In this document: piece by piece, positions 1 to 64,000 of the stretch | Layout of the letters: the number at the start of each line of letters is the position of its first letter | How positions within the stretch are numbered: position 1 is the first letter of the stretch | Origin: Ascochyta rabiei | Taxonomy: Eukaryota; Ascomycota; Dothideomycetes; Pleosporales; Didymellaceae | NCBI RefSeq assembly: GCF_004011695.2 | Contig: NC_082413.1 | Span: 806,001-870,000 of the forward strand | DNA length: 64,000 nt | Reading direction: 5' to 3' | Position numbers and translations under genes: made by a program | The notes under the pieces: generated by a model | Told to the model about the DNA's origin: nothing | The model's input: only the letters and a program-made list of their open reading frames with translations | Database searches by the model: none

Positions 1-822
1 TATAGCAGAACACTGCAGGGCGATTCGAGTATCATGCCATCAAGCCCACCTCAGGCTAGGCGACATTTCGTACAGCATGCAGCACCTTCCTCTCGTACTC
101 CAAGTTCTGTGACCAGACACCCTCAGTCCGACACTGGCTCAGAGGCTACGCCGACTCCGCTCTCTCGGGAAGTAGCATCACGATATGAAGCAATCGACGA
201 ATCCTCATTTGTAAGCACCAGCTCGGCTGGCCGCTCAGATGGTGTTCGCGCCGCAGCACAACTCAAACGCGAATCTTCTGCCAGTGCTAGCGCATCCCCA
301 CCGCGCGCTCACCCTATCCTTGCCAAATTCGCACCCCTTCCACGCATTGAGCCCTGGACAAAAACCCACTACAAGGCCCTTGACAAGCTTCACGCCGCGC
401 ACCTGAAGTACCCTAATCTCTTCTGCTCCTTGGCAGTCCCGCCTACGACTCTGTCTCGCGCCAATGCTGCCCTACTTGCCAGCTTCGCCGCTACAACAGA
501 GAAGAACTACGTCGGCGCCCAGGTCTCAGCATGGGGCTATACGTTTACGATGACGCCTCAGCTCATTACTCTTTGCGAAGTGTTCATGCATCTCCTCACG
601 CTGAGCTCCATCGAAGACTATGAGGCGATGAGTGGTCGTGGAATTGAGATGGGTGATGTTGCTCCTGGTAGGATTGGGAGCAAGATCTCAAGGGAAGAGG
701 TGATGAGGAGGCTATGCACAGTGGTGCTGGGCGAATACATTCGAGCCGATGAGAAGAAAGGGTTCAAAGTCAAGAAGACTGGAGCCCTGAGGATCGTTGG
801 TGCCAGTGGTGAAGAGCTGTAA
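1..822 (+). CDS. Unknown fungal protein, 5'-partial
   Basis: The frame is open from the first base of the window to a TAA at 820-822. The ATG at 34 is therefore not necessarily the start, and the gene probably begins outside the window. The visible part has a Ser/Pro-rich, disordered N-terminal half (about the first 95 residues after ATG34). A more ordered C-terminal half follows, rich in Leu and Ala, containing a WGYTFTMTPQLITLCEVFMHLL stretch of helical character, and ending in a Lys-rich tail. I do not recognise the family and see no signal peptide or membrane anchor in the visible part. Confidence 0.6.
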   Translation, partial: YSRTLQGDSSIMPSSPPQARRHFVQHAAPSSRTPSSVTRHPQSDTGSEATPTPLSREVASRYEAIDESSFVSTSSAGRSDGVRAAAQLKRESSASASASPPRAHPILAKFAPLPRIEPWTKTHYKALDKLHAAHLKYPNLFCSLAVPPTTLSRANAALLASFAATTEKNYVGAQVSAWGYTFTMTPQLITLCEVFMHLLTLSSIEDYEAMSGRGIEMGDVAPGRIGSKISREEVMRRLCTVVLGEYIRADEKKGFKVKKTGALRIVGASGEEL

Positions 823-1084
823 GGGAAGAGTTTGTGATGACATGACTGACGACCTTTGGGTATTATTGGCGTTGGGTTCTTTGAACGTTTGATACCTTTT
901 GCCTATGACAAACCACTTCTAGTATTTCTTTGACACGAAGCCTGTTTCTCAGAGTCATGATACTTTCCTTTCCGCAACAAAAATTGCCCACACCTAAATC
1001 ACGTGACAGAACAGGTCCGCCACCCCATGCCCCCACCCCCCTTCACTCCCTTGCTTCCCATTCCTCGCCGCAGCCAAAAACTTT

Positions 1085-1093
1085 AAAAAAAAA
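1085..1093 (-). terminator. Pol III terminator of the tRNA-Pro gene
   Basis: Read on the minus strand, a run of nine T residues begins five bases after the tRNA discriminator base (1098). A T-run directly 3' of a tRNA is the standard RNA polymerase III termination signal. It supports this locus being, or having been, a real tRNA transcription unit rather than a chance match. Confidence 0.85.
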
Positions 1094-1133
1094 GGACGGG
1101 CCCAACCGCGATTCGAACGCGGGGCCTCTTGCA

Positions 1134-1148
1134 CGTTTGAGACGGGCG
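1134..1148 (-). other. Canonical 15-nt tRNA intron in the anticodon loop
   Basis: These 15 bases lie directly after position 37 of the tRNA-Pro(TGG). This is the place where tRNA splicing endonuclease introns sit in eukaryotic nuclear tRNAs. Without them the loop reads TTTGGGT on a perfect 5-bp stem. Confidence 0.85.
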
Positions 1149-1161
1149 CCCAAAGCAAGAA

Positions 1162-1211
1162 ATGCAGCTCTGTTAGCTGAGTGTGCATTCGTGGACGCGG
1201 ATGTCACTTAC
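1162..1211 (-). other. Spliceosomal-looking intron 2 inside the tRNA-Pro D-arm
   Basis: This 50-bp insertion lies between tRNA positions 24 and 25. It starts GTAAGT (1211-1206), has CTAAC at 1176-1172 and ends GCAT instead of an AG. The branch-like A is 11 nt from the 3' end, as in intron 1. A single G-to-T change at 1162 would explain the missing AG. Confidence 0.7.
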
Positions 1212-1223
1212 TCATACCACTAG

Positions 1224-1273
1224 CTGGATGCTCGTTAGAGCGACCTGGGGAAGCTGGGGTTGTGGGTACTTAC
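1224..1273 (-). other. Spliceosomal-looking intron 1 inside the tRNA-Pro D-arm
   Basis: This 50-bp insertion lies between tRNA positions 11 and 12. It starts GTAAGT (1273-1268), has a CTAAC branch site at 1238-1234 and ends CCAG (1227-1224). These are the same signals as the mRNA introns elsewhere in this window. It interrupts the internal Pol III A box. Confidence 0.75.
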
Positions 1274-1284
1274 ACCATTAGGCC

Positions 1285-1895
1285 GTCTTCTAATTGGTTA
1301 GGAGTGAGAGAGAATGGACGATACATGTAGGTAGATGTTGTGGAGTGAGTGACAGCATTGTGTGTACGTGTTGTGTAAGCGAAGAAAGGGGTGCTTGGAG
1401 AAGAAAGGGCAGGTGGAATTACCATGTGAGACGGAAAGAGGGGTAGATTCGGTTGTTGAGAGGGGAAGTTACGATGAGGTGAAAGCAGTGGACGAGATTG
1501 GTCTGGTAGTGAGCTCAGTAAGCTTTCCAGGAGTGGTAATTAGTTCTTAAATCGACTACCTCGCAGATTTGACGTTCATAAAGTTGCTAAACCGCATGTA
1601 TAACCAAGCACCAAGCTAGGTTACCCAGATCGAGATGAGGATCTCGCATTCTGCGGCAAACGTGTATGCATGTACATGCTCATAGATGAATGAGCTAGTT
1701 CTGTTGGGCGTTGGAAGGCCATGCAGCAGAGCTTCACTTCAAAGAGCATCACAGGCAGCTGAGAGCAGCTTAGAATGTTCAGTCAATGTGGTCCAAATGT
1801 CCGCTTGAAAGTATTTGCTGGATTATCTCCTGGGCTTCTCGCTACTTCGGACAAAGTTCGAGGTTCGTTGGGGGCGAAGATAGTCTCTCCTACGC
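1285..1895. other. Intergenic, nothing recognised
   Basis: The region between the tRNA and the esterase gene holds only short unconvincing ORFs (for example 1362-1550 +). No repeat or RNA gene was seen. Confidence 0.5.
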
Positions 1896-3550
1896 TCACA
1901 ACTTCGACTCCCGCGGCTGGCGAGGAGCACCGACTTTGCTCAACGCACTCCAAAGATTCAGACCCCCCTGAAGCCTCTCGTCATCCTCAATGGCAACGTT
2001 TCCATCTTCCTTGAGCGTACGAATCTGCATGTTATCTTTTGTGCCCCACTGTACCTTCTCACCGTTCAAGAATTGAGCCAATGGCTTCTGGAACGAATCA
2101 GTGACCACTCTCTTCTCCTCTGCTGTCAGGTCGTCGCCGTTGCCCCAGAACCAGATCGGTAGATCCGTCGTATGAGTTGGGCCATACCTCTTTGGCACCT
2201 TTTTATCAACGCAATTTGCTCGCCACTCTATGCGATATCGGTGTAGCAGGTCACCAGCGCCGTGTCGAACTAGAGCGTCTGCCATGCCTCGCTCAAGCGC
2301 GTGGATTTGCACATCAGCGTACACGTGTCCGAAAGCATCGCCCCAGCTCTTGTACCTCTTCGGTAGTTTGTGATCAGCAAAACAGTGCTTCATGAGTGCC
2401 TCCACAGCTGCCTTGGGGTAGTCTGCCTCCAGGCGGCGGAACAGATTGTCGAACCCTGCCTGTGGTGGTTTCCAAGTTCCGTAAAGGAAGTGTTCCTGCG
2501 AGCACTCTCCCATCATGATCTTCACATTGCGCTGCTTCAAACGGTGCGCAAACTTGCCGTTATCAAACTCCTTGATAAGATTGTGTCGGACAAAAACACC
2601 GTCTGTAACAGCGCGGAATTGGTGGATCTTCATCTTATTGCTCGCTACAATGAGCGCTTTTGCAGACAGTGCGCGCAGTTTGGCGAGCTTTTCGGATGGT
2701 CGCAACTCTTTCGGGATGTTTAGGACCTCGAGGAACTCATTGAACTGCACCTGCGATTCTTGCAAACTCTTTGGCTGCAATCCTGGTCCGTTTGAAAGCA
2801 TCAACGCTCTCTTCACAATAGCTTTCTTCTCCGGAACACCAAGATCATAAGCCAGCTGATGGAACACAGAGTGAGCGCCGGCTGAATATCCTGATATGGT
2901 GATGTTGGAAGAATTACCGCCAAAGTAACTGATGTTCTCCAAGGTCCACTGTAGCGCAAGACGCTGGTCCCAGAAGCCCAGGTTGACCTCAAAATCAGAA
3001 CAAGCCTGATGCAACTCAGGTGATGACAGGAAGCCGAATAGATTCAATCGATAGGCAGGTGCGACTACGATACATCGAGTGGGCGAGTCACTGAGGAAGG
3101 CGCGCATGTCCATGTCATTTGGGTTGCCGAATTGAAGAAAGCCACCGTGTATGTAAAATAACACTGGCCATCCTAATCATAGTTAGTTGCTGTTGCCACA
3201 TGTGAACATAGTAACAGACCTCCTTTGGGCGGATCTCCAATCGGAATCCAGATGTTACTCTGCAAGCAGTCTTCTTCCCACAACTGATCATCGAGTCCTT
3301 GCCGAGTGATCTGTGGACACAGCCCACAACTGCTAGTAAACCTTCCCGGATTCGATTTCGTCCCGTAGCGGTAACATGTTGGGAGTGATCTTGGTTTCTG
3401 GAAGCGGAACGGTCCTACTGGCGGAAGTCCGAACGGAACACCGCCGAAGAAGTGACAAAGCGGTTTCGACTTATCGTCGATGTATGTGAGACCTTCAACA
3501 ACACCACGGAATTGGAGGTCTTTTAAGCAAGGTTGAGATAGCTTCGACAT
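1896..3550 (-). CDS. Type B carboxylesterase with C-terminal SKL (535 aa)
   Basis: Exons are 3550-3220 and 3172-1896, separated by a 47-bp intron with donor GTCTGT, a CTAAC branch site and a TAG acceptor. The product is an alpha/beta-hydrolase of the carboxylesterase/cholinesterase family. It shows the early GGVPFGLPPVGPFRF block, an oxyanion-hole HGG near residue 120, and the nucleophile elbow GYSAG with Ser near residue 207. The length is normal for the family. There is no signal peptide, and the last three residues are SKL, a type 1 peroxisomal targeting signal, so a peroxisomal ester hydrolase is inferred. The substrate is unknown. The start chosen is the first ATG before the conserved block. 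Confidence 0.88.
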
Positions 3551-4271
3551 GATTGTGTCAAGTGAGTGTATTGCGTATGGGGGCCAGCTTCAATCCCGAG
3601 GTCCGGTTATCGCAGGCTAACTAGTCCTTAAAAGGACAAGTTCCATCACTCAATCTCTCCATTGAAGCATGCCATCAGCCGTAGTTGCATATGAACAGTA
3701 AAGGTAAAAGTACAACGCCTCTTCTACACAAAGAACCGCAATTCACCACAAGAAGCGCAGAAACAAGTGACGATTTCTGAACAAGAAGCGACGCCACTTG
3801 TTACAAGACGCTTACTTTCGACTTCAGGCTTTTTAACTGTTCGCTAATCTCAGCCTATAATATGTCTTGCATCGCGGTTTTTTTTTTGTTCAGGAACATT
3901 TGTATAACCAGTATGACGCCATGCACTTGTTGGCCCATCCTTTCTATCTTCGTGAACTGTTACACTACAGCATTCTCGGAGATGCTTCTGCAGACGTTAG
4001 CAACGATCGTAAGCAAAAGAGGGTCATCAGGTCTACAGAACCCTCAAATGAAATGTGGCGAGACGCAGGAACGTGAGGAAAGTTGTTTTTGGTGTATATG
4101 AATTCATGGTCATTTCTTTTAACGTGACTCTCGACCCTATAGGCCATCTGGCTTACAGATTGGCAGCCTAAATGTCTGTTTCCAACGACCATACAACCTT
4201 TTTGGAATGTATGCGAGGTGTATTTCTCCAAATAAGTCTCATCGCATCTAGGTGCAGATGGGTGGCACAAA
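3551..4271. other. Intergenic between two minus-strand genes
   Basis: The region contains the presumed esterase promoter and the 3' flank of the carboxypeptidase gene. Overlapping short ORFs here lack codon structure or recognisable domains. Confidence 0.5.
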
Positions 4272-6331
4272 CTAGTAGGCTGAAGTAGCTGTAGGGTAGA
4301 TCGGTGATGGGAAAGCCTGGACATAGGAGCTTGTGAGCGGGACGAAAGAGTTTGTGTGAGTTGCATTCGCCTGTCCAGATGAGGTGAGGTTGGCGGTGAC
4401 CTTCTTCTCACCCGTTGCAATGTCGTAATGGAACAGAGTGCGGTTGAAGTAAGCCAATGCGGCCTCAGCTGGAAAGTTTATCGTTAGCATATGGCTTGAT
4501 CGAGGGGGCGGAAAAGTAACTCACGTTGATAATAGGGAACCTCGTGACCGGATTCATACACTCGTGCAAAGCTGAAGTTGCCATACTGGCGCACCTCGCC
4601 GTACTCAGTACCGTCTACGGTCATGGGCTCGTAGCCGGCGCTGTGGAACTCTTTGCTGTGAGTGTATTCGACTGCAAGACTGATAGCCTCGCCACCGAAC
4701 CAGTTACCTATGAGAGATTAGCGAGTTCCGGGTCTCATGTTGGATAGGGGTCCCACAAATGTAGTCGGCATCTCCATATGCCAAACTGACGCGCACGTCC
4801 TGGTCTAGCAGGTGTTCCAGATCGAGCCTGAAGTTTGGGAAGATGAAGTCTCCAGTGTTCTGGAAAGCGTAGTATATGCCGTTGTTACCGGAATAGTTGA
4901 GCGTGACACCGAGAGCCTCCTGCACTTCAGGCAGATTGAGATATCTCGGATAGTTCGGGGGCGGAGTTGGATCCGAGTAAGGGTGCCTGATGTCGTAAAC
5001 GCCACGTCCGCTGTAATAGTAATACGGCGACTCGACGTTGTCGCGACACATGTCCGCCGCTTCGTTGCAGATCTGCACCACTCCGGGAGTCAACTCGACC
5101 TCAGTGATCGGGGCATCTGCATGATAGTAGGAGCTGTTCCCTTCAGCAGCAGCCCGACATAGAGCAATCTGGTTGAGACATCCGTTGTACATATTGTTCG
5201 CAAATTTCGCGTACGAGTAGACAGTGTCGTTGTAGGCTTTGATGCCGTAGGTACTGGCAGCGATCAGTGAACTGCATGAAATTGTGCGAGTTGTATGGCT
5301 TACTTGTTAACAGCGAACTCGGGGTAGTATTCGGCTTGGACGGATCTATCGAAGTCAGCGAGAATTTTCTCGCAAGGGGAGGTTACGCAACTCGTCAATG
5401 ATACCGTTAATTATGCCGAGTGAGTTGAAGTTGAGTGGGTAACCAGGCATGCTCCCATTCTCAATCTTCAAGTTTTGGTCGTAGAAATAATTGAAGAAAG
5501 CTGGCCCGTAATGTCCACCATACGATTCGGTGAAAAGATTAAACTCCTGCGGGGTTCCAATCTTTGTGTCAAATTTGGGGATAGTGTTCAGCAGCGCTTG
5601 AAGTACATGCTAGCATTTAACAGATCAGTTAATGGTTAGATTGTACCGTTTGACTGATACTCACCCAAGTAGCGGCAGCAGCAAGATCGGTGGTGTCAAT
5701 CTTACCGGCGTTGAGCGGTTCGGAGAGGGGCCACCTTCCGGTCGCCGGCCAGTCGCTTGAGTTATAATGGAAGTCTTCAGATAACGGATTGAAGCTACCG
5801 ACTCCTTGCTTTTGGTAGCTGAAACCTGTGCCGACAGGTTGGGATATGTACAGCATGTTGGAAACGTTGTTCCAGCTGTATGGATTGTACACGGTCGTCA
5901 AGTTGTCATTGAGCATGCAAGGTCCGTTCTCTTCGAAGAGTCCAATTAAAGAGTCTGATCCGGGGCCGCCATTGAGCCAGAGGGTGAACGGATCTTTGGC
6001 TGGGTTATTGCGAGATTCGAAGAACCAGTAGAAGACGTGAATCTAGGCAATATTAGACTGGAAATAGGCTCAGCAAAAGAGTAAAGATACACACATCTGG
6101 TGTAAGGTCCACATATCCAGAGTAACTATCTACGCCTGGAGTGGTCTCGCAAATACCTGGGTTCTTGTATCGGATAGTGACATTGTTCGGAGCCGTGGCA
6201 GTCTTGTAGTCGCTGGTCTTTTTTGGCAAGTACAAATGGTCGCTTCGCTTACTCCATTGCTTCTTGGATACAGCGGTGGCCTGCAGCACAAGCGATGCAA
6301 GCGCCAAGGAGGTTGCTGACTTAGCGAGCAT
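4272..6331 (-). CDS. Secreted serine carboxypeptidase, peptidase family S10 (583 aa)
   Basis: There are seven exons: 6331-6095, 6042-5665, 5609-5392, 5345-5304, 5253-4757, 4707-4525 and 4468-4272. All six introns are 46-56 bp and the phases agree. The N-terminus is a signal peptide ([20 protein letters not shown]). Family S10 landmarks are present in order: the substrate-binding NGGPGSDS block, the catalytic Ser in ESYGGHYGP, the catalytic Asp in [10 protein letters not shown] across an intron, and the catalytic His in [10 protein letters not shown]. The enzyme removes C-terminal residues from peptides at acid pH, in the vacuole or outside the cell; the signal peptide without an obvious anchor favours secretion. 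The intron with donor GTTGCG (5391-5346) is atypical, but it is the only choice that keeps the conserved [16 protein letters not shown] region in frame. Confidence 0.9.
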
Positions 6332-6371
6332 AGTGATGAGTGAGGGCGTCTGTGGTGGAGAGTCAAGAGCG

Positions 6372-6421
6372 GGCGACAAGCTTTTTGGCGTATTTAAGCA
6401 ATCTTTAAAAGGCTTGTCGCC
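6372..6421. repeat. Inverted repeat in the carboxypeptidase promoter
   Basis: GGCGACAAGC at 6372-6381 is the exact reverse complement of GCTTGTCGCC at 6412-6421, with a 30-bp AT-rich spacer. The element lies 41-90 bp upstream of the carboxypeptidase ATG. It could be a paired binding site for a dimeric regulator, which is inference. Confidence 0.6.
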
Positions 6422-6805
6422 TACGCTTATTGGGGTCACTATCACGACTATTATTCGCAGGCTCGGGTCGAAAGCTTGGTTTGCATATGTACAGGGGGTT
6501 TGCTCCTGCCTGAATTGGCCTAGAAGATATGTCTATCTTTCAACCCAAGCCACATCCGGGTTTCCATCCGACCGATCCCACCGCATGACGTTATGGCGAA
6601 AGAGTGATTGCAGATGCTTTAATGAAAGAAGCAACCGACGTTTTCGACTCCCAAAAAAGAACCCATAAGGAAAGCCTTGTTTGTAGTGATGAAAGTTACG
6701 TAGGTCGCATGTGGCTTTTGATCTAGGTATGGAGCCCCACTCTTTGTTAGTGTAGGGAATATTTATGGGAATAACACGTAGCGTGCGTGGACTCAAAAGC
6801 CTCCA

Positions 6806-6833
6806 GTCCTCGATGGTCGCGACCATCGAGGAC
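6806..6833. repeat. 28-bp perfect palindrome
   Basis: The left arm GTCCTCGATGGTCG (6806-6819) is followed by its exact reverse complement (6820-6833), with no spacer. It sits between two gene 3'/5' regions and in no accepted ORF. Confidence 0.8.
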
Positions 6834-6935
6834 CTCAAAACTTAGCACTCCATTATGGCTGTTTGGGACTGTCGTTCTGCGTGCCACGCGCTCTTTCTTC
6901 AGCCGCCGGGTCCGAATTTCGTTCCGCGTCACGAA

Positions 6936-8738
6936 TCATTCCGTAGTTGCGCCTCCATAGAAAGCAAAGAAAAGGCTAAGCCCCACAGTGCTAACCTTGA
7001 AGCAGCCGGCAATAAGCCAAAAAAGTCTCTGCGTGCTTTCCATATCTCTGATGTCGGAGAAGTTCATACCAAAGAAGGATGAGATGAAAGACAAGGGTAG
7101 GAGGATAATTGTTACGATAGTGAAAACTAAGATGGCTTTACCGTGATCTTCCAGTCTCATGTTGACGAGTTGTATCGTGCGATCGATAAGGGTATTGCTG
7201 TTGTCTCGTAGAGCGACAAGGTCGGCGTACTCGCGTTGCAGATTGTCTAACAATTGGGCTGATGGGTCAGATAGGTGGGTTGAGAAAGACAGTTGACGAT
7301 AGGCGGACACATCTGCAGGAGGTATAGTTGTCACTGACGCGTGGGGGTATGGTCGTGTCGACGCGCGCGACTGATCCTTTTTTCTCTCGGGCTTTAGAAT
7401 ATTCTGCAAGCTGCTGACGAGTTCTATTTGCTGCTCCGTGATTGAGATGACGATGTTCAGCTCTTCCTGCACTTGCAGTAGGTCCATAACAAGCTTTGTG
7501 TTAGGGGACCGGTGCAAGCGATACTGTAGATGGCCAAGGTAGCTGGCATACCTGTCTGAGAGACAGAGGCTCATGTCGGACCAGAAGCTCTGATGTAACA
7601 TTCCAAGAGCTCTGCTTAAAGCGGTGATAACATGTGTATAGGCTGTGTAATTAGGTTCGCTGGCAGTGTTCATGCAGGCGTTGCGAATGCCTCGAAAAGA
7701 GACTTCCTCGATTCTCGCTGAGAGCTGAAGAGGTGGCCAGCGTGACTTCCAGCTCTGATTGCTGGAGAACGTAACAACGTGGCGCGCATCCACAACCAGT
7801 ACCCATAGTTCTTCAACATTCAAGCTGGTTGAGTGATGGCCCTACCATCGTCGGACCTTCAGATCCAGATTGCGGTCAGTCAGCCATGGCTTGTGTTTGG
7901 TAAAAACTTGCTGGGATTCTCGATCTGTTGTGTCCCCTAATCGGTAGAAGTGCTGTAAGATTGAGCGCAAAGTGTGTGCTGAGCTTCTCGACGACTGTTA
8001 GCCTTCTCGTGGATCAACTTGAAATCTGAGGGGAGGCGTTTCACCCTCAACAGTCCAATCCAGGAATGGAACACTCAGTAGCATTGGCCCTCCGTTGTCA
8101 CTACTATCTTCATCGTAGCTGCCAGTCAGACGCTGGAAGAACGGAGCAAAATATCTTCCGTGCTTTGAGAATCGTTCTTGCTGATTGACACAATGCTCTA
8201 ACTGATGAAGCGCTGCAGCAATCTTCTGAGGTTCTTTGCTCCAGTCGGATAAGGCAATTAAGCATCCCGAAAGATAATCCGAGTAATTGCTGGATATGTG
8301 TATCCAACGACATTTCCGTAGGTCCAGTGGGTCAGAAGTTGGCGTCTGCATCTTGTTGCTCCTCAAACAATTCATCCACCCAAACTCGTCCGCTAGCTTT
8401 TGGAGGTGACCAAGCTCAGCCCTGGTCACTTCAGCCGATGGTATGCTGCTCGCTGATCTGTCTTTGTCTTCCAGATCTGGCAGCAACGCGGAAGAAAAGA
8501 CTTCGTTCATCTCCAGCATTGAGCCGGAGCCGTAACGGCTCTCATCGAGTCGCACATCGTAGACCTGGATTTGTGCAGGCGAAAGGTGACGATTGCGCCA
8601 GTATGGATCCTTTTGCCAGTCGACCGGTACCGATGTTGTCGCCTTTATGTAGTCCATGGGCCCGGACCGCGCGACACCATGGCTGGTGGTGAGGCGCGTC
8701 CGGGACGCGTTGGATTTTGAGGAGCGAATCACAGCCAC
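6936..8738 (-). pseudogene. CorA-like Mg2+ transporter family protein, broken by stops and compensating indels
   Basis: Two blocks of one reading frame, 8738-7998 and 7823-6936, give the fungal CorA-like architecture. A long soluble N-terminal domain is followed by a coiled-coil stretch, then two C-terminal membrane helices with the diagnostic GMN motif (SSFFGMNFSDIRDMES). The connecting 175 bp is coding-like in the same frame (it reads LQHFYRLGDTTDRE, then FTKHKPWLTDRNLDLKVRRW) but holds TAA at about 8002-8000 and TAG at about 7847. Around the TAG one base seems lost, and about 25 bp later one base seems gained, which restores frame. No intron with usable GT..AG removes both stops without deleting conserved residues. 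Likely a recent pseudogene; sequencing error is the alternative. Confidence 0.7.
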
Positions 8739-9173
8739 GACATTGCGATGGTGTCAGCTTCTGCTGGAACTGCTGGAATCAAACAAGCCGGAATCACGAC
8801 CACAATCCCCTGCCGCCGTCGAAGTATGTTGCTGAGCTTCTCTCGCCTTCTCTACTATGTGGAGGGCCTGTAGTGTTTGACCTTCCAACCCTAGGCTCTA
8901 TACAGAGTACAGCAGGAAACCATGTTCTTGAGTGCTGTGCACGGCCTCCTTTCCAGTCCCTCGGACGAGTGTTTGTTTGCAGGATCACCAGTCGATGACG
9001 ACAGTAAGCGGTAATGCAGAGATAATCATGGGCCGATCGGTTGCACAGGTCGGCTCTCCGCAAATCGAAGCTGCGGTCGGTGTACTTAGCAACAGAATTC
9101 CATCGTGCGGCCTCATTCATCTCCTTACATCTAGGTCTGACGGTTCCGTCCAAGAACAGCATCAGAGTCAACA
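8739..9173. other. Divergent intergenic region
   Basis: This is the space between the start of the CorA-like pseudogene and the start of the DUF2231 gene, so it should hold both promoters. The ORFs overlapping it (8794-9222 -, 8932-9228 +) show no domain. Confidence 0.45.
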
Positions 9174-9794
9174 ATGTCGCAGAAAGGGTAGCTACACCTT
9201 CATCTCGAGACGTGCCAAACACTGCTGACCGGCGACAGCCATCCCTCTCACCCTGCCCTCGTCCACTTTCCCATCACATTCACGGCCATCACTGGCGGCT
9301 TAGATGCGATCTACTACGCGTCCAAGCTTCCGGCCACTTCAGGCTTGGTGAATTCAGTGTGTGAGTAGTTTACCAATCTTGCGTAGGACGGTAACTGATT
9401 CCATGCAGTCAACTCGCTCGACAAGGCTATTCAGCCTCAAGCCTTCCCTGTCCTGTCCTACTACAGTACCATTCTTACGATCCTGACCACCCTTCCAGCT
9501 ATAGTGACCGGTGTCATTCAGCTCTCCCCAGTAATACAGCGTGACGGATTCCAGTCGAAGAAGGCAAAGGTTGGCGCGGTACATGCGTTGATCAACGATA
9601 TTGCGCTCTTTGCTACCATCTACAACTGGTGGACTCGCAGCCAGCAGGTCGGCTTTGCACCCAGCAGCACAAACGTCTTCGTCAGCTCTGCGCTTGCTCT
9701 GCCTCTGACTATGTATTCCGCGTACCTCGGTGGTTCGCTCGTGTACGAGTACGGCATGGGTTTTACAAGGGGCAACTCCAAGAAGACGCAGTAG
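9174..9794 (+). CDS. Small integral membrane protein, DUF2231-like (173 aa)
   Basis: Exons are 9174-9187, 9239-9360 and 9409-9794. The introns are 51 bp (GTAGCT..CAG) and 48 bp (GTGAGT..CAG). The start is inferred from a 14-bp first exon (ATG TCG CAG AAA GG), which joins in phase to the conserved HPSHPALVHFPITF block. That block is typical of DUF2231 membrane proteins. About four hydrophobic segments follow, around FPITFTAITGGLDAIYY, STILTILTTLPAIVTGVI, HALINDIALFATIYNWW and VSSALALPLTMYSAYLGGSLV. The biochemical function of the family is not established. The very short first exon is the least certain part. Confidence 0.75.
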
Positions 9795-10484
9795 AGAGGA
9801 TAAGAACGACAGTAGGAAATCGCGCTTTTGGCAGACGATTCGGAGAGCGACGGATGATATATGTTCGATCCACGAACACGCGACTTTAACACGCGACTGT
9901 TGGGCTGCGCCATAACTAGATCAAAGAAATCCAGAATCTATTGAGCACTTTCTCCACAGTGACAACCGGCAGTTGACGAGATATACAGACACGTAAGATC
10001 TCCGAAGAGCTTTGCTCATGGATTGGTGCCGGCCGCCAAGTGTCTATCTTATCGTACACCCCCGCTCAGCTCCAACTACGCGATAAGACCTGCCCACTGA
10101 CTCCAAATCATGGAGATATCGGCTGTTCATCCGAGCTTCTGCCTACGATGCGCCTGACGCCCTTTACGTAGTGACGTGCTCAAATGAGCCGGTTGACGAT
10201 GACTGACTAGTCAACCACCACCTACTCTGAGCTTATCACCTTTGCCCAATGCTGTACAAGCAGGAACTAACCTCTTGAGGAGTAAGAAGAAGCTGCGAGA
10301 TCCTTGTTTTCAGCCATGAGCATACTAGAAATCACCAAGTACACCAAACGAGCTTGACAATGATTCGTGAAGTGGGGTGGATGCTGAGCAATGGTCGTCG
10401 TGTTTGAATGTATAAAGTAGCCGAGAACTTCTAGGACTATGACCCCCAGAGTCAATCCAGGTTTCGCTGTCAGAGGCATCCAAC
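9795..10484. other. Intergenic with amidase promoter
   Basis: Apart from a TATA-like element at 10411 nothing was recognised. Confidence 0.45.
10411..10417 (+). promoter_or_regulatory. TATA-like element of the amidase gene
   Basis: TATAAAG lies 68 bp before the amidase ATG at 10485, a usual TATA-to-ATG distance for short fungal leaders. Assigned by position and motif only. Confidence 0.45.
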
Positions 10485-12392
10485 ATGGGGTTCTCGCGCT
10501 TCTTTGGCGTTGCTTTCCTCAGCCTTGTTGCTAGCACTCAGGCTATCGTCTCATCTACAGGGTTCACAGTCTCGCTTACAGACATCGACTACTTTCTGCC
10601 TCCTAAGCCAGTCGCAAGGATCGCAGGCTGCGAAGAGATTAAAGCAGCATATGCAGATGGACCGTTCGTTCCGTTCACTGTTGTGAAGAGCCACGAAAGC
10701 GGGACACTGGACACGGCATCAATCGCGGCTCAATTTGCAGAGCAAGACGATGTCTGGCAAGAGGGCTTCCTTGATGGTATTTATCGACGTGAACATCTGC
10801 AAGAGGTATGACTGACTGGCTTAGCACTATATGTACAAGGTGGTAGCAAAAGCAACGTCTCTACTGTGGTTATCACCGGCACGGTTTTTGGAGAGCTAAA
10901 ACCTGGCCCCTACTTCATCAACGCGGCGGGTCAAGTGTATGAGGCATGGCGCTTGTACAGCGACGTGACAGGCGCTTTCACTGAATCCGCAATTGCCAAC
11001 GGTGACGGCTCCTACTCTGTACTTCCTGCAGGTACCGTTGGTCAGAAGACTGCCCTCGCTGTGCCATCTCGCCTCTACTTTTCGAAAACAGCAGAGAAAC
11101 CTTTGGCTGGCGTTCGCATTGGCATCAAGGACATCTACGACATCAAAGGCCTGCGCACTTCGAACGGAAATCGTGCTTGGTACTGGCTGTATCCGGCCGC
11201 GAATCACACAGCAACGCCGGTCCAGAATTTGATCGATGCAGGTGCCATCATCGTCGGCAAGATGATTACCTCGCAGTTTGCAAACGGAGAGACGGCCACT
11301 GCTGACTGGGTCGATTATCATGAGGCTTTCAACCCCCGAGGTGACGGCTACCAGGACACCTCTTCCAGTTCTTCTGGTGGGGGCGCCGCTACTGCCGCGT
11401 ACGCATGGCTTGATGCTTCGCTCGGCTCAGATACGGGTGGAAGTGTCCGTGGCCCATCTCAAGTTCAAGGTCTCTACGGAAACAGACCATCGCACGGCCT
11501 CGTCACATTGGAGCACACTATGCCGATGGCTCCAGTCCTCGACACTGCTGGTCTGATAGCTCGTGACCCCTTGATCTGGAGAGATGCGGCTCAAGCCATG
11601 TATGGATCCAATGTTACCATCAGCGACGCCTATCCAGCCAGCATCAAGACGCTTGCCTGGCCCACTGAAGCTAGCAATGCTGCCAACGCGCTTCTTATCG
11701 ACTTCTTGAAAAGCGTCACCGACTTCCTAGGCGCCAACACCACTGCCTTTAATGTCACAGCCTCCTGGAGCACCGATAATCCTGGCTTAGAGCCGCTTAC
11801 AGAAATGATGAACCTTACCTATGCCATTCTCATCACCAAGCAACAGGTGCCACTGGTCCGCGAGCCCTTCCTCGCCGACTACGCCGCCAAACACGATGGC
11901 CGCACGCCCTTTATTAATCCAGTCCCGTTGGCTCGCTGGGGCTGGGGAGATAACCAAACCGCCACTCTCGAAGACGGTATTGCGAACAAAACAACGTTCA
12001 TGTCTTGGGCTAACTCGACCTTCCTCGCTCCATCGGCACAGACATGCTCCGAGAGCCTTGTCATGTATGTCGGGTCTACCGGACTCACAAACTACCGCAA
12101 CATCTACCTCGATGAACCTGGCGTGCCGCTTGGGTGGGGCAACAGCCGTATCTCCATCTTCTCGGAGGCCCCGGATTTCGTCGTGCCAGTGGGCGAGGCG
12201 CCGTACAATTCAACAATCACAAACCACGTTGAGTACCTACCTGTAACGGCAAACTTCATGGCCGCGAAGGGTTGTGATGGAATGTTGTTCTCGTTGATTG
12301 GGGATTTGTACGAGGCGGGGATATTGAAGGAGGCATTGGCTGGGAAAAGTGGGGTTACGGGGGGTGAGACGCTGTACAGGAGAGGGTTCTGA
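10485..12392 (+). CDS. Secreted amidase-signature protein (619 aa)
   Basis: Exons are 10485-10776 and 10825-12392. The 48-bp intron (GTATTT..TTAG with a CTGAC branch) joins GAT G to CA CTA TAT, giving DALYVQGG in frame. The N-terminus is a signal peptide ([20 protein letters not shown]). The amidase-signature core supplies the Ser-cisSer-Lys triad: Lys in IGIKDIYDI, the cis-Ser in the Ser/Gly run [10 protein letters not shown], and the nucleophile in [10 protein letters not shown]. Many N-glycosylation sites (NHT, NVT, NTT) agree with secretion. The domain is related to GatA and fatty-acid amide hydrolases, but a secreted fungal member probably acts on an external amide. The N-terminal 150 residues before the amidase core are specific to this fungal subfamily. 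The substrate is unknown. Confidence 0.88.
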
Positions 12393-12931
12393 ACACAGGA
12401 ATTGAATAAGAAGCGATACAGAGAAACATACAAGATTATAAGATCTATCTTTTGCACGAGTACTCTACATGAGGCTCATCGGACATACTGACTATTCAAC
12501 GATCAGATGTCCCCTTGACGTCATGCGTCAAAGACGCGTAGATTGTACGTGTCATATAGATATGGAGGCAGAAAGAGGCCTAGGTACCGGCAGGGTCTAC
12601 TACATAGACGCATTGGGCACGATGTTTAGAACGTGTCGATAGTGCTGGCTCGACGGTCGGTCAGAATGGAGGAATCACGGCCACCATGGAACATCGTGAC
12701 TGGTTTTGCGGCCTGCCGTAGTGACGCGCTAGTACATACTTTTGGCTATGCATTTCGAAGTGCACCCTCGCTCACTCGACTCCACCTCGCGTTACAACAC
12801 CGACCCCAACGCGCCCACCACGTTCATCGCCTGCGCGTCGCAAATAATCGAGAAACACTTCTGCCGAATTTGTGCATCGCTTACCGAGCATCCACAGGAC
12901 CAGAACGCGGCGAATAGCCCAAACGGGCACC
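12393..12931. other. Intergenic between amidase and ISWI genes
   Basis: Nothing recognised. The short ORF frame upstream of 12932 is treated as 5' leader because the Met at 12932 is in good context (accATGG) and starts the conserved N-terminus. Confidence 0.45.
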
Positions 12932-15900
12932 ATGGCGCGGAAGAGTAATGGACGCGAGTCCGGCCCTTCAACGGCTGACGCCTCAACACACGAAGACGTC
13001 GAAATGCAGGATCAGGACGACACTATGAATGGCTTCAAGAAGTTTGGTGTGAGTGGACCTCGCACGCGCAACGTGCCTTCTCATTCAGCCATCGTCGAAG
13101 CATGCTTGGCGACGGTGAAAGAAGTCAACGTGAGCGGACAAGCTGACCTTTCAATTATAGTACAATGTCGATACACCTGACTACACAGTACGCTCAAGGC
13201 TACGAAAACGCGAGCTTTGCTTTGCTTATTGACAATGGCGCAGGACTCGGACACAAACCCCAACACTACAGCTAGCAGCGTAGCAGGAGATGCGCCGGTC
13301 GATGGCCGAAAACGCCGCGCTGAGCAGATGAACATGCGCAAGAGCATCTATGGAAAGAAACACGACCGTCTAGGCGCTTCGAAGGCACGTTAGCAGCATA
13401 TGGCCCACACCTAGAAAGCAACAGAGCTGACGTGACGTGCCATTATAGGAAGACGATACAGTACGGCGTTTTAGATATCTGCTCGGTCTCACAGATCTGT
13501 TTCGTCACTTCATCGACACGAACCCAAACCCGCACATCAAGGAGATCATCGCCAAGATCGATGCACAGGACGCTGAGGATGCCAAGAAGTCTAAGGCAAG
13601 CAAGGTGCGCAAGGGTGGAGCTGCTGCTGAGCGTCGTCGCAAGACAGAACAGGAGGAAGACGCTGAATTGGTGCGCGAGGAGAAGCATGGCGGGCACAAC
13701 GAGACCGTCTTCAGAGAGTCGCCAGGCTACATCCAGGGCGGTACCATGCGCGACTACCAGGTCGCAGGTCTCAACTGGCTGATCTCGTTGCACGAGAACG
13801 GTATCTCGGGTATCCTCGCCGACGAGATGGGTCTTGGAAAGACACTGCAGACCATCTCCTTCATTGGGTACCTTCGCTTCATTGCTGGCATCAACGGGCC
13901 CCATCTGGTCGCCGTGCCCAAATCGACTCTGGACAACTGGAGGCGCGAGTTTGCCAAATGGATCCCAGAGATCAAGGTTCTCGTGTTGCAAGGAAACAAG
14001 GACGAACGCGCTGAACTCATCCGAGACGAACTGGTAGATGAGAACTTTGACGTGTGCATCACCAGCTACGAGATGATTCTGCGCGAGAAGTCTGCCCTCA
14101 AGAAATTTGCCTGGGAGTACATCATCATCGACGAAGCGCATCGTATCAAGAACGAAGAGTCCTCACTTGCCCAGATGGTCCGCATGTTCAACTCCCGAAA
14201 CCGACTCCTCATCACTGGTACTCCGCTCCAGAACAACCTGCACGAACTGTGGGCTCTTCTCAACTTCCTGATGCCAGACGTGTTTGGCGATTCTTCGGCA
14301 TTTGATGAGTGGTTCTCGCAGCAGAATGCGGACTCGGACACCGTCGTCCAACAGCTCCACAAGGTTCTGCGGCCGTTCTTGCTCCGACGTGTCAAGGCCG
14401 ATGTCGAGAAGTCACTTGCACCCAAGAAGGAGGTTAATCTGTACGTCGGCCTGTCTGACATGCAGGTCCAGTGGTACAAAAAGATCCTTGAGAAGGACAT
14501 CGACGCAGTCAACGGTGGTGCAGGCAACAAAGAATCGAAGACGCGTCTGCTAAACATCGTTATGCAGTTGCGCAAATGCTGCAACCATCCCTACCTCTTT
14601 GAAGGTGCCGAGCCTGGCCCACCATACACGACCGACGAGCACCTGGTTAACAACGCTGCCAAGATGGTCATGTTGGACAAGCTCCTCAAGCGCATGAAAG
14701 CCCAAGGCAGCAGAGTCCTCATCTTCTCTCAAATGAGTCGTGTCTTGGATATCATGGAAGATTACTCAGTCATGCGTGGATATCAGTATTGCCGTATTGA
14801 CGGTTCCACTGCCCACGAGGACCGTATCGCAGCCATCGATGATTACAACAAGGAAGGCTCGGAGAAGTTTCTCTTCCTGTTGACAACACGCGCTGGTGGC
14901 TTAGGTATCAACCTGACTTCCGCCGACATAGTGGTGCTGTTCGACAGTGATTGGAACCCGCAAGCTGATCTTCAAGCTATGGATCGTGCCCACCGTATCG
15001 GCCAGAAGAAACAAGTCTATGTCTTCCGTTTTGTGACAGAAGGTGCCATTGAAGAAAAGGTTTTGGAACGTGCAGCCCAGAAACTGCGTCTGGATCAATT
15101 GGTCATTCAGCAAGGCCGTTCACAACAACCCGCTAAGAATGCTGCTTCGAAAGACGAGCTTCTGACTATGATTCAACACGGTGCGGAGAAGGTGTTCAAC
15201 AGCAAGGGTGGCGTGGGACTAGCCGGGGACGGTGACATGGACGACGATGACTTCGATAACATCATGAAGCGCGGTGAGGAAGCGACAGCAAAGCTGAACT
15301 CAAAGTACGAGAAGTTGGGCTTGGATGATTTGCAAAAGTTCACTTCTGACTCGACGTACGAGTGGAACGGTGAGACCTTCGAGCCGCGCAAGAAGGACAT
15401 TGGTTTGAGCTGGATCAACCCCTCCAAGCGTGAGCGCAAGGAGCAGAATTACGGAATCGACAAATACTACCGCAACGCGCTGGCGACTGGTGGCCGGACC
15501 GAGAGCAAACAACCTAGGGTTCCTCGCGCGCCGAAGCAGGTTGTCATTCACGATTACCAGTTCTTCCCGGAAAAGCTGGCAGAGCTTCAAGATAAGGAGA
15601 CTGCATGGTACCGCAAGGAGAACAACCTCAAAGCACCACTTCCTGACGGCCCTGATGAGGATCTTGAGTCACGCGAGGCTGATCAAGAGCTTGCCCAGAA
15701 GGAGATTGATAACGCCGAGCCACTGACAGAGGAAGAGAAGGCTGAGAAAGAACGTTTGATCGAGCAAGGATTCCCAGAGTGGAACAAGCGAGATCTACAA
15801 CAGTTCTTGAACGGATCCGCTAAGTACGGGCGAACAAACTACGAGGGCATCTCCGAGGAAGTCGATGGCAAGGATGCCAATGAGATCAAAGAGTACGCCA

Positions 15901-16561
15901 AGGTTTTCTGGAAGAAGTACAAGCAGTTGGAAAACTGGCAAAAGTACCTCAACGTCGTCGAGGAGGGCGAGCAGCGTGTCCGCGACTCGGAGACCAAGAA
16001 GCGACTGCTGGCCAAGAAGATTGGTCAGTACAGGATGCCTCTGCAACAAATGGCTATCAAGTACACAGTGTCAACGACGAACAAGAAGGTTTACACCGAA
16101 GAGGAGGATCGATTCCTACTTGTCATGCTCCACAAGCACGGCGTTGAGGGCGAAACGATCTACGACAAGATTCGCGACGAGATTCGGGAGTCGCCTCTGT
16201 TCCGTTTTGATTGGTTCTTCCTCAGCCGCACGCCTCAAGAAATTGGCCGTCGTTGCACGACACTCATTCAGACTGTTGTCCGTGAGCTCGGTGGCGACAC
16301 TGGCAAGAACGGCAAGGGCAAGCGTGCGTTTGAAGAGGAGGAGACAGAAGAGGAGGAGGAAGAGCCTGTCAAGAAGAAGGCCAAGAATGGTGTCAAGGTT
16401 TGTGCTTCGCCGACGAACCTGACAAAGCTTCTGCTAACAATCGACAGAACAAGCAGCTTGATACCGTGAAGGGCCAAGCCTCTCCCGCAACATCGCGGGC
16501 CAGCAGCGTCGCCTCGACCGGATCCGCTACCAAGGGCAAGGCGAAGGGCAAGAAGAAGTAG
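12932..16561 (+). CDS. ISW1: ISWI-type chromatin-remodelling ATPase (1115 aa)
   Basis: There are five exons: 12932-13048, 13161-13187 (27 bp), 13244-13384, 13449-16397 and 16448-16561. The protein slides nucleosomes using ATP. The Snf2 ATPase shows motif I DEMGLGKT, motif II DEAH ([13 protein letters not shown]), the [18 protein letters not shown] block, and the helicase C half with [13 protein letters not shown] and [16 protein letters not shown]. The ISWI-specific C-terminal HAND-SANT-SLIDE region follows ([23 protein letters not shown], then [15 protein letters not shown] and [18 protein letters not shown]). A Glu-rich and Lys-rich tail ends the protein. The third intron (13385-13448) uses a GC donor (GCACGT), because a GT alternative breaks the frame. 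The family includes ISW1 and ISW2; ISW1 is used as the best generic name. Confidence 0.95.
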
Positions 16562-17172
16562 AAATTCGAGCATAGTTTCGTGACATGATGTGGTGTTCTG
16601 GCGCATGGGAAGATGGGAGATGGCTTGTCTCTGGAGCTTGTTTTTTAAGTACGGAGTGAGGCTCTTTTGTACAACACTGCAGTGATCTGTGTTGAGCTTC
16701 ACTTTGCATCGCCAGCCTTCAGCGCTCCGGTCGATAGTGCGATAGCGTGTCATAGGTACAATCAGTTCAAAGACAAACTCAGTCCTGTCGCCTTCTCCAT
16801 AAGCGTGGCGTTGTGGCGCTGTGGCGCTGTGGCGCTGACAAGTGGGGTACCAGGCAAGAGCTATGACGCCCTTGCCCTGTCCCGCATCCAACTTTCGTGC
16901 TCTTCAAGTCTACGACAAAATCTTGACACACAGCACTCCCAATTAGTACGGATTGTGTCTTCTTTTTGTGAGTACAACCACAGTTCCCCCAATTGCCGTA
17001 AGATCGCATTCCGAGAGCCACAGTGCGGCAAGCAATCACACTGCGCCTGGAAGATTCGAGAAGCTCGTGATGTTGAAGCCAGAATGAGCTCTACTGACAG
17101 CGCATATAGTCTATTTGTCCACAGCAATCTTATCACTCCTACACAGCACAGCTCTTGTTTCCCACCTCCGCC
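16562..17172. other. Intergenic with a short tandem repeat
   Basis: At about 16804-16837 a 9-bp unit close to TGTGGCGCT is repeated almost four times. The rest is the 5' flank of GET3, with no other gene seen. Confidence 0.5.
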
Positions 17173-18312
17173 ATGGCGACCACTGCAGCCCTTCAAAAGC
17201 TCCAGAACCCCCCCGAGGACTTGGAGCCTACACTTCAATCCATCCTCGATCAGAAGTCACTACGCTGGATCTTTGTGGGCGGTAAGGGCGGTGTAGGAAA
17301 GACCACAACATCGTGCTCCCTTGCCATCCAGCTCGCGAAGCATCGCAAATCCGTTCTCCTCATCTCTACAGACCCCGCCCACAACCTGTCCGATGCGTTC
17401 AACCAGAAGTTCGGCAAGGATGCACGACTCGTCAACGGGTTTGATAACTTGAGCGCCATGGAAATCGACCCCAATGGTAGTATACAGGATCTGCTGGCTG
17501 CTGGTGGTGAGGAGGGTCAGGACCCTATGGCTGGACTCGGTGGCATGGGGAACATGATGCAAGATCTTGCATTCAGCGTACGTTCAGAGATGTGAGGTTA
17601 TGCGCGAGACAATTCACTAAAATATAATACAGATCCCTGGTGTCGACGAGGCCATGTCCTTCGCCGAAGTCCTCAAACAAGTCAAGTCCATGTCCTACGA
17701 AACCATCATCTTCGACACGGCACCCACCGGTCATACACTACGTTTCCTACAGTTTCCTACTGTCATGGAGAAGGCTCTGGGCAAGGTCTCGCAACTTTCT
17801 CGCCAGTTCGGACCTATGCTGAATGGCTTCCTCGGTGGCGGTGGACGCCTGCCGAACGGTCAAAGCATGGATGAGCTTGTTGAAAAGATGGACGCATTAC
17901 AAAAGACCATTGCTGAGGTCAACGGCCAGTTCAAGGACGCAGACCTGACAACGTTCGTGTGCGTCTGCATCCCAGAGTTCTTGTCACTCTATGAGACGGA
18001 GCGCATGATCCAGGAACTCAACAGCTATGAGATCGATACACATTCCATTGTCGTCAACCAGTTATTGTTTCCTAAGCAGGACAACCCGTGCGAGCAGTGT
18101 AACGCGCGTAGAAAGATGCAGAAGAAGTACCTGGACCAGATCGAAGAGCTCTACGATGAGTTCAACGTTGTTAAGATGCCACTGCTCGTGGAGGAAGTGC
18201 GAGGAAAGGAGAAGCTAGAGAAGTAAGTCCACCGTTCGCTGCAACAGACCAAATGCTCACAACCTCCAGCTTCAGTAAGATGCTAGTTGAGCCTTTTGTG
18301 CCTCCGCAGTAA
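17173..18312 (+). CDS. GET3: GET3/TRC40 ATPase for tail-anchored protein insertion (345 aa)
   Basis: Exons are 17173-17577, 17633-18222 and 18270-18312, with introns of 55 and 47 bp. The protein is the cytosolic ATPase that carries tail-anchored membrane proteins to the ER receptor. Seen directly are the deviant P-loop [11 protein letters not shown] near residue 35, switch I DPAHNLSD, the A-loop region [13 protein letters not shown] and the dimer zinc motif CEQC in [13 protein letters not shown]. The hydrophobic Met/Gly-rich client-groove segment ([17 protein letters not shown]) is also present. Length and C-terminal MLVEPFVPP are normal for the family. The start (ccATGG) directly precedes the conserved N-terminus. 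Confidence 0.96.
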
Positions 18313-20082
18313 ACCCGTCGCCTTTGCGCAAGGGAACGTTGGTTACGCGCGCGCTCTCGACCCGATACCCTGCGCGATTCAGTACATATAACGATACCCG
18401 TTAAAGGCAATCTACACTGTTGCAATCATTGAAATTTCGACGATTTTCCACAGAATCTTTCTTTTCAGCCAAGCAATTTCGGTCTGAGTCTCGAAGTCAC
18501 ACATTCCATTGCACGATTCAGGGTGCAGGCACTGGAACCTCCCGAAAGTTTTATCCTTGACGCTACACGTGGCCCCCACATAGATGCTGCGATCATTTAT
18601 CTCCCACGAATGACAACCTTCGCGGCTTGTTGATCGTCGATCTGGGTTGCGGGTTAAGGTAGCTTCGTCGTGTAAAGCCACGAACAAATTGACAGCTCGC
18701 CGATGTTCGACGACCAGTTCGCATATTTCCCCTGTTCCTTACACATCCCCGTGCACAGCTGATCCACCATCAGTGCAATGCTTCAGCAGTAAGCCGGGGG
18801 GCTGCGGCACGTTTCCAGACAGTGCTGTCTGCACCGGTCCGCTTGTCATTAATCGTGATGGTCGTGTGCCCGATCTCGAGGCACGCGCTTGGCCAAGATG
18901 CGAAATATTGGAGATCGTCCCTCCCCGCAAATAATATGCCGAGATACTAACTTGAATGAGTGAGTACACCGAAACGTTCTTTGCTTCTCCACATCTTCAC
19001 TCTAACGCACTCACGTGGTGTGTACCTTTTGGCGTTGTTGCAGATGCGGCCTTCCTGTCTTGTCGCTGCACTCCGGGGTCACCTGCGAGCGTTTGACGTC
19101 ACCTCGCTTCCCCTCATTCTGCTTCCTGAATCCGGGTTTCGACTTTGAAAACTGCCGAACAGTACACATCATGCACGTACAGTACCCATACTGCCATCTG
19201 TCGAAAGCTCTATGTATGGCACATACAGCCCACCGTCCATCTTCTAAGATTCAATGTGATTATCAAAGTCCGTCGATGTTGGTTTTGTAACAAAGGTTAT
19301 TTCCGTAGAGGACTATCAGGCACGCCTCAGTGCTTCCTGGCTCTGACTGGGGCTAAGTTTACACACCTGACTACAGAACTGGGGTTACCATCATGATTGG
19401 CAAATGCTACGGCAGCTAATCTAAGCCGCCGCTGAACTGCAGTTGTTGATGGTGTACGTTCATGCAGGTGCTTACGAACAACACCATTGCTCTACAGCTT
19501 CGCATGTGATACTGCGCATCAAGCATGGCGAACACAGCACCAACAGCATATGCAACGTCTGGTCTTGAAAGGCTCTCCGCCACCATAATGTGCCAGTGTT
19601 ACAGAGTCACCACTGGAATACAACACAGCCCTACTGCGCAGCATGCCGGCTCCTACAGCAATATTCGGCATATGCCTCTGCGCCTCTACCAAACGCGGCC
19701 TCGATCCCCGGACAGTAATCTGCACAGGCGTACCTCGTGCCAATTGAAATGAACTAAGGTCTTCGCTTTTTGAGCATTCTCTGACATTTAGGCACGGGTT
19801 TATGTCTAATTATAGTAAGGTTCAAGAACGTGAAGCACGGACTTGCGCTTTGAGTGTGCATGGACCGGAGTATGAACTACCTACTTAGGTTGTCCGGGTG
19901 GGTTGCCGGCCAAAAACCATGAAAAGTCGGTGTTGAGCGATATATATCTAGTGTATGTCTCGCTGTTGTAGAATGCATTGTGGCAGCGAGAGAAGATTTG
20001 TCTGTCCTTCACTTGGGAAATCAGCATCTGTTGGGCCGTGTTCTGCCTATTCGAACATTGTGTTGCATCTCAGAACCACATC
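18313..20082. other. Long intergenic region, one weak Cys-rich ORF
   Basis: The 1.8 kb has no recognised gene. On the minus strand the frame 18630-18412 reads a Cys-spaced peptide (GCHSW..ATCSVKD..FQCLHPESCNGMCDFE) that could be the last exon of a small Cys-rich protein. No signal-peptide exon could be joined with confidence. A TATATAT at about 19938 may belong to the lipase promoter. Confidence 0.35.
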
Positions 20083-21116
20083 ATGTCGTTGGTCCTAAGA
20101 TTGGGAGCAGTGCTTCTTAGTGCCGCGGGTTTTATCGCCGCTGTGCCCGTTGAGCTTGAGAAGAGAGGTATGTTTACTTCATTCAATACATTTAGTTCTC
20201 AACTGACCTCAGCACAGCGGTATCCGCCAACATCCTAGATCAACTCCAATTCTTCAGCCAGTACTCTGCAGCAGCATACTGTCTCAGCAACAACAACAGC
20301 CCAAACACAAAAATCACTTGCCCGCAAGGAAACTGCGCTCGCGTAGAAGCAGCCAATACCAATACATTGACGGAATTTGAGAAGTAAGTCATACAAGTGC
20401 AGCTCGCCTCAACACCACATAGGTATACTAACTGCAACAGCTCCATCAAATCCGACATCACAGGGTTTGTTGCCACCGACACAACCAACAAACTCATTGT
20501 GCTCTCCTTCCGCGGCTCCCGATCCGTCCGCAACTGGCTCACCAATCTCAATTTCCCTGTTGCGCCGACCACAATCTGCAGCACCTGCAGCTCCAGCATC
20601 GGCTTCTGGCAGTCCTGGCTCGAGGCACAAACCGATGTGCTCGCCGCAATCAAGAAGGCACAGGCGCAGTACCCAAGCTTCAAAGTCGTAGCCACAGGAC
20701 ATTCACTCGGCGGTGCACTGGCAAGCTTGGCTGCCGGTTTCTTGCGCTCTCAGGGAACAACAATCGATCTGTATACGTACGGGGCGCCAAAGGTCGGACT
20801 CGAAGGACTCGCCAAATACATCTCAGACACGTCAAAGGGGCAGACATACCGCGTGACACACAAGGCTGACCCAGTGCCGAAGCTGCCACCGGCGCTACTT
20901 GGCTATCACCACACTTCGCCCGAGTATTACATCACCAGTGGGAATGATGCTCAACCTAGTACCGCGGATGTCAATGTCCTGACTGGGACGCTGAACTTGG
21001 GAGGTAACGAGGGAGACTTTGGGCTTGATGTCGATGCGCATCTCTGGTACTTTGGAAACATTAGCGCGTGTGAGGGCCAGGAGGGTATTGAGATCAGGGG
21101 GTTGAGGGACAATTAA
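20083..21116 (+). CDS. Secreted class 3 lipase / feruloyl-esterase-like (308 aa)
   Basis: Exons are 20083-20167, 20218-20383 and 20441-21116, with introns of 50 and 57 bp; the second has a textbook CTAAC branch. The N-terminus is a signal peptide ([22 protein letters not shown]) ending with a KR-type propeptide site (ELEKR). The Lipase_3 domain follows, with the GHSLGG nucleophile elbow, the oxyanion-region block [17 protein letters not shown], the catalytic Asp in [10 protein letters not shown] and the catalytic His in DAHLWYF. The expected activity is hydrolysis of triacylglycerols or cell-wall esters outside the cell. Spacing and length match the Rhizomucor-type lipases and feruloyl esterase A, so the substrate cannot be settled from sequence. 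Confidence 0.92.
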
Positions 21117-21200
21117 TGAGCAATGAGCAGTAATTAATATAACGGCCATATCACACACCTGCTTTGTCTCCAAAGCCTTGGATACGTTACTCGATGGCAT

Positions 21201-22361
21201 TCAAATTTTCATGCCCGCAACGGCCAGCCGTTCCGGTTCGCCCTCTTCTGTTTCGTACAAGGGGTTTGTTTGCACTTCGCGCAACCACAGTCGCCAACTC
21301 TTGTCTACACACTTTTCGTTCATCTTCTTACAGCTCTTCGCCTCTTCTTCGCTCAAGTACGCCACTTTGTTTATGTCCCCGCCCGCAAATTGTAGTGCTT
21401 TGCCTAGCAATTCGCAATTCGTCTGCGTGTACAAAGCCCGATAAACAGCTTCCTCGACACTCTTGCCCATGGTTGTAAAACCGTGCTTGTGCTGCAGCAC
21501 TACCGGCGTGCTGGGGTGCAATTTCCGCGCCAGAGCTTTCCCAAGCGGCTGGTTCTTGATCAGCATATCGGGCGTGACTTCGATTTTGCCGACTAGGTCT
21601 ATATACGCGTCCTGCGCGTCAAAGACGGGGATGCCGGTCACGCTCGAGCCGAGAAAGCCAGCCATGTGGAAGACGGGTCGTACGGGTATGTTGGACAGAG
21701 TGAAGGGGATTACTGTCTCGGAGTGCGAGTGCACGACGCAGCTTATGTCTGGAAAGCGCCGCAGGATTTCGCCGTGAATGAAGCGCTCGCTGTAGCCTTG
21801 AGGCGCATTGGGATCCACGGGTGTGCTGTCTCTGACGCGGTAGGAGATGAAATCTTGCTGCGATTTTACTAGGGCTGGCGCGCCTGGGTCATAGGCTGCG
21901 ATCAGATATTGATCGGGTGCTAAAGGATGCCGGAGCGAGATGTGGCCGAATGCATCGACGAGGTTGTGTTGGTGCAGGATGTGGTTCGCACGTATCAGGA
22001 GGCGGAGGGCTTGTAGGAGAGGTGCAGGGAGATCGGCCATTGTAAATGTGGACGGCCGGGTTACAATCGACGGTGCGATGGATCTTGGTGGATTTTTAGG
22101 AGTAAGGACTTGCGGTATCGAGATTGAGGTTGTTGAGAGTACTGGTCTGTGCGTGAAGGTCGTTGTGTTTGTCTCGACCAAACGTGTCAGTGGTTTCGTA
22201 GGGATATAAACCGGCGTCGTTGGTTCTGAGATGTCGGCGTTAAGAACAGGGTTGAGGGTACGGTACACCTGGGGAGCGTTGTGAATGCCGTAAGTTGCAA
22301 GGTTGTATTCGCGAACAGCAACGCGATCGTCGAGGTCTTCAAAATTATGTCTATATGTCAT
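21201..22361 (-). CDS. Class II aldolase/adducin family protein (up to 386 aa)
   Basis: This is a single uninterrupted ORF. The class II aldolase fold starts near residue 112 (LLQALRLLIRANHILHQHNLVDAFGHIS). It contains the metal-binding His pair in CVVHSHSETVIPF and a third His in VVLQHKHGFTTMG. Family members act as sugar-phosphate aldolases, epimerases or decarboxylases; the exact reaction is not visible here. The ATG at 22361 adds about 107 residues of low similarity, some rich in Thr/Pro. The ATG at 22040 (MADLPAPLLQ) directly precedes the domain and may be the true start or a second isoform start. Confidence 0.85.
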   Translation of the reverse strand: MTYRHNFEDLDDRVAVREYNLATYGIHNAPQVYRTLNPVLNADISEPTTPVYIPTKPLTRLVETNTTTFTHRPVLSTTSISIPQVLTPKNPPRSIAPSIVTRPSTFTMADLPAPLLQALRLLIRANHILHQHNLVDAFGHISLRHPLAPDQYLIAAYDPGAPALVKSQQDFISYRVRDSTPVDPNAPQGYSERFIHGEILRRFPDISCVVHSHSETVIPFTLSNIPVRPVFHMAGFLGSSVTGIPVFDAQDAYIDLVGKIEVTPDMLIKNQPLGKALARKLHPSTPVVLQHKHGFTTMGKSVEEAVYRALYTQTNCELLGKALQFAGGDINKVAYLSEEEAKSCKKMNEKCVDKSWRLWLREVQTNPLYETEEGEPERLAVAGMKI

Positions 22362-23330
22362 GTGAAGTTATGGGTCCCACCAGGAGTCCTAGCTCATCTA
22401 GGTAGTCGGGTAAGGCGATCTTATAGATATCGCATCGTGCTCTTAGCTCCTTCTGATGTAACAATCGCGGTCTTGAGTTGTTTCGTTGCGGCTAAACTTG
22501 GTGAACATGTCACAAAAGACGAAACGTGACAATCGACGTTCGTTTTGCCATTCGAAACATTGCTGGGGTCAGCTGCTTGACACAGTTGTACGAAGAAACT
22601 CGTTTTTTTTAGTCGATCAGTCGCGTGGAACATCAAAAAACCAGCGAATCCTTACCAAATTATACCCTATAAATAGTAGAATAATAACAATATAATATAT
22701 TTATATCTTATAAGACTTAGCTATCTTATAGAGAAATTCTTCTTTAATAAAATTATATAGGTTTGTTCTTTTATTTTATAGTAAGGAAGTAGCAAAAGAG
22801 ATCTTCTACTTCCTCTTAATAGTAGCTTTTTACACGCACTATATTAGCAGTAGAACAGATATAATTTATATAAAAAGTAGATAACTATATAGGACCTTAC
22901 TTATACTATAAGATTGTATAGATTCTATAATTTAATCTAGGTTGCGTAGCTAGGGAGTCTACGCTGAAGTAAGAGGTGTGTTTTGGTAGGTAAGGGCGCG
23001 CGATCGGCCAAAAAAAAACGAGCTCCTTCGTACTGCGGTTGTTGAGTATGGACGGTGGGAACACGAGCTGCGGGGATTGCATACGGGATGACGTGAGGGG
23101 ACCCGAACTCACTTAGCCTCAACACGGACGGACCTCCGTTCCATTCTCAAGTCGCTCGGGAACGCGTTCATCTCGGGCATACAGGCCTTGTTGTGGTTTC
23201 GTGACTTCGTTGCTCCTCCTTACCATACACGCGTACGCGCTTTCCTGTTAAGCGACTACACTTCCAGCTGCAAACAAAGCAATAACTGAACGACAGTCAG
23301 CATCCATCAGTCACTGCACCGCGACACATC
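22362..23330. other. Intergenic with an AT-rich island
   Basis: Holds the AT-rich block described separately. No ORF of substance on either side of it. Confidence 0.5.
22650..22945. repeat. AT-rich, probably RIP-degraded island
   Basis: About 300 bp composed mostly of TA, TTA and TAT steps, with sharp edges into GC-balanced DNA on both sides. A 9-bp inverted repeat, AGGAAGTAG (22784-22792) with CTACTTCCT (22806-22814), lies inside. Such islands in this fungal group are usually repeats worn down by C-to-T mutation; no original element can be named. Confidence 0.55.
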
Positions 23331-24090
23331 ATGAACTCCAGTTGGATAGTTGCAGCCTCCACGGCGGTGATGTTGGCGTTCTGTTACGACTTTAAGAGCT
23401 GGCAAAGCCTTGGTTCGCAAAAAGGCTGACGTTTTTAACAACAGCAATTGACACCCAGCAGGAACCGGCGGTACCCCACCAACACTCCAAGGCTATCTCA
23501 AAATCCGAAGATGGGGTCTCTATTTGTTGTACAAGCGACAGAATCTCCTCGACTCATCACCGATTCCAGATACAGGTACATCATACATCAAACCTGGCAA
23601 GTTGCCAGAGCGACCAGGTCTCCCACCAAGTATCACTCGCTGGACGCTGCCTCAACGCCAACACCCGCAACACATTACAGAGGGTGCTCTATCAAAGCTG
23701 AAAAACCTCATGCAAACCTTCGCAAGCACTTCGCCTTACTCAGAGTACATTGAAACGCGACCGAGTAAAACAGAAGGTGGTACCGGACCTGCGATCTACG
23801 TCAAGCCAGACGTGAAGACGATTAACCCCGTTGCGCATAAGATATTCTATGAAGTTGCTCACGTCCATCCAAGTGAAAACTCGCTGCACGTATACGTCAG
23901 TCCCAAGGATGCAAAGACAGTTGTCAGCAGAGGCTGGGGTCAGCGTTTTCCGGTCACCTGGCTTGCGCCACCGAGCTGGATTATGGTATACGCACCGAGA
24001 AACGAGATGGAGCTTGAGGTTGTGAAGGAGATCGTCAGGGCTGCAGTCTGTTACGCGGTCGGTATGGAGGTGTCTGACTTGAAGCCGTGA
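23331..24090 (+). CDS. DUF5519 (luciferase-domain) protein (236 aa)
   Basis: Exons are 23331-23412 and 23462-24090, with a 49-bp intron (GTTCGC..CAGCAG). The splice yields WQSLGTGGTPPTLQGYLKIRRWGLY, the normal family entry sequence. An N-terminal hydrophobic segment (SWIVAASTAVMLAFCYDF) looks like a membrane anchor. The C-terminal domain matches the fungal DUF5519 family: AHVHPSENSLHVYVSP, GWGQRFP and SWIMVYAPRNEMEL. The acceptor could be shifted because of the CAGCAG sequence. The family has no established reaction in fungi despite its luciferase-derived name. Confidence 0.8.
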
Positions 24091-24557
24091 AGCAATGAAG
24101 CAGATGAGAAGAGAATTGTCGAACATGGGAAACATTGCAAACAACCGCATAAAGCAGAAACGGCCAAGATCTTATGAGCGAATGTTGTCAATATTCTAAG
24201 CAATTTTTGAGGCAATCTATTGATTTGAAGCAACGCCAAGAACGTCTTTTTTCGTACCTAGCGTGACACAGCATGCAGCAGTACAGCAAAGAACACAACT
24301 CGCATACATCATGTGCCGCAAGACTACGAGCCGGTACAATTCCGGAGAGTACCAAGCATCGCTTCAGGGCGGAGATCCGATGTTGTGCAGATTGCTGGAG
24401 CCAACCACTAGCTCAGCTCCACTTCATGAAGGACTACTTGACACTAGGCTCCCCTGCATTCGAGCTCCGAACATTACTTTGTTTCCTCAATCCTCTTTTC
24501 CTATCCTTACGTCCTGAATCACCAATTCCTCCAACAGCGGGTAGTACCGACATTTTC
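24091..24557. other. Intergenic, nothing recognised
   Basis: Short overlapping ORFs only; holds the monooxygenase promoter. Confidence 0.45.
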
Positions 24558-25861
24558 ATGAAGATCATCGTCATTGGAGCAGGTAACTCAACGCTTGTCG
24601 TTGTAACGATCATTCACTGACTTGTCAGGTCCTGCTGGATGTGCCTTAGCACACGGCCTGAGGAAAGCCGGAATCTCTTGCCGGATCTTCGACAAAGGCG
24701 AAGATGTGTACCGACACCGTCATTGGGCTTTTACATTGGGCTGGGCACGGCCCTACCTGCTAGACCTTCTTCCAGACGATGTTGGTTCTCAGTTAGATAG
24801 ATGTGCTGTCGACCCAAGTATCGACTGTGCCGCCATTGGTCAAGACAGGATTGTTCTTTACAACGGACAGACTCGTGAAGAAGCATTTGCGTTTCCCATT
24901 CCAAGAGCGAAAGAGATGAACATCAGGAAGCTGCGCATACTGCTCGCTGAGAGTCTTGATGTGCAGTATGGGAAGAGGTTCAGCCACTATGAAACGACTC
25001 ATAATGATGGTGTCAAGGTATTTTTCGAGGATGGGTCAAGTGAATCAGGCACTATCATCATAGGCATTGATGGTGCAGGTTCAAAAGTCCGCCAGTGTCT
25101 CATCGACCGAGGAGCAACACAAGAAACATTGCCATTCGCGCTCATGAACTTCAACGCGTCTTACACGAAGGAGCAGGCGCTCTTCATCAAAGAACATCTC
25201 CACCCGCTCGTCGACATCGCAATTCACCCAGCGGGCCACTACATTCGTGCCAACGTGCTGGATATGCCGGATATCGACGACCCGACCACGTGGACATTCC
25301 AGATCTTGTCCACATGGCCGCTGAAGAACGTTGAAGATTACGACAATGAAACGGATCGATTGAAGAGGTTGAAAGCGCATGTTGCAAGAGATGGGTGGGC
25401 AGAGCCGTACAAGAGTGCCATCGAATGGATACCCGAAGATACGCCTGTGCTCAAAGATCAGCTGAAGATTTGGAAGACTCAGCCGTGGGACAATCAAGGC
25501 GGGCGAATTACACTCTGTGGTGATGCAGCGCATGCGATGACATTCCGTGAGTCTGGCAGCCACCTAACAAGGTCAAACGTACTGATGCTGTTCAACAGAT
25601 CGCGGTCAAGGAGCAAACAATGCCTTCTTCTCCGCCCACAGTCTAGTCGAAGCCCTAAAATCCGTCCACCTCGGGACCACCACCCTGAAAGACGCGATAT
25701 ATGCCTACGACGAAAGCATTTGGAAACGCGGCGCAAACGAAGTCCAAATCTCAAAATCTCAGAGTTTCTTCACGCACGACTGGGCCAACTTCATCAACAG
25801 CCCTGTTATGACACTTGGCACAAAACCTAGCCATGCAGCAAAGAGTGAAGGATACCAATAG
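24558..25861 (+). CDS. FAD-dependent monooxygenase (401 aa)
   Basis: Exons are 24558-24582, 24629-25546 and 25599-25861. The 25-bp first exon ends inside the dinucleotide-binding GAGPAG motif, so the start is fixed by the fold: MKIIVIGAGPAGCALAHGL. A DG-type motif is present (IGIDGAGSKVRQ), and the second FAD motif is GDAAHAMTFHRGQGANNA, reconstituted across the last intron. This is the UbiH/p-hydroxybenzoate hydroxylase fold, which hydroxylates or epoxidises small molecules with NAD(P)H. There is no signal peptide or membrane segment. The gene is tail-to-tail with the GMC oxidoreductase, with only 72 bp between the stop codons. The substrate is unknown; a secondary-metabolite or aromatic-degradation role is possible. 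Confidence 0.9.
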
Positions 25862-25933
25862 GATTATTAATGCTAAATCGAGTGTATTATGTACTCCATG
25901 TACCGACGTGCAAGTTCATTCAACCTTGAAATT

Positions 25934-27886
25934 TTAGAAGATGTTGCGCAGCTTGATCAGATCCGCAGCCTTCTCAGCAACAGCGTACATGGTTGCTTGC
26001 AAGTGAGTAGCAGGAATCAAAGGGATGATGCTAGCATCGATGATGCTGAGGCTCTTCGTGCCGTAGACGCGCAGATCGCTGCCGACACAGCCACCGTACT
26101 TTTCGGGCAGCATGGAGCAAGTACCCGATTGATGAGCCCAAGTAGGATGGAGTGCATCGTTTTCGAGAAGAGCGTGGATGATCTCGTCGTCGGTCTGAGC
26201 AGCAGCACCCGGGGTGAGTTCGACGGGCGAGAAGCGAGCGAGAACGGGGCTCTTCCAGTGACGGCGGAGCCACCTAATCGCCTCAACTATCATAGTCCTG
26301 TCAGCAGGGTTTTGGAAGGTGTTGAACTGAATGATGGGGTTTCCGGTAGGGTTGGTGGGATTGAGAGCAACGTATCCACGGGACAGGGGGCGCTCAACAG
26401 CGCTAATAGCAAGACCGAAGGCGTTCATCGGGAATTCGAAAGCAGCGGCCTTTGTTCCAGAGAGAAGTTCCAAAGTGATCGCCTTAGCAACTTCATAACC
26501 GCGAAGGAGGTTGGGGTTGTTCTTGTAGACGGCAGGAAGGTAGTCAACAGACTTCTGGCCCCTGATAGTAGAGACGATCTGCTTGTAGTCGGAAGCAACG
26601 CTTTGAAGAGACAAGAAGGCCAGACTGCTACCGTGCGACTGGGTGACAGGACCAGTGCGATTGGCGTAGTACTGCTCCCAAGCTGTGGCGTTTTGAACTG
26701 GGTCGGTAGCGAAGTTGGGATTGGGAGTGCTCAAATTCTGGGTGGGTCAGATGGATTCTCTATCATGATGTAGTAGTGTCTGGGGTACATACCTGAGTTG
26801 AGAAGAACATGTCAGCGTTAGGGTGGTCTTGCAGGTTGGCACCAACAGCGGCAAGATCTTTCTTAACCTTCACGCCAGCAGCCTTGAGGACATTTGCAGG
26901 GCCCACACCGCTCAGTTGAAGGATCTTGGGAGTGAACACCGAGCCTGCAGCAAGAATAACTTCTCGCTTTGCGTAGACTCTTGATGTAGTCTTGTCAGCG
27001 AGGTTGGTAAATAACACACCCTTGGCGGTTAGTTTATCGAAGAGGACTTCGGTAGCCTCAACGCCAGTAACAAGCTTCAGGTTGGGGCGGCTCTTGACAG
27101 AGTCGTAGTATGTCCTTCTCGCATCTGAACGTGTTTGGGTCTTGGGATCCAGGGAGGTGGGGACCCACAGGGCACCGACAGCATCTCCTGCAGCATGCTC
27201 CTTAGGCGTGGGGTAACCTCCAGCTCTCCACGCTTCCCACATGACCTTGACATCGGGAAACTCGAAGTTGGGAAATGACGCCTGGATTGGGCCATTTTTA
27301 CCGTACACTGAGGCGTCGTGGGTAATGTTGAACTCCTTGGCGAGTATAGGTGGAGTGAAAGTAGTAGACTTCTTGAAATACGGAAGAAGTCCATTCCAAC
27401 CCCAGCCTGGGTTGCCCAGCTGCTCCCAAGCATCGTAATCAGCGGCTGAAGCGCGATCGAAGGCCATACCGTTGACCACCGAACCACCTCCAACGACCCT
27501 TCCAATCAGGACTGGGGCACTGAGGCCGTCGAGAGCAGCATCAGGGGCAGATTCGACATCATACTGCATTGCGCTATTGATGTTGTTGCCAGAAGCGGGA
27601 ATGACGGTGTTGATGTCCTCTGTGATTGGACCAGTCTCCAGAACAAGTACTGAACCTGCTGGTCTTAGCTGACACGTAGCTGATGGCATGGGTTTCTGAA
27701 CTCACGGAATTTGTTCTCACTCAGACGATTGGCAACCACCAAACCAGTAAGACCACCACCTACAATGACATAGTCGTAGGCTTTGTTCTTGATGGATGAT
27801 ACATCATCGCGTTTTACAGCTGGAACAGCGACGACGAAGGGCAGGACCGCCGCGAAAGAGACGAGACTCCTCAAACTGGGTGCCAT
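25934..27886 (-). CDS. Secreted GMC oxidoreductase (616 aa)
   Basis: Exons are 27886-27706, 27658-26793 and 26737-25934. A signal peptide (MAPSLRSLVSFAAVLPFVVA) with a KR processing site is followed by the FAD-binding VIVGGGLTGLVVANRLSE. The GMC signatures follow: GRVVGGGSVVNGMAFDRA, the second signature AAGSVFTPKILQLSGVGP, and a C-terminal active-site region HPTWAHQSGTCSM..DASIIPLIPATHLQATMYAVAEKAADLI. Such enzymes oxidise alcohols or sugars and release H2O2 outside the cell (aryl-alcohol oxidase, glucose oxidase, choline dehydrogenase relatives); which substrate cannot be told. The first intron ends CAGCAG, so the exon may start three bases later. The promoter has a TATA box enclosed in an inverted repeat. 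Confidence 0.92.
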
Positions 27887-27955
27887 TATGATTAATTGAT
27901 ATAGCAAGAAACTCAGAATCTGGAACGATGATGGGTAAGATGTTGTTTGACCTTT

Positions 27956-27978
27956 ACAGTGTCTTTTATAGACACTGT
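27956..27978 (-). promoter_or_regulatory. TATA box enclosed in an 8-bp inverted repeat (GMC gene)
   Basis: On the minus strand TATAAAA (27970-27964) is flanked by ACAGTGTC and GACACTGT, which are exact reverse complements. It lies about 78 bp before the GMC start codon at 27886. The TATA assignment rests on motif and distance; the meaning of the arms is unknown. Confidence 0.6.
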
Positions 27979-29542
27979 TCTCGAGTCATAGGGATTGAGG
28001 AAGTAAGACTCTAGAGCGTGAGAGGGAAGGATGGAGCGCCTCCTCATGCAACAACATCTTGGGCAAAGAACGTGGCAAGTGGGGCTGACTCCCATCACAG
28101 TTGCGCATAGGCCTGTTCTGGTCCAGTTCAGTTTTAGCTGAGCAGGACCAATTTAAAAATGCTATGTGCGGAGAGACAGGGGGCTTCAACATCCCTGTCG
28201 ACGATCCGGTGCAATTGCCACGGAGGGGTTGCATGAGCACGACACTAGTGGAGAAACCCTTCGTACCATATGGTGCAAGAGTCAGAAATGGTATATATAT
28301 GCGTAGGGTGCCTTGGTTTCAGTCGGGTGTGGAGAAGTGAGTTGGACATGATGTTATTGCCGTGATCTGGCAGCTCCCAGAAAATCCCGATGCACATTGA
28401 TCATATACAGTACAGCCAAAAGCCTTTTGCATTATGCCATTCAAGTGAAAAGAATTGATGCCCTCCGCGTCTGCATACGCATTCCCTGCCAGTCTGGAAC
28501 TTTCCTTCTTTTTCGGCAAGTTGAGATACTTCCGCAACCGACGTTACGGTGGCTCAGCGCGATGCTACATACAGGCGTCCTCCGTTATTATGGAGACTCA
28601 TCTGGGAACGCATCCATCGTTTCCATCGAGCACCCACTTTTGAGTAAGGCTCCGCAAGAGGCCCTCTGTAACCAAACTCAATGTTGGTTTGAATACCTAT
28701 TCAAACCCGAATTCGGTTTAGCACAAACCTGCAGGATTGTGGCACAGTTGACCCACCCGTGGCGATTAGCGACCACTACCATCGGTTTTACTACATCGTT
28801 TCTTTGAGAACACTACTTCTCCGACGAGTGAATCGTACTTACTCGCATTCTGCCCGTTTACTGTATAAGAAGCTACACTTCCCCACAAAACCAAGGTGAA
28901 ATGAAGTGCTCTGAAGGTTGCTCGCTTTGTGCTACCAGGGATGGAAGTGAAGATGTGCCGGTGCACACCAATATCATTTGATCTGGGAAGGATCGATCTC
29001 GGATGTTCGATGCGAATAAGATCTCCTGATATTGCAGCCCCTTGCGAAGCATCCTTCGAATGGAAACCTTGTCTTATTGAAGAAAGGTGCTCGAGATGAG
29101 ATCTCTCCGAACCACGTGTATGCATATGTACGCAAATGTCCATTGATGCAAGTTGAGCTTGTGGTGACAGCGAGTACTGTTGACGTAAAGTGAAGGGCAA
29201 GACGTTCTTGCACAGCAGCCCGGACAGCTTCATGCTGAAGACACAGACGTCGAGTACCGGCGCTTCAGGAAGATCAGACGCTTTATCTGAAAAGACACCT
29301 TCCGTATTCTGCCTGTCGCTCAACCATCGTTTTCAGCTCCCGTCCCGCTTGTTGAAGGTGGCACAGTGGACCCACGTTCCATCGTTTTCCTGTATGCTCA
29401 TCACCGCACCCCTGGTGCCCTTTGGTTTATAACACTGGTTGTTTTCGGTAACAACAGCTCGACAAAGATGTAACAAGCAGTCCGTTCGATTGACGCACCC
29501 CTCAAAGATTACTTTAGCCAGCACTACCTGAACCGAGAACAA
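27979..29542. other. Intergenic, nothing recognised
   Basis: 1.5 kb without a supportable gene. ORFs such as 28397-28807 + and 28766-29323 - overlap each other and show no domain, signal peptide or splice structure. Confidence 0.45.
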
Positions 29543-30813
29543 ATGTCTGCACCAACATCAAACCTGCCCTTGGATGACAGGTCAGACGCCATCAAATACA
29601 GTTATCCATTTCTGGCTCTCGTTAGCACCTCCTTCGTAGCCCTTCGTGTAGGAAACAATATCAGGAACAAAAAGTATTACAATGTGAGCGATTTGCTCCT
29701 TGTTTTCGCGCAGGTAAGTCATGATCTCAGTTACCTGTTACTGGCTACCATTTTCTGATCGCATGTACAGGCCTGCGCTCTTGTTGGATCGACTTTTGGC
29801 TACATGTGCGCATGGGTCGGAGCTGGCAAGCATGCTTGGGATCCTTCTGTGACGCCACAGGACATTGCAAAATATCTGCAGTACCTCTGGTTTGCACAGA
29901 CCTTCAACTTGACCTCTATGGCCGCCCTCAAGTTCAGCATCTGCGCCTTTATGCTGCAGCTCGACTTCTCGAAGACTTTTCGTATGTTGATCTGGGTTTC
30001 AGTTGTTGTCCATGCTGGCTTCAATGTGGTATTTCCCTATATCATTGTATTTGTGGAATGCGGCCCGATCGCGAAGCATTGGGATAATGCTTTGCCTGGA
30101 TACTGCTGGGGACCCAAGGCTAGACTTGTATCAGGTAAGGGACAGCAATACTTTTTTGACTCGTTGGCTTACGGAGATGATAGGATACTGTGGTGCTGCT
30201 TCAAACATCGTATCAGACCTTTTCTACACTTGTGCGCCGCTCATATACACTGCAAAGGTGCAATTGCCTCCGCGAGTGATGTGGGGTGTTCGCGTGGTTT
30301 TCCTACTTGGCTTCATGTAAGCGTGCAATTTCTCTGTGGTGTTTACCAGTCTTTGATTCATGTCACAGAACAACGGTCATCTCCGGCGTCAAGTTGTACG
30401 AGATCAAAGCTCTAAGCGAATCGAAAGATGTTGCCTACGAAAGCGTGAACCTCTCCATCTTATCAGTATCGGAGGTATTGGTGGGCTCGCTCACTGCCAG
30501 CCTACCTCCTCTTCGTCGCCTGTTCGAGAACTTCCTTAATCGGATACTTTCTGAGAGCGTCATGGGCACGAACCGTAGGACGATGGGGAACAGTTACGTA
30601 TTACCGGACTATGACAGCAAAACGAACACGAGGCGGGTGAAGCAGGAAGAACACGAGTCTGACGACAGTAGCGAGAAGACCATCTTGCCTGATGCCGCAG
30701 GGTCGAACGCGCACATTGTAGAGGGAAAAGCTGGTGAGATTATGAGGACTACACATGTGAGCCTGACGGTTGACGACACAAAGCCCCATTCGAGGAATGA
30801 GGATTGGGCTTGA
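29543..30813 (+). CDS. Pth11/SAT4-like rhodopsin-fold membrane protein (370 aa)
   Basis: Exons are 29543-29713, 29771-30134, 30184-30316 and 30369-30813, with introns of 57, 49 and 52 bp. The protein has seven predicted hydrophobic segments. The layout is that of the fungal rhodopsin-domain (SAT4/Pth11-related) proteins: a short N-terminus, a helix pair near YPFLALVSTSFVALRV and VSDLLLVFAQACALVGSTFGY, then FAQTFNLTSMAALKFSICAFML, and a CGP..HWD..PGYCWG extracellular Cys loop. Later helices include ASNIVSDLFYTCAPLIY. A charged cytosolic tail of about 100 residues follows. These proteins are regarded as orphan receptors or membrane sensors; no ligand can be inferred. Confidence 0.88.
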
Positions 30814-31208
30814 ATGTTTCTTTTGTTACGTAGGTATCTATGCCGACTCGATTTTCTATGTACTGTTTTTAACGTGTGATTGGTGAAATGGTAGGAAAGC
30901 GTTTGGAACAGCCGTGTTTGCGATGGAAGGTTGTTGCTCAGAACAACGGGAGATCAAGAATTTGTCTAAAATGTGAAAGTAGAAATGAAAGAACGACGAT
31001 ATGCTCGTACCAATCAATGTATTATACAAAAGTCCACGTGAAAGAAGCCATGTGTGCTCATCACAGTCCTTCTTCCATCTCGCATCATACATAAATCAAT
31101 ATCCACAATCAGGGTCTCACTACTTTGTAGATGTTTTTCCCATGACGCTAAAGCCGACGCAGCCTTAATAGAGATATTCTGCTGAACGTCGGAGAAAACT
31201 GAGCGCCC
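30814..31208. other. Intergenic between convergent genes
   Basis: The 3' flanks of the rhodopsin-fold gene and the CCCH gene; nothing else seen. Confidence 0.45.
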
Positions 31209-32537
31209 CTACTGCTTATCTTTCTCGTGGAGCGCACTTTGGCGCTGCGTAATCGTAGTCTGCGGATCTATGCCGTTGCCGCGGCGCTTGCCACCCTTGC
31301 TCAGATTTTCGGCCTTCTTGGAATTGCTGCTGGTGGCATGCTTGGATCTGGCTAGGCCATTTTGGGAACCAGAGTTGGCAGGATGTTCAACAGGCTTGCG
31401 CTGACGCGATCTATGCTTTGGGTGTGACGTGAAGAGCTTTGCGTGGCTCTTATTGTCAGACGCCAAGGAAGAGTCACTCACTGGCTGGTTTCCACTCATG
31501 TCTTCGGAGGCCTTATCTGGAATCTGCATTACATGTTCGCGAAATGTGGAAGCCATGGTCTGAAGGAGTAGTTTCGACGGCGGGAAGACAAGGACCTCGG
31601 TGTCATCAGAAGTGCTGCCTGAGCAAGAGCTGGTTAATGCCTGAGGACTTGATGCGGTTGTTGCAGCAGGTGAGTCATCGAAAGAAATAAGGTCTCCAAC
31701 TTCAACAGGTGCTTTTTGTGGATCGACGGTCATCGATTTCGACATCTCTTCATTGCGAATGTTGATGAATTTTGGAGGGCTGAAGGCTCGTGAGGCTCGG
31801 GGTTCTTCTGAGAGCTTTCGGTCATGGCTGTCCTGAACCGTGCCTCTCGACCAATTCAAGCCGCCGGCAGCAGCGATGGCAGTCTTCTCTTTGTACCATC
31901 TCGGAACACCATGGGGGAATCCTAGCTCGCGAAGTTTGTTGCGATCGGAAGGCATCTCATGCTTGTATATGCATCCTTTCCCCTCCCTCGACTTCGTGAA
32001 ATCTGCGTAGTTACATTCACCCGTTCTCATCCAGAAATCGCAATACTCCTTCATTCTTGAGGCAGGCTGAGTGTGAGATGGTGTAAGGGTGCAATGATTT
32101 GGACGCTGTGTATTTCTCGAGCAGACAGGTTCGATCACGTCGGTCACGAATGCTGTGCGTGCCGGGGAAGACAGGTTTGTCGGAGGAAGACTGGTTTGTT
32201 TTGGATGAACTACTGATTTAGATGGAACCTTTCGCAGAGGCCAAAGTTCTTGTGCTGAGAAGAGTGGGTTTTCACGGACTTCATGGTCGGGTGCGAGATA
32301 TGTAGTCTTTGTTGGCGGCACTGGCTGGCTGAAAAAGGCAGCAGGGGCCTGGATCGCGAGCATTGACGAACGCACTTGAGTCTTTCCAACAAGTTTCCAG
32401 CCAGCATCGCTAGCTTGACAAGGTGTCAGTTGGCGCGGGAGATCTTGGAGTTGGAAGGGTAACTGGTCGATCGGAGCAAGTGGGACCGCGACATTGTCGC
32501 GAAGAATGTAGTAGCGAAGTCCCTCTGGAAGTGTCAT
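31209..32537 (-). CDS. CCCH zinc-finger protein (442 aa)
   Basis: This is a single coding exon from the ATG at 32537. A splice-like GTGAGT..CCAG pair just upstream (about 32600-32540) suggests a leader intron. A CCCH-type finger occurs near residue 165-195: CDFWMRTGECNY followed by GCIYKHEMP, spacing C-x8-C-x13-C-x3-H. The middle spacer is longer than usual. The motif resembles the RNA-binding fingers of fungal CCCH proteins. The rest is low-complexity: Ser/Thr/Pro-rich in the middle, and a basic C-terminus (KPKHRSRQRKP and KKAENLSKGGKRRGNG) likely to be nuclear. The role is probably RNA binding or transcript regulation, by inference only. Confidence 0.78.
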   Translation of the reverse strand: MTLPEGLRYYILRDNVAVPLAPIDQLPFQLQDLPRQLTPCQASDAGWKLVGKTQVRSSMLAIQAPAAFFSQPVPPTKTTYLAPDHEVRENPLFSAQELWPLRKVPSKSVVHPKQTSLPPTNLSSPARTAFVTDVIEPVCSRNTQRPNHCTLTPSHTQPASRMKEYCDFWMRTGECNYADFTKSREGKGCIYKHEMPSDRNKLRELGFPHGVPRWYKEKTAIAAAGGLNWSRGTVQDSHDRKLSEEPRASRAFSPPKFINIRNEEMSKSMTVDPQKAPVEVGDLISFDDSPAATTASSPQALTSSCSGSTSDDTEVLVFPPSKLLLQTMASTFREHVMQIPDKASEDMSGNQPVSDSSLASDNKSHAKLFTSHPKHRSRQRKPVEHPANSGSQNGLARSKHATSSNSKKAENLSKGGKRRGNGIDPQTTITQRQSALHEKDKQ

Positions 32538-33720
32538 AGCTGGCCACAGGTGGTTGGTGTGTCTTCGACCAAGCAATTTTGAGCTTTCGGGAACTCACGT
32601 ATAAGTAAGGGCGATTACTGAATGTCAGTGAGCTGAGTGAGTTGGAGGTGTCGCGCAGTATTTTAACTGTACAGGCGAGTCCACGTGTCTGAGACAGCAA
32701 GATTTGTCTCTCGCTTCTCCCCAAACATCGTGTGTTTGTCCGCTGCACACACCCGGCGATTTCAGCTTGTAAAAAATTGCTTCGTCAGTACTTCCTTAAC
32801 ACAGGGTTGGCAACGGTACTTTTTGGTGGTCACAGATCACGACGGAGCTACATGATAATTTTGTTCGCCTGCAACTCGTGGGCAAAAGCGTCTGACTGTC
32901 GGAATCTATAGGCTGCACCGACGTACTCTGTGCGAAAGATAAGAAGTGACATGTAATTTAGATCGTCGTTTAACAACTTGCGCAATCTAGCTGTGTCTAC
33001 CAGCGGATGCATGAAGTTTGCCAACTAGGTAGCTGCAGCTTGAAAATATGTTCGCTTGCTTGACGTTGTCGCAGTGCTTGAGTGACATGTTGTTCTTCCA
33101 CAAGCGGTTGTTTTCGATAGCAAATCGTGTTGCGTGGCACAATTGACACCTCGACCATCATCAAGGATAGAAATTCGCAGCAGCCGGGGGCGGAAAAACG
33201 TGTCCACTACTGCAATGCGTAGTGGTGTGTAATGCACGTGTTGGGCAGGCCACAACGGTCAAGGCGTGAATGTACAAATTTCCTGGATGAAATTGAGAAT
33301 GTCCGTAATTTTCGCAAAGACGGTGCCACTTGCTGTAAAGACATTTGCGACGATTAGTAGAGTTGTGCAGTGCGCGAAGGATATAGCTGTTGGTTGTATA
33401 GTGGATGTGGATAAGAAGGAGATGTCGAGCAGGAACGTCAGAGTCGCCTTTCAGCTCATCCCTGTCATCAAAAAGCCGGCAATAGCGTCCTATGCCTTGA
33501 ATCTAGCCGTGTCTGGATTCGTGGAACCGCGACCTAGCTAAAACAAGAACGCCATGTAGCGCAAGTCGACGCCTTACTGCTGGTGACTTCGCCATAACAA
33601 CCGCTCTCTATCCACTTTTCCTACACTCCCCTGTTCGCTTTTTCGAGTAAACTCCGTCCATGGACTTTGACGGAAACCTTGAAACGGACCGGATTGTCCC
33701 TCTTGGTTGATATCCTAAGC
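32538..33720. other. Intergenic, nothing recognised
   Basis: 1.2 kb with the CCCH gene promoter on its left. ORF 33266-33541 + has no recognisable domain. Confidence 0.45.
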
Positions 33721-34364
33721 ATGGAACAAGCAACAACCATGGATAGCCGCCGGAACGAAGTGCTCGCTGTGGCGACTTTGTTCCTTGTTCCTTCTTGGTT
33801 GGCAGTCAGTCTACGATTTTATGTACGTGGGAAATTGATGCACACAAGGGGCGTGGACGATTCGTAAGCTACAGCACACAACTCTCTCATGTTGGCATGG
33901 ATGCTGATTTGTCACATAGGTTTATGGTTGCAACATTGGTATGATTCACATGTTGACCTCTGGAGTCGCTTTTCAAAATCTTCTTAAATGCCATAGGCCA
34001 TCTTCACTGTGTACCTGGCTTTCCAAATAGTTGCTGCACTACATGGAACCGGGCGACACCGATGGGAACTAAAAGACCGTGATGCGAGAATTGCTCTACT
34101 CGTAGGTTGCATTACATTCTTCTGAAGTTCTACAGTCTGTCTAACGGTCCAAAGTTCTACTATCTGTGCGAGCTCCTCTACCTCCTGGCCAATTGTACCC
34201 TCAAGTTCTCCATTGGCTACTTCTATTCTCGAGTTGCCATACAACGATGGCATGTATGGACAACCAAGCTCCTGATGGGCGGTACAATACTGTTTTCGGT
34301 TGTCTATTTCTTCTTGGTGATTTTTCAATGTATTCCAGGCAAGTATCAATCGTCCCCTGGTTGA
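33721..34364 (+). pseudogene. Truncated rhodopsin-fold (SAT4/Pth11-like) gene
   Basis: Four exons can be joined in phase: 33721-33863, 33920-33938, 33997-34101 and 34155-34364. They encode roughly 158 residues with about four membrane segments. The pattern matches the family seen at 29543-30813: LFLVPSWLAVSLRFYVRGK, VDDSFMVATLAIFTVYLAF, HGTGRHRWEL, FYYLCELLYLLANCTLKFSIG and FSVVYFFLVIFQC. The frame then stops where family members continue for three more helices. An 11-bp inverted repeat starts at the stop codon. A GC-type donor (GCAAGT) after FQCIPG might allow further exons, but none were found. Best read as a 3'-deleted remnant. Confidence 0.6.
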
Positions 34365-34395
34365 AAGTTCATCACCCAACGGTCGATGAACTTTC
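34363..34395. repeat. 11-bp perfect inverted repeat (hairpin)
   Basis: GAAAGTTCATC (34363-34373) and GATGAACTTTC (34385-34395) are exact reverse complements with an 11-bp loop. The hairpin begins at the end of the truncated rhodopsin-fold ORF. Confidence 0.8.
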
Positions 34396-34562
34396 CTGGT
34401 AACGCGGTCACGCCATCAATTATCAGGTGTCTCACCACAGGTGCAGATCTATCTTCAGATGGCGACATCCGCAATAAGGCGATCTAACACTTCAATCGCG
34501 CTCCAAACAGTCAACAGGCACGACAGCGGCGATCGGCACGACCATTGTATGCGCAATTAGCG

Positions 34563-35162
34563 ATGTTGACCCAAACCCCACCAACCACAGCATCACCAAC
34601 GGACGCCGATATCCGAACAGACGCATCGCACGTGCCCACAATAGAGCGTTTCCGCTACTTACTTCATCACACCCGAGGTCTCATTCATTCCCACGGCCCG
34701 TACACAACACACGCCGATACAACTGTGTTCACTCGTGCCCCCCACCCACATGCCAAACCCTGTGGCCCCTCCTCGAAATGCCTTGCAACATCTCTTGCGG
34801 TAGCCCAAGACTGCATAGGCAGTGCGCAAATCCCCGGCCCTGCCAAAGAAGACTTGCAAATCTTCAAGCACCTCTGGGACACGACTGCCGACCTTCTGGA
34901 AGAGGTGCTTGCCACAGGCGAACTAGACCACGAGTCGTTTGGTTGGGGTATATTTGGGTTGTGCACCGGGTACATGTAACCGCCTTCTGAAGCGTTGTAC
35001 AAAACGTTCGAGGAACACAAACATCGCCTGTATGAAGCACTTCTAGCCCTGCCAACCATAGATTCGCCGAGGCGCAAGAGAGAGGAGCTGGTGGTGAAGG
35101 GCCAGCGAAAGGTGGAGGTTTTGGCTGTGGCCAACAGACAGTGCATATCTGCGCTATCTTAG
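34563..35162 (+). pseudogene. Unknown ORF with one internal stop (199 codons)
   Basis: From ATG 34563 the frame reads a protein-like sequence to TAA at 34977-34979. It then continues in the same frame for 60 codons of clearly protein-like sequence (SEALYKTFEEHKHRLYEALL, then KREELVVKGQRKVEVLAVAN) to TAG at 35160-35162. The codons before the stop read GLCTGYM. A single nonsense change, for example TAC to TAA, is the simplest explanation. The predicted product is helical, and I do not recognise the family. It lies just downstream of a truncated membrane-protein gene, so the whole stretch may be decaying. Confidence 0.55.
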
Positions 35163-35507
35163 TGCTGCAGAGGTTCAGGCAGGAGGGGTGGCATCGGGTT
35201 AGATAGTGGCATGGGGTTAAGGTTGCTGAAAGGTGGGTTGGAAGGTTGGGATTGTTGGATGAGATGGGATTCCTTGACGAACAGTTATGTGAACCGGAGA
35301 TGAATGGAGGAAGTAACAACGGCGACTGAATGCTACCGTTACAGATTGAAGATTGGCACATCTAGTGCCAAAAGATCAACAAGGCGGTAGAGACCAAGTA
35401 GACGCGAACAATTTATGGTAACGAGAGAGAAAAGGCAGCGTTCATATGGCATTATCAGACTGGATTTCATTACGTATTCTATTTCAGTGTTCACAGTGCT
35501 GCATGCC
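35163..35507. other. Intergenic, nothing recognised
   Basis: 3' flank of the oxalate decarboxylase gene and of the broken ORF. Confidence 0.4.
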
Positions 35508-37112
35508 TCACTTGTACGATCCACCTGCAGATGGCGTGAAATCTGTAGTGGTCAAATCGGGGTTACCCTGCACAATGATCGGTTTATCCTTCTTCAGCGT
35601 AGCCAAGAAACCATCGCTAACCTTCAGATGATCTTTGACAATCTGCTTAGGTGTGAGACCGAGCCACTGATTGACACTGATGTCTGAATATTCCTTGGCC
35701 TGCAGCACTTCCAGAAAGATCAAGGTCTCGTTACCAGTATTCTCGAGGTAATGAGCGTTGGGAACAGGCACATAACCAACGTCACCTGCAGTGAAGTCAA
35801 ATGTGCGCGATGAAGCGGGCGCTTGATAGACTGTCAGACGGGCGGAGCCTTGGATGAAGTATGTCCATTCGTCAGACGTCGTGTGCCAGTGCATCTCACG
35901 CATCGCACCGGGCTCGACGGTAATTAACGCAGTAGAGAATGAGTCAGCAATAGGGAATGTGGTAGGGTCGAGGATCTTGATCGATCCACCAGGTACCTTG
36001 AGAGGTTCCTGCTGCGAGAAGTGGTACGAGTACTGTGTCTGTTTTGGGATTATACCGGCAGGCCCTGTGACGTTCTGCTCGCTAATATTGGCTGGCGCCG
36101 GAGTACCTGGGAAAATCCAGAGCTGGCCATCAGGCAGGCTGTCGAAAGTCTTGGTTGAGGTGCGGAAGTTCTTGGCTACAACTTCCTTAGGGTTGCGCTC
36201 CATGAGCTCGGAGAGGAGGAAGGTATTGTCCTCGCTGAAGGCGCCATCATCGAAGACAAGCAGAAACTCACACCCTGTATCAAAGGCTTGGATTGAGTGA
36301 GGGATTCCTGGTGGGAAGAACCAGACATCTCCTGCTGTCACGTCGTCGATGAAGGTCTGACCAGCCTCGTTCATCGACTGGATACGAACTGACCCATTGA
36401 GCCTGAATCCTCGGTCAGTATAAACACTCTCCGTTATCAAAATTAAGAGCATACATCAAAGCCCATTCTCCTTGCTTGTGCCAGTGAAGCTCACGGTAAG
36501 CGTTAGGGCTAAGTCGCATGTTGACACCGGCCATCGCAGTTGCAATGGGCAGCTGATCAGAGTTCTGCGAGCGCGCCCAACCTGCGCCTGCCAGCCCATG
36601 GCGATTGTGTGAGAGCCCGAACGGCCACTTTGCGTTCTTCACATCGCCTGAATCAGTTGTAGGCGGAGCAAAAAGATCGCTGTTAAGTGCGTCATATGCA
36701 TCAGTTCTTGATATACGTTAGCCTTTATTCTCATCGAAGTTTTCTGAAATTTGTTGACGTACCTCGGCCCAGGGTCAGTAGGTCCTGTTGTGCCACCTCG
36801 AATGGGCTGAGGGTTCTTCACGTTTGTGAGATCAATGTAGAGGCCAAGATCAGCATCTTCTGACTGCCCGGGTCCCAGTTCAAACTCATCAGTTGGGATG
36901 ACGGTTGACTCAGTGGAGATCGGATTCGATGATGCGAAGCCAATCAATGCCTCTGAACCGTGCAGCGAGCCTGATGACCCAGTGGGCAACACTTGGTCGC
37001 TGACCACTTGGGATGGATCAACAGGTCCATGGAGCGCAAATGCCTGGGGCGCAGGAAGAGCGATGGCTGACCCTGCCAGAGACGAGAGAGCGGGTATGAA
37101 AGAATGTCTCAT
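35508..37112 (-). CDS. Secreted bicupin oxalate decarboxylase (489 aa)
   Basis: Exons are 37112-36763, 36679-36455 and 36402-35508, with introns of 83 and 52 bp. A signal peptide (MRHSFIPALSSLAGSAIALPAP) is followed by two cupin domains, each with an Mn-binding HxH..E set. The first is RELHWHKQGEWALML with later PHSIQAF. The second is REMHWHTTSDEWTYFIQG with later NAHYLEN. SEDNTFLLSELM corresponds to the mobile lid loop that separates decarboxylases from oxidases in this family. The enzyme converts oxalate to formate and CO2 outside the cell, a way to control acidity and oxalate. Pairing the exons restores WALMLNGSVRIQ exactly, so the model is secure. Confidence 0.93.
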
Positions 37113-37174
37113 GTTTGCAGTGAGTGGCGCCTGTTTGAATAGACTATCGGCTACCACAGCGGCTCAACGGTCAC

Positions 37175-37184
37175 TATTTATATA
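37175..37184 (-). promoter_or_regulatory. TATA box of the oxalate decarboxylase gene
   Basis: TATATAAATA on the minus strand, about 63-72 bp before the start codon at 37112. Motif and distance only. Confidence 0.55.
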
Positions 37185-37664
37185 GCTTTGCACCGGCAGT
37201 TTTTGTACTGAACTAGCTACTGCGTCTTGCCGATCTATCCAGTCGTCTGCTCGTCATCATTATTTGGGTGACAACCGTAGGTAGTATCGGTAGGACATCA
37301 CGAGCTGACGTCACAAGGGCTGTTGAGCCAACCCCACGGGAAAAAGCCTCAGGTGCTGTGGGGATGACCTGCAGGAATATGCCTTCCGTTATATCCGCAG
37401 TAATTTGAAATGGACATGGGCCCTTGCATAGAAGGGTATACCCGCCAGCTGCCAACAACGTTAACGGGTGGCCGAACAACGGTCATTGGAGGCAAGCACG
37501 AGAGATACATCATCCCAACAGGTTGCTCGTAAATCAACTTCGTTTTAAGGAGGCGCCGCGCGTTCTATTGAATGCTGCTGTAAGCTGGAGTGTCAGGATA
37601 TCTGGCAATACAGTTGGCGTGGCTGGATGAAGGGCACCGCATGCTTATTGCCGTGCTATCCATA
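37185..37664. other. Intergenic between oxalate decarboxylase and transposon
   Basis: Promoter flank of the oxalate decarboxylase gene up to the TA target site of the transposon; nothing else seen. Confidence 0.45.
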
Positions 37665-37677
37665 ACGTGTTTCACCA
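37665..37677 (+). repeat. Left terminal inverted repeat of the Fot1/pogo element
   Basis: 13 bp, exact complement of the right end, preceded by TA. Confidence 0.9.
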
Positions 37678-37746
37678 GTAAGCGGCCAACACCAGTATCC
37701 GGCCAACCCCACCAAAACGCGTCAAACTTCTTTCATCCCAACTGTA

Positions 37747-39372
37747 ATGGCTCAACCACAACGTACTTAAGCCTCCCTTACAGAGGGTAGATGCCTTCTT
37801 GCTGCCTCTGCTGTTAAATTAGGACGCGTTTAGTTAAAAAATAGGGCTACTTTGCTCTACCAGGTGCCTTGTACAACGCTCCGCCGCCGCCTCCAGGGCA
37901 TTAAGTCAAAAGACGCGACAACGTCTGTCAACCTTAAGCTTAGCCCTGTTAAAGAGCAGTCCCTTATTTAGTAGATCTTAGACCTTGATTGTTGTAGATT
38001 TCTACCCTAGATTATTGATGTGCGACGAATAGCAGACACTCTCCTCGCTGCCTGCGGCCAAAATCCTCCTCCTCCTTTGCTAGGCAAGAACTGGGTAGCA
38101 CGCTTTATTAAGCGCCAGCCAGAACTCTAGACAAAGTGGAATAGGAAATTCCATTCACAAAGGGCACGCTGTGAAGATCCTGTCAGGATTAGCGCGTGGT
38201 TCAGGCTGGTAGAGGAGACACGCCTTACATATGGGATACCTAATAAGGACATCTACAACTTTAATAAGACTAGGTTTATAATAGGTGTTGCCTCAACGTC
38301 TAAGGTTGTTACTAGCTCTAACACAGTTAGACGCGCTACTGTCGTTCAGCCAGGCAATTGTGAGTAGGTGACAACAATTAAGTGTGTTAACGCGTCAGGT
38401 TAGTCTATCCTACCCTTCCTTATACTAGCAGGGAAGCTCTACTAGGCTAACTGGTATTAAGACCTCCCACCTGACTGGACTGTTGCTGTTAGTGACAACG
38501 GCTGGACAACAGATGAGCTAGGCCTTGACTGGGTGAAGCACTTTAACAGGCACACACAGACTCGCTTATTAGGTGCTTGTTAGCTACTTATCCTTAACGG
38601 TCACAGCAGCTACGCTACACCTGAGTTTGATCAGTACTGTAAGGACAACATGATCATTACCCTCTGTATGCCTCCTCACACCTTACACCTTCTCTAGCCA
38701 CTAGACGTTGGCTGCTACTCTCCTCTTAAGGTGGTGTATGGACATAAGGTGTCTAAGCTTGCCCGCTAAAGCATCTTCTATATTAATAAGCTTAACTTCC
38801 TATAGATGTACCTGAGGATTAGACCAACTGCTCTATTAGAGAGCAATATTAAGGCTGGATTTTAAGCAACAGGGCTTATCCTATTTAATCCAGAGCGTGT
38901 CCTGTCATGCCTCACTGTTATTAGAACACTATTACCACCAGGGACAGCAGCAGGACCAGCAGGGCTGTAGACAGCAGAGACACCACGTACAGTTGACCAG
39001 CTTTAGCAGCAAGCTTGCCTTGTATAAGATCTCCTTAAGCGTTAGTTACAGAGTCTAACTAGTTAAGCTATATCCCAGCTTGTTAAGGGTTGTTAGCTTG
39101 CAATGCAGTTAGCAACAATCTTAACTTAGAAGAACGCTAAGCTACGTGCTTTAAATTAACGCTAGTAATATAAGTGTTAAAAGCATAGACAGTATATAGC
39201 ACGTAGGGGAGCTCTACAGGTTAAGGAAGCTCAATTACTAGTCTTATAGGCTAATAATGTGGTTAAGGAGGAGGCCCAGGTTGACGCTGCCCCACGGCGT
39301 CAGCGAGCACTACTAACGTGTAGCAAATGCCACGTGTAAGGCCACAACAGGACTTAATGTAGAGCTATCTAA
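37747..39372 (+). pseudogene. Fot1/pogo transposase, one frame with only point mutations
   Basis: From ATG 37747 a single frame runs to about 39372 (some 540 codons, the usual Fot1 transposase length) with no frameshift found. It is interrupted by many TAG/TAA codons. Order of parts: an N-terminal helix-turn-helix region; a CENP-B-type DNA-binding half (PPPPLLGKNWVARFIKRQPEL); the DDE catalytic half; and a C-terminal zinc-knuckle-like CSKCHV.GHNRT.CRA. Two catalytic Asp positions read Asn: codon 38263 in YNFNKTRF and codon 38596 in LLILNGHSS. The third is intact (PLDVG, 38704). The stops look like CAG/CAA-to-TAG/TAA, and the Asp-to-Asn changes are G-to-A. Both are RIP transitions on the two strands. 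Confidence 0.9.
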
Positions 39373-39415
39373 TCTATCATGCTTTGAAACCTTACTTAAT
39401 TCGACTGCGTGGTTG

Positions 39416-39428
39416 TGGTGAAACACGT
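39416..39428 (-). repeat. Right terminal inverted repeat of the Fot1/pogo element
   Basis: 13 bp, exact complement of the left end, followed by TA. Confidence 0.9.
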
Positions 39429-39566
39429 TAATTTAGCCCCAGACCCACCTGAAAGCTTGTCTTTGAACTTCGCATTGCTTCTTCCGTCTTGGCGAGCTTG
39501 TTTCGATCCACTTTGAGGCTTTAGTCAGAGTCGAGTCCATCAAAAGATAGACCACGTGCGCCACAG

Positions 39567-40002
39567 CCACAGTTGTCAACAAGCAAGTCGAATTGATCAA
39601 CTTGTTTGGCTTACTTGCAAATATTCACGTTGAATAATATGGGTTTTTCTGCCTAAATCTGCAAGAAATCGATTCTTAGCCAACAAAAACCTTTAATAAG
39701 TGTGACCTGTTTGGTTACCCCAGATAGTAGACAAGTTCGGCTAATTAGCTGAAAAAGAAGCGAGAAGATGCATAAAGCTCTTGGGACAATTGGACCTACG
39801 CCCTTTTACTTACTAAGCTGACTGAGCTGACCGGGCTGACCGGGCTGGCTGACTGGATTGACTAAGCAGAAAGCTAATGCGTGTCATGTACGCGTACACT
39901 ACTGGCTCAAGTAAGTTGATCAAGTTGCTTGTGTTAGCCAGATATCAGGCTGAATCAAGTGTCGCCTTGTAATTTGCTTGACTTGTTTGTTAACAACTTT
40001 GG
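39567..40002. mobile_element. MITE-like candidate with 23-bp imperfect inverted ends
   Basis: The 23 bp at 39567-39589 matches the reverse complement of 39980-40002 at 20 of 23 positions. Two of the three mismatches are C/T or G/A transitions, as RIP would produce. The interior (about 430 bp) codes for nothing. No clear target-site duplication was found, so a coincidental inverted repeat is not excluded. Confidence 0.4.
39816..39864. repeat. Short degenerate tandem array (GCTGACYGG-type)
   Basis: About five head-to-tail variants of a 9-10 bp unit close to GCTGACCGGG, lying inside the MITE-like candidate. Confidence 0.5.
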
Positions 40003-40181
40003 CAACAGCGAAGACGGCTGGCGTAAGCACCGCCGCAGCGTGCATCTAGCTTCAGGTATTGTCGTCGCCAGTGACCCACCGCATCGGTTAGATGGATGTG
40101 TCTCTTTGAACTCAGATATTCGTCGTATGCATTGAGTAAGAACTAGAAGAGGTTTCCTCCGGGTATCGTGCGAAGAGCGAA

Positions 40182-40977
40182 CTAAAGAGCGGCTGAAGTC
40201 GACGAGCCCGAGAGAGCGAGGACACAGAGTTCCACCAAAGCCTCACTACGTAAGGGATATCTGGAAGAACAGTTTGTAGCGTCAACATCGAAAATGCCTA
40301 GAACGAAGCCATCTCCCCTCCAGGGGCTCTCTGCCGGCTGCTCGGGTATGCGGAGGAGGAAGACACTCGGAAGAAAGATACCGTTCGAGGACCCGTCTAG
40401 AACGTGCCATCTCCAAGGTGCCAATGGCTCTTGCGTCCAATATGCCGCGCAACTCTCATATCGCAATGCCGTTGACTCATCGAGTGTCTGCGCAGCAAAA
40501 CTGATCGTGAATACTAGAGCCATGTGTAATATCGTAGGGATCAAGAGAAAGGCAACGAAAGAGCCATGTGCTTCGACAAATTCCGACCAAATTTGGTGTT
40601 GAGGTCTGTTGGAAGCTTTGCGGCAACGGCACGACAAGGCTACAAAGTGGGTCATAGATGCCGCTGCATTCAAGGGTATGACCCAAAGAAGAAGGCAAGT
40701 CTTGAGGCTCCTCCAAGCACAATAACAGCCGCGAAGAGGCGGGAAGGTTAGTGGAAAACTGAGCCCGCTATCCCAACAAAGAAACTCTCACGAGGCGCAG
40801 AATTGACAAGTAACAGATATTGACTAGGTGGAGAAGTCCAAAAACAGCGCCACGATAACTCAGTCGTAGAGCGAATCCGGAAGAGCGGCATTGTGGAGAA
40901 ATAGCGATCGTCCTCTTGCGCGCCAAAGACATAACCACAATGGCCGATCTCCACCCTCGAACGGGATCGAGCCGCAT
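40182..40977 (-). CDS. Possible membrane protein gene or remnant
   Basis: Two minus-strand frames (40977-40768 and 40673-40182) contain plausible hydrophobic segments: GAVFGLLHLVNICYLSIL and SFVAFLLIPTILHMALVFTI. A donor-like GTGAGA at about 40790 follows SILRL. No acceptor joins the blocks in a satisfying frame, and the C-terminal half is not family-like. No function can be given; it may be a decaying gene next to the transposon. Confidence 0.25.
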
Positions 40978-41416
40978 CGCATCGATCTTGGACGGCTCAG
41001 GCGTATGGGATCAGATCGTCGAGCAGGTGCACAAAACCCACTTCCGTACAAGTACACTCCAATAATTATCAAACCCATTTCCCGTAAATTCCTATACCTC
41101 CTTCGCTGCCAAAATAACCATTCCGGTATCCCTTGACAGTTCGCCTTATCTTGGTCGTTTTTCACACTGAACTTGTAGTGGCGATTGCGCTCGCGAAGCA
41201 ATATCATAGGCACAACTATTTTGACTTTTTTTCCGTTTCGCAAGTAGATTTGCATTGAGCGAGATTGGCAGTTGACATGGGGATTTGGATCCTTGTATAC
41301 CTCAGTGACTACCCGGTGGTTCGACTTCTCAATTTTGGGTTATCTGCATCGCGGCGTGCTTGATACAGCCGTTTGTGGTTGTGTTTCTACCTGCTATCGT
41401 CTGACTTCACGCCTCG
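40978..41416. other. Intergenic, nothing recognised
   Basis: ORF 40860-41255 - reaches in but is not supported by any domain. A 41-codon plus ORF starting at 40940 is likewise unsupported. Confidence 0.4.
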
Positions 41417-42421
41417 CTACAGCCGAGCAAACATTGTAAGGCTCCTGGTATTTATCACTGGCTGAATCAACGAGACAAAACGAGAAGTCTCCAGCGCCTT
41501 CTCTAACTGGCCTCCGCAGTACTCTGGCTCATACAGCTCGCCCAGAGTCTGTGTCCAGCGGGGACCGTCGCCTGTATTGCGAATAAAAGCACCTTTTAGT
41601 GGCAGCCAGAAGTGTTAGAACTTCTACGAGAGGGCAACGTCTCTCACACTGACACCGTCATTCAACTGTGCGAGCTCACCCGATTGCTCATCCTAGTCCT
41701 CACCGGAAAATTGAAAAGATTCGAGCGGATACCCCATCGATTGCCGCGCCGTTGTATTACTCCTTCGACAGCTGTTGCCGAGACCTACGATCATGCTCGC
41801 GTGCTGACTCGTAAGCTTCATCGTCTTCTGACTCGCCAGACGTCGTGTTGTCTTCCCACGCCACTGTTTACCTGTCAGCAAGCCCTGAAAAGCACAAGGG
41901 GATTTGAGAACTGACAAACAGCGGCCGCATATAGGTTTTCGCCCCATTGCTTCTCCTCTGCCGTGGGCTCGGGCTCTGTCCAGATCTTCTTTCTAGAACC
42001 CACAGACTACCTCCGCGCCACTCCCTTTTGGCGAAAGCCATCTTCAAAGGAATGTTAGTTAATCAAGCCTCTTCCACGCAATCAACGGAAGCATCGCCTA
42101 CCTTCCACTTCGACATCGCGCCGCGCGCCGGCCTCATCTCTTGCAAGACGGCTGGCAGTTTCGCGTGTAGACTTGCCGATCTCATCAATCCTCTCTTGCA
42201 CTTCGGATATGCGTCTATGCCGCTGTACATACGCCGTTTTCTTGGCCACGGTGCGTACAATCACTGGTGTCTGGTCGTATATACCATCACTGTCATCTAC
42301 AGCACAATATCAGTGCCTTACTACAGCCGTTCCGTTGTATCTGAAACACACCTGAAGACTCTGAACCCGCCCAATCTTCGTCTGACGGAGACGCGCCTCT
42401 CCGATGGCGCATAGAAGACAT
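41417..42421 (-). pseudogene. Unknown gene remnant broken by stop codons, RIP-like
   Basis: Three exons join well from ATG 42421: to about 42352, then about 42300-42081 and from about 42021. The introns are GTGTGT..GTAG and GTAGGC..GAAG. They encode a charged helical protein (KKTAYVQRHRRISEVQERIDEIGKS and similar). After GVARR the frame meets TAG but continues with SVGSRKKIWTEPEPTAEEKQWGENLYAA. Further left a single frame reads SFQFSGED, stop, DEQSGELAQLNDGVSVRDVALS, stop, KF, stop, HFWLPLKGAFIRNTGDGPRWTQTLGELYEPEYCGG to TAG 41417. The interruptions are TAG or TAA, as CAG/CAA-to-T changes give. The family is not recognised. Confidence 0.55.
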
Positions 42422-43186
42422 GGTCGTGGGCTGAAGTCGATACAGCTGAAAACGTTAGGTTGAGTTGAATATCGCGTCGAAGAGGCAATAATAACAGCAA
42501 CAACCATATGAGATCAACAGGTACAAGAAGCGCACAAGAAGGCGCAGGGTCTAGTCGAATGACACAGGTGAAAAGTAGACGAGACGAGGACGAGGTGAAG
42601 AGCAGGCGGCTCCAGATAGACTTGCAGTGATTTGAGACAGGGAAGATGTCAGGAGAGTCACGCTGTCGCTCGCTGTTGTCGATTGCTTCCCCAAGACGTG
42701 ATCTGGACGTACAGCAATGTACATCTGCTTGAGGTCACATTGTGAACCCACAGGGCACGGTGTTTGCGGACAGATTGGAAGATCGATACAAGAGTGGAAA
42801 TTCATGCATGCTTCCAATGCAATCTCTAGTGCAGACAAACTGTGCGTACATCTTACCATGCCTTCAAGGTCCGCCAGGTTGCCTGAACGCACCGCATTCA
42901 CCTATAACCTCAAGACCTGTATGGCTAGCAAAGTGTTCCCCTACCGTAGAACTGCACTCTCCCTTTCACCTTCACCTTCCCCGTCGCCAACCAAGCTCTA
43001 GCTCCAACTCGCGCCTTCCATCCCTGCCCTTGTCCGTTCAAGCTTCCACCTAATTTGCACATAAACATCAGCTGCACCTTCTGCAGCTTCAGCACGACAC
43101 TTTCTGCACTCCGCCCACTGCAACACAACTTCGTGGCCTTGTCCGCCTTGATTATCTTGGTCATTCACTTGTGTCTTGATAACACC
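42422..43186. other. Divergent intergenic region
   Basis: Between the remnant and the next plus-strand gene. ORF 42551-42901 - (116 codons) has no domain or splice support. CT-rich leader sequence precedes 43187. Confidence 0.4.
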
Positions 43187-45131
43187 ATGGAGAACAGTAA
43201 GAGCTCTACTTCCGTTCTTGTGTCGAAGCCGAAAACGGGCTGGCGAGAGCCGTTGCGCGCATGTATGTCTCTTTGCGGAGCGCGAGTGGAGTGGTAGTTG
43301 CTAATGAATGCTGGACAGTTGACTACTTGCTCAAGCGGCCGAAAGGGCACCCGCTCAAGCCGAGAGAAGAGCTACGTGAGGTGATATTGGTCGAGACAAC
43401 GCCTGGTGTAGATGCTTCGACGGTAGTCGTAGAGGATGGTGAAGCGTCTGCGGCGGCGGTAAGTGATACGATCATGGGGGAAGACGATGTTGTTGCAGGA
43501 GGTATTTCGCGACCTCAGGAGCTTTCTCGTGATTTTGGCTGGCGGTTCTCAACAGATTACGAATATCTCGACGCACCGTATCAGCGGAATAGCGAAGCGG
43601 CCTTCTCAAGTCTCGACGGCATCTCTGAGCAGCCTGCGGAGTATGACGGGGACGTAGAAGATGGTGAGCACACTGCACAGCGCTTGTAGAATGCGTTCAG
43701 CAACTGACATGGGATCCAGAAGTTCCAAGGCAGAACACCACAGCACGGTCTTCCAACGTGGGTGTTGAGAAAGCCCAGCTGGACGACGACAAGCTGCTTG
43801 CTGGAGAAGAACGCGGCAGTGAAGACGGCGAGTAACTTCAGGAGCCACGCTGCGTCCAACGAACAAAGCTAATGGCTCCTTCAGACGATCAGAAGACGCC
43901 TTCACCTGCCAGACAAGCCACCAGATCGACTGGCCCGTACTCCTCTCGTGTATGCAAGCACAAGGCGAAGACTTTACGCGAAGGCACCGAGACCATCCGT
44001 CCACATCCCACAGATGCGAGGAAAGTCATCGTGACCTACCGATACACCGATGCTGCGGGCGGTGTCTTTGTTCAGGAGACAGAAATGCCGGAGGTAGCGC
44101 CAGCGCAAGCCAGCGCTTCTGAGGAGCCAGGAAGCATCATAGTACCAGACGTCGAAACGTCGAAAGTCCCAAGGACGAAGAAAGGATCGCCTTGGGTGCG
44201 GGTGCCCGGTACATCCCAACACCAGTGGAAACGCGGCGATGGCGAGCAGCAAGAGACATGGAGCGTCGTCATTTTCTTCCGTCGCTTGAACCGCGACACG
44301 CACGCATACCAGGACATCTACGTCAACACCAACATGTTGACCACCGTCAATCCAAACGATAAGAGGTTTCGGACGTCGTACAACAAGTGGATCCTGCAGT
44401 TCGCCCGTCGTCGTGATGCGACATACACGCAGAAAGTGGCGAGGGTACACTGGAGCGTCGCCGAGCGTCGTGCCTTATATACGGCTATCAACACCTTCTG
44501 CCATGAATCTGGTATCCACAGATTCGGCTTCACCGAAAACTGCAAGCTAAGCACCGCGCAGTTGCAGGTGATGGCCGACGCTGTCAATGCTGCGCCGAAT
44601 CCGTTGCGGGTAGTGCCACGGGGAGTCGATGCTGTGCGTGGGCAGATAATATCTGCGCATGACAAGGCCCAGCCGAAGAATAAAGCCGTCTTCGACTTGA
44701 TGGCCAAGGCTGTCGTGCTTCGAGCTCGGATCGCTGCTGGCGAGGCGGTCTCAGGAGCTGAGCGGAAGCCACGGCTCGCTATTGCGCTGACTGAGTTCCC
44801 CGTCGACGCTCTGCCAGCTGCTGCTTCGTCGACGCCCAGCGACAGGAAGCGCAAACGTACGGCGCCTGTCCAGGACAGCGATGAAGAGCCATCGAGCTCG
44901 GGACTGTCATCACCGTCTACGTCGCACGTCGGTGGGCGCGGCGGTGTTGCTGAGGACACCTGGATGACGACGGACGAGGAGATGCAGCCGGGGAAGAGCG
45001 AAGAGAGGAACTGGCCAGACACCAGCGAGGAGGTGCTGTCTGGCGTGGACGAGAAACAGTGGGCCGAGGCGGGGGAGGTGGCGTCTTGTCCGCCGGCGAA
45101 GAAACACCGCACCGTCCAGCGACAGAACTGA
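43187..45131 (+). CDS. Unknown protein, possible DNA-binding (588 aa as one gene)
   Basis: Proposed exons are 43187-43262, 43319-43663, 43720-43818 and 43885-45131; the introns are 56, 56 and 66 bp and all phases agree. Without the last splice the first ORF stops at 43835 and a second ORF starts at 43872, only 36 bp away, too close for two ordinary genes. The GTGAAG..CTAAT..TTCAG intron joins them in frame. The N-terminal third is acidic. The middle has a compact block (SPWVRVPGTSQHQWKR, NKWILQFARRRDATYTQKVARVHWSVAERRALYTAINTFC) whose W..E..AL..I pattern recalls Myb/SANT-like helices. The C-terminus is Ser/Glu-rich with a basic KRKRTAP and KKHRTVQRQ. A nuclear protein is inferred; the function is unknown. 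Confidence 0.65.
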
Positions 45132-45845
45132 AAAAGTAGGAGAGTTTGTCGTCCGGCACTGTTTGAGCTAGATGTCGTAATGAAAGATTGGTTCGAGATC
45201 CATCACAACACCAACATTGCCCTTCAATGACGCTGTACGAAGATACATGTAACGCCCCATGCTACACCAAGCACATCTTGTCCCTTCCACCTCAACCGAC
45301 CAATCCCGCACCAAGAAGCGAAAGGAAAAAGAAAAAAGAGAAACCCCTCCCATACACAAAGCCGAGACAAGACAAGACAGATGTAGACACAAACAGGAAC
45401 CAATGAACCAATGAACCAAACAGCAAAGATGGGAGATAACGCGACGAGACACTTTCTGACTTGGCAGAGCGAGAAGTAGTAAGTGTAAGGGGTGGGGTAT
45501 ATATGCGTTGCCATCTATATACGTAGATACACACATGTGCGTTTATGTGAGAGAGTGAGAGAGTGAGAGAAGAAGAAGAAGAAGAAGAAGAAGAAGAAGA
45601 AGAAGAAGAAGAAGAAGAAGAAGAAGAAAAGAAGGATAGTGCCCATCAGCATCAACACAAAGAGCTGTCTGTATTCAAAGACATCATATTTTCAGAGGCA
45701 GGGCCTCTGTGTAAATTTCCCATCACCTCACTCAATCTTGTTCAAAATTGCACTGTAGTAGCTAGCTCTTAGCCGTGCTGACAGATGGGCGTTTCGCTGT
45801 GTATTGTTGCAGAACCAAAACTATGCTGTGTGTGGGGTACGGTGA
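45132..45845. other. Intergenic between convergent genes, with a microsatellite
   Basis: 3' flanks of the unknown gene and RAV1. A perfect AGA repeat and a GAGAGT stretch lie in the middle. Short ORFs here are repeat translations. Confidence 0.5.
45568..45627. repeat. (AGA)20 trinucleotide microsatellite
   Basis: Twenty uninterrupted AGA units, preceded by GAGAGT repeats. Confidence 0.95.
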
Positions 45846-48800
45846 TTAGAAGCCGAAAGCGTCGAGCAAGCTGTTTGCATCCGGTTCGTGGAATTGGGTT
45901 GGGGGTGGTTTTTTGGGTGCTGGCTTGGGTGGTTCGTCGTCATCCTCCTCCTCATCCTCCTCCTCTTCGTCTTCTTCCTCTTCTTCTTTTTTGTCGTCGT
46001 CCTCACCTGTGTTGCCGTCGTCCTCGCTCTCTTCGGCAACCGCACCGTCGGTCTGCGCCAACTCATTCTTCACATGCTCTCTAGCTGGCAGATCCGCGAC
46101 GACCAAGCTACTCCTCCGCCTGAGCAACTTCCTCGGATCAAAGTCAAAGTCCGTGGCAGCCTGGTTCGGCCCGTTTGCGTGGAAGCTGTCCCGCGGCATA
46201 AGCGGGCTGAGTGGTGGGCGCCCGGGTACGATCTTCGGGGGCGGCGTGAGCAGGAACTCCCAGCTCTTGACGAGATCGAGAGCGAGCACATCGCAACCCA
46301 TGCGCTCGTACAGGTTGGCGGTGTGCAGGACAAACTCCCATTCCTCGCGCATGCCGATCATGGTTGCGCCGCGGAGCGTCTGGAGGGATTTCTCGCGGAG
46401 CTGTTTGTAGAGGACTACAAGAGCCGGGTCGTCTGTGAGGTATGACTTGGACAGGAAGTTTGGGGTCTCGGGCGGCGACAGGAGGCGTGAGAGTGGCGTG
46501 ACGAGGGAGCGAACGGCGGTGTCGCGGCGGCCGAGAAGCCAGTACGCCCATGTTGCAAGCCAGCGATTGCCGTCACGTGCTGCTTGGGGAAGAATCTTGT
46601 CCTTAAGGAAGGTGAGCAGCACGGGATGGTCGTCGCCGCCGTAGACTCTCGCCACAGCAATGGCCAGCTGTGTGTCCTTGAGCTGGTTGTGCAGCACTTG
46701 TACCGCGTCTTGGAGATGATCAGCAAGCAGGAAGAACGCAGCGGCGTACTCAAATCTCCGTCTGCCCATCAGTGCATATGCGTTCTTCAGCGCGGCAGTC
46801 TTCCATCGCTCTTCCTGGAAATTGTTCGATAGCAAGCGATGTGTTGCGCCTTGTTCCCTGGACCAAGTAGCGATTCGCCATAGGCTGACCAGCACAGCCT
46901 TCTTGTGCAGGGCAAGGTAGTACAATGAGCAATCAACAGGGTTCTTCTCGTCGGTTTTGGTGTACTCGTTGCGAGCGATGACTTCGAACTGAGCACGCTG
47001 TGTGGAGTCAGCATTGTAGATGAACGACGGGGAGGAGCATACCAAGGCGTTGATATCAGACATCCACATGAATACACCGCACTGCCTAGCGTGCTGCCAC
47101 ATCATCTTGCCGTTGAAGTGCCTGCTCACGAGGTCTAGCAGGATGTCCTGGCTTCCCGAGTGGAACGCCCAAACGATTTCGCGCCACGAGAGGGGTGCTT
47201 TCTGTGATTCGCTCAGCACGTGTTGTCGGAAGAACAGCATGAAACGGCCTGCGTTGTCATCGATGGATCGGCGGTGCTTCTCGACCATGCCTATGCACTC
47301 GATAATGTCGGCAAGGCGGAATTGCTCGCGACTCGACAACAGAGGCATTTGCTTGGTGGTTAGGAGATCTTTGAGGTTGGCGGCTACTTCCTCAGTCACA
47401 GTTTCCGGCTCATCGTTGTCGGAGAAGTCAGCGTACGATGACTGCACCTCTCTCTTGGATGCCGTCATATGCGCCTAGCCAATTTAGCATATCGAGTATT
47501 GTTACCATGCGATTGACTAACCTCATCCTCGGAGAAATCCTCTGGTAGGAAGCCCAAAGAACTCTTCAGCTCCTCACCCTCCGTCCAAAACTTTAGCTTC
47601 TGATAAAGTCGTAGCAAGATTCGCTGGACGAGTACGATTTTCCCAGAGAGAACGCATTGCGACAAAAGCTGAGGATGGTATATGGGTAGCGGACCGTTGA
47701 GCCGGCTCACTGCTGCAAAGATGTCAATCGAAGCAGTCTTGCGAGAGATCATCCGCAGACTAGGGAATAACTCCTCGTCCACCTCGACATGTTCATCCTG
47801 TATGAACAGTTGGTTGCCTGCACCAATGACGAGGTTGCCACTGCCTAACCATACTGAGTCGCCGATGGGGTGGGGAGTGATGTCTCTGATGCGCACATCT
47901 CGAATCTGAACCCATGATGGACCTTCGTTCAGGTAGTCATATCGTAGCTGCGCATAGATGACGACTCGATGTGGAAATCCCACAGCAAGAATGGACTGAT
48001 TGTCCGGAGTGGAAGACCAGTCGAGATCTTGGATGACGCCTTGTCCATCAAAAGTTTCTTCGTGTTCGAGCTGTGCACTTCGAGTATTCCAGATGGTCAA
48101 GGTAGTCTTCTCAGCATCTACAAGAGCTGCTTTCCGTATAGATGTACCGCTGGCGAGTGACGGCTCGTGTACGTTGGTGTCCACGGTCGAGGTAAGAAGC
48201 CAATCTATCTTGTGCTCTTCGGTGTCGACACGAGCTGTCCAAGACTTGATCACACCGGACTTGCTATACGAAATCGCAATGTCGCGCGCGAAAGTATCGA
48301 GAAAGCCTGAGATGACTGGCGCTGAACCAGCTGGATCGACGGGCAGTATAAACGCAAGATCATCCTCAGACCCCAAGTCGAAGGTACTGTATTGATCTAG
48401 TGAAATCTCAGTATGCCCGTTGGTGTAGCCGTTTGTGTGAGGCACAACGGTCGAGCGTTTGCGACCGGTAACAGGATCTCGTGTGAGCAAGGGCATTGTG
48501 ACTTCCCAACATATACCCTTCATCTCAGAGCTGATGGTCGCGATATGTACGCAACGGCCGCCAACTTCGGTTTCTGGGATTGCAAGCAGACAAAGAGGCT
48601 TGCCTTGCAGTCTGTACTCCAGCCTTGCGATTTCTACCGCTAGAGGGCCTCTTGTATCCCACAGTGCGATGTGATTGTGGTGCAAGAAGACGACAAAGTT
48701 GCCGTCCTGTAGCAATGCCGTTCTGTGGATGTGCTCGCTGACCTTGACAGTGCTGTGTCGATGCAGTGTGGTTCCGTGCTCTGTCGGCCGTTGCGTCCAC

Positions 48801-50219
48801 ACTATGCACTCGTCTGTGACCGTTCTCGAGACGAGAGCTCGGCCGCTGGCTGTACGATTGACCTTCTTGATAGCGTGCGAATGTCCCGTCCAGATCGCCT
48901 TTCTCGATATCCGCTGTGCCTGCGGGGAGGGATCGAAGAGATAGTCGATTCGTGACTCAAGCCACTCTATCCGGCCATCGAAGTGATGTGACAGTAGGGT
49001 GAAGTCCGAGTCAGGCCTTTCGCCAATGAATGCATAGAATTGGACGTTGTCCTCGATAGCCTCGGGTTGGTTGGCAAAGTGCAAATGTAGCCCATCGACA
49101 TGCACAATGTTGAAAACGTCGGTGACCAGCTTGACCCTAGCACCAATGTTCTCAAAGCCCCAAGCCGACATATTCCCATGGTCGTCTAGCACTACACATA
49201 TCTCAGGGCTGCGGTTCGCCACCTCGATGAGATGGTGCAGCGCAACACCGTGGCTTTTCTCCTCTGCTGAAGCCTGCGCCATCGCTCGTTCTGTCGCGTG
49301 TGTGAAGTGCTTTCCGTCTATGAAGAAGGCGTATCGTTTCCGCGACTGCTTCTCTTGCGACACAAGGCCTGGCTCGATTGAGCCCAGCAAGTCGACCTCG
49401 GTCCACAAATGCATGCCGTCGACGCCGTGGTGCTCCCCCGGCACCCACACGCGCACCTTGTAGTCTGCGCATATTGTGTATAGTACGTTGTCGGCGGTCT
49501 GGTCCTTGTATGGTTGTCGCCAGTGGACGCCCGTGATGGGCTGGGGGTGTGGCAGGTAGTAGTAGTCGAAGCGCTGGTCCGCCGTGCCGAATGCGAGTCG
49601 TCGCCAGATCTTCAGCAATCGGTCGTACCAGCCTGTCGAGGCAATGAGCTCGGCGTCGGGAGAAAAGTGAGCGAACTTGACGGGATTGGCCAGCTCCTTG
49701 GTCCAGATGCACTCGATGGTGCTGTGGGTGTTGAAGAGAGTGAGGGCCGCGCTGCCAGCGACGATCTCGTGCGGCATGCCCCATGAGAGTGTCGTGATGG
49801 AATCGGCTTGGTTGGGAAGCGCCATGCTGCCCTGCAGCGACCACTGCTCCTGTCAGCACCTCCTCGGTGAGTCTTGTTGCTGCCACCGACCTTGTAGACC
49901 CCATACTCCACACTGTACGGCTGGTATATGTACATGTGGCGCGTCGAGCAGGCTGCAAGCTTGCCCGTCCCTTGGTCGAGCGCAACAGCTTCAAGCGCCT
50001 CCTCGTCGTCCATGTAGATGGTCTGGATGACATGGTTGGGGCGATCGAGTATCACGAGAGCGTTGCCAGAGATATATGCCTAGGTGACTTTTCGTCAGTC
50101 ACCATAGTGTTCTTCGCCGTGGTGCGCACACGTCGTACAATGATTTGATTCCCCTCCCACAAGCCGTGGGCGACAGCTTGCAGCTTAGCCTGCGGCCGTC
50201 CTGGGAGTAGGCCGCGCAT
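45846..50219 (-). CDS. RAV1: RAV1, V-ATPase assembly RAVE complex subunit (1408 aa)
   Basis: Exons are 50219-50139, 50079-49891, 49849-47522 and 47474-45846; introns are 59, 41 and 47 bp. The first exon gives MRGLLPGRPQAKLQAVAHGLW, which joins to AYISGNALVILD, the normal Rav1 entry. WD40 repeats fill the N-terminal half (SITTLSWGMPHEIVAGSAALTLFN, AHFSPDAELIASTGWYDRLLKIWR, LYTICADYKVRVWVPG and later ones). The Rav1 C-terminal domain follows (KHRRSIDDNAGRFMLFFRQH, NPVDCSLYYLALHKKAVLVSLWR, YAAAFFLLADHLQDAVQVL). RAVE (Rav1, Rav2, Skp1) reassembles the V1 and V0 sectors of the vacuolar proton pump. The C-terminus has a long Glu/Asp run typical of fungal members. Intron 49890-49850 is only 41 bp. 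Confidence 0.94.
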
Positions 50220-50735
50220 TGCAGTTCGTTCGCTGTGCTGCTACCGGTGCCGCATGGTCGTGAAGAACCAGACAGCTGGGGAGTCTGAGCCTGTCGTGTG
50301 TCAGGCAGGCAAGGTTATGCGTCGGTTGCTCTGCTGCAGCTCTCGCTCACGCGCACGCCCACGCCCACGCCCACGCCCACGCCCCACTCGTGTCGTCACC
50401 TCCAGACCTGGGCCACTCACTGTGCACGAAGCCGTGGACCCTTGTGTCTGCATCACTCGTCCATGACGACGCACGTAGAGCGATCTGTAGCTGGAAGGCT
50501 TCGTGCACGGATACCAACGTCGTAGATTCAATCATGGAAATATGCAGCGCGTCGCCCAGTGTCAACGCCGTGAACCAGCAATGGCCGTAGCCAGCTATGC
50601 GCTCCCAATGCAACTATACCATATACAACACCCAGCAGCCCCTGCACACGCTGCCGGTGACCATCTCCAACCCTCTCTCCCTCTCTCCCTCTCCCCTCTC
50701 TCCCTCTCCCCTCTCCGCCTTTCGCTTCAAAGACG
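50220..50735. other. Intergenic with low-complexity tracts
   Basis: Contains a CGCCCA hexamer array (about 50353-50385) and a CCCTCT-type pyrimidine tract (about 50671-50720). ORFs across them are repeat translations. Confidence 0.55.
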
Positions 50736-53700
50736 CTATCTCCTGAACGCACCCTGTACCTCGCTCGTGCCCCAATCCACCTCCACCTCGCCCTGATACA
50801 CGTCTTGGTTGACCCTCTGCACCCTCTCGCTAATCCCAATGTATTTCCTCTCGCACTCTTTGAGCACCTTGAACACCAGATCTTTGCTGATGCTCGGGTC
50901 GTCGGCGTCGCCAAAATGCTTGTCCACGCGCTTCTTGAGCGCCTCGATGCCCTTGCGCACTTCCTTGGCGTCGTGCGAGTGTATTAGTTTCTTGAACACG
51001 GAGCGGGAGTGCGAGGAGCGTTGGGCAATGGATTGGGGGGACCCGCCACGCGCAGCGAGGAGGGTTTCCGTAGACTCTAGGAATTCCTGATGGCGGCTTA
51101 GCTGGTTGTGACATGGTTACGAACGTCAAACATGACTTACCAGGAGCTTGCCGAGTGGGCGACGGATCACGGCGTCGACATAAAGATTCATATGCTCGCT
51201 GTACTCTTCCTGTGCTTTGGCTTTCCAGTAGTCGAGCACAGTGTCAGCCCGCGCATCGACTTCCTCCATGTAGTGGTTCATGTTCTCGATGAGAAGGATG
51301 TGGTAGTTGAGTGCTTCCTTATCCTCCGGGTCACCTTGGCCCTGCGTGCCCATGACGGTGGGGGACTCCTTGGCGATGACTTTTAAGCTTTCAAACATGG
51401 CTTTGTTGATTCGTTGGTACGCGTCGTTGACCATGCGCCTGATTTCAAGCTGGTCGCCTCCGTCAGACGATGATGGCAGCATATTCTCAATGGCCACTGA
51501 GAAGTGGGGGAACGTCTTCATGAAGGCAATGACTCCCTTGCGCTTTTTGATCTTGACCTTGGTGTCTTCAATCGCACGGATCTGCTCATCGAGGAAGCGG
51601 CTGAAAAGGCCCTTCAATCTTTCATGGATCTTTTGCAAAGTACGTGTGAGGAAGTCCTGGTTCGAGTCTTCGATGTCGAGCAGTTTGCGATCGACGGCAG
51701 ACAGAATGCCCACCCCCTGCAAAGGATCGGACGTGACGGCCCAGTCGACGAGGCTCTGAATCTCGGTGGGCCAGAAGGAGAAAATGTCCTCCATGACATC
51801 AGCAACACGCTTGGCCATGGACCTGTCGGCCTCGAATGGCTTCCTGATCCACAGGTTGGGCCCGCGACGAGACTGCGGGGGTGCAGCCGACACTGCATCG
51901 GGGAAGTCGACGGCGTCTGTAGAGGTGGCATGGAAGAACTCGGTGACAAAGTTTTGCTCGGTAAGCAGAACAGGGCCAATATCGTCCAAGACCCTCCCGA
52001 ACACATCGAAGGCATGCAGCTTGCCATCCTGAGGCACTTTGGCAACCTTGGTCTCCTTGTCGCCAGATGCCGACCGTAGACCACGCGCAAGGGTTTGAGA
52101 ACGCTTGACTGTGAGCTTACGTGCAGTTCCTGCCATACTCTCGACTTCCTTTTCTTGAGTGGTGAAGAGCAGGTCTTGCTCGTCGCCTGCTGGCTTACGG
52201 GCAAAGCGTCTCCAGGCCAGAATATTATCGCGGACCTCTTGCTGGTACAGCTGAGCTGCCTGACTTTGGTACATGCTGATCAGCGTGTCCCAGGAAGTAC
52301 GATCAATCTCCTTTGCAAAGAGGATGACTGGGCTCAACATCCACAACTCGTTCCTGCCAGCGTCGTGTGCTTCGATGTTCTTTTTCAACGACGGCATAGA
52401 GCCCTGATCGATTCGCTTCAAGGAGTCCCTGGTCGTCAAGAACGCAGCGCCAAAGGTGATCTCCATGTGCTTCTTGAGTCGATCTAAGAACATGGCGCCC
52501 TCACCCAGATATCTATCGCGCTTCTCCTGCAGTGCCTGCATGGTGGCAAGCTCGCTGTTGCCGAATCCAGAGCTGCTTGTGATCTTGCCTAGACCGGCGC
52601 GGCTGCCCGCCACAAAAGCAGGGTCGATGGTGATGAGCGCCTTGTACAGCAGCACCAGAGCCTCCTCAATGTCTATTAAGCCGTTGATCTTGCCAATCGG
52701 GGAGCGCCGCAGCACCTCGAGCTGGTCGGTTGTGATGGAGATGGTCTCGACCAGTCGCTGTAGCTCCTGTTGCAGCAGACGCTGGTTGGCCGTCTGCACC
52801 TGAAGACCTTGACTCTGCGCTTCGATGAAGGCGATATCGTCATTCAAGCTCTGCGGTATTGTTAGCTGGAGCAGGTGACTGTACACATGAGCAGCTTACA
52901 CTTAGTTCAACGTTGTACAGGGTCAGGAGACCCTCCAACTCATCGCACTCTGCGATGGCGCGATCGAGCATGCGCTCAACAGCTTCGACTCGGTCGTCCT
53001 TTTGCTCGAGGTGATTGAGCCAGCTGCCTGCTTCCACACGCGCAATCTCGCGCTTGATGTCAGTCTCGAGGCTCTCGATGTGCTTGGGTGCGATAGCATT
53101 GCCGCCCCACCCAAGTTCTCTAAGTAAGCCCTCAAAGCCAAGGCCTCGTTCGTCCATGATGCTAGGGTCAATGCCGAGTTTGGAAATATTCATGACTTGT
53201 TGGTTCGAGCGTCTCTTCTTCTTACGCGGCTCTGAAGCGGTTGCTGCTTCAAGCGTCTTGGCCTCCAACTTCTCCGGGGTGGGTACGCGAGCTGATTCCT
53301 CCTGCTCCTTCTCCTCCTTCTCCTCCTTCTCCTCCTCCACCACAGACTCCGCTTGTGATTCGACGGTTGCCGGCACAGACGCCAACGGGCTCGATATCGT
53401 GACGGCGGGCACGACTTCGGTAGCAAGCTTGGGCAGATCACGTGAAAGGCGGCTCGACGTAGGCCTCGACGCAGGCTGTTCTAAATTCTTCTCGACTACC
53501 TCTTCCTTGGGTGCTTCCACTGGGGCTGGCCTCTTAGGAACGAAGACGCCGCTGATGCCATCCGGCTCATCGGACACTTTGGTATCCTTTGCGAGCATTT
53601 TTGCGGCGGCGCCTCCGGCACGAGGCTTGAATGCACCAGCAGCTGCAGCGAATTTTCGAAACTTGTTTGCGGCCTCGGCCGTGCCGGGTGCGGGTACGAC

Positions 53701-55509
53701 CGTCTTCTTGAGCATAGGAAATCGATCAGAAGCAGTGGCAGGCTCTGTCTCCTCGACAGAAACTGGGGTTTCAACAGACCGGGCTGCAGCTGGCTCACTA
53801 GACAGCTGCTGTGGCGCGGCAGGCTCCTCAACGGGTACTGGCTCTGGCGCTGGCGCTGGCGCTGGTGGCTCAAGTACAACTGCAGGCGGCGGCGGCGGCG
53901 GCAGTGGTACTGACGGAGGTGGTGTAGGCTGGGGCGGTGGTAGTGCGTTTTGAGGAGGCTGTGAGGCAGGCTTCAGTCTTTCAGGAATTTCCTGCGGTCT
54001 TCGTCGCGGTGGGACCTCGAGTGGCGGCGGCGGTGTTCCTGATGGAGTGTGAAATGCCGTGCCTGCGGCAGCCTCGTTGTCCGTGCTGGCAACACTGCGC
54101 TGCGACAGGGAAGATGGTTGAGCGTCCATGAACGGTCGTCGGCGCTGTGGAGGAGCGTCTGGGGGCGCTTCGTCATTACGTCCGGTGTTTGGGCTGACAT
54201 TGCTCTGCGCAGTACCAGGTCTCAGACCTCTTGGAGACGGATCCCTTCTCGGTGAGGGAAACCCGTTCGGTCTGCGCTGCTCAGGTGGGGGCATGTTGGG
54301 CGTCGCACTCTCAAACGACTGCTCATCCACCGACCTCTCGGATCGCTGCGAGCGAGCATCCTCGGCCTGTGCTCGTCTTCCAGGACTGAGGGCAGGCGGT
54401 AGGTTCGCGATGTAGTCACCGCTAGACTGTGGTGTTTCTGATCGACCGCCAAATCCGGAAATGGAGGACTGTGGTGTCAGGTTCTGAGACGGCATTGGTG
54501 GCGTCGGTGGGACGGGATCTCGGGCTGGTGGCGGGCGTGGTCTCATGCTGTCGCCACTGGGCCGTGAGCGAATGCTTTGTTCCATGGAGGGCTTCTGCCG
54601 TAGAGATGGCATGGGAGGGGTGTTCTGGTTGGGGCTGAAGGGGGAGGGCCTGCGGTTGTCGTCGCCTGTGCTGGGTCGACCGCCACCGCGCATCTGATCG
54701 TCGGGCGGACCTGGTCTCCTGGGCCCAGGCAACTCGCCGGGGGGTCTTCTGAAGTTGGGGTTCGAGGTCTGCAGTGTGAGCCCTCTCCTCCCTTCGTCCG
54801 AGGGTCCAGAAGGCAGCCCGGCTGGTCTCCGCGGCGGTGGCCCGGGAGACTTGGGAGGAAGCTGGCGTTGTTCCAGGGGAGGTGGCTGTCGCTGTACTGC
54901 GGGGTCCTGTAGCACTTGGCGGGCCGGTGTCTTTGCAGCCGCCTTGCCCTCTGGCGTTGCCAGGTGCGGGCGTCCGTTGGTCAGGCTGTTCATCTCGGTG
55001 GCGCTGAAGCCGGTCAGGATGGGAAAGTCGCCGTTTGTGTATTTGTTGTAGATCTTGACCATGCTGCCGATGAAGAACTCCTTCTCCTTGGCGGTGCCGG
55101 CCTCCCAGTAGTAGGGCTTGGTGATGGTGACGAGGAAGCCCTTGTCGGCGGCCCACTGGCGCTTCTGCTCCTCGTCCTGGTTGCGGGGCTCCATGTGCAC
55201 AAAGTTCTCGATGGCGGACAGGTCTTCCATGGGCCACGACTTGCCAATGGAGAAGGTGCCGTTTGCGTTCTCGCGGGCCTTGTGCAGCTTGACGCGGCCC
55301 GTGCTGCGGACGGAGATGATGACGAGGCGGCCCTTTTTGTTGGAGGCGGGGGCGGTGGGGGGCGGGGGGGACTGCGGGTAGGTGGCATCCTCCTGGACGC
55401 GGATGTGGGTGATGTACGACTCGTGCAGCTGGCCCTGGTCGTCGAGCTTGGCGAAGCAGCTCTCGGTGATACGGCGGCGCTCGTCGTCGAAGCGCTCGGC
55501 GCGGGACAT
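50736..55509 (-). CDS. SEC3: SEC3, exocyst subunit (at least 1556 aa)
   Basis: Exons are 55509-52900, 52850-51141 and 51086-50736; introns are 49 and 54 bp, both phase 0. The N-terminal lipid-binding PH-like domain spans about residues 45-165 (KKGRLVIISVRSTGRVKLHKARENANGTF..IENFVH..YYWEAGTAKEKEFFIGSMVKIYNKYTNG). A Pro/Arg-rich disordered region of some 550 residues follows. A coiled coil and the Sec3 C-terminal helical rods end the protein. Sec3 marks sites of polarised secretion and tethers vesicles at hyphal tips. The upstream sequence up to ATG 55646 probably encodes about 45 more residues but is out of frame by one base at a run of seven C on the coding strand (55585-55579). The start at 55509 is therefore the first unbroken one. 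Confidence 0.92.
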
Positions 55510-55646
55510 GGCAGACGGCGTCGAGGTGGAGCTGGCCGTGGACGGAGGGCCTCGAGGGCCGCCCGGTGGAGGGCCTCTGGGGGGGCTCGGGGGTCTCGGG
55601 GGTCTCGGGGGTCGTTTGGGTAGTTGTTGCGCGGGCGGCCGTCCAT

Positions 55647-55957
55647 GCTGGCGGCGGCGCGGAACGTTACACGGCAGCGCTCCGACCAGCGTTCAGACGG
55701 ATTTCCGGGCGGCTATGCGCGAGCGGGCGGGCGGGCGACTCGGCGGACGTGGCCATCCAATGTGAGGGGCGTCGAGGGCGAGGGCGATGCGTAGGCGTGG
55801 GCGATGCGTAGGCGTAGGCGTATGTGTGGGCGTGGGCGTGAATGGGCGGAGCTCCACGCAGGCAGGCAGGCAAGCGAGTGCGGAGTGGACGCAGCGGAGC
55901 CGGAAGCTCGCAGCTCTCTACGCGCGACGTCTGGCAGGGCGACAGCAGGGGAGAGGG

Positions 55958-55997
<40 letters not shown>

Positions 55998-56246
55998 CAA
56001 TGGGCTGCAATGCGCTGCGATGCGAGGCGATGCGGTGATGTGGTAACTCCACAGCTTGACCGACCGGGGGTCATGGCGCTAGTGGGGCCTAGCGCGCCTC
56101 CATCCGCCAGAATTCTTCTCCAGCGCGAACTCGACCTCGACCTCGGCCGTTTCCTTGCACGCACCACGACTCGACCTCGACCTCGACCTCGAACCCAAAC
56201 TCTTCCTTGCGCGCACCCCGACTCGACCTCGAATCCACCATCCACC
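55647..56246. other. Divergent promoter region with simple repeats
   Basis: This lies between SEC3 and the SRP40-like gene. It includes GCGTAGG-type repeats (about 55780-55845), six GCAGAC units (about 55957-55995), and CTCGAC arrays (about 56120-56230) in which a segment of about 55-60 bp (TTCCTTGC.CGCACC..ACTCGACCTCGA) occurs twice. The long ORFs through it on both strands are low-complexity artefacts. Confidence 0.6.
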
Positions 56247-57443
56247 ATGGCCAAGTCCGACCACAAGACCATCACGGCGCCCGCCAACGTCCAGACCGAC
56301 CTCGACCTCGTCCAGTCCTTCCTCAAGCAGAAAGGCCACGAGAATGCCGCCACCAGTCTCAAGGACTTTGCTGCGTGGGCCACAGCGCAGGCTTCCCAAT
56401 CGGACGCCATGGACGTAGACGAGGACAGCGCCAGCAGCAGCGACAGCAGTGACTCGGACAGCGACTCGGACAGCGACTCGGACAGTGGCTCGGACAGTGA
56501 CTCGAGCTCAGACGCCAGCTCCGACTCCGGCTCAGACGACGACAGCTCAGACGACGAGCCGGCACCCGCGCCCACCAAGGAGAAGAAGACAAACAAGGCC
56601 AAGTCGGTCTCTTCGTCCTCGTCCTCATCCTCGTCCTCGGCTGCCTCCAGCGACTCTAGCAGCGAATCGGAGTCTGAGCCTGAGCCTGCCAACGTACCCC
56701 TGCCCGAGTCAGACGACTCTTCGAGCGCATCCAGCGATTCGGACAGCTCTTCAGACAGCTCTTCAGACAGCTCTTCAGACAGCGACAGCAGCTCCGAGTC
56801 TGAGGACGAAAAGCCCGCCAACACCAAGAAGGTCAAGAAGGCCAAGAAGGCCAAGAAGGCCAAGCAGGCCAAGAAGGCCGCCTCCGTATCCTCCTCATCC
56901 GCATCAAGCTCCTCCGGCAGTGACAGCGACAGCGACAGCGACAGCGACTCGAGCTCTAGCTCAGACTCCGACTCCGACTCGTCTGATAGCGACTCTGACG
57001 ACAAGCCTGCAAACAAGGACGACTCCTCCGACTCCTCCAGCGACTCGAGCTCCGACAGCTCCTCCGACTCCGACTCTTCAGACGACGAGGCCGCCGCCGC
57101 CGACCACAAGGGCTCCGACTCGTCCGCAACCCTCGCCGCAGCCTCACCACCAGCCCCCGCCACCAACAACAAGCGCAAGCGCGACGGCGACGACGAGGAG
57201 CCCAACAAGAAGCGCAGCCACGTCGAGAACCGCTTCCAGCGCATCAAGGCCGACGTCGAGGTCCTCCCCGAGCTGTCCAGCAACGCCTACGTCTCGTACG
57301 ACTACGCCGACCGCGCCCACGCAAAGCTCATCGTCACAAAGGGCAAGGGCTTCACAAAGGAGAAGAACAAGGGCAAGCGCGGCTCCTACCGCGGCGGCGC
57401 CATCGACACCTCGGGCGGCAAGGGCTTCAAGTTTGACGACTAG
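56247..57443 (+). CDS. SRP40: SRP40/Nopp140-like nucleolar phosphoprotein (398 aa)
   Basis: A single exon from ATG 56247 (ccaccATGG). The layout is diagnostic of the family. A short N-terminal LisH-like helix (DLVQSFLKQKGHENAATSL) comes first. Alternating acidic Ser/Asp/Glu stretches and short basic Lys/Ala/Pro linkers (KKVKKAKKAKKAKQAKKA) follow. The conserved SRP40 C-terminal domain ends the protein (ENRFQRIKADVEVLPELSSN..HAKLIVTKGKGFTKEKNKGKRGSYRGG). Such proteins chaperone snoRNPs and help rRNA maturation in the nucleolus; the Ser runs are casein kinase 2 targets. The upstream extension of this frame to 55842 is rejected because it translates simple repeats. Confidence 0.92.
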   Translation: MAKSDHKTITAPANVQTDLDLVQSFLKQKGHENAATSLKDFAAWATAQASQSDAMDVDEDSASSSDSSDSDSDSDSDSDSGSDSDSSSDASSDSGSDDDSSDDEPAPAPTKEKKTNKAKSVSSSSSSSSSSAASSDSSSESESEPEPANVPLPESDDSSSASSDSDSSSDSSSDSSSDSDSSSESEDEKPANTKKVKKAKKAKKAKQAKKAASVSSSSASSSSGSDSDSDSDSDSSSSSDSDSDSSDSDSDDKPANKDDSSDSSSDSSSDSSSDSDSSDDEAAAADHKGSDSSATLAAASPPAPATNNKRKRDGDDEEPNKKRSHVENRFQRIKADVEVLPELSSNAYVSYDYADRAHAKLIVTKGKGFTKEKNKGKRGSYRGGAIDTSGGKGFKFDD

Positions 57444-57874
57444 AGCTGCATGACCTGGAGTTGGACATGGACATGACGGCATGCTGCACACGCGTTTGAC
57501 ACATGCATTGCACAGCATCACACCACACACTAGAGTAGACAGGCGCGTACGGCTTCTGAGCACGTGGCCATGGGGCGAACAGGAGTTGAGAGGCACACGC
57601 AACATAAAAGTTCATCATCATACCCTTTTCCGCGGCACGCGCCGCAGCGAGCGAATAGAGAAGAGCCCCGGGTCGACGCGGGCGCCTTGATGTCGAGAGA
57701 GGGAGCGAGCTTTGTAGTAGAGCAGGATTTAATTGCATGTCTAGTACTATACTCACTCTCTGATCCCATACCTGTCCTCGAAGAAGCGCCCCAGCCTCGA
57801 TACCTCGCATACGAGGGGATAGGAACTACCTTGTTGATTTCTCTCACTTATCAGACGCTCCCGTGTCCCGTGGC
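57444..57874. other. Intergenic between convergent genes
   Basis: 3' flanks only; nothing recognised. Confidence 0.45.
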
Positions 57875-58918
57875 TCAGAGCTTCGGCACGAACATGGGCG
57901 TCTCCCTCTTCCACTTCTGATAGTCCTTCCTGTCTCCGTACCGCTCGTCGTACTTGTTCTCGCTCAGCGGAACACCGCTGATCTTCAGCAGCAGGAAGGT
58001 AACAAACGCCGGGCTGGCCGCACAGAGCCCCGTCACCAACACCTGCCCCGTCGTGCCGAGGCCACTCAGCCCCAGCGCGCTCTGCGCCGGCTGTCGCACC
58101 AGCAGCCCAGCGGCAGCAATGGCAATGCCAGTCCAGAGCGTGGATTCGCCAAAGTAGTTTGGGTGTCTGCTCTTGCTCCACAGGCCGTGTGTCAGGAATG
58201 GCTCCGAGTGCTTCTTGGCCTTCTTCGCTTCGACCCATCTGCTCTTCTGCCCGTCGGCAATCGCTTCCAACGTCAGGCCGAAGACGAAGAGGGCGAGTCC
58301 CAGCATGTCGGTCAGGTACGGCCGGGCGGAGATGGCAGAGCCGAGTCCACTCGCTGCGAAGGCGGTGCGCGGCAGGCTGTTGACCAGGACCACGGGCAGC
58401 GTGCAGAGGGAGACCCATGTTGCTTGAGCAAAGAAGGCGACGTAGAACTTGGAGGGGGAAGTACGGATGCTGTCGAAGCGGCTGTCCTTTCCGTCGTCCG
58501 AGGAGATGCGGGAGAAGAGGTAAGTCCCCACTGGACATGTCAGTAACAACGTCTTGCAAAAGGGAGGTGGGGGAGTTGTACATCTCGTAGCCCAGATCCC
58601 TACCGCAGCACTCAAGAGCGCTTGCCTCCACCACCAGGTCCCCTGTCCGAGACCCTTGGAGCTCAGATATTCTGCGAGTCCTCCTGCTGCAGCGCCGGCT
58701 TGCTGGGCGCGCAAGTACGGCAAGACGAGAGATGCGCCCACGCAGCTCAAGTAGGTAAGGCTACCGCTCAAGTCATAGTACTTCTCTGTCTGCGCGGCGA
58801 TTGACGGTACCGCGACAGCAGTTTGGATGCCATATGCAAGTGCGAGCGAGGGAACCAGCGTCCTTAGCAGGGGGTTTTTGAACGCTGTGGCGCGGAGCAA
58901 TGTTTGTAAAAGTGTCAT
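57875..58918 (-). CDS. DUF1295 membrane protein, steroid-reductase-like (330 aa)
   Basis: Exons are 58918-58582 and 58530-57875. The 51-bp intron (GTACAA..CCAG) is a multiple of three without a stop, so its retention would also give an open protein. Several membrane helices lead to the C-terminal motif GLWSKSRHPNYFGE and ENKYDERYGDRKDYQKWKRET. These are typical of the DUF1295 branch of the steroid 5-alpha-reductase/ICMT fold and suggest an NADPH-dependent lipid reductase. The substrate is unknown. The ATG at 58918 is chosen over the in-frame ATG at 59059, which would put a non-hydrophobic leader before the first helix. Confidence 0.87.
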   Translation of the reverse strand: MTLLQTLLRATAFKNPLLRTLVPSLALAYGIQTAVAVPSIAAQTEKYYDLSGSLTYLSCVGASLVLPYLRAQQAGAAAGGLAEYLSSKGLGQGTWWWRQALLSAAVGIWATRCTTPPPPFCKTLLLTCPVGTYLFSRISSDDGKDSRFDSIRTSPSKFYVAFFAQATWVSLCTLPVVLVNSLPRTAFAASGLGSAISARPYLTDMLGLALFVFGLTLEAIADGQKSRWVEAKKAKKHSEPFLTHGLWSKSRHPNYFGESTLWTGIAIAAAGLLVRQPAQSALGLSGLGTTGQVLVTGLCAASPAFVTFLLLKISGVPLSENKYDERYGDRKDYQKWKRETPMFVPKL

Positions 58919-59550
58919 TGTTGTGAATGTGATCGTCTGACAGCATTCAACTCCGCGGGACGCGACGATCAGGGTCTTCTTAAGTGCATGTGTGCAGCCT
59001 TGAGCATTTTGGTTCGGCGGAACAAGCGGCGCGCAAACATCGCTGCAACCGTGATGCATGGTGCTCTAGATTCGAGCTCAAGATCGATGTCGTCATGGCT
59101 CGCCTAATGCCAGTTTGACAGGGGTCAAGCTGCCCCCGACGCCGCGTTTCAAGGACATCCAGCGCGTCACCATCACCGTCTTGTGCAGTTAAGACGGGCC
59201 GTACGGTGCTGAAGTTGGACCGCCGGCGTCCGAGAGTACCGACGGAGGATGTGCTGGGCTGATGTTTGATATACATAGTATCATCCAGACGCCGTCCCTG
59301 CAGTCTCTCTTCAATTCTAAACAAGCACTGACCGTCCAGGTTCACAAGGACGGTCCAGGTTCACAAGGACGTATCGCGAAACAGCTGTACCCAGTTAACG
59401 AATTCTGCGGCGAGGAAGATCCTGAGGCGTCGAGTCAACTACGTATTCCTTTGGCATATACAGCTGTCTACCCAGTTGTCATGAGGATATTGTCTGGCAA
59501 AGAGTGGCATGTATGGGCCAGGGCAATTGTTTCAGAGAGACCACACTGCG
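58919..59550. other. Intergenic, small direct repeat
   Basis: Around 59337-59366 the unit GGTTCACAAGGACGGTCCA is nearly duplicated in tandem (about 15-bp period). No gene seen. Confidence 0.45.
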
Positions 59551-60374
59551 TCATATCAAGGCTCCCGCATTCATCATCGCCTCTTCTTTGCGTCGTCGAG
59601 TCTCGCGCTTCGCCTCTTTCTGCGCCGAGTAAGCTGCCCTTGCAGCCTCATGCTCAGCTTTCTTGACCTCGTACTCGTTCATGCGCTTGTCATACTCCTT
59701 CGCCCTCTTCTTCTCTGCCTTGATCTTGCTCTTAATCTCGCTATGCTGTGCCGAAGTAACACGCCATGGAACAGATAATGTTCTGATCTTGAAGGCGGCA
59801 GTCTCCGCCCAGGCTTGCGCCTCTTCGTCTGTCGAAGAGACAATTTGTACCCTTTTCAACTCCAGCTGCTTGACTCCGCGAAACTCGGATATGGTACCCT
59901 TCGCCTTGAGCACGGTTCCAATGTCCACCATGCAACCGTCAACCGTGATTTCGAACATGCCAAACTGGCTGACGACATTGACATTGCTGACAGTAGTGTT
60001 GGAAGGAGGCGTCTTCGAACTTTGTTCTCCAGGAGTATTTCTCACAATCTTGAGCTCGACTGTCGCGCCACTTCCATCGTCTAGCGTGACCGCTGAATAT
60101 CTAAAGTTGATATCATCGATGGCTACAACGACGCCGACGACACGTATGAAACGTATAGGATGATTGAGAATGAAATAGATTTTTTGGCCTGAACAGAATA
60201 TTAGCACAAACTACTTGGCTATGTACAATGACTTCTACCTTGAAAGTCCGGCTCCGATCGCAAAGTACGCACATCGGCGGCAGTAAGCTTTACCCAGGCA
60301 TCGTATGTAGGTGACGCTTGGAAGCAGTAGGCCGGGTAAAGTCGGTACGGGCGCGTGGTTGGATGCTTTGACAT
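59551..60374 (-). CDS. STN1: STN1-like telomere-capping OB-fold protein (257 aa)
   Basis: Exons are 60374-60239 and 60188-59551, with a 50-bp intron (GTAGAA..TCAG). The N-terminal OB-fold matches fungal Stn1: LYPAYCFQASPTYDAWVKLTAADV, IYFILNHPIRFIRVVGVVVAIDDINFRY, LDDGSGATVELKIV. Then come the second strand block (DGCMVDIGTVLKAKGTISEF) and a long basic coiled-coil tail (KIKAEKKRAKEYDKRMNEYEVKKAEHEAAR). Stn1, with Ten1 and Cdc13/Ctc1, binds single-stranded telomeric DNA and limits telomerase. The winged-helix C-terminal part of longer homologues is absent, as in many filamentous fungi. Confidence 0.9.
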
Positions 60375-61147
60375 GTCATATTGTGTTGATGATGCATGGG
60401 TTGGGAAGAGAGCGGCGATAACGCGATGAAGAAATCGCGCCATCACGTGGGTGATTCTAGCGGCAGCCCCACTTCCCGGCTTCATGCACCTCAATGCACG
60501 GAAGCCTGCATACACACCACACTCGTAATGCGTGTCCGACTGAGCCGCTCTCAAGGCCGGGCTGCAACAGTATGCAAGGAGCAAACAGGGCTTTTGCAAT
60601 TTTTCATCCAGAGACAGCATCTTGCTATGCTCCACTAACGAATACGCTCATGGAGAGGGCAAGGTGCGCCCGCCCAGCAGAGTGTATAGCTGCATCGCAC
60701 CTCAACGCCGTCATCTTGATAACACTTATCAATTCTACAATCAGGTTAGATGTATCTAGTTCAGGTGATGGTCCAACTGCAAATTCCTAGATTCCTTTTG
60801 TCAAACAGGTCGCCTCACCGATGATACGCCACCATCACTCAGCTGCATGTCGAAGATGACCTGGTAGGCTGACCACGGAGCTGCAGCTTCGAGCTCTAGC
60901 TTAACTCGAGCTTCCATGCCGTTGCAACCAAGATCGCCAGGTAGGCTAGCAGCCCGCTGGTAATTTAACTGCCTTCTTTTTCATCTGTCTCTCTTTCATA
61001 TCACTCCTGCGCATAGCGAGCTGGCGCGCTTATACCCATCTATCGCTCACTCAGGAACCATCAGCGAGTCGTATTTGTCTCCCAAAAAAATTCGCATCAT
61101 CCCTCTCCCTTGTGGATATTCGCGCTTTACCAACTCTTCTGAGCATA
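60375..61147. other. Divergent intergenic region
   Basis: Promoters of STN1 and the GPI-type protein. Short ORFs only. Confidence 0.45.
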
Positions 61148-61802
61148 ATGCGCAACTTCACACCTTCACAAGTCATCGTTCTGCTCTTTGTGGCGCTGTG
61201 CGCCGCAGCGCCTGAGGCAAGACCGGACGCTATACCTCAGATCACAAACAATGCGCCGTTCTCAGGAGCTGTCTATCTTGTTAATCCTAATGGCGAGCAA
61301 GTGACTGCTCAGGGTACGAACTATTGCCCTTCCTCCGCCTCGCAGAGCTGTAGTTCGGTGAATGCGCCCAGCTGGTAGGTCGCCGCGCAAGCTTGTATAC
61401 GCTCAAGCAAGACTAAGACTCCCTAGGTGCTGTCCTGCTCACTACGCCTGTGTCGCTCCCTCAAACTCAAATGGACTCCTGGGCTGCTGTCCTTCTGGCA
61501 GTGCTTGTGGTGGTTCTGTAAATGCTGCGCAAATCAACACTGTTACAGTGCAAGCCCAGCAGTACACTACATACGTGCAACCAAACCCGACTGTGGTTGT
61601 TTACAACGCTCCGAACACTGTACAAGGCGGTTTCTGCGCAACTATAACCATGGACGGACCTGGACTACGACGGGCAGCTGAAGGCCAGTGCGGGACAATC
61701 TTGCTTGTAGCAGAGGGGACACCACGTTTAAAGATGCTAAGCGCTGCAGTAAGCATCGTAGTGGTGTTGTTGCATGTTGCGCTGGGACGCATACGCTGTT
61801 AA
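61148..61802 (+). CDS. Cys-rich secreted protein, probably GPI-anchored (200 aa)
   Basis: Exons are 61148-61374 and 61427-61802. The 52-bp intron joins AGC TG to G TGC TGT, restoring APSWCCPAHYAC. A signal peptide (MRNFTPSQVIVLLFVALCAAAPEA) leads to a Cys-rich module (NYCPSSASQSCSSVNAPSWCC, then GLLGCCPSGSACGG), a Thr/Val/Pro-rich stretch and two more Cys. A C-terminal hydrophobic tail (LSAAVSIVVVLLHVALG) suggests GPI addition, though it ends in the charged RIRC. Related fungal surface proteins share the CCP..GCCPSGSACGG pattern; their function is unknown. Confidence 0.82.
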
Positions 61803-61891
61803 TTTGAACATTGGTATTTCCTTTGACGTTACGATTCATAAGCAAATGCAAGCTACACGGATGTATACTAGCGATTCATTTCGTTTCGCAT

Positions 61892-62670
61892 TCAGTTCCC
61901 CCTCTCGGCATCCTCCTTGTCGTTCTTAGGTACGTTGATCAACTTCGGTACTGTCACGGCGTTGAGATGACGGAAGGCCTAGCGAGCAGTCAGTGCGATA
62001 TCCAACCTCAAACAAGAGTTATTGAAGCATCAGAAGTGGGACCTACGTTTGCAATCGCACCATCGGGAAGCTTTCCATCCCACTTGTCCTCGACCTTCTG
62101 CACCTTGCCCTCGCTGTCGAGGTGAATAGCCACCAAACTGCTGACAATTTGCTCCTTCCCAATACCCTTGATGACATATCGCGTCTTCAGATCCATCAGG
62201 ATCGGGTTGCCGGCATCTTTGACGCTGTGGTGCTGCCTCTCAATTTCACTGAACGCGCTCTGCAGTCCGTACCACTGCGCCTGGTACTTCTCACGGCCCT
62301 CAGCAATGGTGATGGGATCGGCGAATGTTGCATCGTCGCGCCAAAGGGCCAGCTTCTGGAGTGATGGGCGGCCGGCGAAAAGGTCGAGGATGGAGCCTAC
62401 GATGGTTTGTTGATGGGAAGAGAGGGAGACGCCTGGGGCAGTCTGGATGTTTGTGTTTTCGATGTTGAGGGAGGATGAGCTTTGGTTGGGAATTCCTGCT
62501 ACGGCTTCAGCTTTTTGCTTCTCAGCTTGGATGCAAAGGTCGGTTGTGAAAAGCTTACCGGTGGACATGTTGTTGGTGGATGTTGTGAATCTGGAGATCT
62601 GGGAGACTGTGGGTTTTGAGATCGATTTGATTGATGTGTTGCAAGTTCGTGCAAAGGTGTAGGGACGCAT
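61892..62670 (-). CDS. NTF2-like (SnoaL-type) protein, mitochondrial-type N-terminus (236 aa)
   Basis: Exons are 62670-62047 and 61978-61892. The 68-bp intron (GTAGGT..GCTAG) replaces an alternative frame that would stop at 62008, and it adds AFRHLNAVTVPKLINVPKNDKEDAERGN. An NTF2-like alpha+beta cone fold is suggested by KLALWRDDATFADPITIAEGREKYQAQWYGLQSAF and the strands RYVIKGI, SSLVAIHL and VQKVEDKWDGKLP. The first 34 residues are Arg/Ser/Thr-rich without acids, like a mitochondrial presequence; an internal Met35 gives a shorter alternative. The family is broad, and no ligand or reaction can be assigned. Confidence 0.8.
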
Positions 62671-63664
62671 TTGTATATCTAGGTGCTCGAGATGGATGTG
62701 ATTCGGTCTAACAATTGCCCATATGATCCTCCTTTATGGGATGGGATGTACTGCCTGTCACGCACGCGTCACTACCCCGAACGCGCAGTACGAAGTCTAA
62801 GACGTCATCAGCTGCCTCGAGACGCTCAGTGGTGGATCGAGCAGATCCTTGCGGGTTTAGACTTTCAGTGACGCGAAATGTGGGGGTTCGCGCATTGCGA
62901 ACTACTCGATGATGCAAGGCATGGGAGAAGAATCTCTGATGTTGTGTGCATGGGATTTGCCATCGCATCTTCGGTGTGTACTTGGTCGTACACACAGTCG
63001 CTGACAGCTTTTTTGACTTTCGCATTGAAATACCTCGGGAAATCAACTACGATTCAAATTTCCCTCGATGAAGGTATGATCTCGCCTGAGATGGTATTTT
63101 CTGTGTTCTAGACAACTCCTTGTCTACGCTGAGCTGAGACCAAGACGTCTATTTCTGTGAGAGCTGCGCCGCAGCCAGCCACAGCCACTATCCCCCAGAA
63201 AGAGTTTGAGCGACGCGTAAATAAGCAGGTCGGGCGCTACCATATGGTGGAGATGAATCTGAGCGAGAAGGATGAGTGCGGCTTGCCTTGGCCCGCGCCG
63301 TAGGGCTAAGTGTTGATGTTGATTGCTTCACGGTACCGCGCACCAACGATACAGAACAACGCGAGAGGTGGAAGCGCTGCTTCGCCGCTGTCAAGCCGGC
63401 GTTACGCCTACGATAATTCGTATGTTGTTGGGAAGAGGGCGTCTCCTGGAACCTCTTGACTGTGCCGCTCAGCAATGCAAGTTGGGATGAGGCGTGGTTC
63501 AGATGTCAGCTCAGCGACTATTCAGACAAGGGTGTGGCTTCCTGCATATCGGTCTCAGCTTCGGTCATCCCTTGAGCAGTGTCCCTCGATAAACAATGTC
63601 AGATGTGTATATCTACTAGGTCGAACCCTATGTGTGTTCGGTGTTTTCTCTCAGCCTTATCGAG
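62671..63664. other. Intergenic, nothing recognised
   Basis: About 1 kb with overlapping small ORFs that lack domains or splice structure. It holds the promoter of the right-edge gene. Confidence 0.4.
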
Positions 63665-64000
63665 ATGCTGCGCATCCGCCAAAAGCGCCCGTCCAGAGGC
63701 GTGACTTTCGCGAAGCTTCAGACACAAGCTTTAAACAGCAAATCGGCTTCTATATCTAAGACCACAGAGGCTGCGATAACCCAGAAGTCTAAATCCACAT
63801 CGAGACATTCTCGCAATGCATCTGCGACAACTCCCAATCGCTCATCGCAACATCCGTCCGACCAAGCCCCGAAAGTCAGCAACCGGCAACGGCGGCTGGC
63901 ATCCCTCTTCATGGCGCTCATGGCATCGAGTTCGCTCCCAATTGAGACAGATGCAGAGACACTCGAAGCTGCGCAAAAAGATAGCATCGCGCCAAAGGCA
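63665..64000 (+). CDS. Unknown protein, 3'-partial at the window edge
   Basis: From ATG 63665 the frame is open for 112 codons to the end of the window. The product is basic and Ser/Thr/Lys-rich (MLRIRQKRPSRGVTFAKLQT, then KSKSTSRHSRNASATTPNRS), with a short helical part (NRQRRLASLFMALMASSS). An upstream exon is possible. No family is recognised. Confidence 0.5.
   Translation, partial: MLRIRQKRPSRGVTFAKLQTQALNSKSASISKTTEAAITQKSKSTSRHSRNASATTPNRSSQHPSDQAPKVSNRQRRLASLFMALMASSSLPIETDAETLEAAQKDSIAPKA

Follow-up and report, generated by a model that had tools for sequence, protein, structure and literature searches.

Probable spliceosomal introns in at least 36 nuclear tRNA genes of Ascochyta rabiei, including a tRNA-Pro(UGG) gene that carries two

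The window, by which we mean the whole stretch of 64,000 nt of Ascochyta rabiei analysed here (C9:806001-870000), carries near its start, on the minus strand, a gene that reads as a nuclear tRNA-Pro(UGG) with two apparent mRNA-type introns and an ordinary tRNA intron. Ordinary fungal genes lie in the same window, among them a carboxylesterase (1899-3164, minus strand) and an amidase (10866-12389, plus strand) recognized by Pfam, which also finds a piece of a GMC oxidoreductase at 26766-27689 on the minus strand. An ISWI protein gene occupies 13.6-16.5 kb, its product being most similar to Pleosporales proteins (best match 97%; 90-91% for those of Paraphoma, Pyrenochaeta and Coniothyrium), and a Rav1-like protein matches one of Neocucurbitaria at 80%. 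The tRNA gene is made up as follows.

1098-1284, minus strand: tRNA-Pro(UGG) gene in four exons (11, 12, 13 and 36 nt)
1274-1284, minus strand: exon 1, the 5' strand of the acceptor stem and nt 8-11, GGCCTAATGGT; pairs 7/7 with 1099-1105
1267-1277, minus strand: box A-like stretch TGGTGTAAGTA, formed by exon 1 and the 5' splice site of intron 1; putative promoter element
1224-1273, minus strand: mRNA-type intron 1, GTAAGT...CTAAC...CAG, 50 nt long, separating mature nt 11 from nt 12
1234-1238, minus strand: predicted branch site CTAAC of intron 1, the intron ending 11 nt after the branch A
1212-1223, minus strand: exon 2, the remaining D-arm, CTAGTGGTATGA
1162-1211, minus strand: mRNA-type intron 2, GTAAGT...CTAAC...CAT, 50 nt long, separating mature nt 23 from nt 24; its 3' end is not AG
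1172-1176, minus strand: predicted branch site CTAAC of intron 2, the intron ending 11 nt after the branch A
1149-1161, minus strand: exon 3, the end of the D-arm, the 5' side of the anticodon stem and the loop with anticodon TGG
1134-1148, minus strand: ordinary tRNA intron, 15 nt, after nt 36, that is, after the nucleotide 3' of the anticodon; not GT..AG
1098-1133, minus strand: exon 4, the 3' side of the anticodon stem, variable loop, T-arm, 3' strand of the acceptor stem and discriminator C
1110-1118, minus strand: box B core GTTCGAATC, intact by sequence; putative promoter element
1085-1093, minus strand: T9 run, by sequence a Pol III terminator; predicted role

When joined in silico, the four minus-strand blocks give the 72-nt molecule that the first-pass annotation had described, and ARAGORN, which we used in place of a covariance model, agrees with it in calling a tRNA-Pro(tgg); the first outcome named there as refuting, a joined sequence that fails as tRNA-Pro, thus did not arise. 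The T-stem is paired 5/5 and the acceptor stem 7/7 with one T.G wobble, so that the stem said to be perfect is fully paired without being Watson-Crick throughout. The T9 run is present, and both 50-nt inserts start with GTAAGT and contain CTAAC, as had been noted. The first ends in CAG and the second, a point absent from that annotation, in CAT, so that one of the two is GT..AG. Pol III signals are present by sequence (box A in part, box B and the T-run), the GG at the end of box A being missing.

In its unspliced form the gene is not recognized: ARAGORN run without introns or with introns of up to 60 nt called no tRNA, and there was no Rfam match at the gathering threshold nor at E<=5. With introns of any length, ARAGORN reads the locus as a 94-nt tRNA-Gly(tcc) with one 93-nt intron, which we take as spurious, the D-arm of that model being weak and its variable loop very long. 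Compared with two sister TGG genes, the window copy differs at 4 bases, which amount to 2 compensatory stem pairs. It has no TATA-like motif in the upstream stretch seen and could therefore be weak or decaying.

We searched the genome (40,901,820 bases in 23 contigs) and fetched loci by pattern and DNA searches, and found at least 36 tRNA genes with 45 mRNA-type insertions. The arrangement seen in the window gene is real and is not a single case. Interrupted genes include 7 for tRNA-Pro of AGG or TGG type and 2 for Pro(CGG), 5 for Gln, 2 for Cys, 4 for His, 3 for Leu, 1 for Met, 3 for Ser(GCT), 2 for Ala(CGC), 6 for Arg(ACG) and 1 for Asp. The loci fetched hold 88 further nuclear tRNA genes without such insertions (counted by place and not by checked isotype), so the insertions are widespread and not universal. 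In 35 of the 36 interrupted genes the ordinary 37/38 intron is also present, requiring a second, different removal.

The gene count is a lower bound, since the searches were limited by mismatches and by the matches listed. Some isotypes were not found; Phe, for example, turned up neither intact nor interrupted in these same non-exhaustive searches. The pattern GGTTCGANTCC performed no better than its control (88 matches versus 96). A more specific pattern for the tRNA 3' end gave 102 matches versus 14 in the control, and a second one 151 versus 45 with many overlapping rows, loci being taken among the matches listed for each (up to C11 for the second). Scoring of 32 candidates missed at least two known genes, Leu-TAG (L057) and Leu-CAA (L146). 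Not counted among the 36 were a broken Asp-like copy (L147), an Asn-like one (L131), a truncated Lys gene (L099), a further incomplete Arg 3' half next to L141, and four ARAGORN calls that misread interrupted genes or covered them in part. The Asp-like copy (C11:1337265-1337580) has extra bases in its T-arm and is probably a pseudogene, and the partial Arg(ACG) sequence, a T-arm and acceptor 3' half, lies at C5:350182, downstream of the L141 gene. The terminator context is rather fixed, many nuclear tRNA genes ending in TTTTTGC (102 pattern matches versus 14 for the reversed control). Contig C23, 55 kb with a dense tRNA set, looks mitochondrial. Neither the exact pattern of the interrupted Pro/His genes nor that of the Arg genes had a match in viral contigs, and the Pro/His pattern had none in bacterial and archaeal genomes either.

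Counting nucleotides along each mature tRNA, the insertions fall after positions 9, 10, 11, 15, 18, 19, 23, 25, 26, 30, 33, 48, 53, 54 and 60, that is, in the D-arm, the anticodon stem, the anticodon itself, the variable arm and the T-loop. The site of window intron 1, after nt 11, is common to 14 of the 45, and none of the 45 holds the canonical tRNA-intron position 37/38. Both Pro(CGG) genes found (L142 and L148) carry a GTAAGT..CAG intron within the anticodon, C/GG; one insertion lies in the variable arm of Leu(TAG), and Leu(CAA) and Arg(ACG) have one at or in the T-loop. The tRNA-Asp gene at L109 (C17:539250-539900) has three mRNA-type introns, one of them 96 nt long with short internal repeats; at other loci there are six Asp genes that lack such introns.

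The insertions share the signals of mRNA introns. GT..AG borders occur in 43 of 45, where 0.35 would be expected by chance with equivalent placements allowed for. The 5' sites are GTAAGT (26), GTACGT (6), GTAAGC (5) and close variants (8), and the 3' ends CAG (32), TAG (10), AAG, CTG and CAT (1 each). A CTRAY branch motif lies 5-20 nt before the end in 41 of the 45, including both window introns, and in 40 of these 41 the end falls 10-12 nt after the branch A. Lengths are narrow, 48-59 nt in 43 of 45, the other two being 68 and 96 nt. As a control, 37 ordinary tRNA introns (from 35 interrupted genes and 2 control genes) yielded no GT..AG and no CTRAY; these introns are 9-49 nt as delimited here and occupy a single position. 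Counted against the spliceosomal reading are the two introns without a terminal AG, one in the window gene and the other in L002 (CTG), and the four of 45 that have TAATAAC, CTTAAC, ATTAAC or CCTTAC in place of CTRAY where it would be expected. An mRNA intron of the ISWI gene at 16398-16447 of the window, GTTTGT..CTAACAATCGACAG, has the same build as the tRNA introns.

The CAT end leaves some room for a misread second insertion in the window gene. Its 3' junction might lie elsewhere, for example after an AG within CTCAGCTAACAGAG, with the remaining 6-15 nt removed or kept in some other way, or the copy might be dead; the L002 intron at the same site, which ends in CTG, would fit such an account. 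The ends assigned here lie 11 nt (window) and 10 nt (L002) after the branch A, as is usual in the set, and the junction drawn restores a standard D-arm. One study describes CUG and CAU as 3' sites that a Prp18-less yeast spliceosome can use (PMC10711555), so such ends may be used inefficiently, or both copies may be decaying. On balance we regard a misplaced junction or a dead copy as rather unlikely, and keep to the reading in which intron 2 ends at CAT.

Removal of all introns produced a tRNA of the expected isotype and anticodon from all 36 genes according to ARAGORN, and with three controls without such introns the expected isotype was obtained in 39 of 39; we placed the borders of the ordinary 37/38 introns manually so as to leave a 7-nt anticodon loop, which favours this success and leaves the 45 introns unaffected. 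In the spliced products the acceptor stem (7/7) and T-stem (5/5) are paired throughout. When introns of up to 60 nt were allowed, ARAGORN called a tRNA in 4 of the 36 unspliced genes, none of them that of the window: two calls had the wrong amino acid (Pro-TGG-3 as Gln and Ala-CGC-2 as Asp), one was a Leu with the wrong anticodon and one a Ser over part of the gene.

Interruptions at several places in one tRNA are known from systems in which the tRNA splicing endonuclease cuts at bulge-helix-bulge motifs, and the same enzyme might be thought to remove the inserts here, as in Cyanidioschyzon merolae and some archaea. A report on C. merolae tRNA-Ile describes introns with hBHBh' motifs in the D-, anticodon and T-arms (PMC9602550), sites that the insertion positions in A. 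rabiei resemble. In a simple purpose-made check (a 4-bp helix between two 3-nt bulges, rather than a covariance model), the central helix could form at 3 of the 45 junctions, the window's second junction among them, versus 3.8 in shuffles, and with flanking helices at none of 45 versus 0.45 in shuffles. Moreover, the endonuclease has no need of GT..AG or CTRAY, both absent from the 37 ordinary tRNA introns. We therefore consider removal of the mRNA-type introns by the endonuclease highly improbable.

Introner elements have been reported in Dothideomycetes, and the insertions could in principle be introns of that kind that spread recently. Between families, however, the cores of the 45 introns share only matches of 10-11 nt, with E values of 0.007 or weaker, and a recent spread of introners thus seems very improbable. 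Within families the picture is one of stable exons: across nine multi-gene anticodon families the mature sequences are 87.5-100% identical and the intron cores 46-97%, with shuffles at 45-53%. Exceptions are Ser(GCT), whose cores are 91-97% alike, one Gln pair (94%) and one His pair (97%), so divergence has not reached every intron. The first-pass annotation had named, as a finding that would refute it, relatives with the blocks as unrelated fragments at different spacing; paralogues in this genome keep the order of the blocks, with exons conserved and inserts mostly diverged. Conserved exons, mostly diverged introns and compensatory changes together read as a trace of selection on a predicted spliced product.

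Three pairs of paralogues, Leu-CAG, Met-e and Ala-CGC, differ by one mRNA-type intron and are identical in mature sequence. Leu(CAG) and elongator Met are each represented by one copy that has the intron and by one or more that lack it; the two Ala(CGC) genes are one intron apart. Such presence and absence shows intron gain or loss and does not reveal the mechanism, for which the first-pass annotation had suggested reverse splicing as a possible route. Together with an intron-bearing U6 gene and the 36 interrupted tRNA genes of the same genome, the pairs support the earlier proposal of mRNA-type introns in a Pol III tRNA gene beside its normal intron.

For other isotypes no intact counterpart was found. 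Searches of the genome gave no uninterrupted Gln D-arm (up to 1 mismatch) or Cys D-arm (up to 2 mismatches), and a Pro-type D-arm pattern (up to 2 mismatches) gave three matches, none of them a Pro gene free of such introns: Pro-CGG-1, in which the D-arm is whole and the anticodon split, the Pro(TGG) gene that is interrupted after nt 23, and one Ala(CGC) gene. All 4 His, 6 Arg(ACG) and 3 Ser(GCT) genes found in this non-exhaustive search are interrupted. Since a cell cannot live without tRNAs for Pro, Gln, Cys and His, removal of their introns is very likely. Given a complete assembly and the mismatch limits of the patterns, the mRNA-type introns appear essential to remove.

These observations also bear on whether the interrupted copies are pseudogenes, with other, intact genes supplying the tRNAs. 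Leu-CAG, Met-e and Asp do have copies without such introns, intact genes were looked for in non-exhaustive searches, an AG is missing from the window copy, and neither that copy nor the three-intron Asp copy has a TATA-like motif in the stretch seen. Decay fits poorly, however, with the failure to find a Pro, Gln or Cys gene that lacks such introns, with the interruption of every His, Arg-ACG and Ser-GCT gene found, and with exons that are kept, with compensatory stem changes, while most introns diverge. We judge it very improbable that the interrupted genes are dead as a class, and the view of them as working genes is retained below.

Signals for Pol III persist in these genes. Of the 20 genes interrupted after nt 9-11, 18 have the A of box A position 14 provided by the 5' splice site (TGGT-GTAAG or TGG-GTAAG), which does not restore the closing GG of box A. 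This overlap may have arisen by chance likeness of the motifs, or may act as a filter that decides which sites are permitted. Box B lies whole within an exon in 29 of the 36 genes, and Leu(CAA) regains it where the exons join. Each of the six Arg(ACG) genes found (L141 and L187-L191) has a T-loop intron that splits box B as GGTT/CGACC and that contains GTTCRANTCC overlapping the branch-site stretch; this motif is found in 6 of 6 Arg(ACG) introns, which belong to paralogues and are not independent, and in none of the other 39. Since 7 of the other 39 introns contain a looser version of the box B motif, the argument depends on the strict motif together with its position. Among the Arg(ACG) genes, the stretch upstream of the intronic GTTCRANTCC has diverged to 54-81% identity. 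Schizosaccharomyces U6 introns carry box B, as Frendewey reportedly described in 1990. TATA-like motifs lie upstream of 29 of the 39 genes examined, several of the upstream stretches being short.

The small nuclear RNA genes of the genome were considered alongside. The U6 gene at C14:905425 has no introns, and a U6 copy at C9:1076009-1076174 (L118) has two of mRNA type, at 1540-1605 and 1643-1695 of L118 on the plus strand, one (GTATGT..GCAG) within the ACAGAGA region and the other (GTGAGT..CTGACAG) further on. U3 snoRNA is present in two copies, each matching the model from first to last position within 221 nt. A 2017 survey names U3 and U6 as the sole small structured RNAs in which frequent interruption is known (PMC5832005).

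Taken together, the sequence evidence makes it very probable that the window gene is a nuclear tRNA-Pro(UGG) with two U2-type spliceosomal introns and a normal 37/38 intron, one of at least 36 such interrupted genes. Pol III would transcribe it by means of box A, a box B that is kept or rebuilt and the T-run terminator; the spliceosome would take out the introns of 48-96 nt, with the CAT 3' end of window intron 2 in use; tRNA endonuclease and ligase would take out the short anticodon-loop intron; and trimming of the ends would presumably come last. With somewhat less assurance, we think it likely that the Pro, Gln, Cys, His, Arg-ACG and Ser-GCT families are made only via both the spliceosome and the tRNA endonuclease, that box B is rebuilt in the Arg introns by the branch site and box A partly from the 5' splice site, and that the anticodons of the two Pro(CGG) genes exist only after splicing. 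If whole isoacceptor families need spliceosomal splicing, then translation would depend directly on the spliceosome.

We found no report of spliceosomal introns in nuclear tRNA genes in the open-licence literature searched, some result sets being available in part, and 'Spliceosom' has 0 occurrences in the main text of PMC4090602 and PMC8450103. The splicing of nuclear tRNAs is taught as a pathway distinct from that of mRNAs and as the work of a different machine, and a substantial part of the tRNA set of this fungus appears to need both. Because dozens of tRNA genes are interrupted, apparently all of them for some amino acids, the mRNA-splicing machine is probably needed for tRNAs. If true, failure of the spliceosome would mean immediate failure of translation, and the spliceosome would be able to act on short folded Pol III transcripts at many positions. 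Pairs with and without an intron would let intron gain be timed, a box B rebuilt within introns would offer a direct test of co-evolution between promoter and intron, and such introns would explain tRNAs missed by gene finders in genomes of this kind.

Three known systems invite comparison. The canonical 37/38 tRNA introns share 35 of the 36 genes and sit after the nucleotide 3' of the anticodon; they differ from the mRNA-type introns in being 9-49 nt long, in having no GT..AG (0/37) and in keeping to one position. The bulge-helix-bulge introns of C. merolae and the Thermoproteales likewise come several to a gene, in C. merolae in the D-, anticodon and T-arms, whereas the junctions in A. rabiei have no excess of such motifs and carry spliceosomal signals instead. 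The third system is that of the U6 and U3 introns of fungi, which are likewise spliceosomal introns (PMC5832005) in genes for small structured RNAs, with paralogues that have or lack the intron; as in U6-type genes, paralogues with the same mature RNA differ in this way for Leu-CAG, Met-e and Ala-CGC. Unlike in that system, the hosts here are tRNAs, 36 genes are involved, the introns occupy the D-, anticodon, variable and T-arms as well as the anticodon itself, and 35 of the 36 genes need a second, different intron removed.
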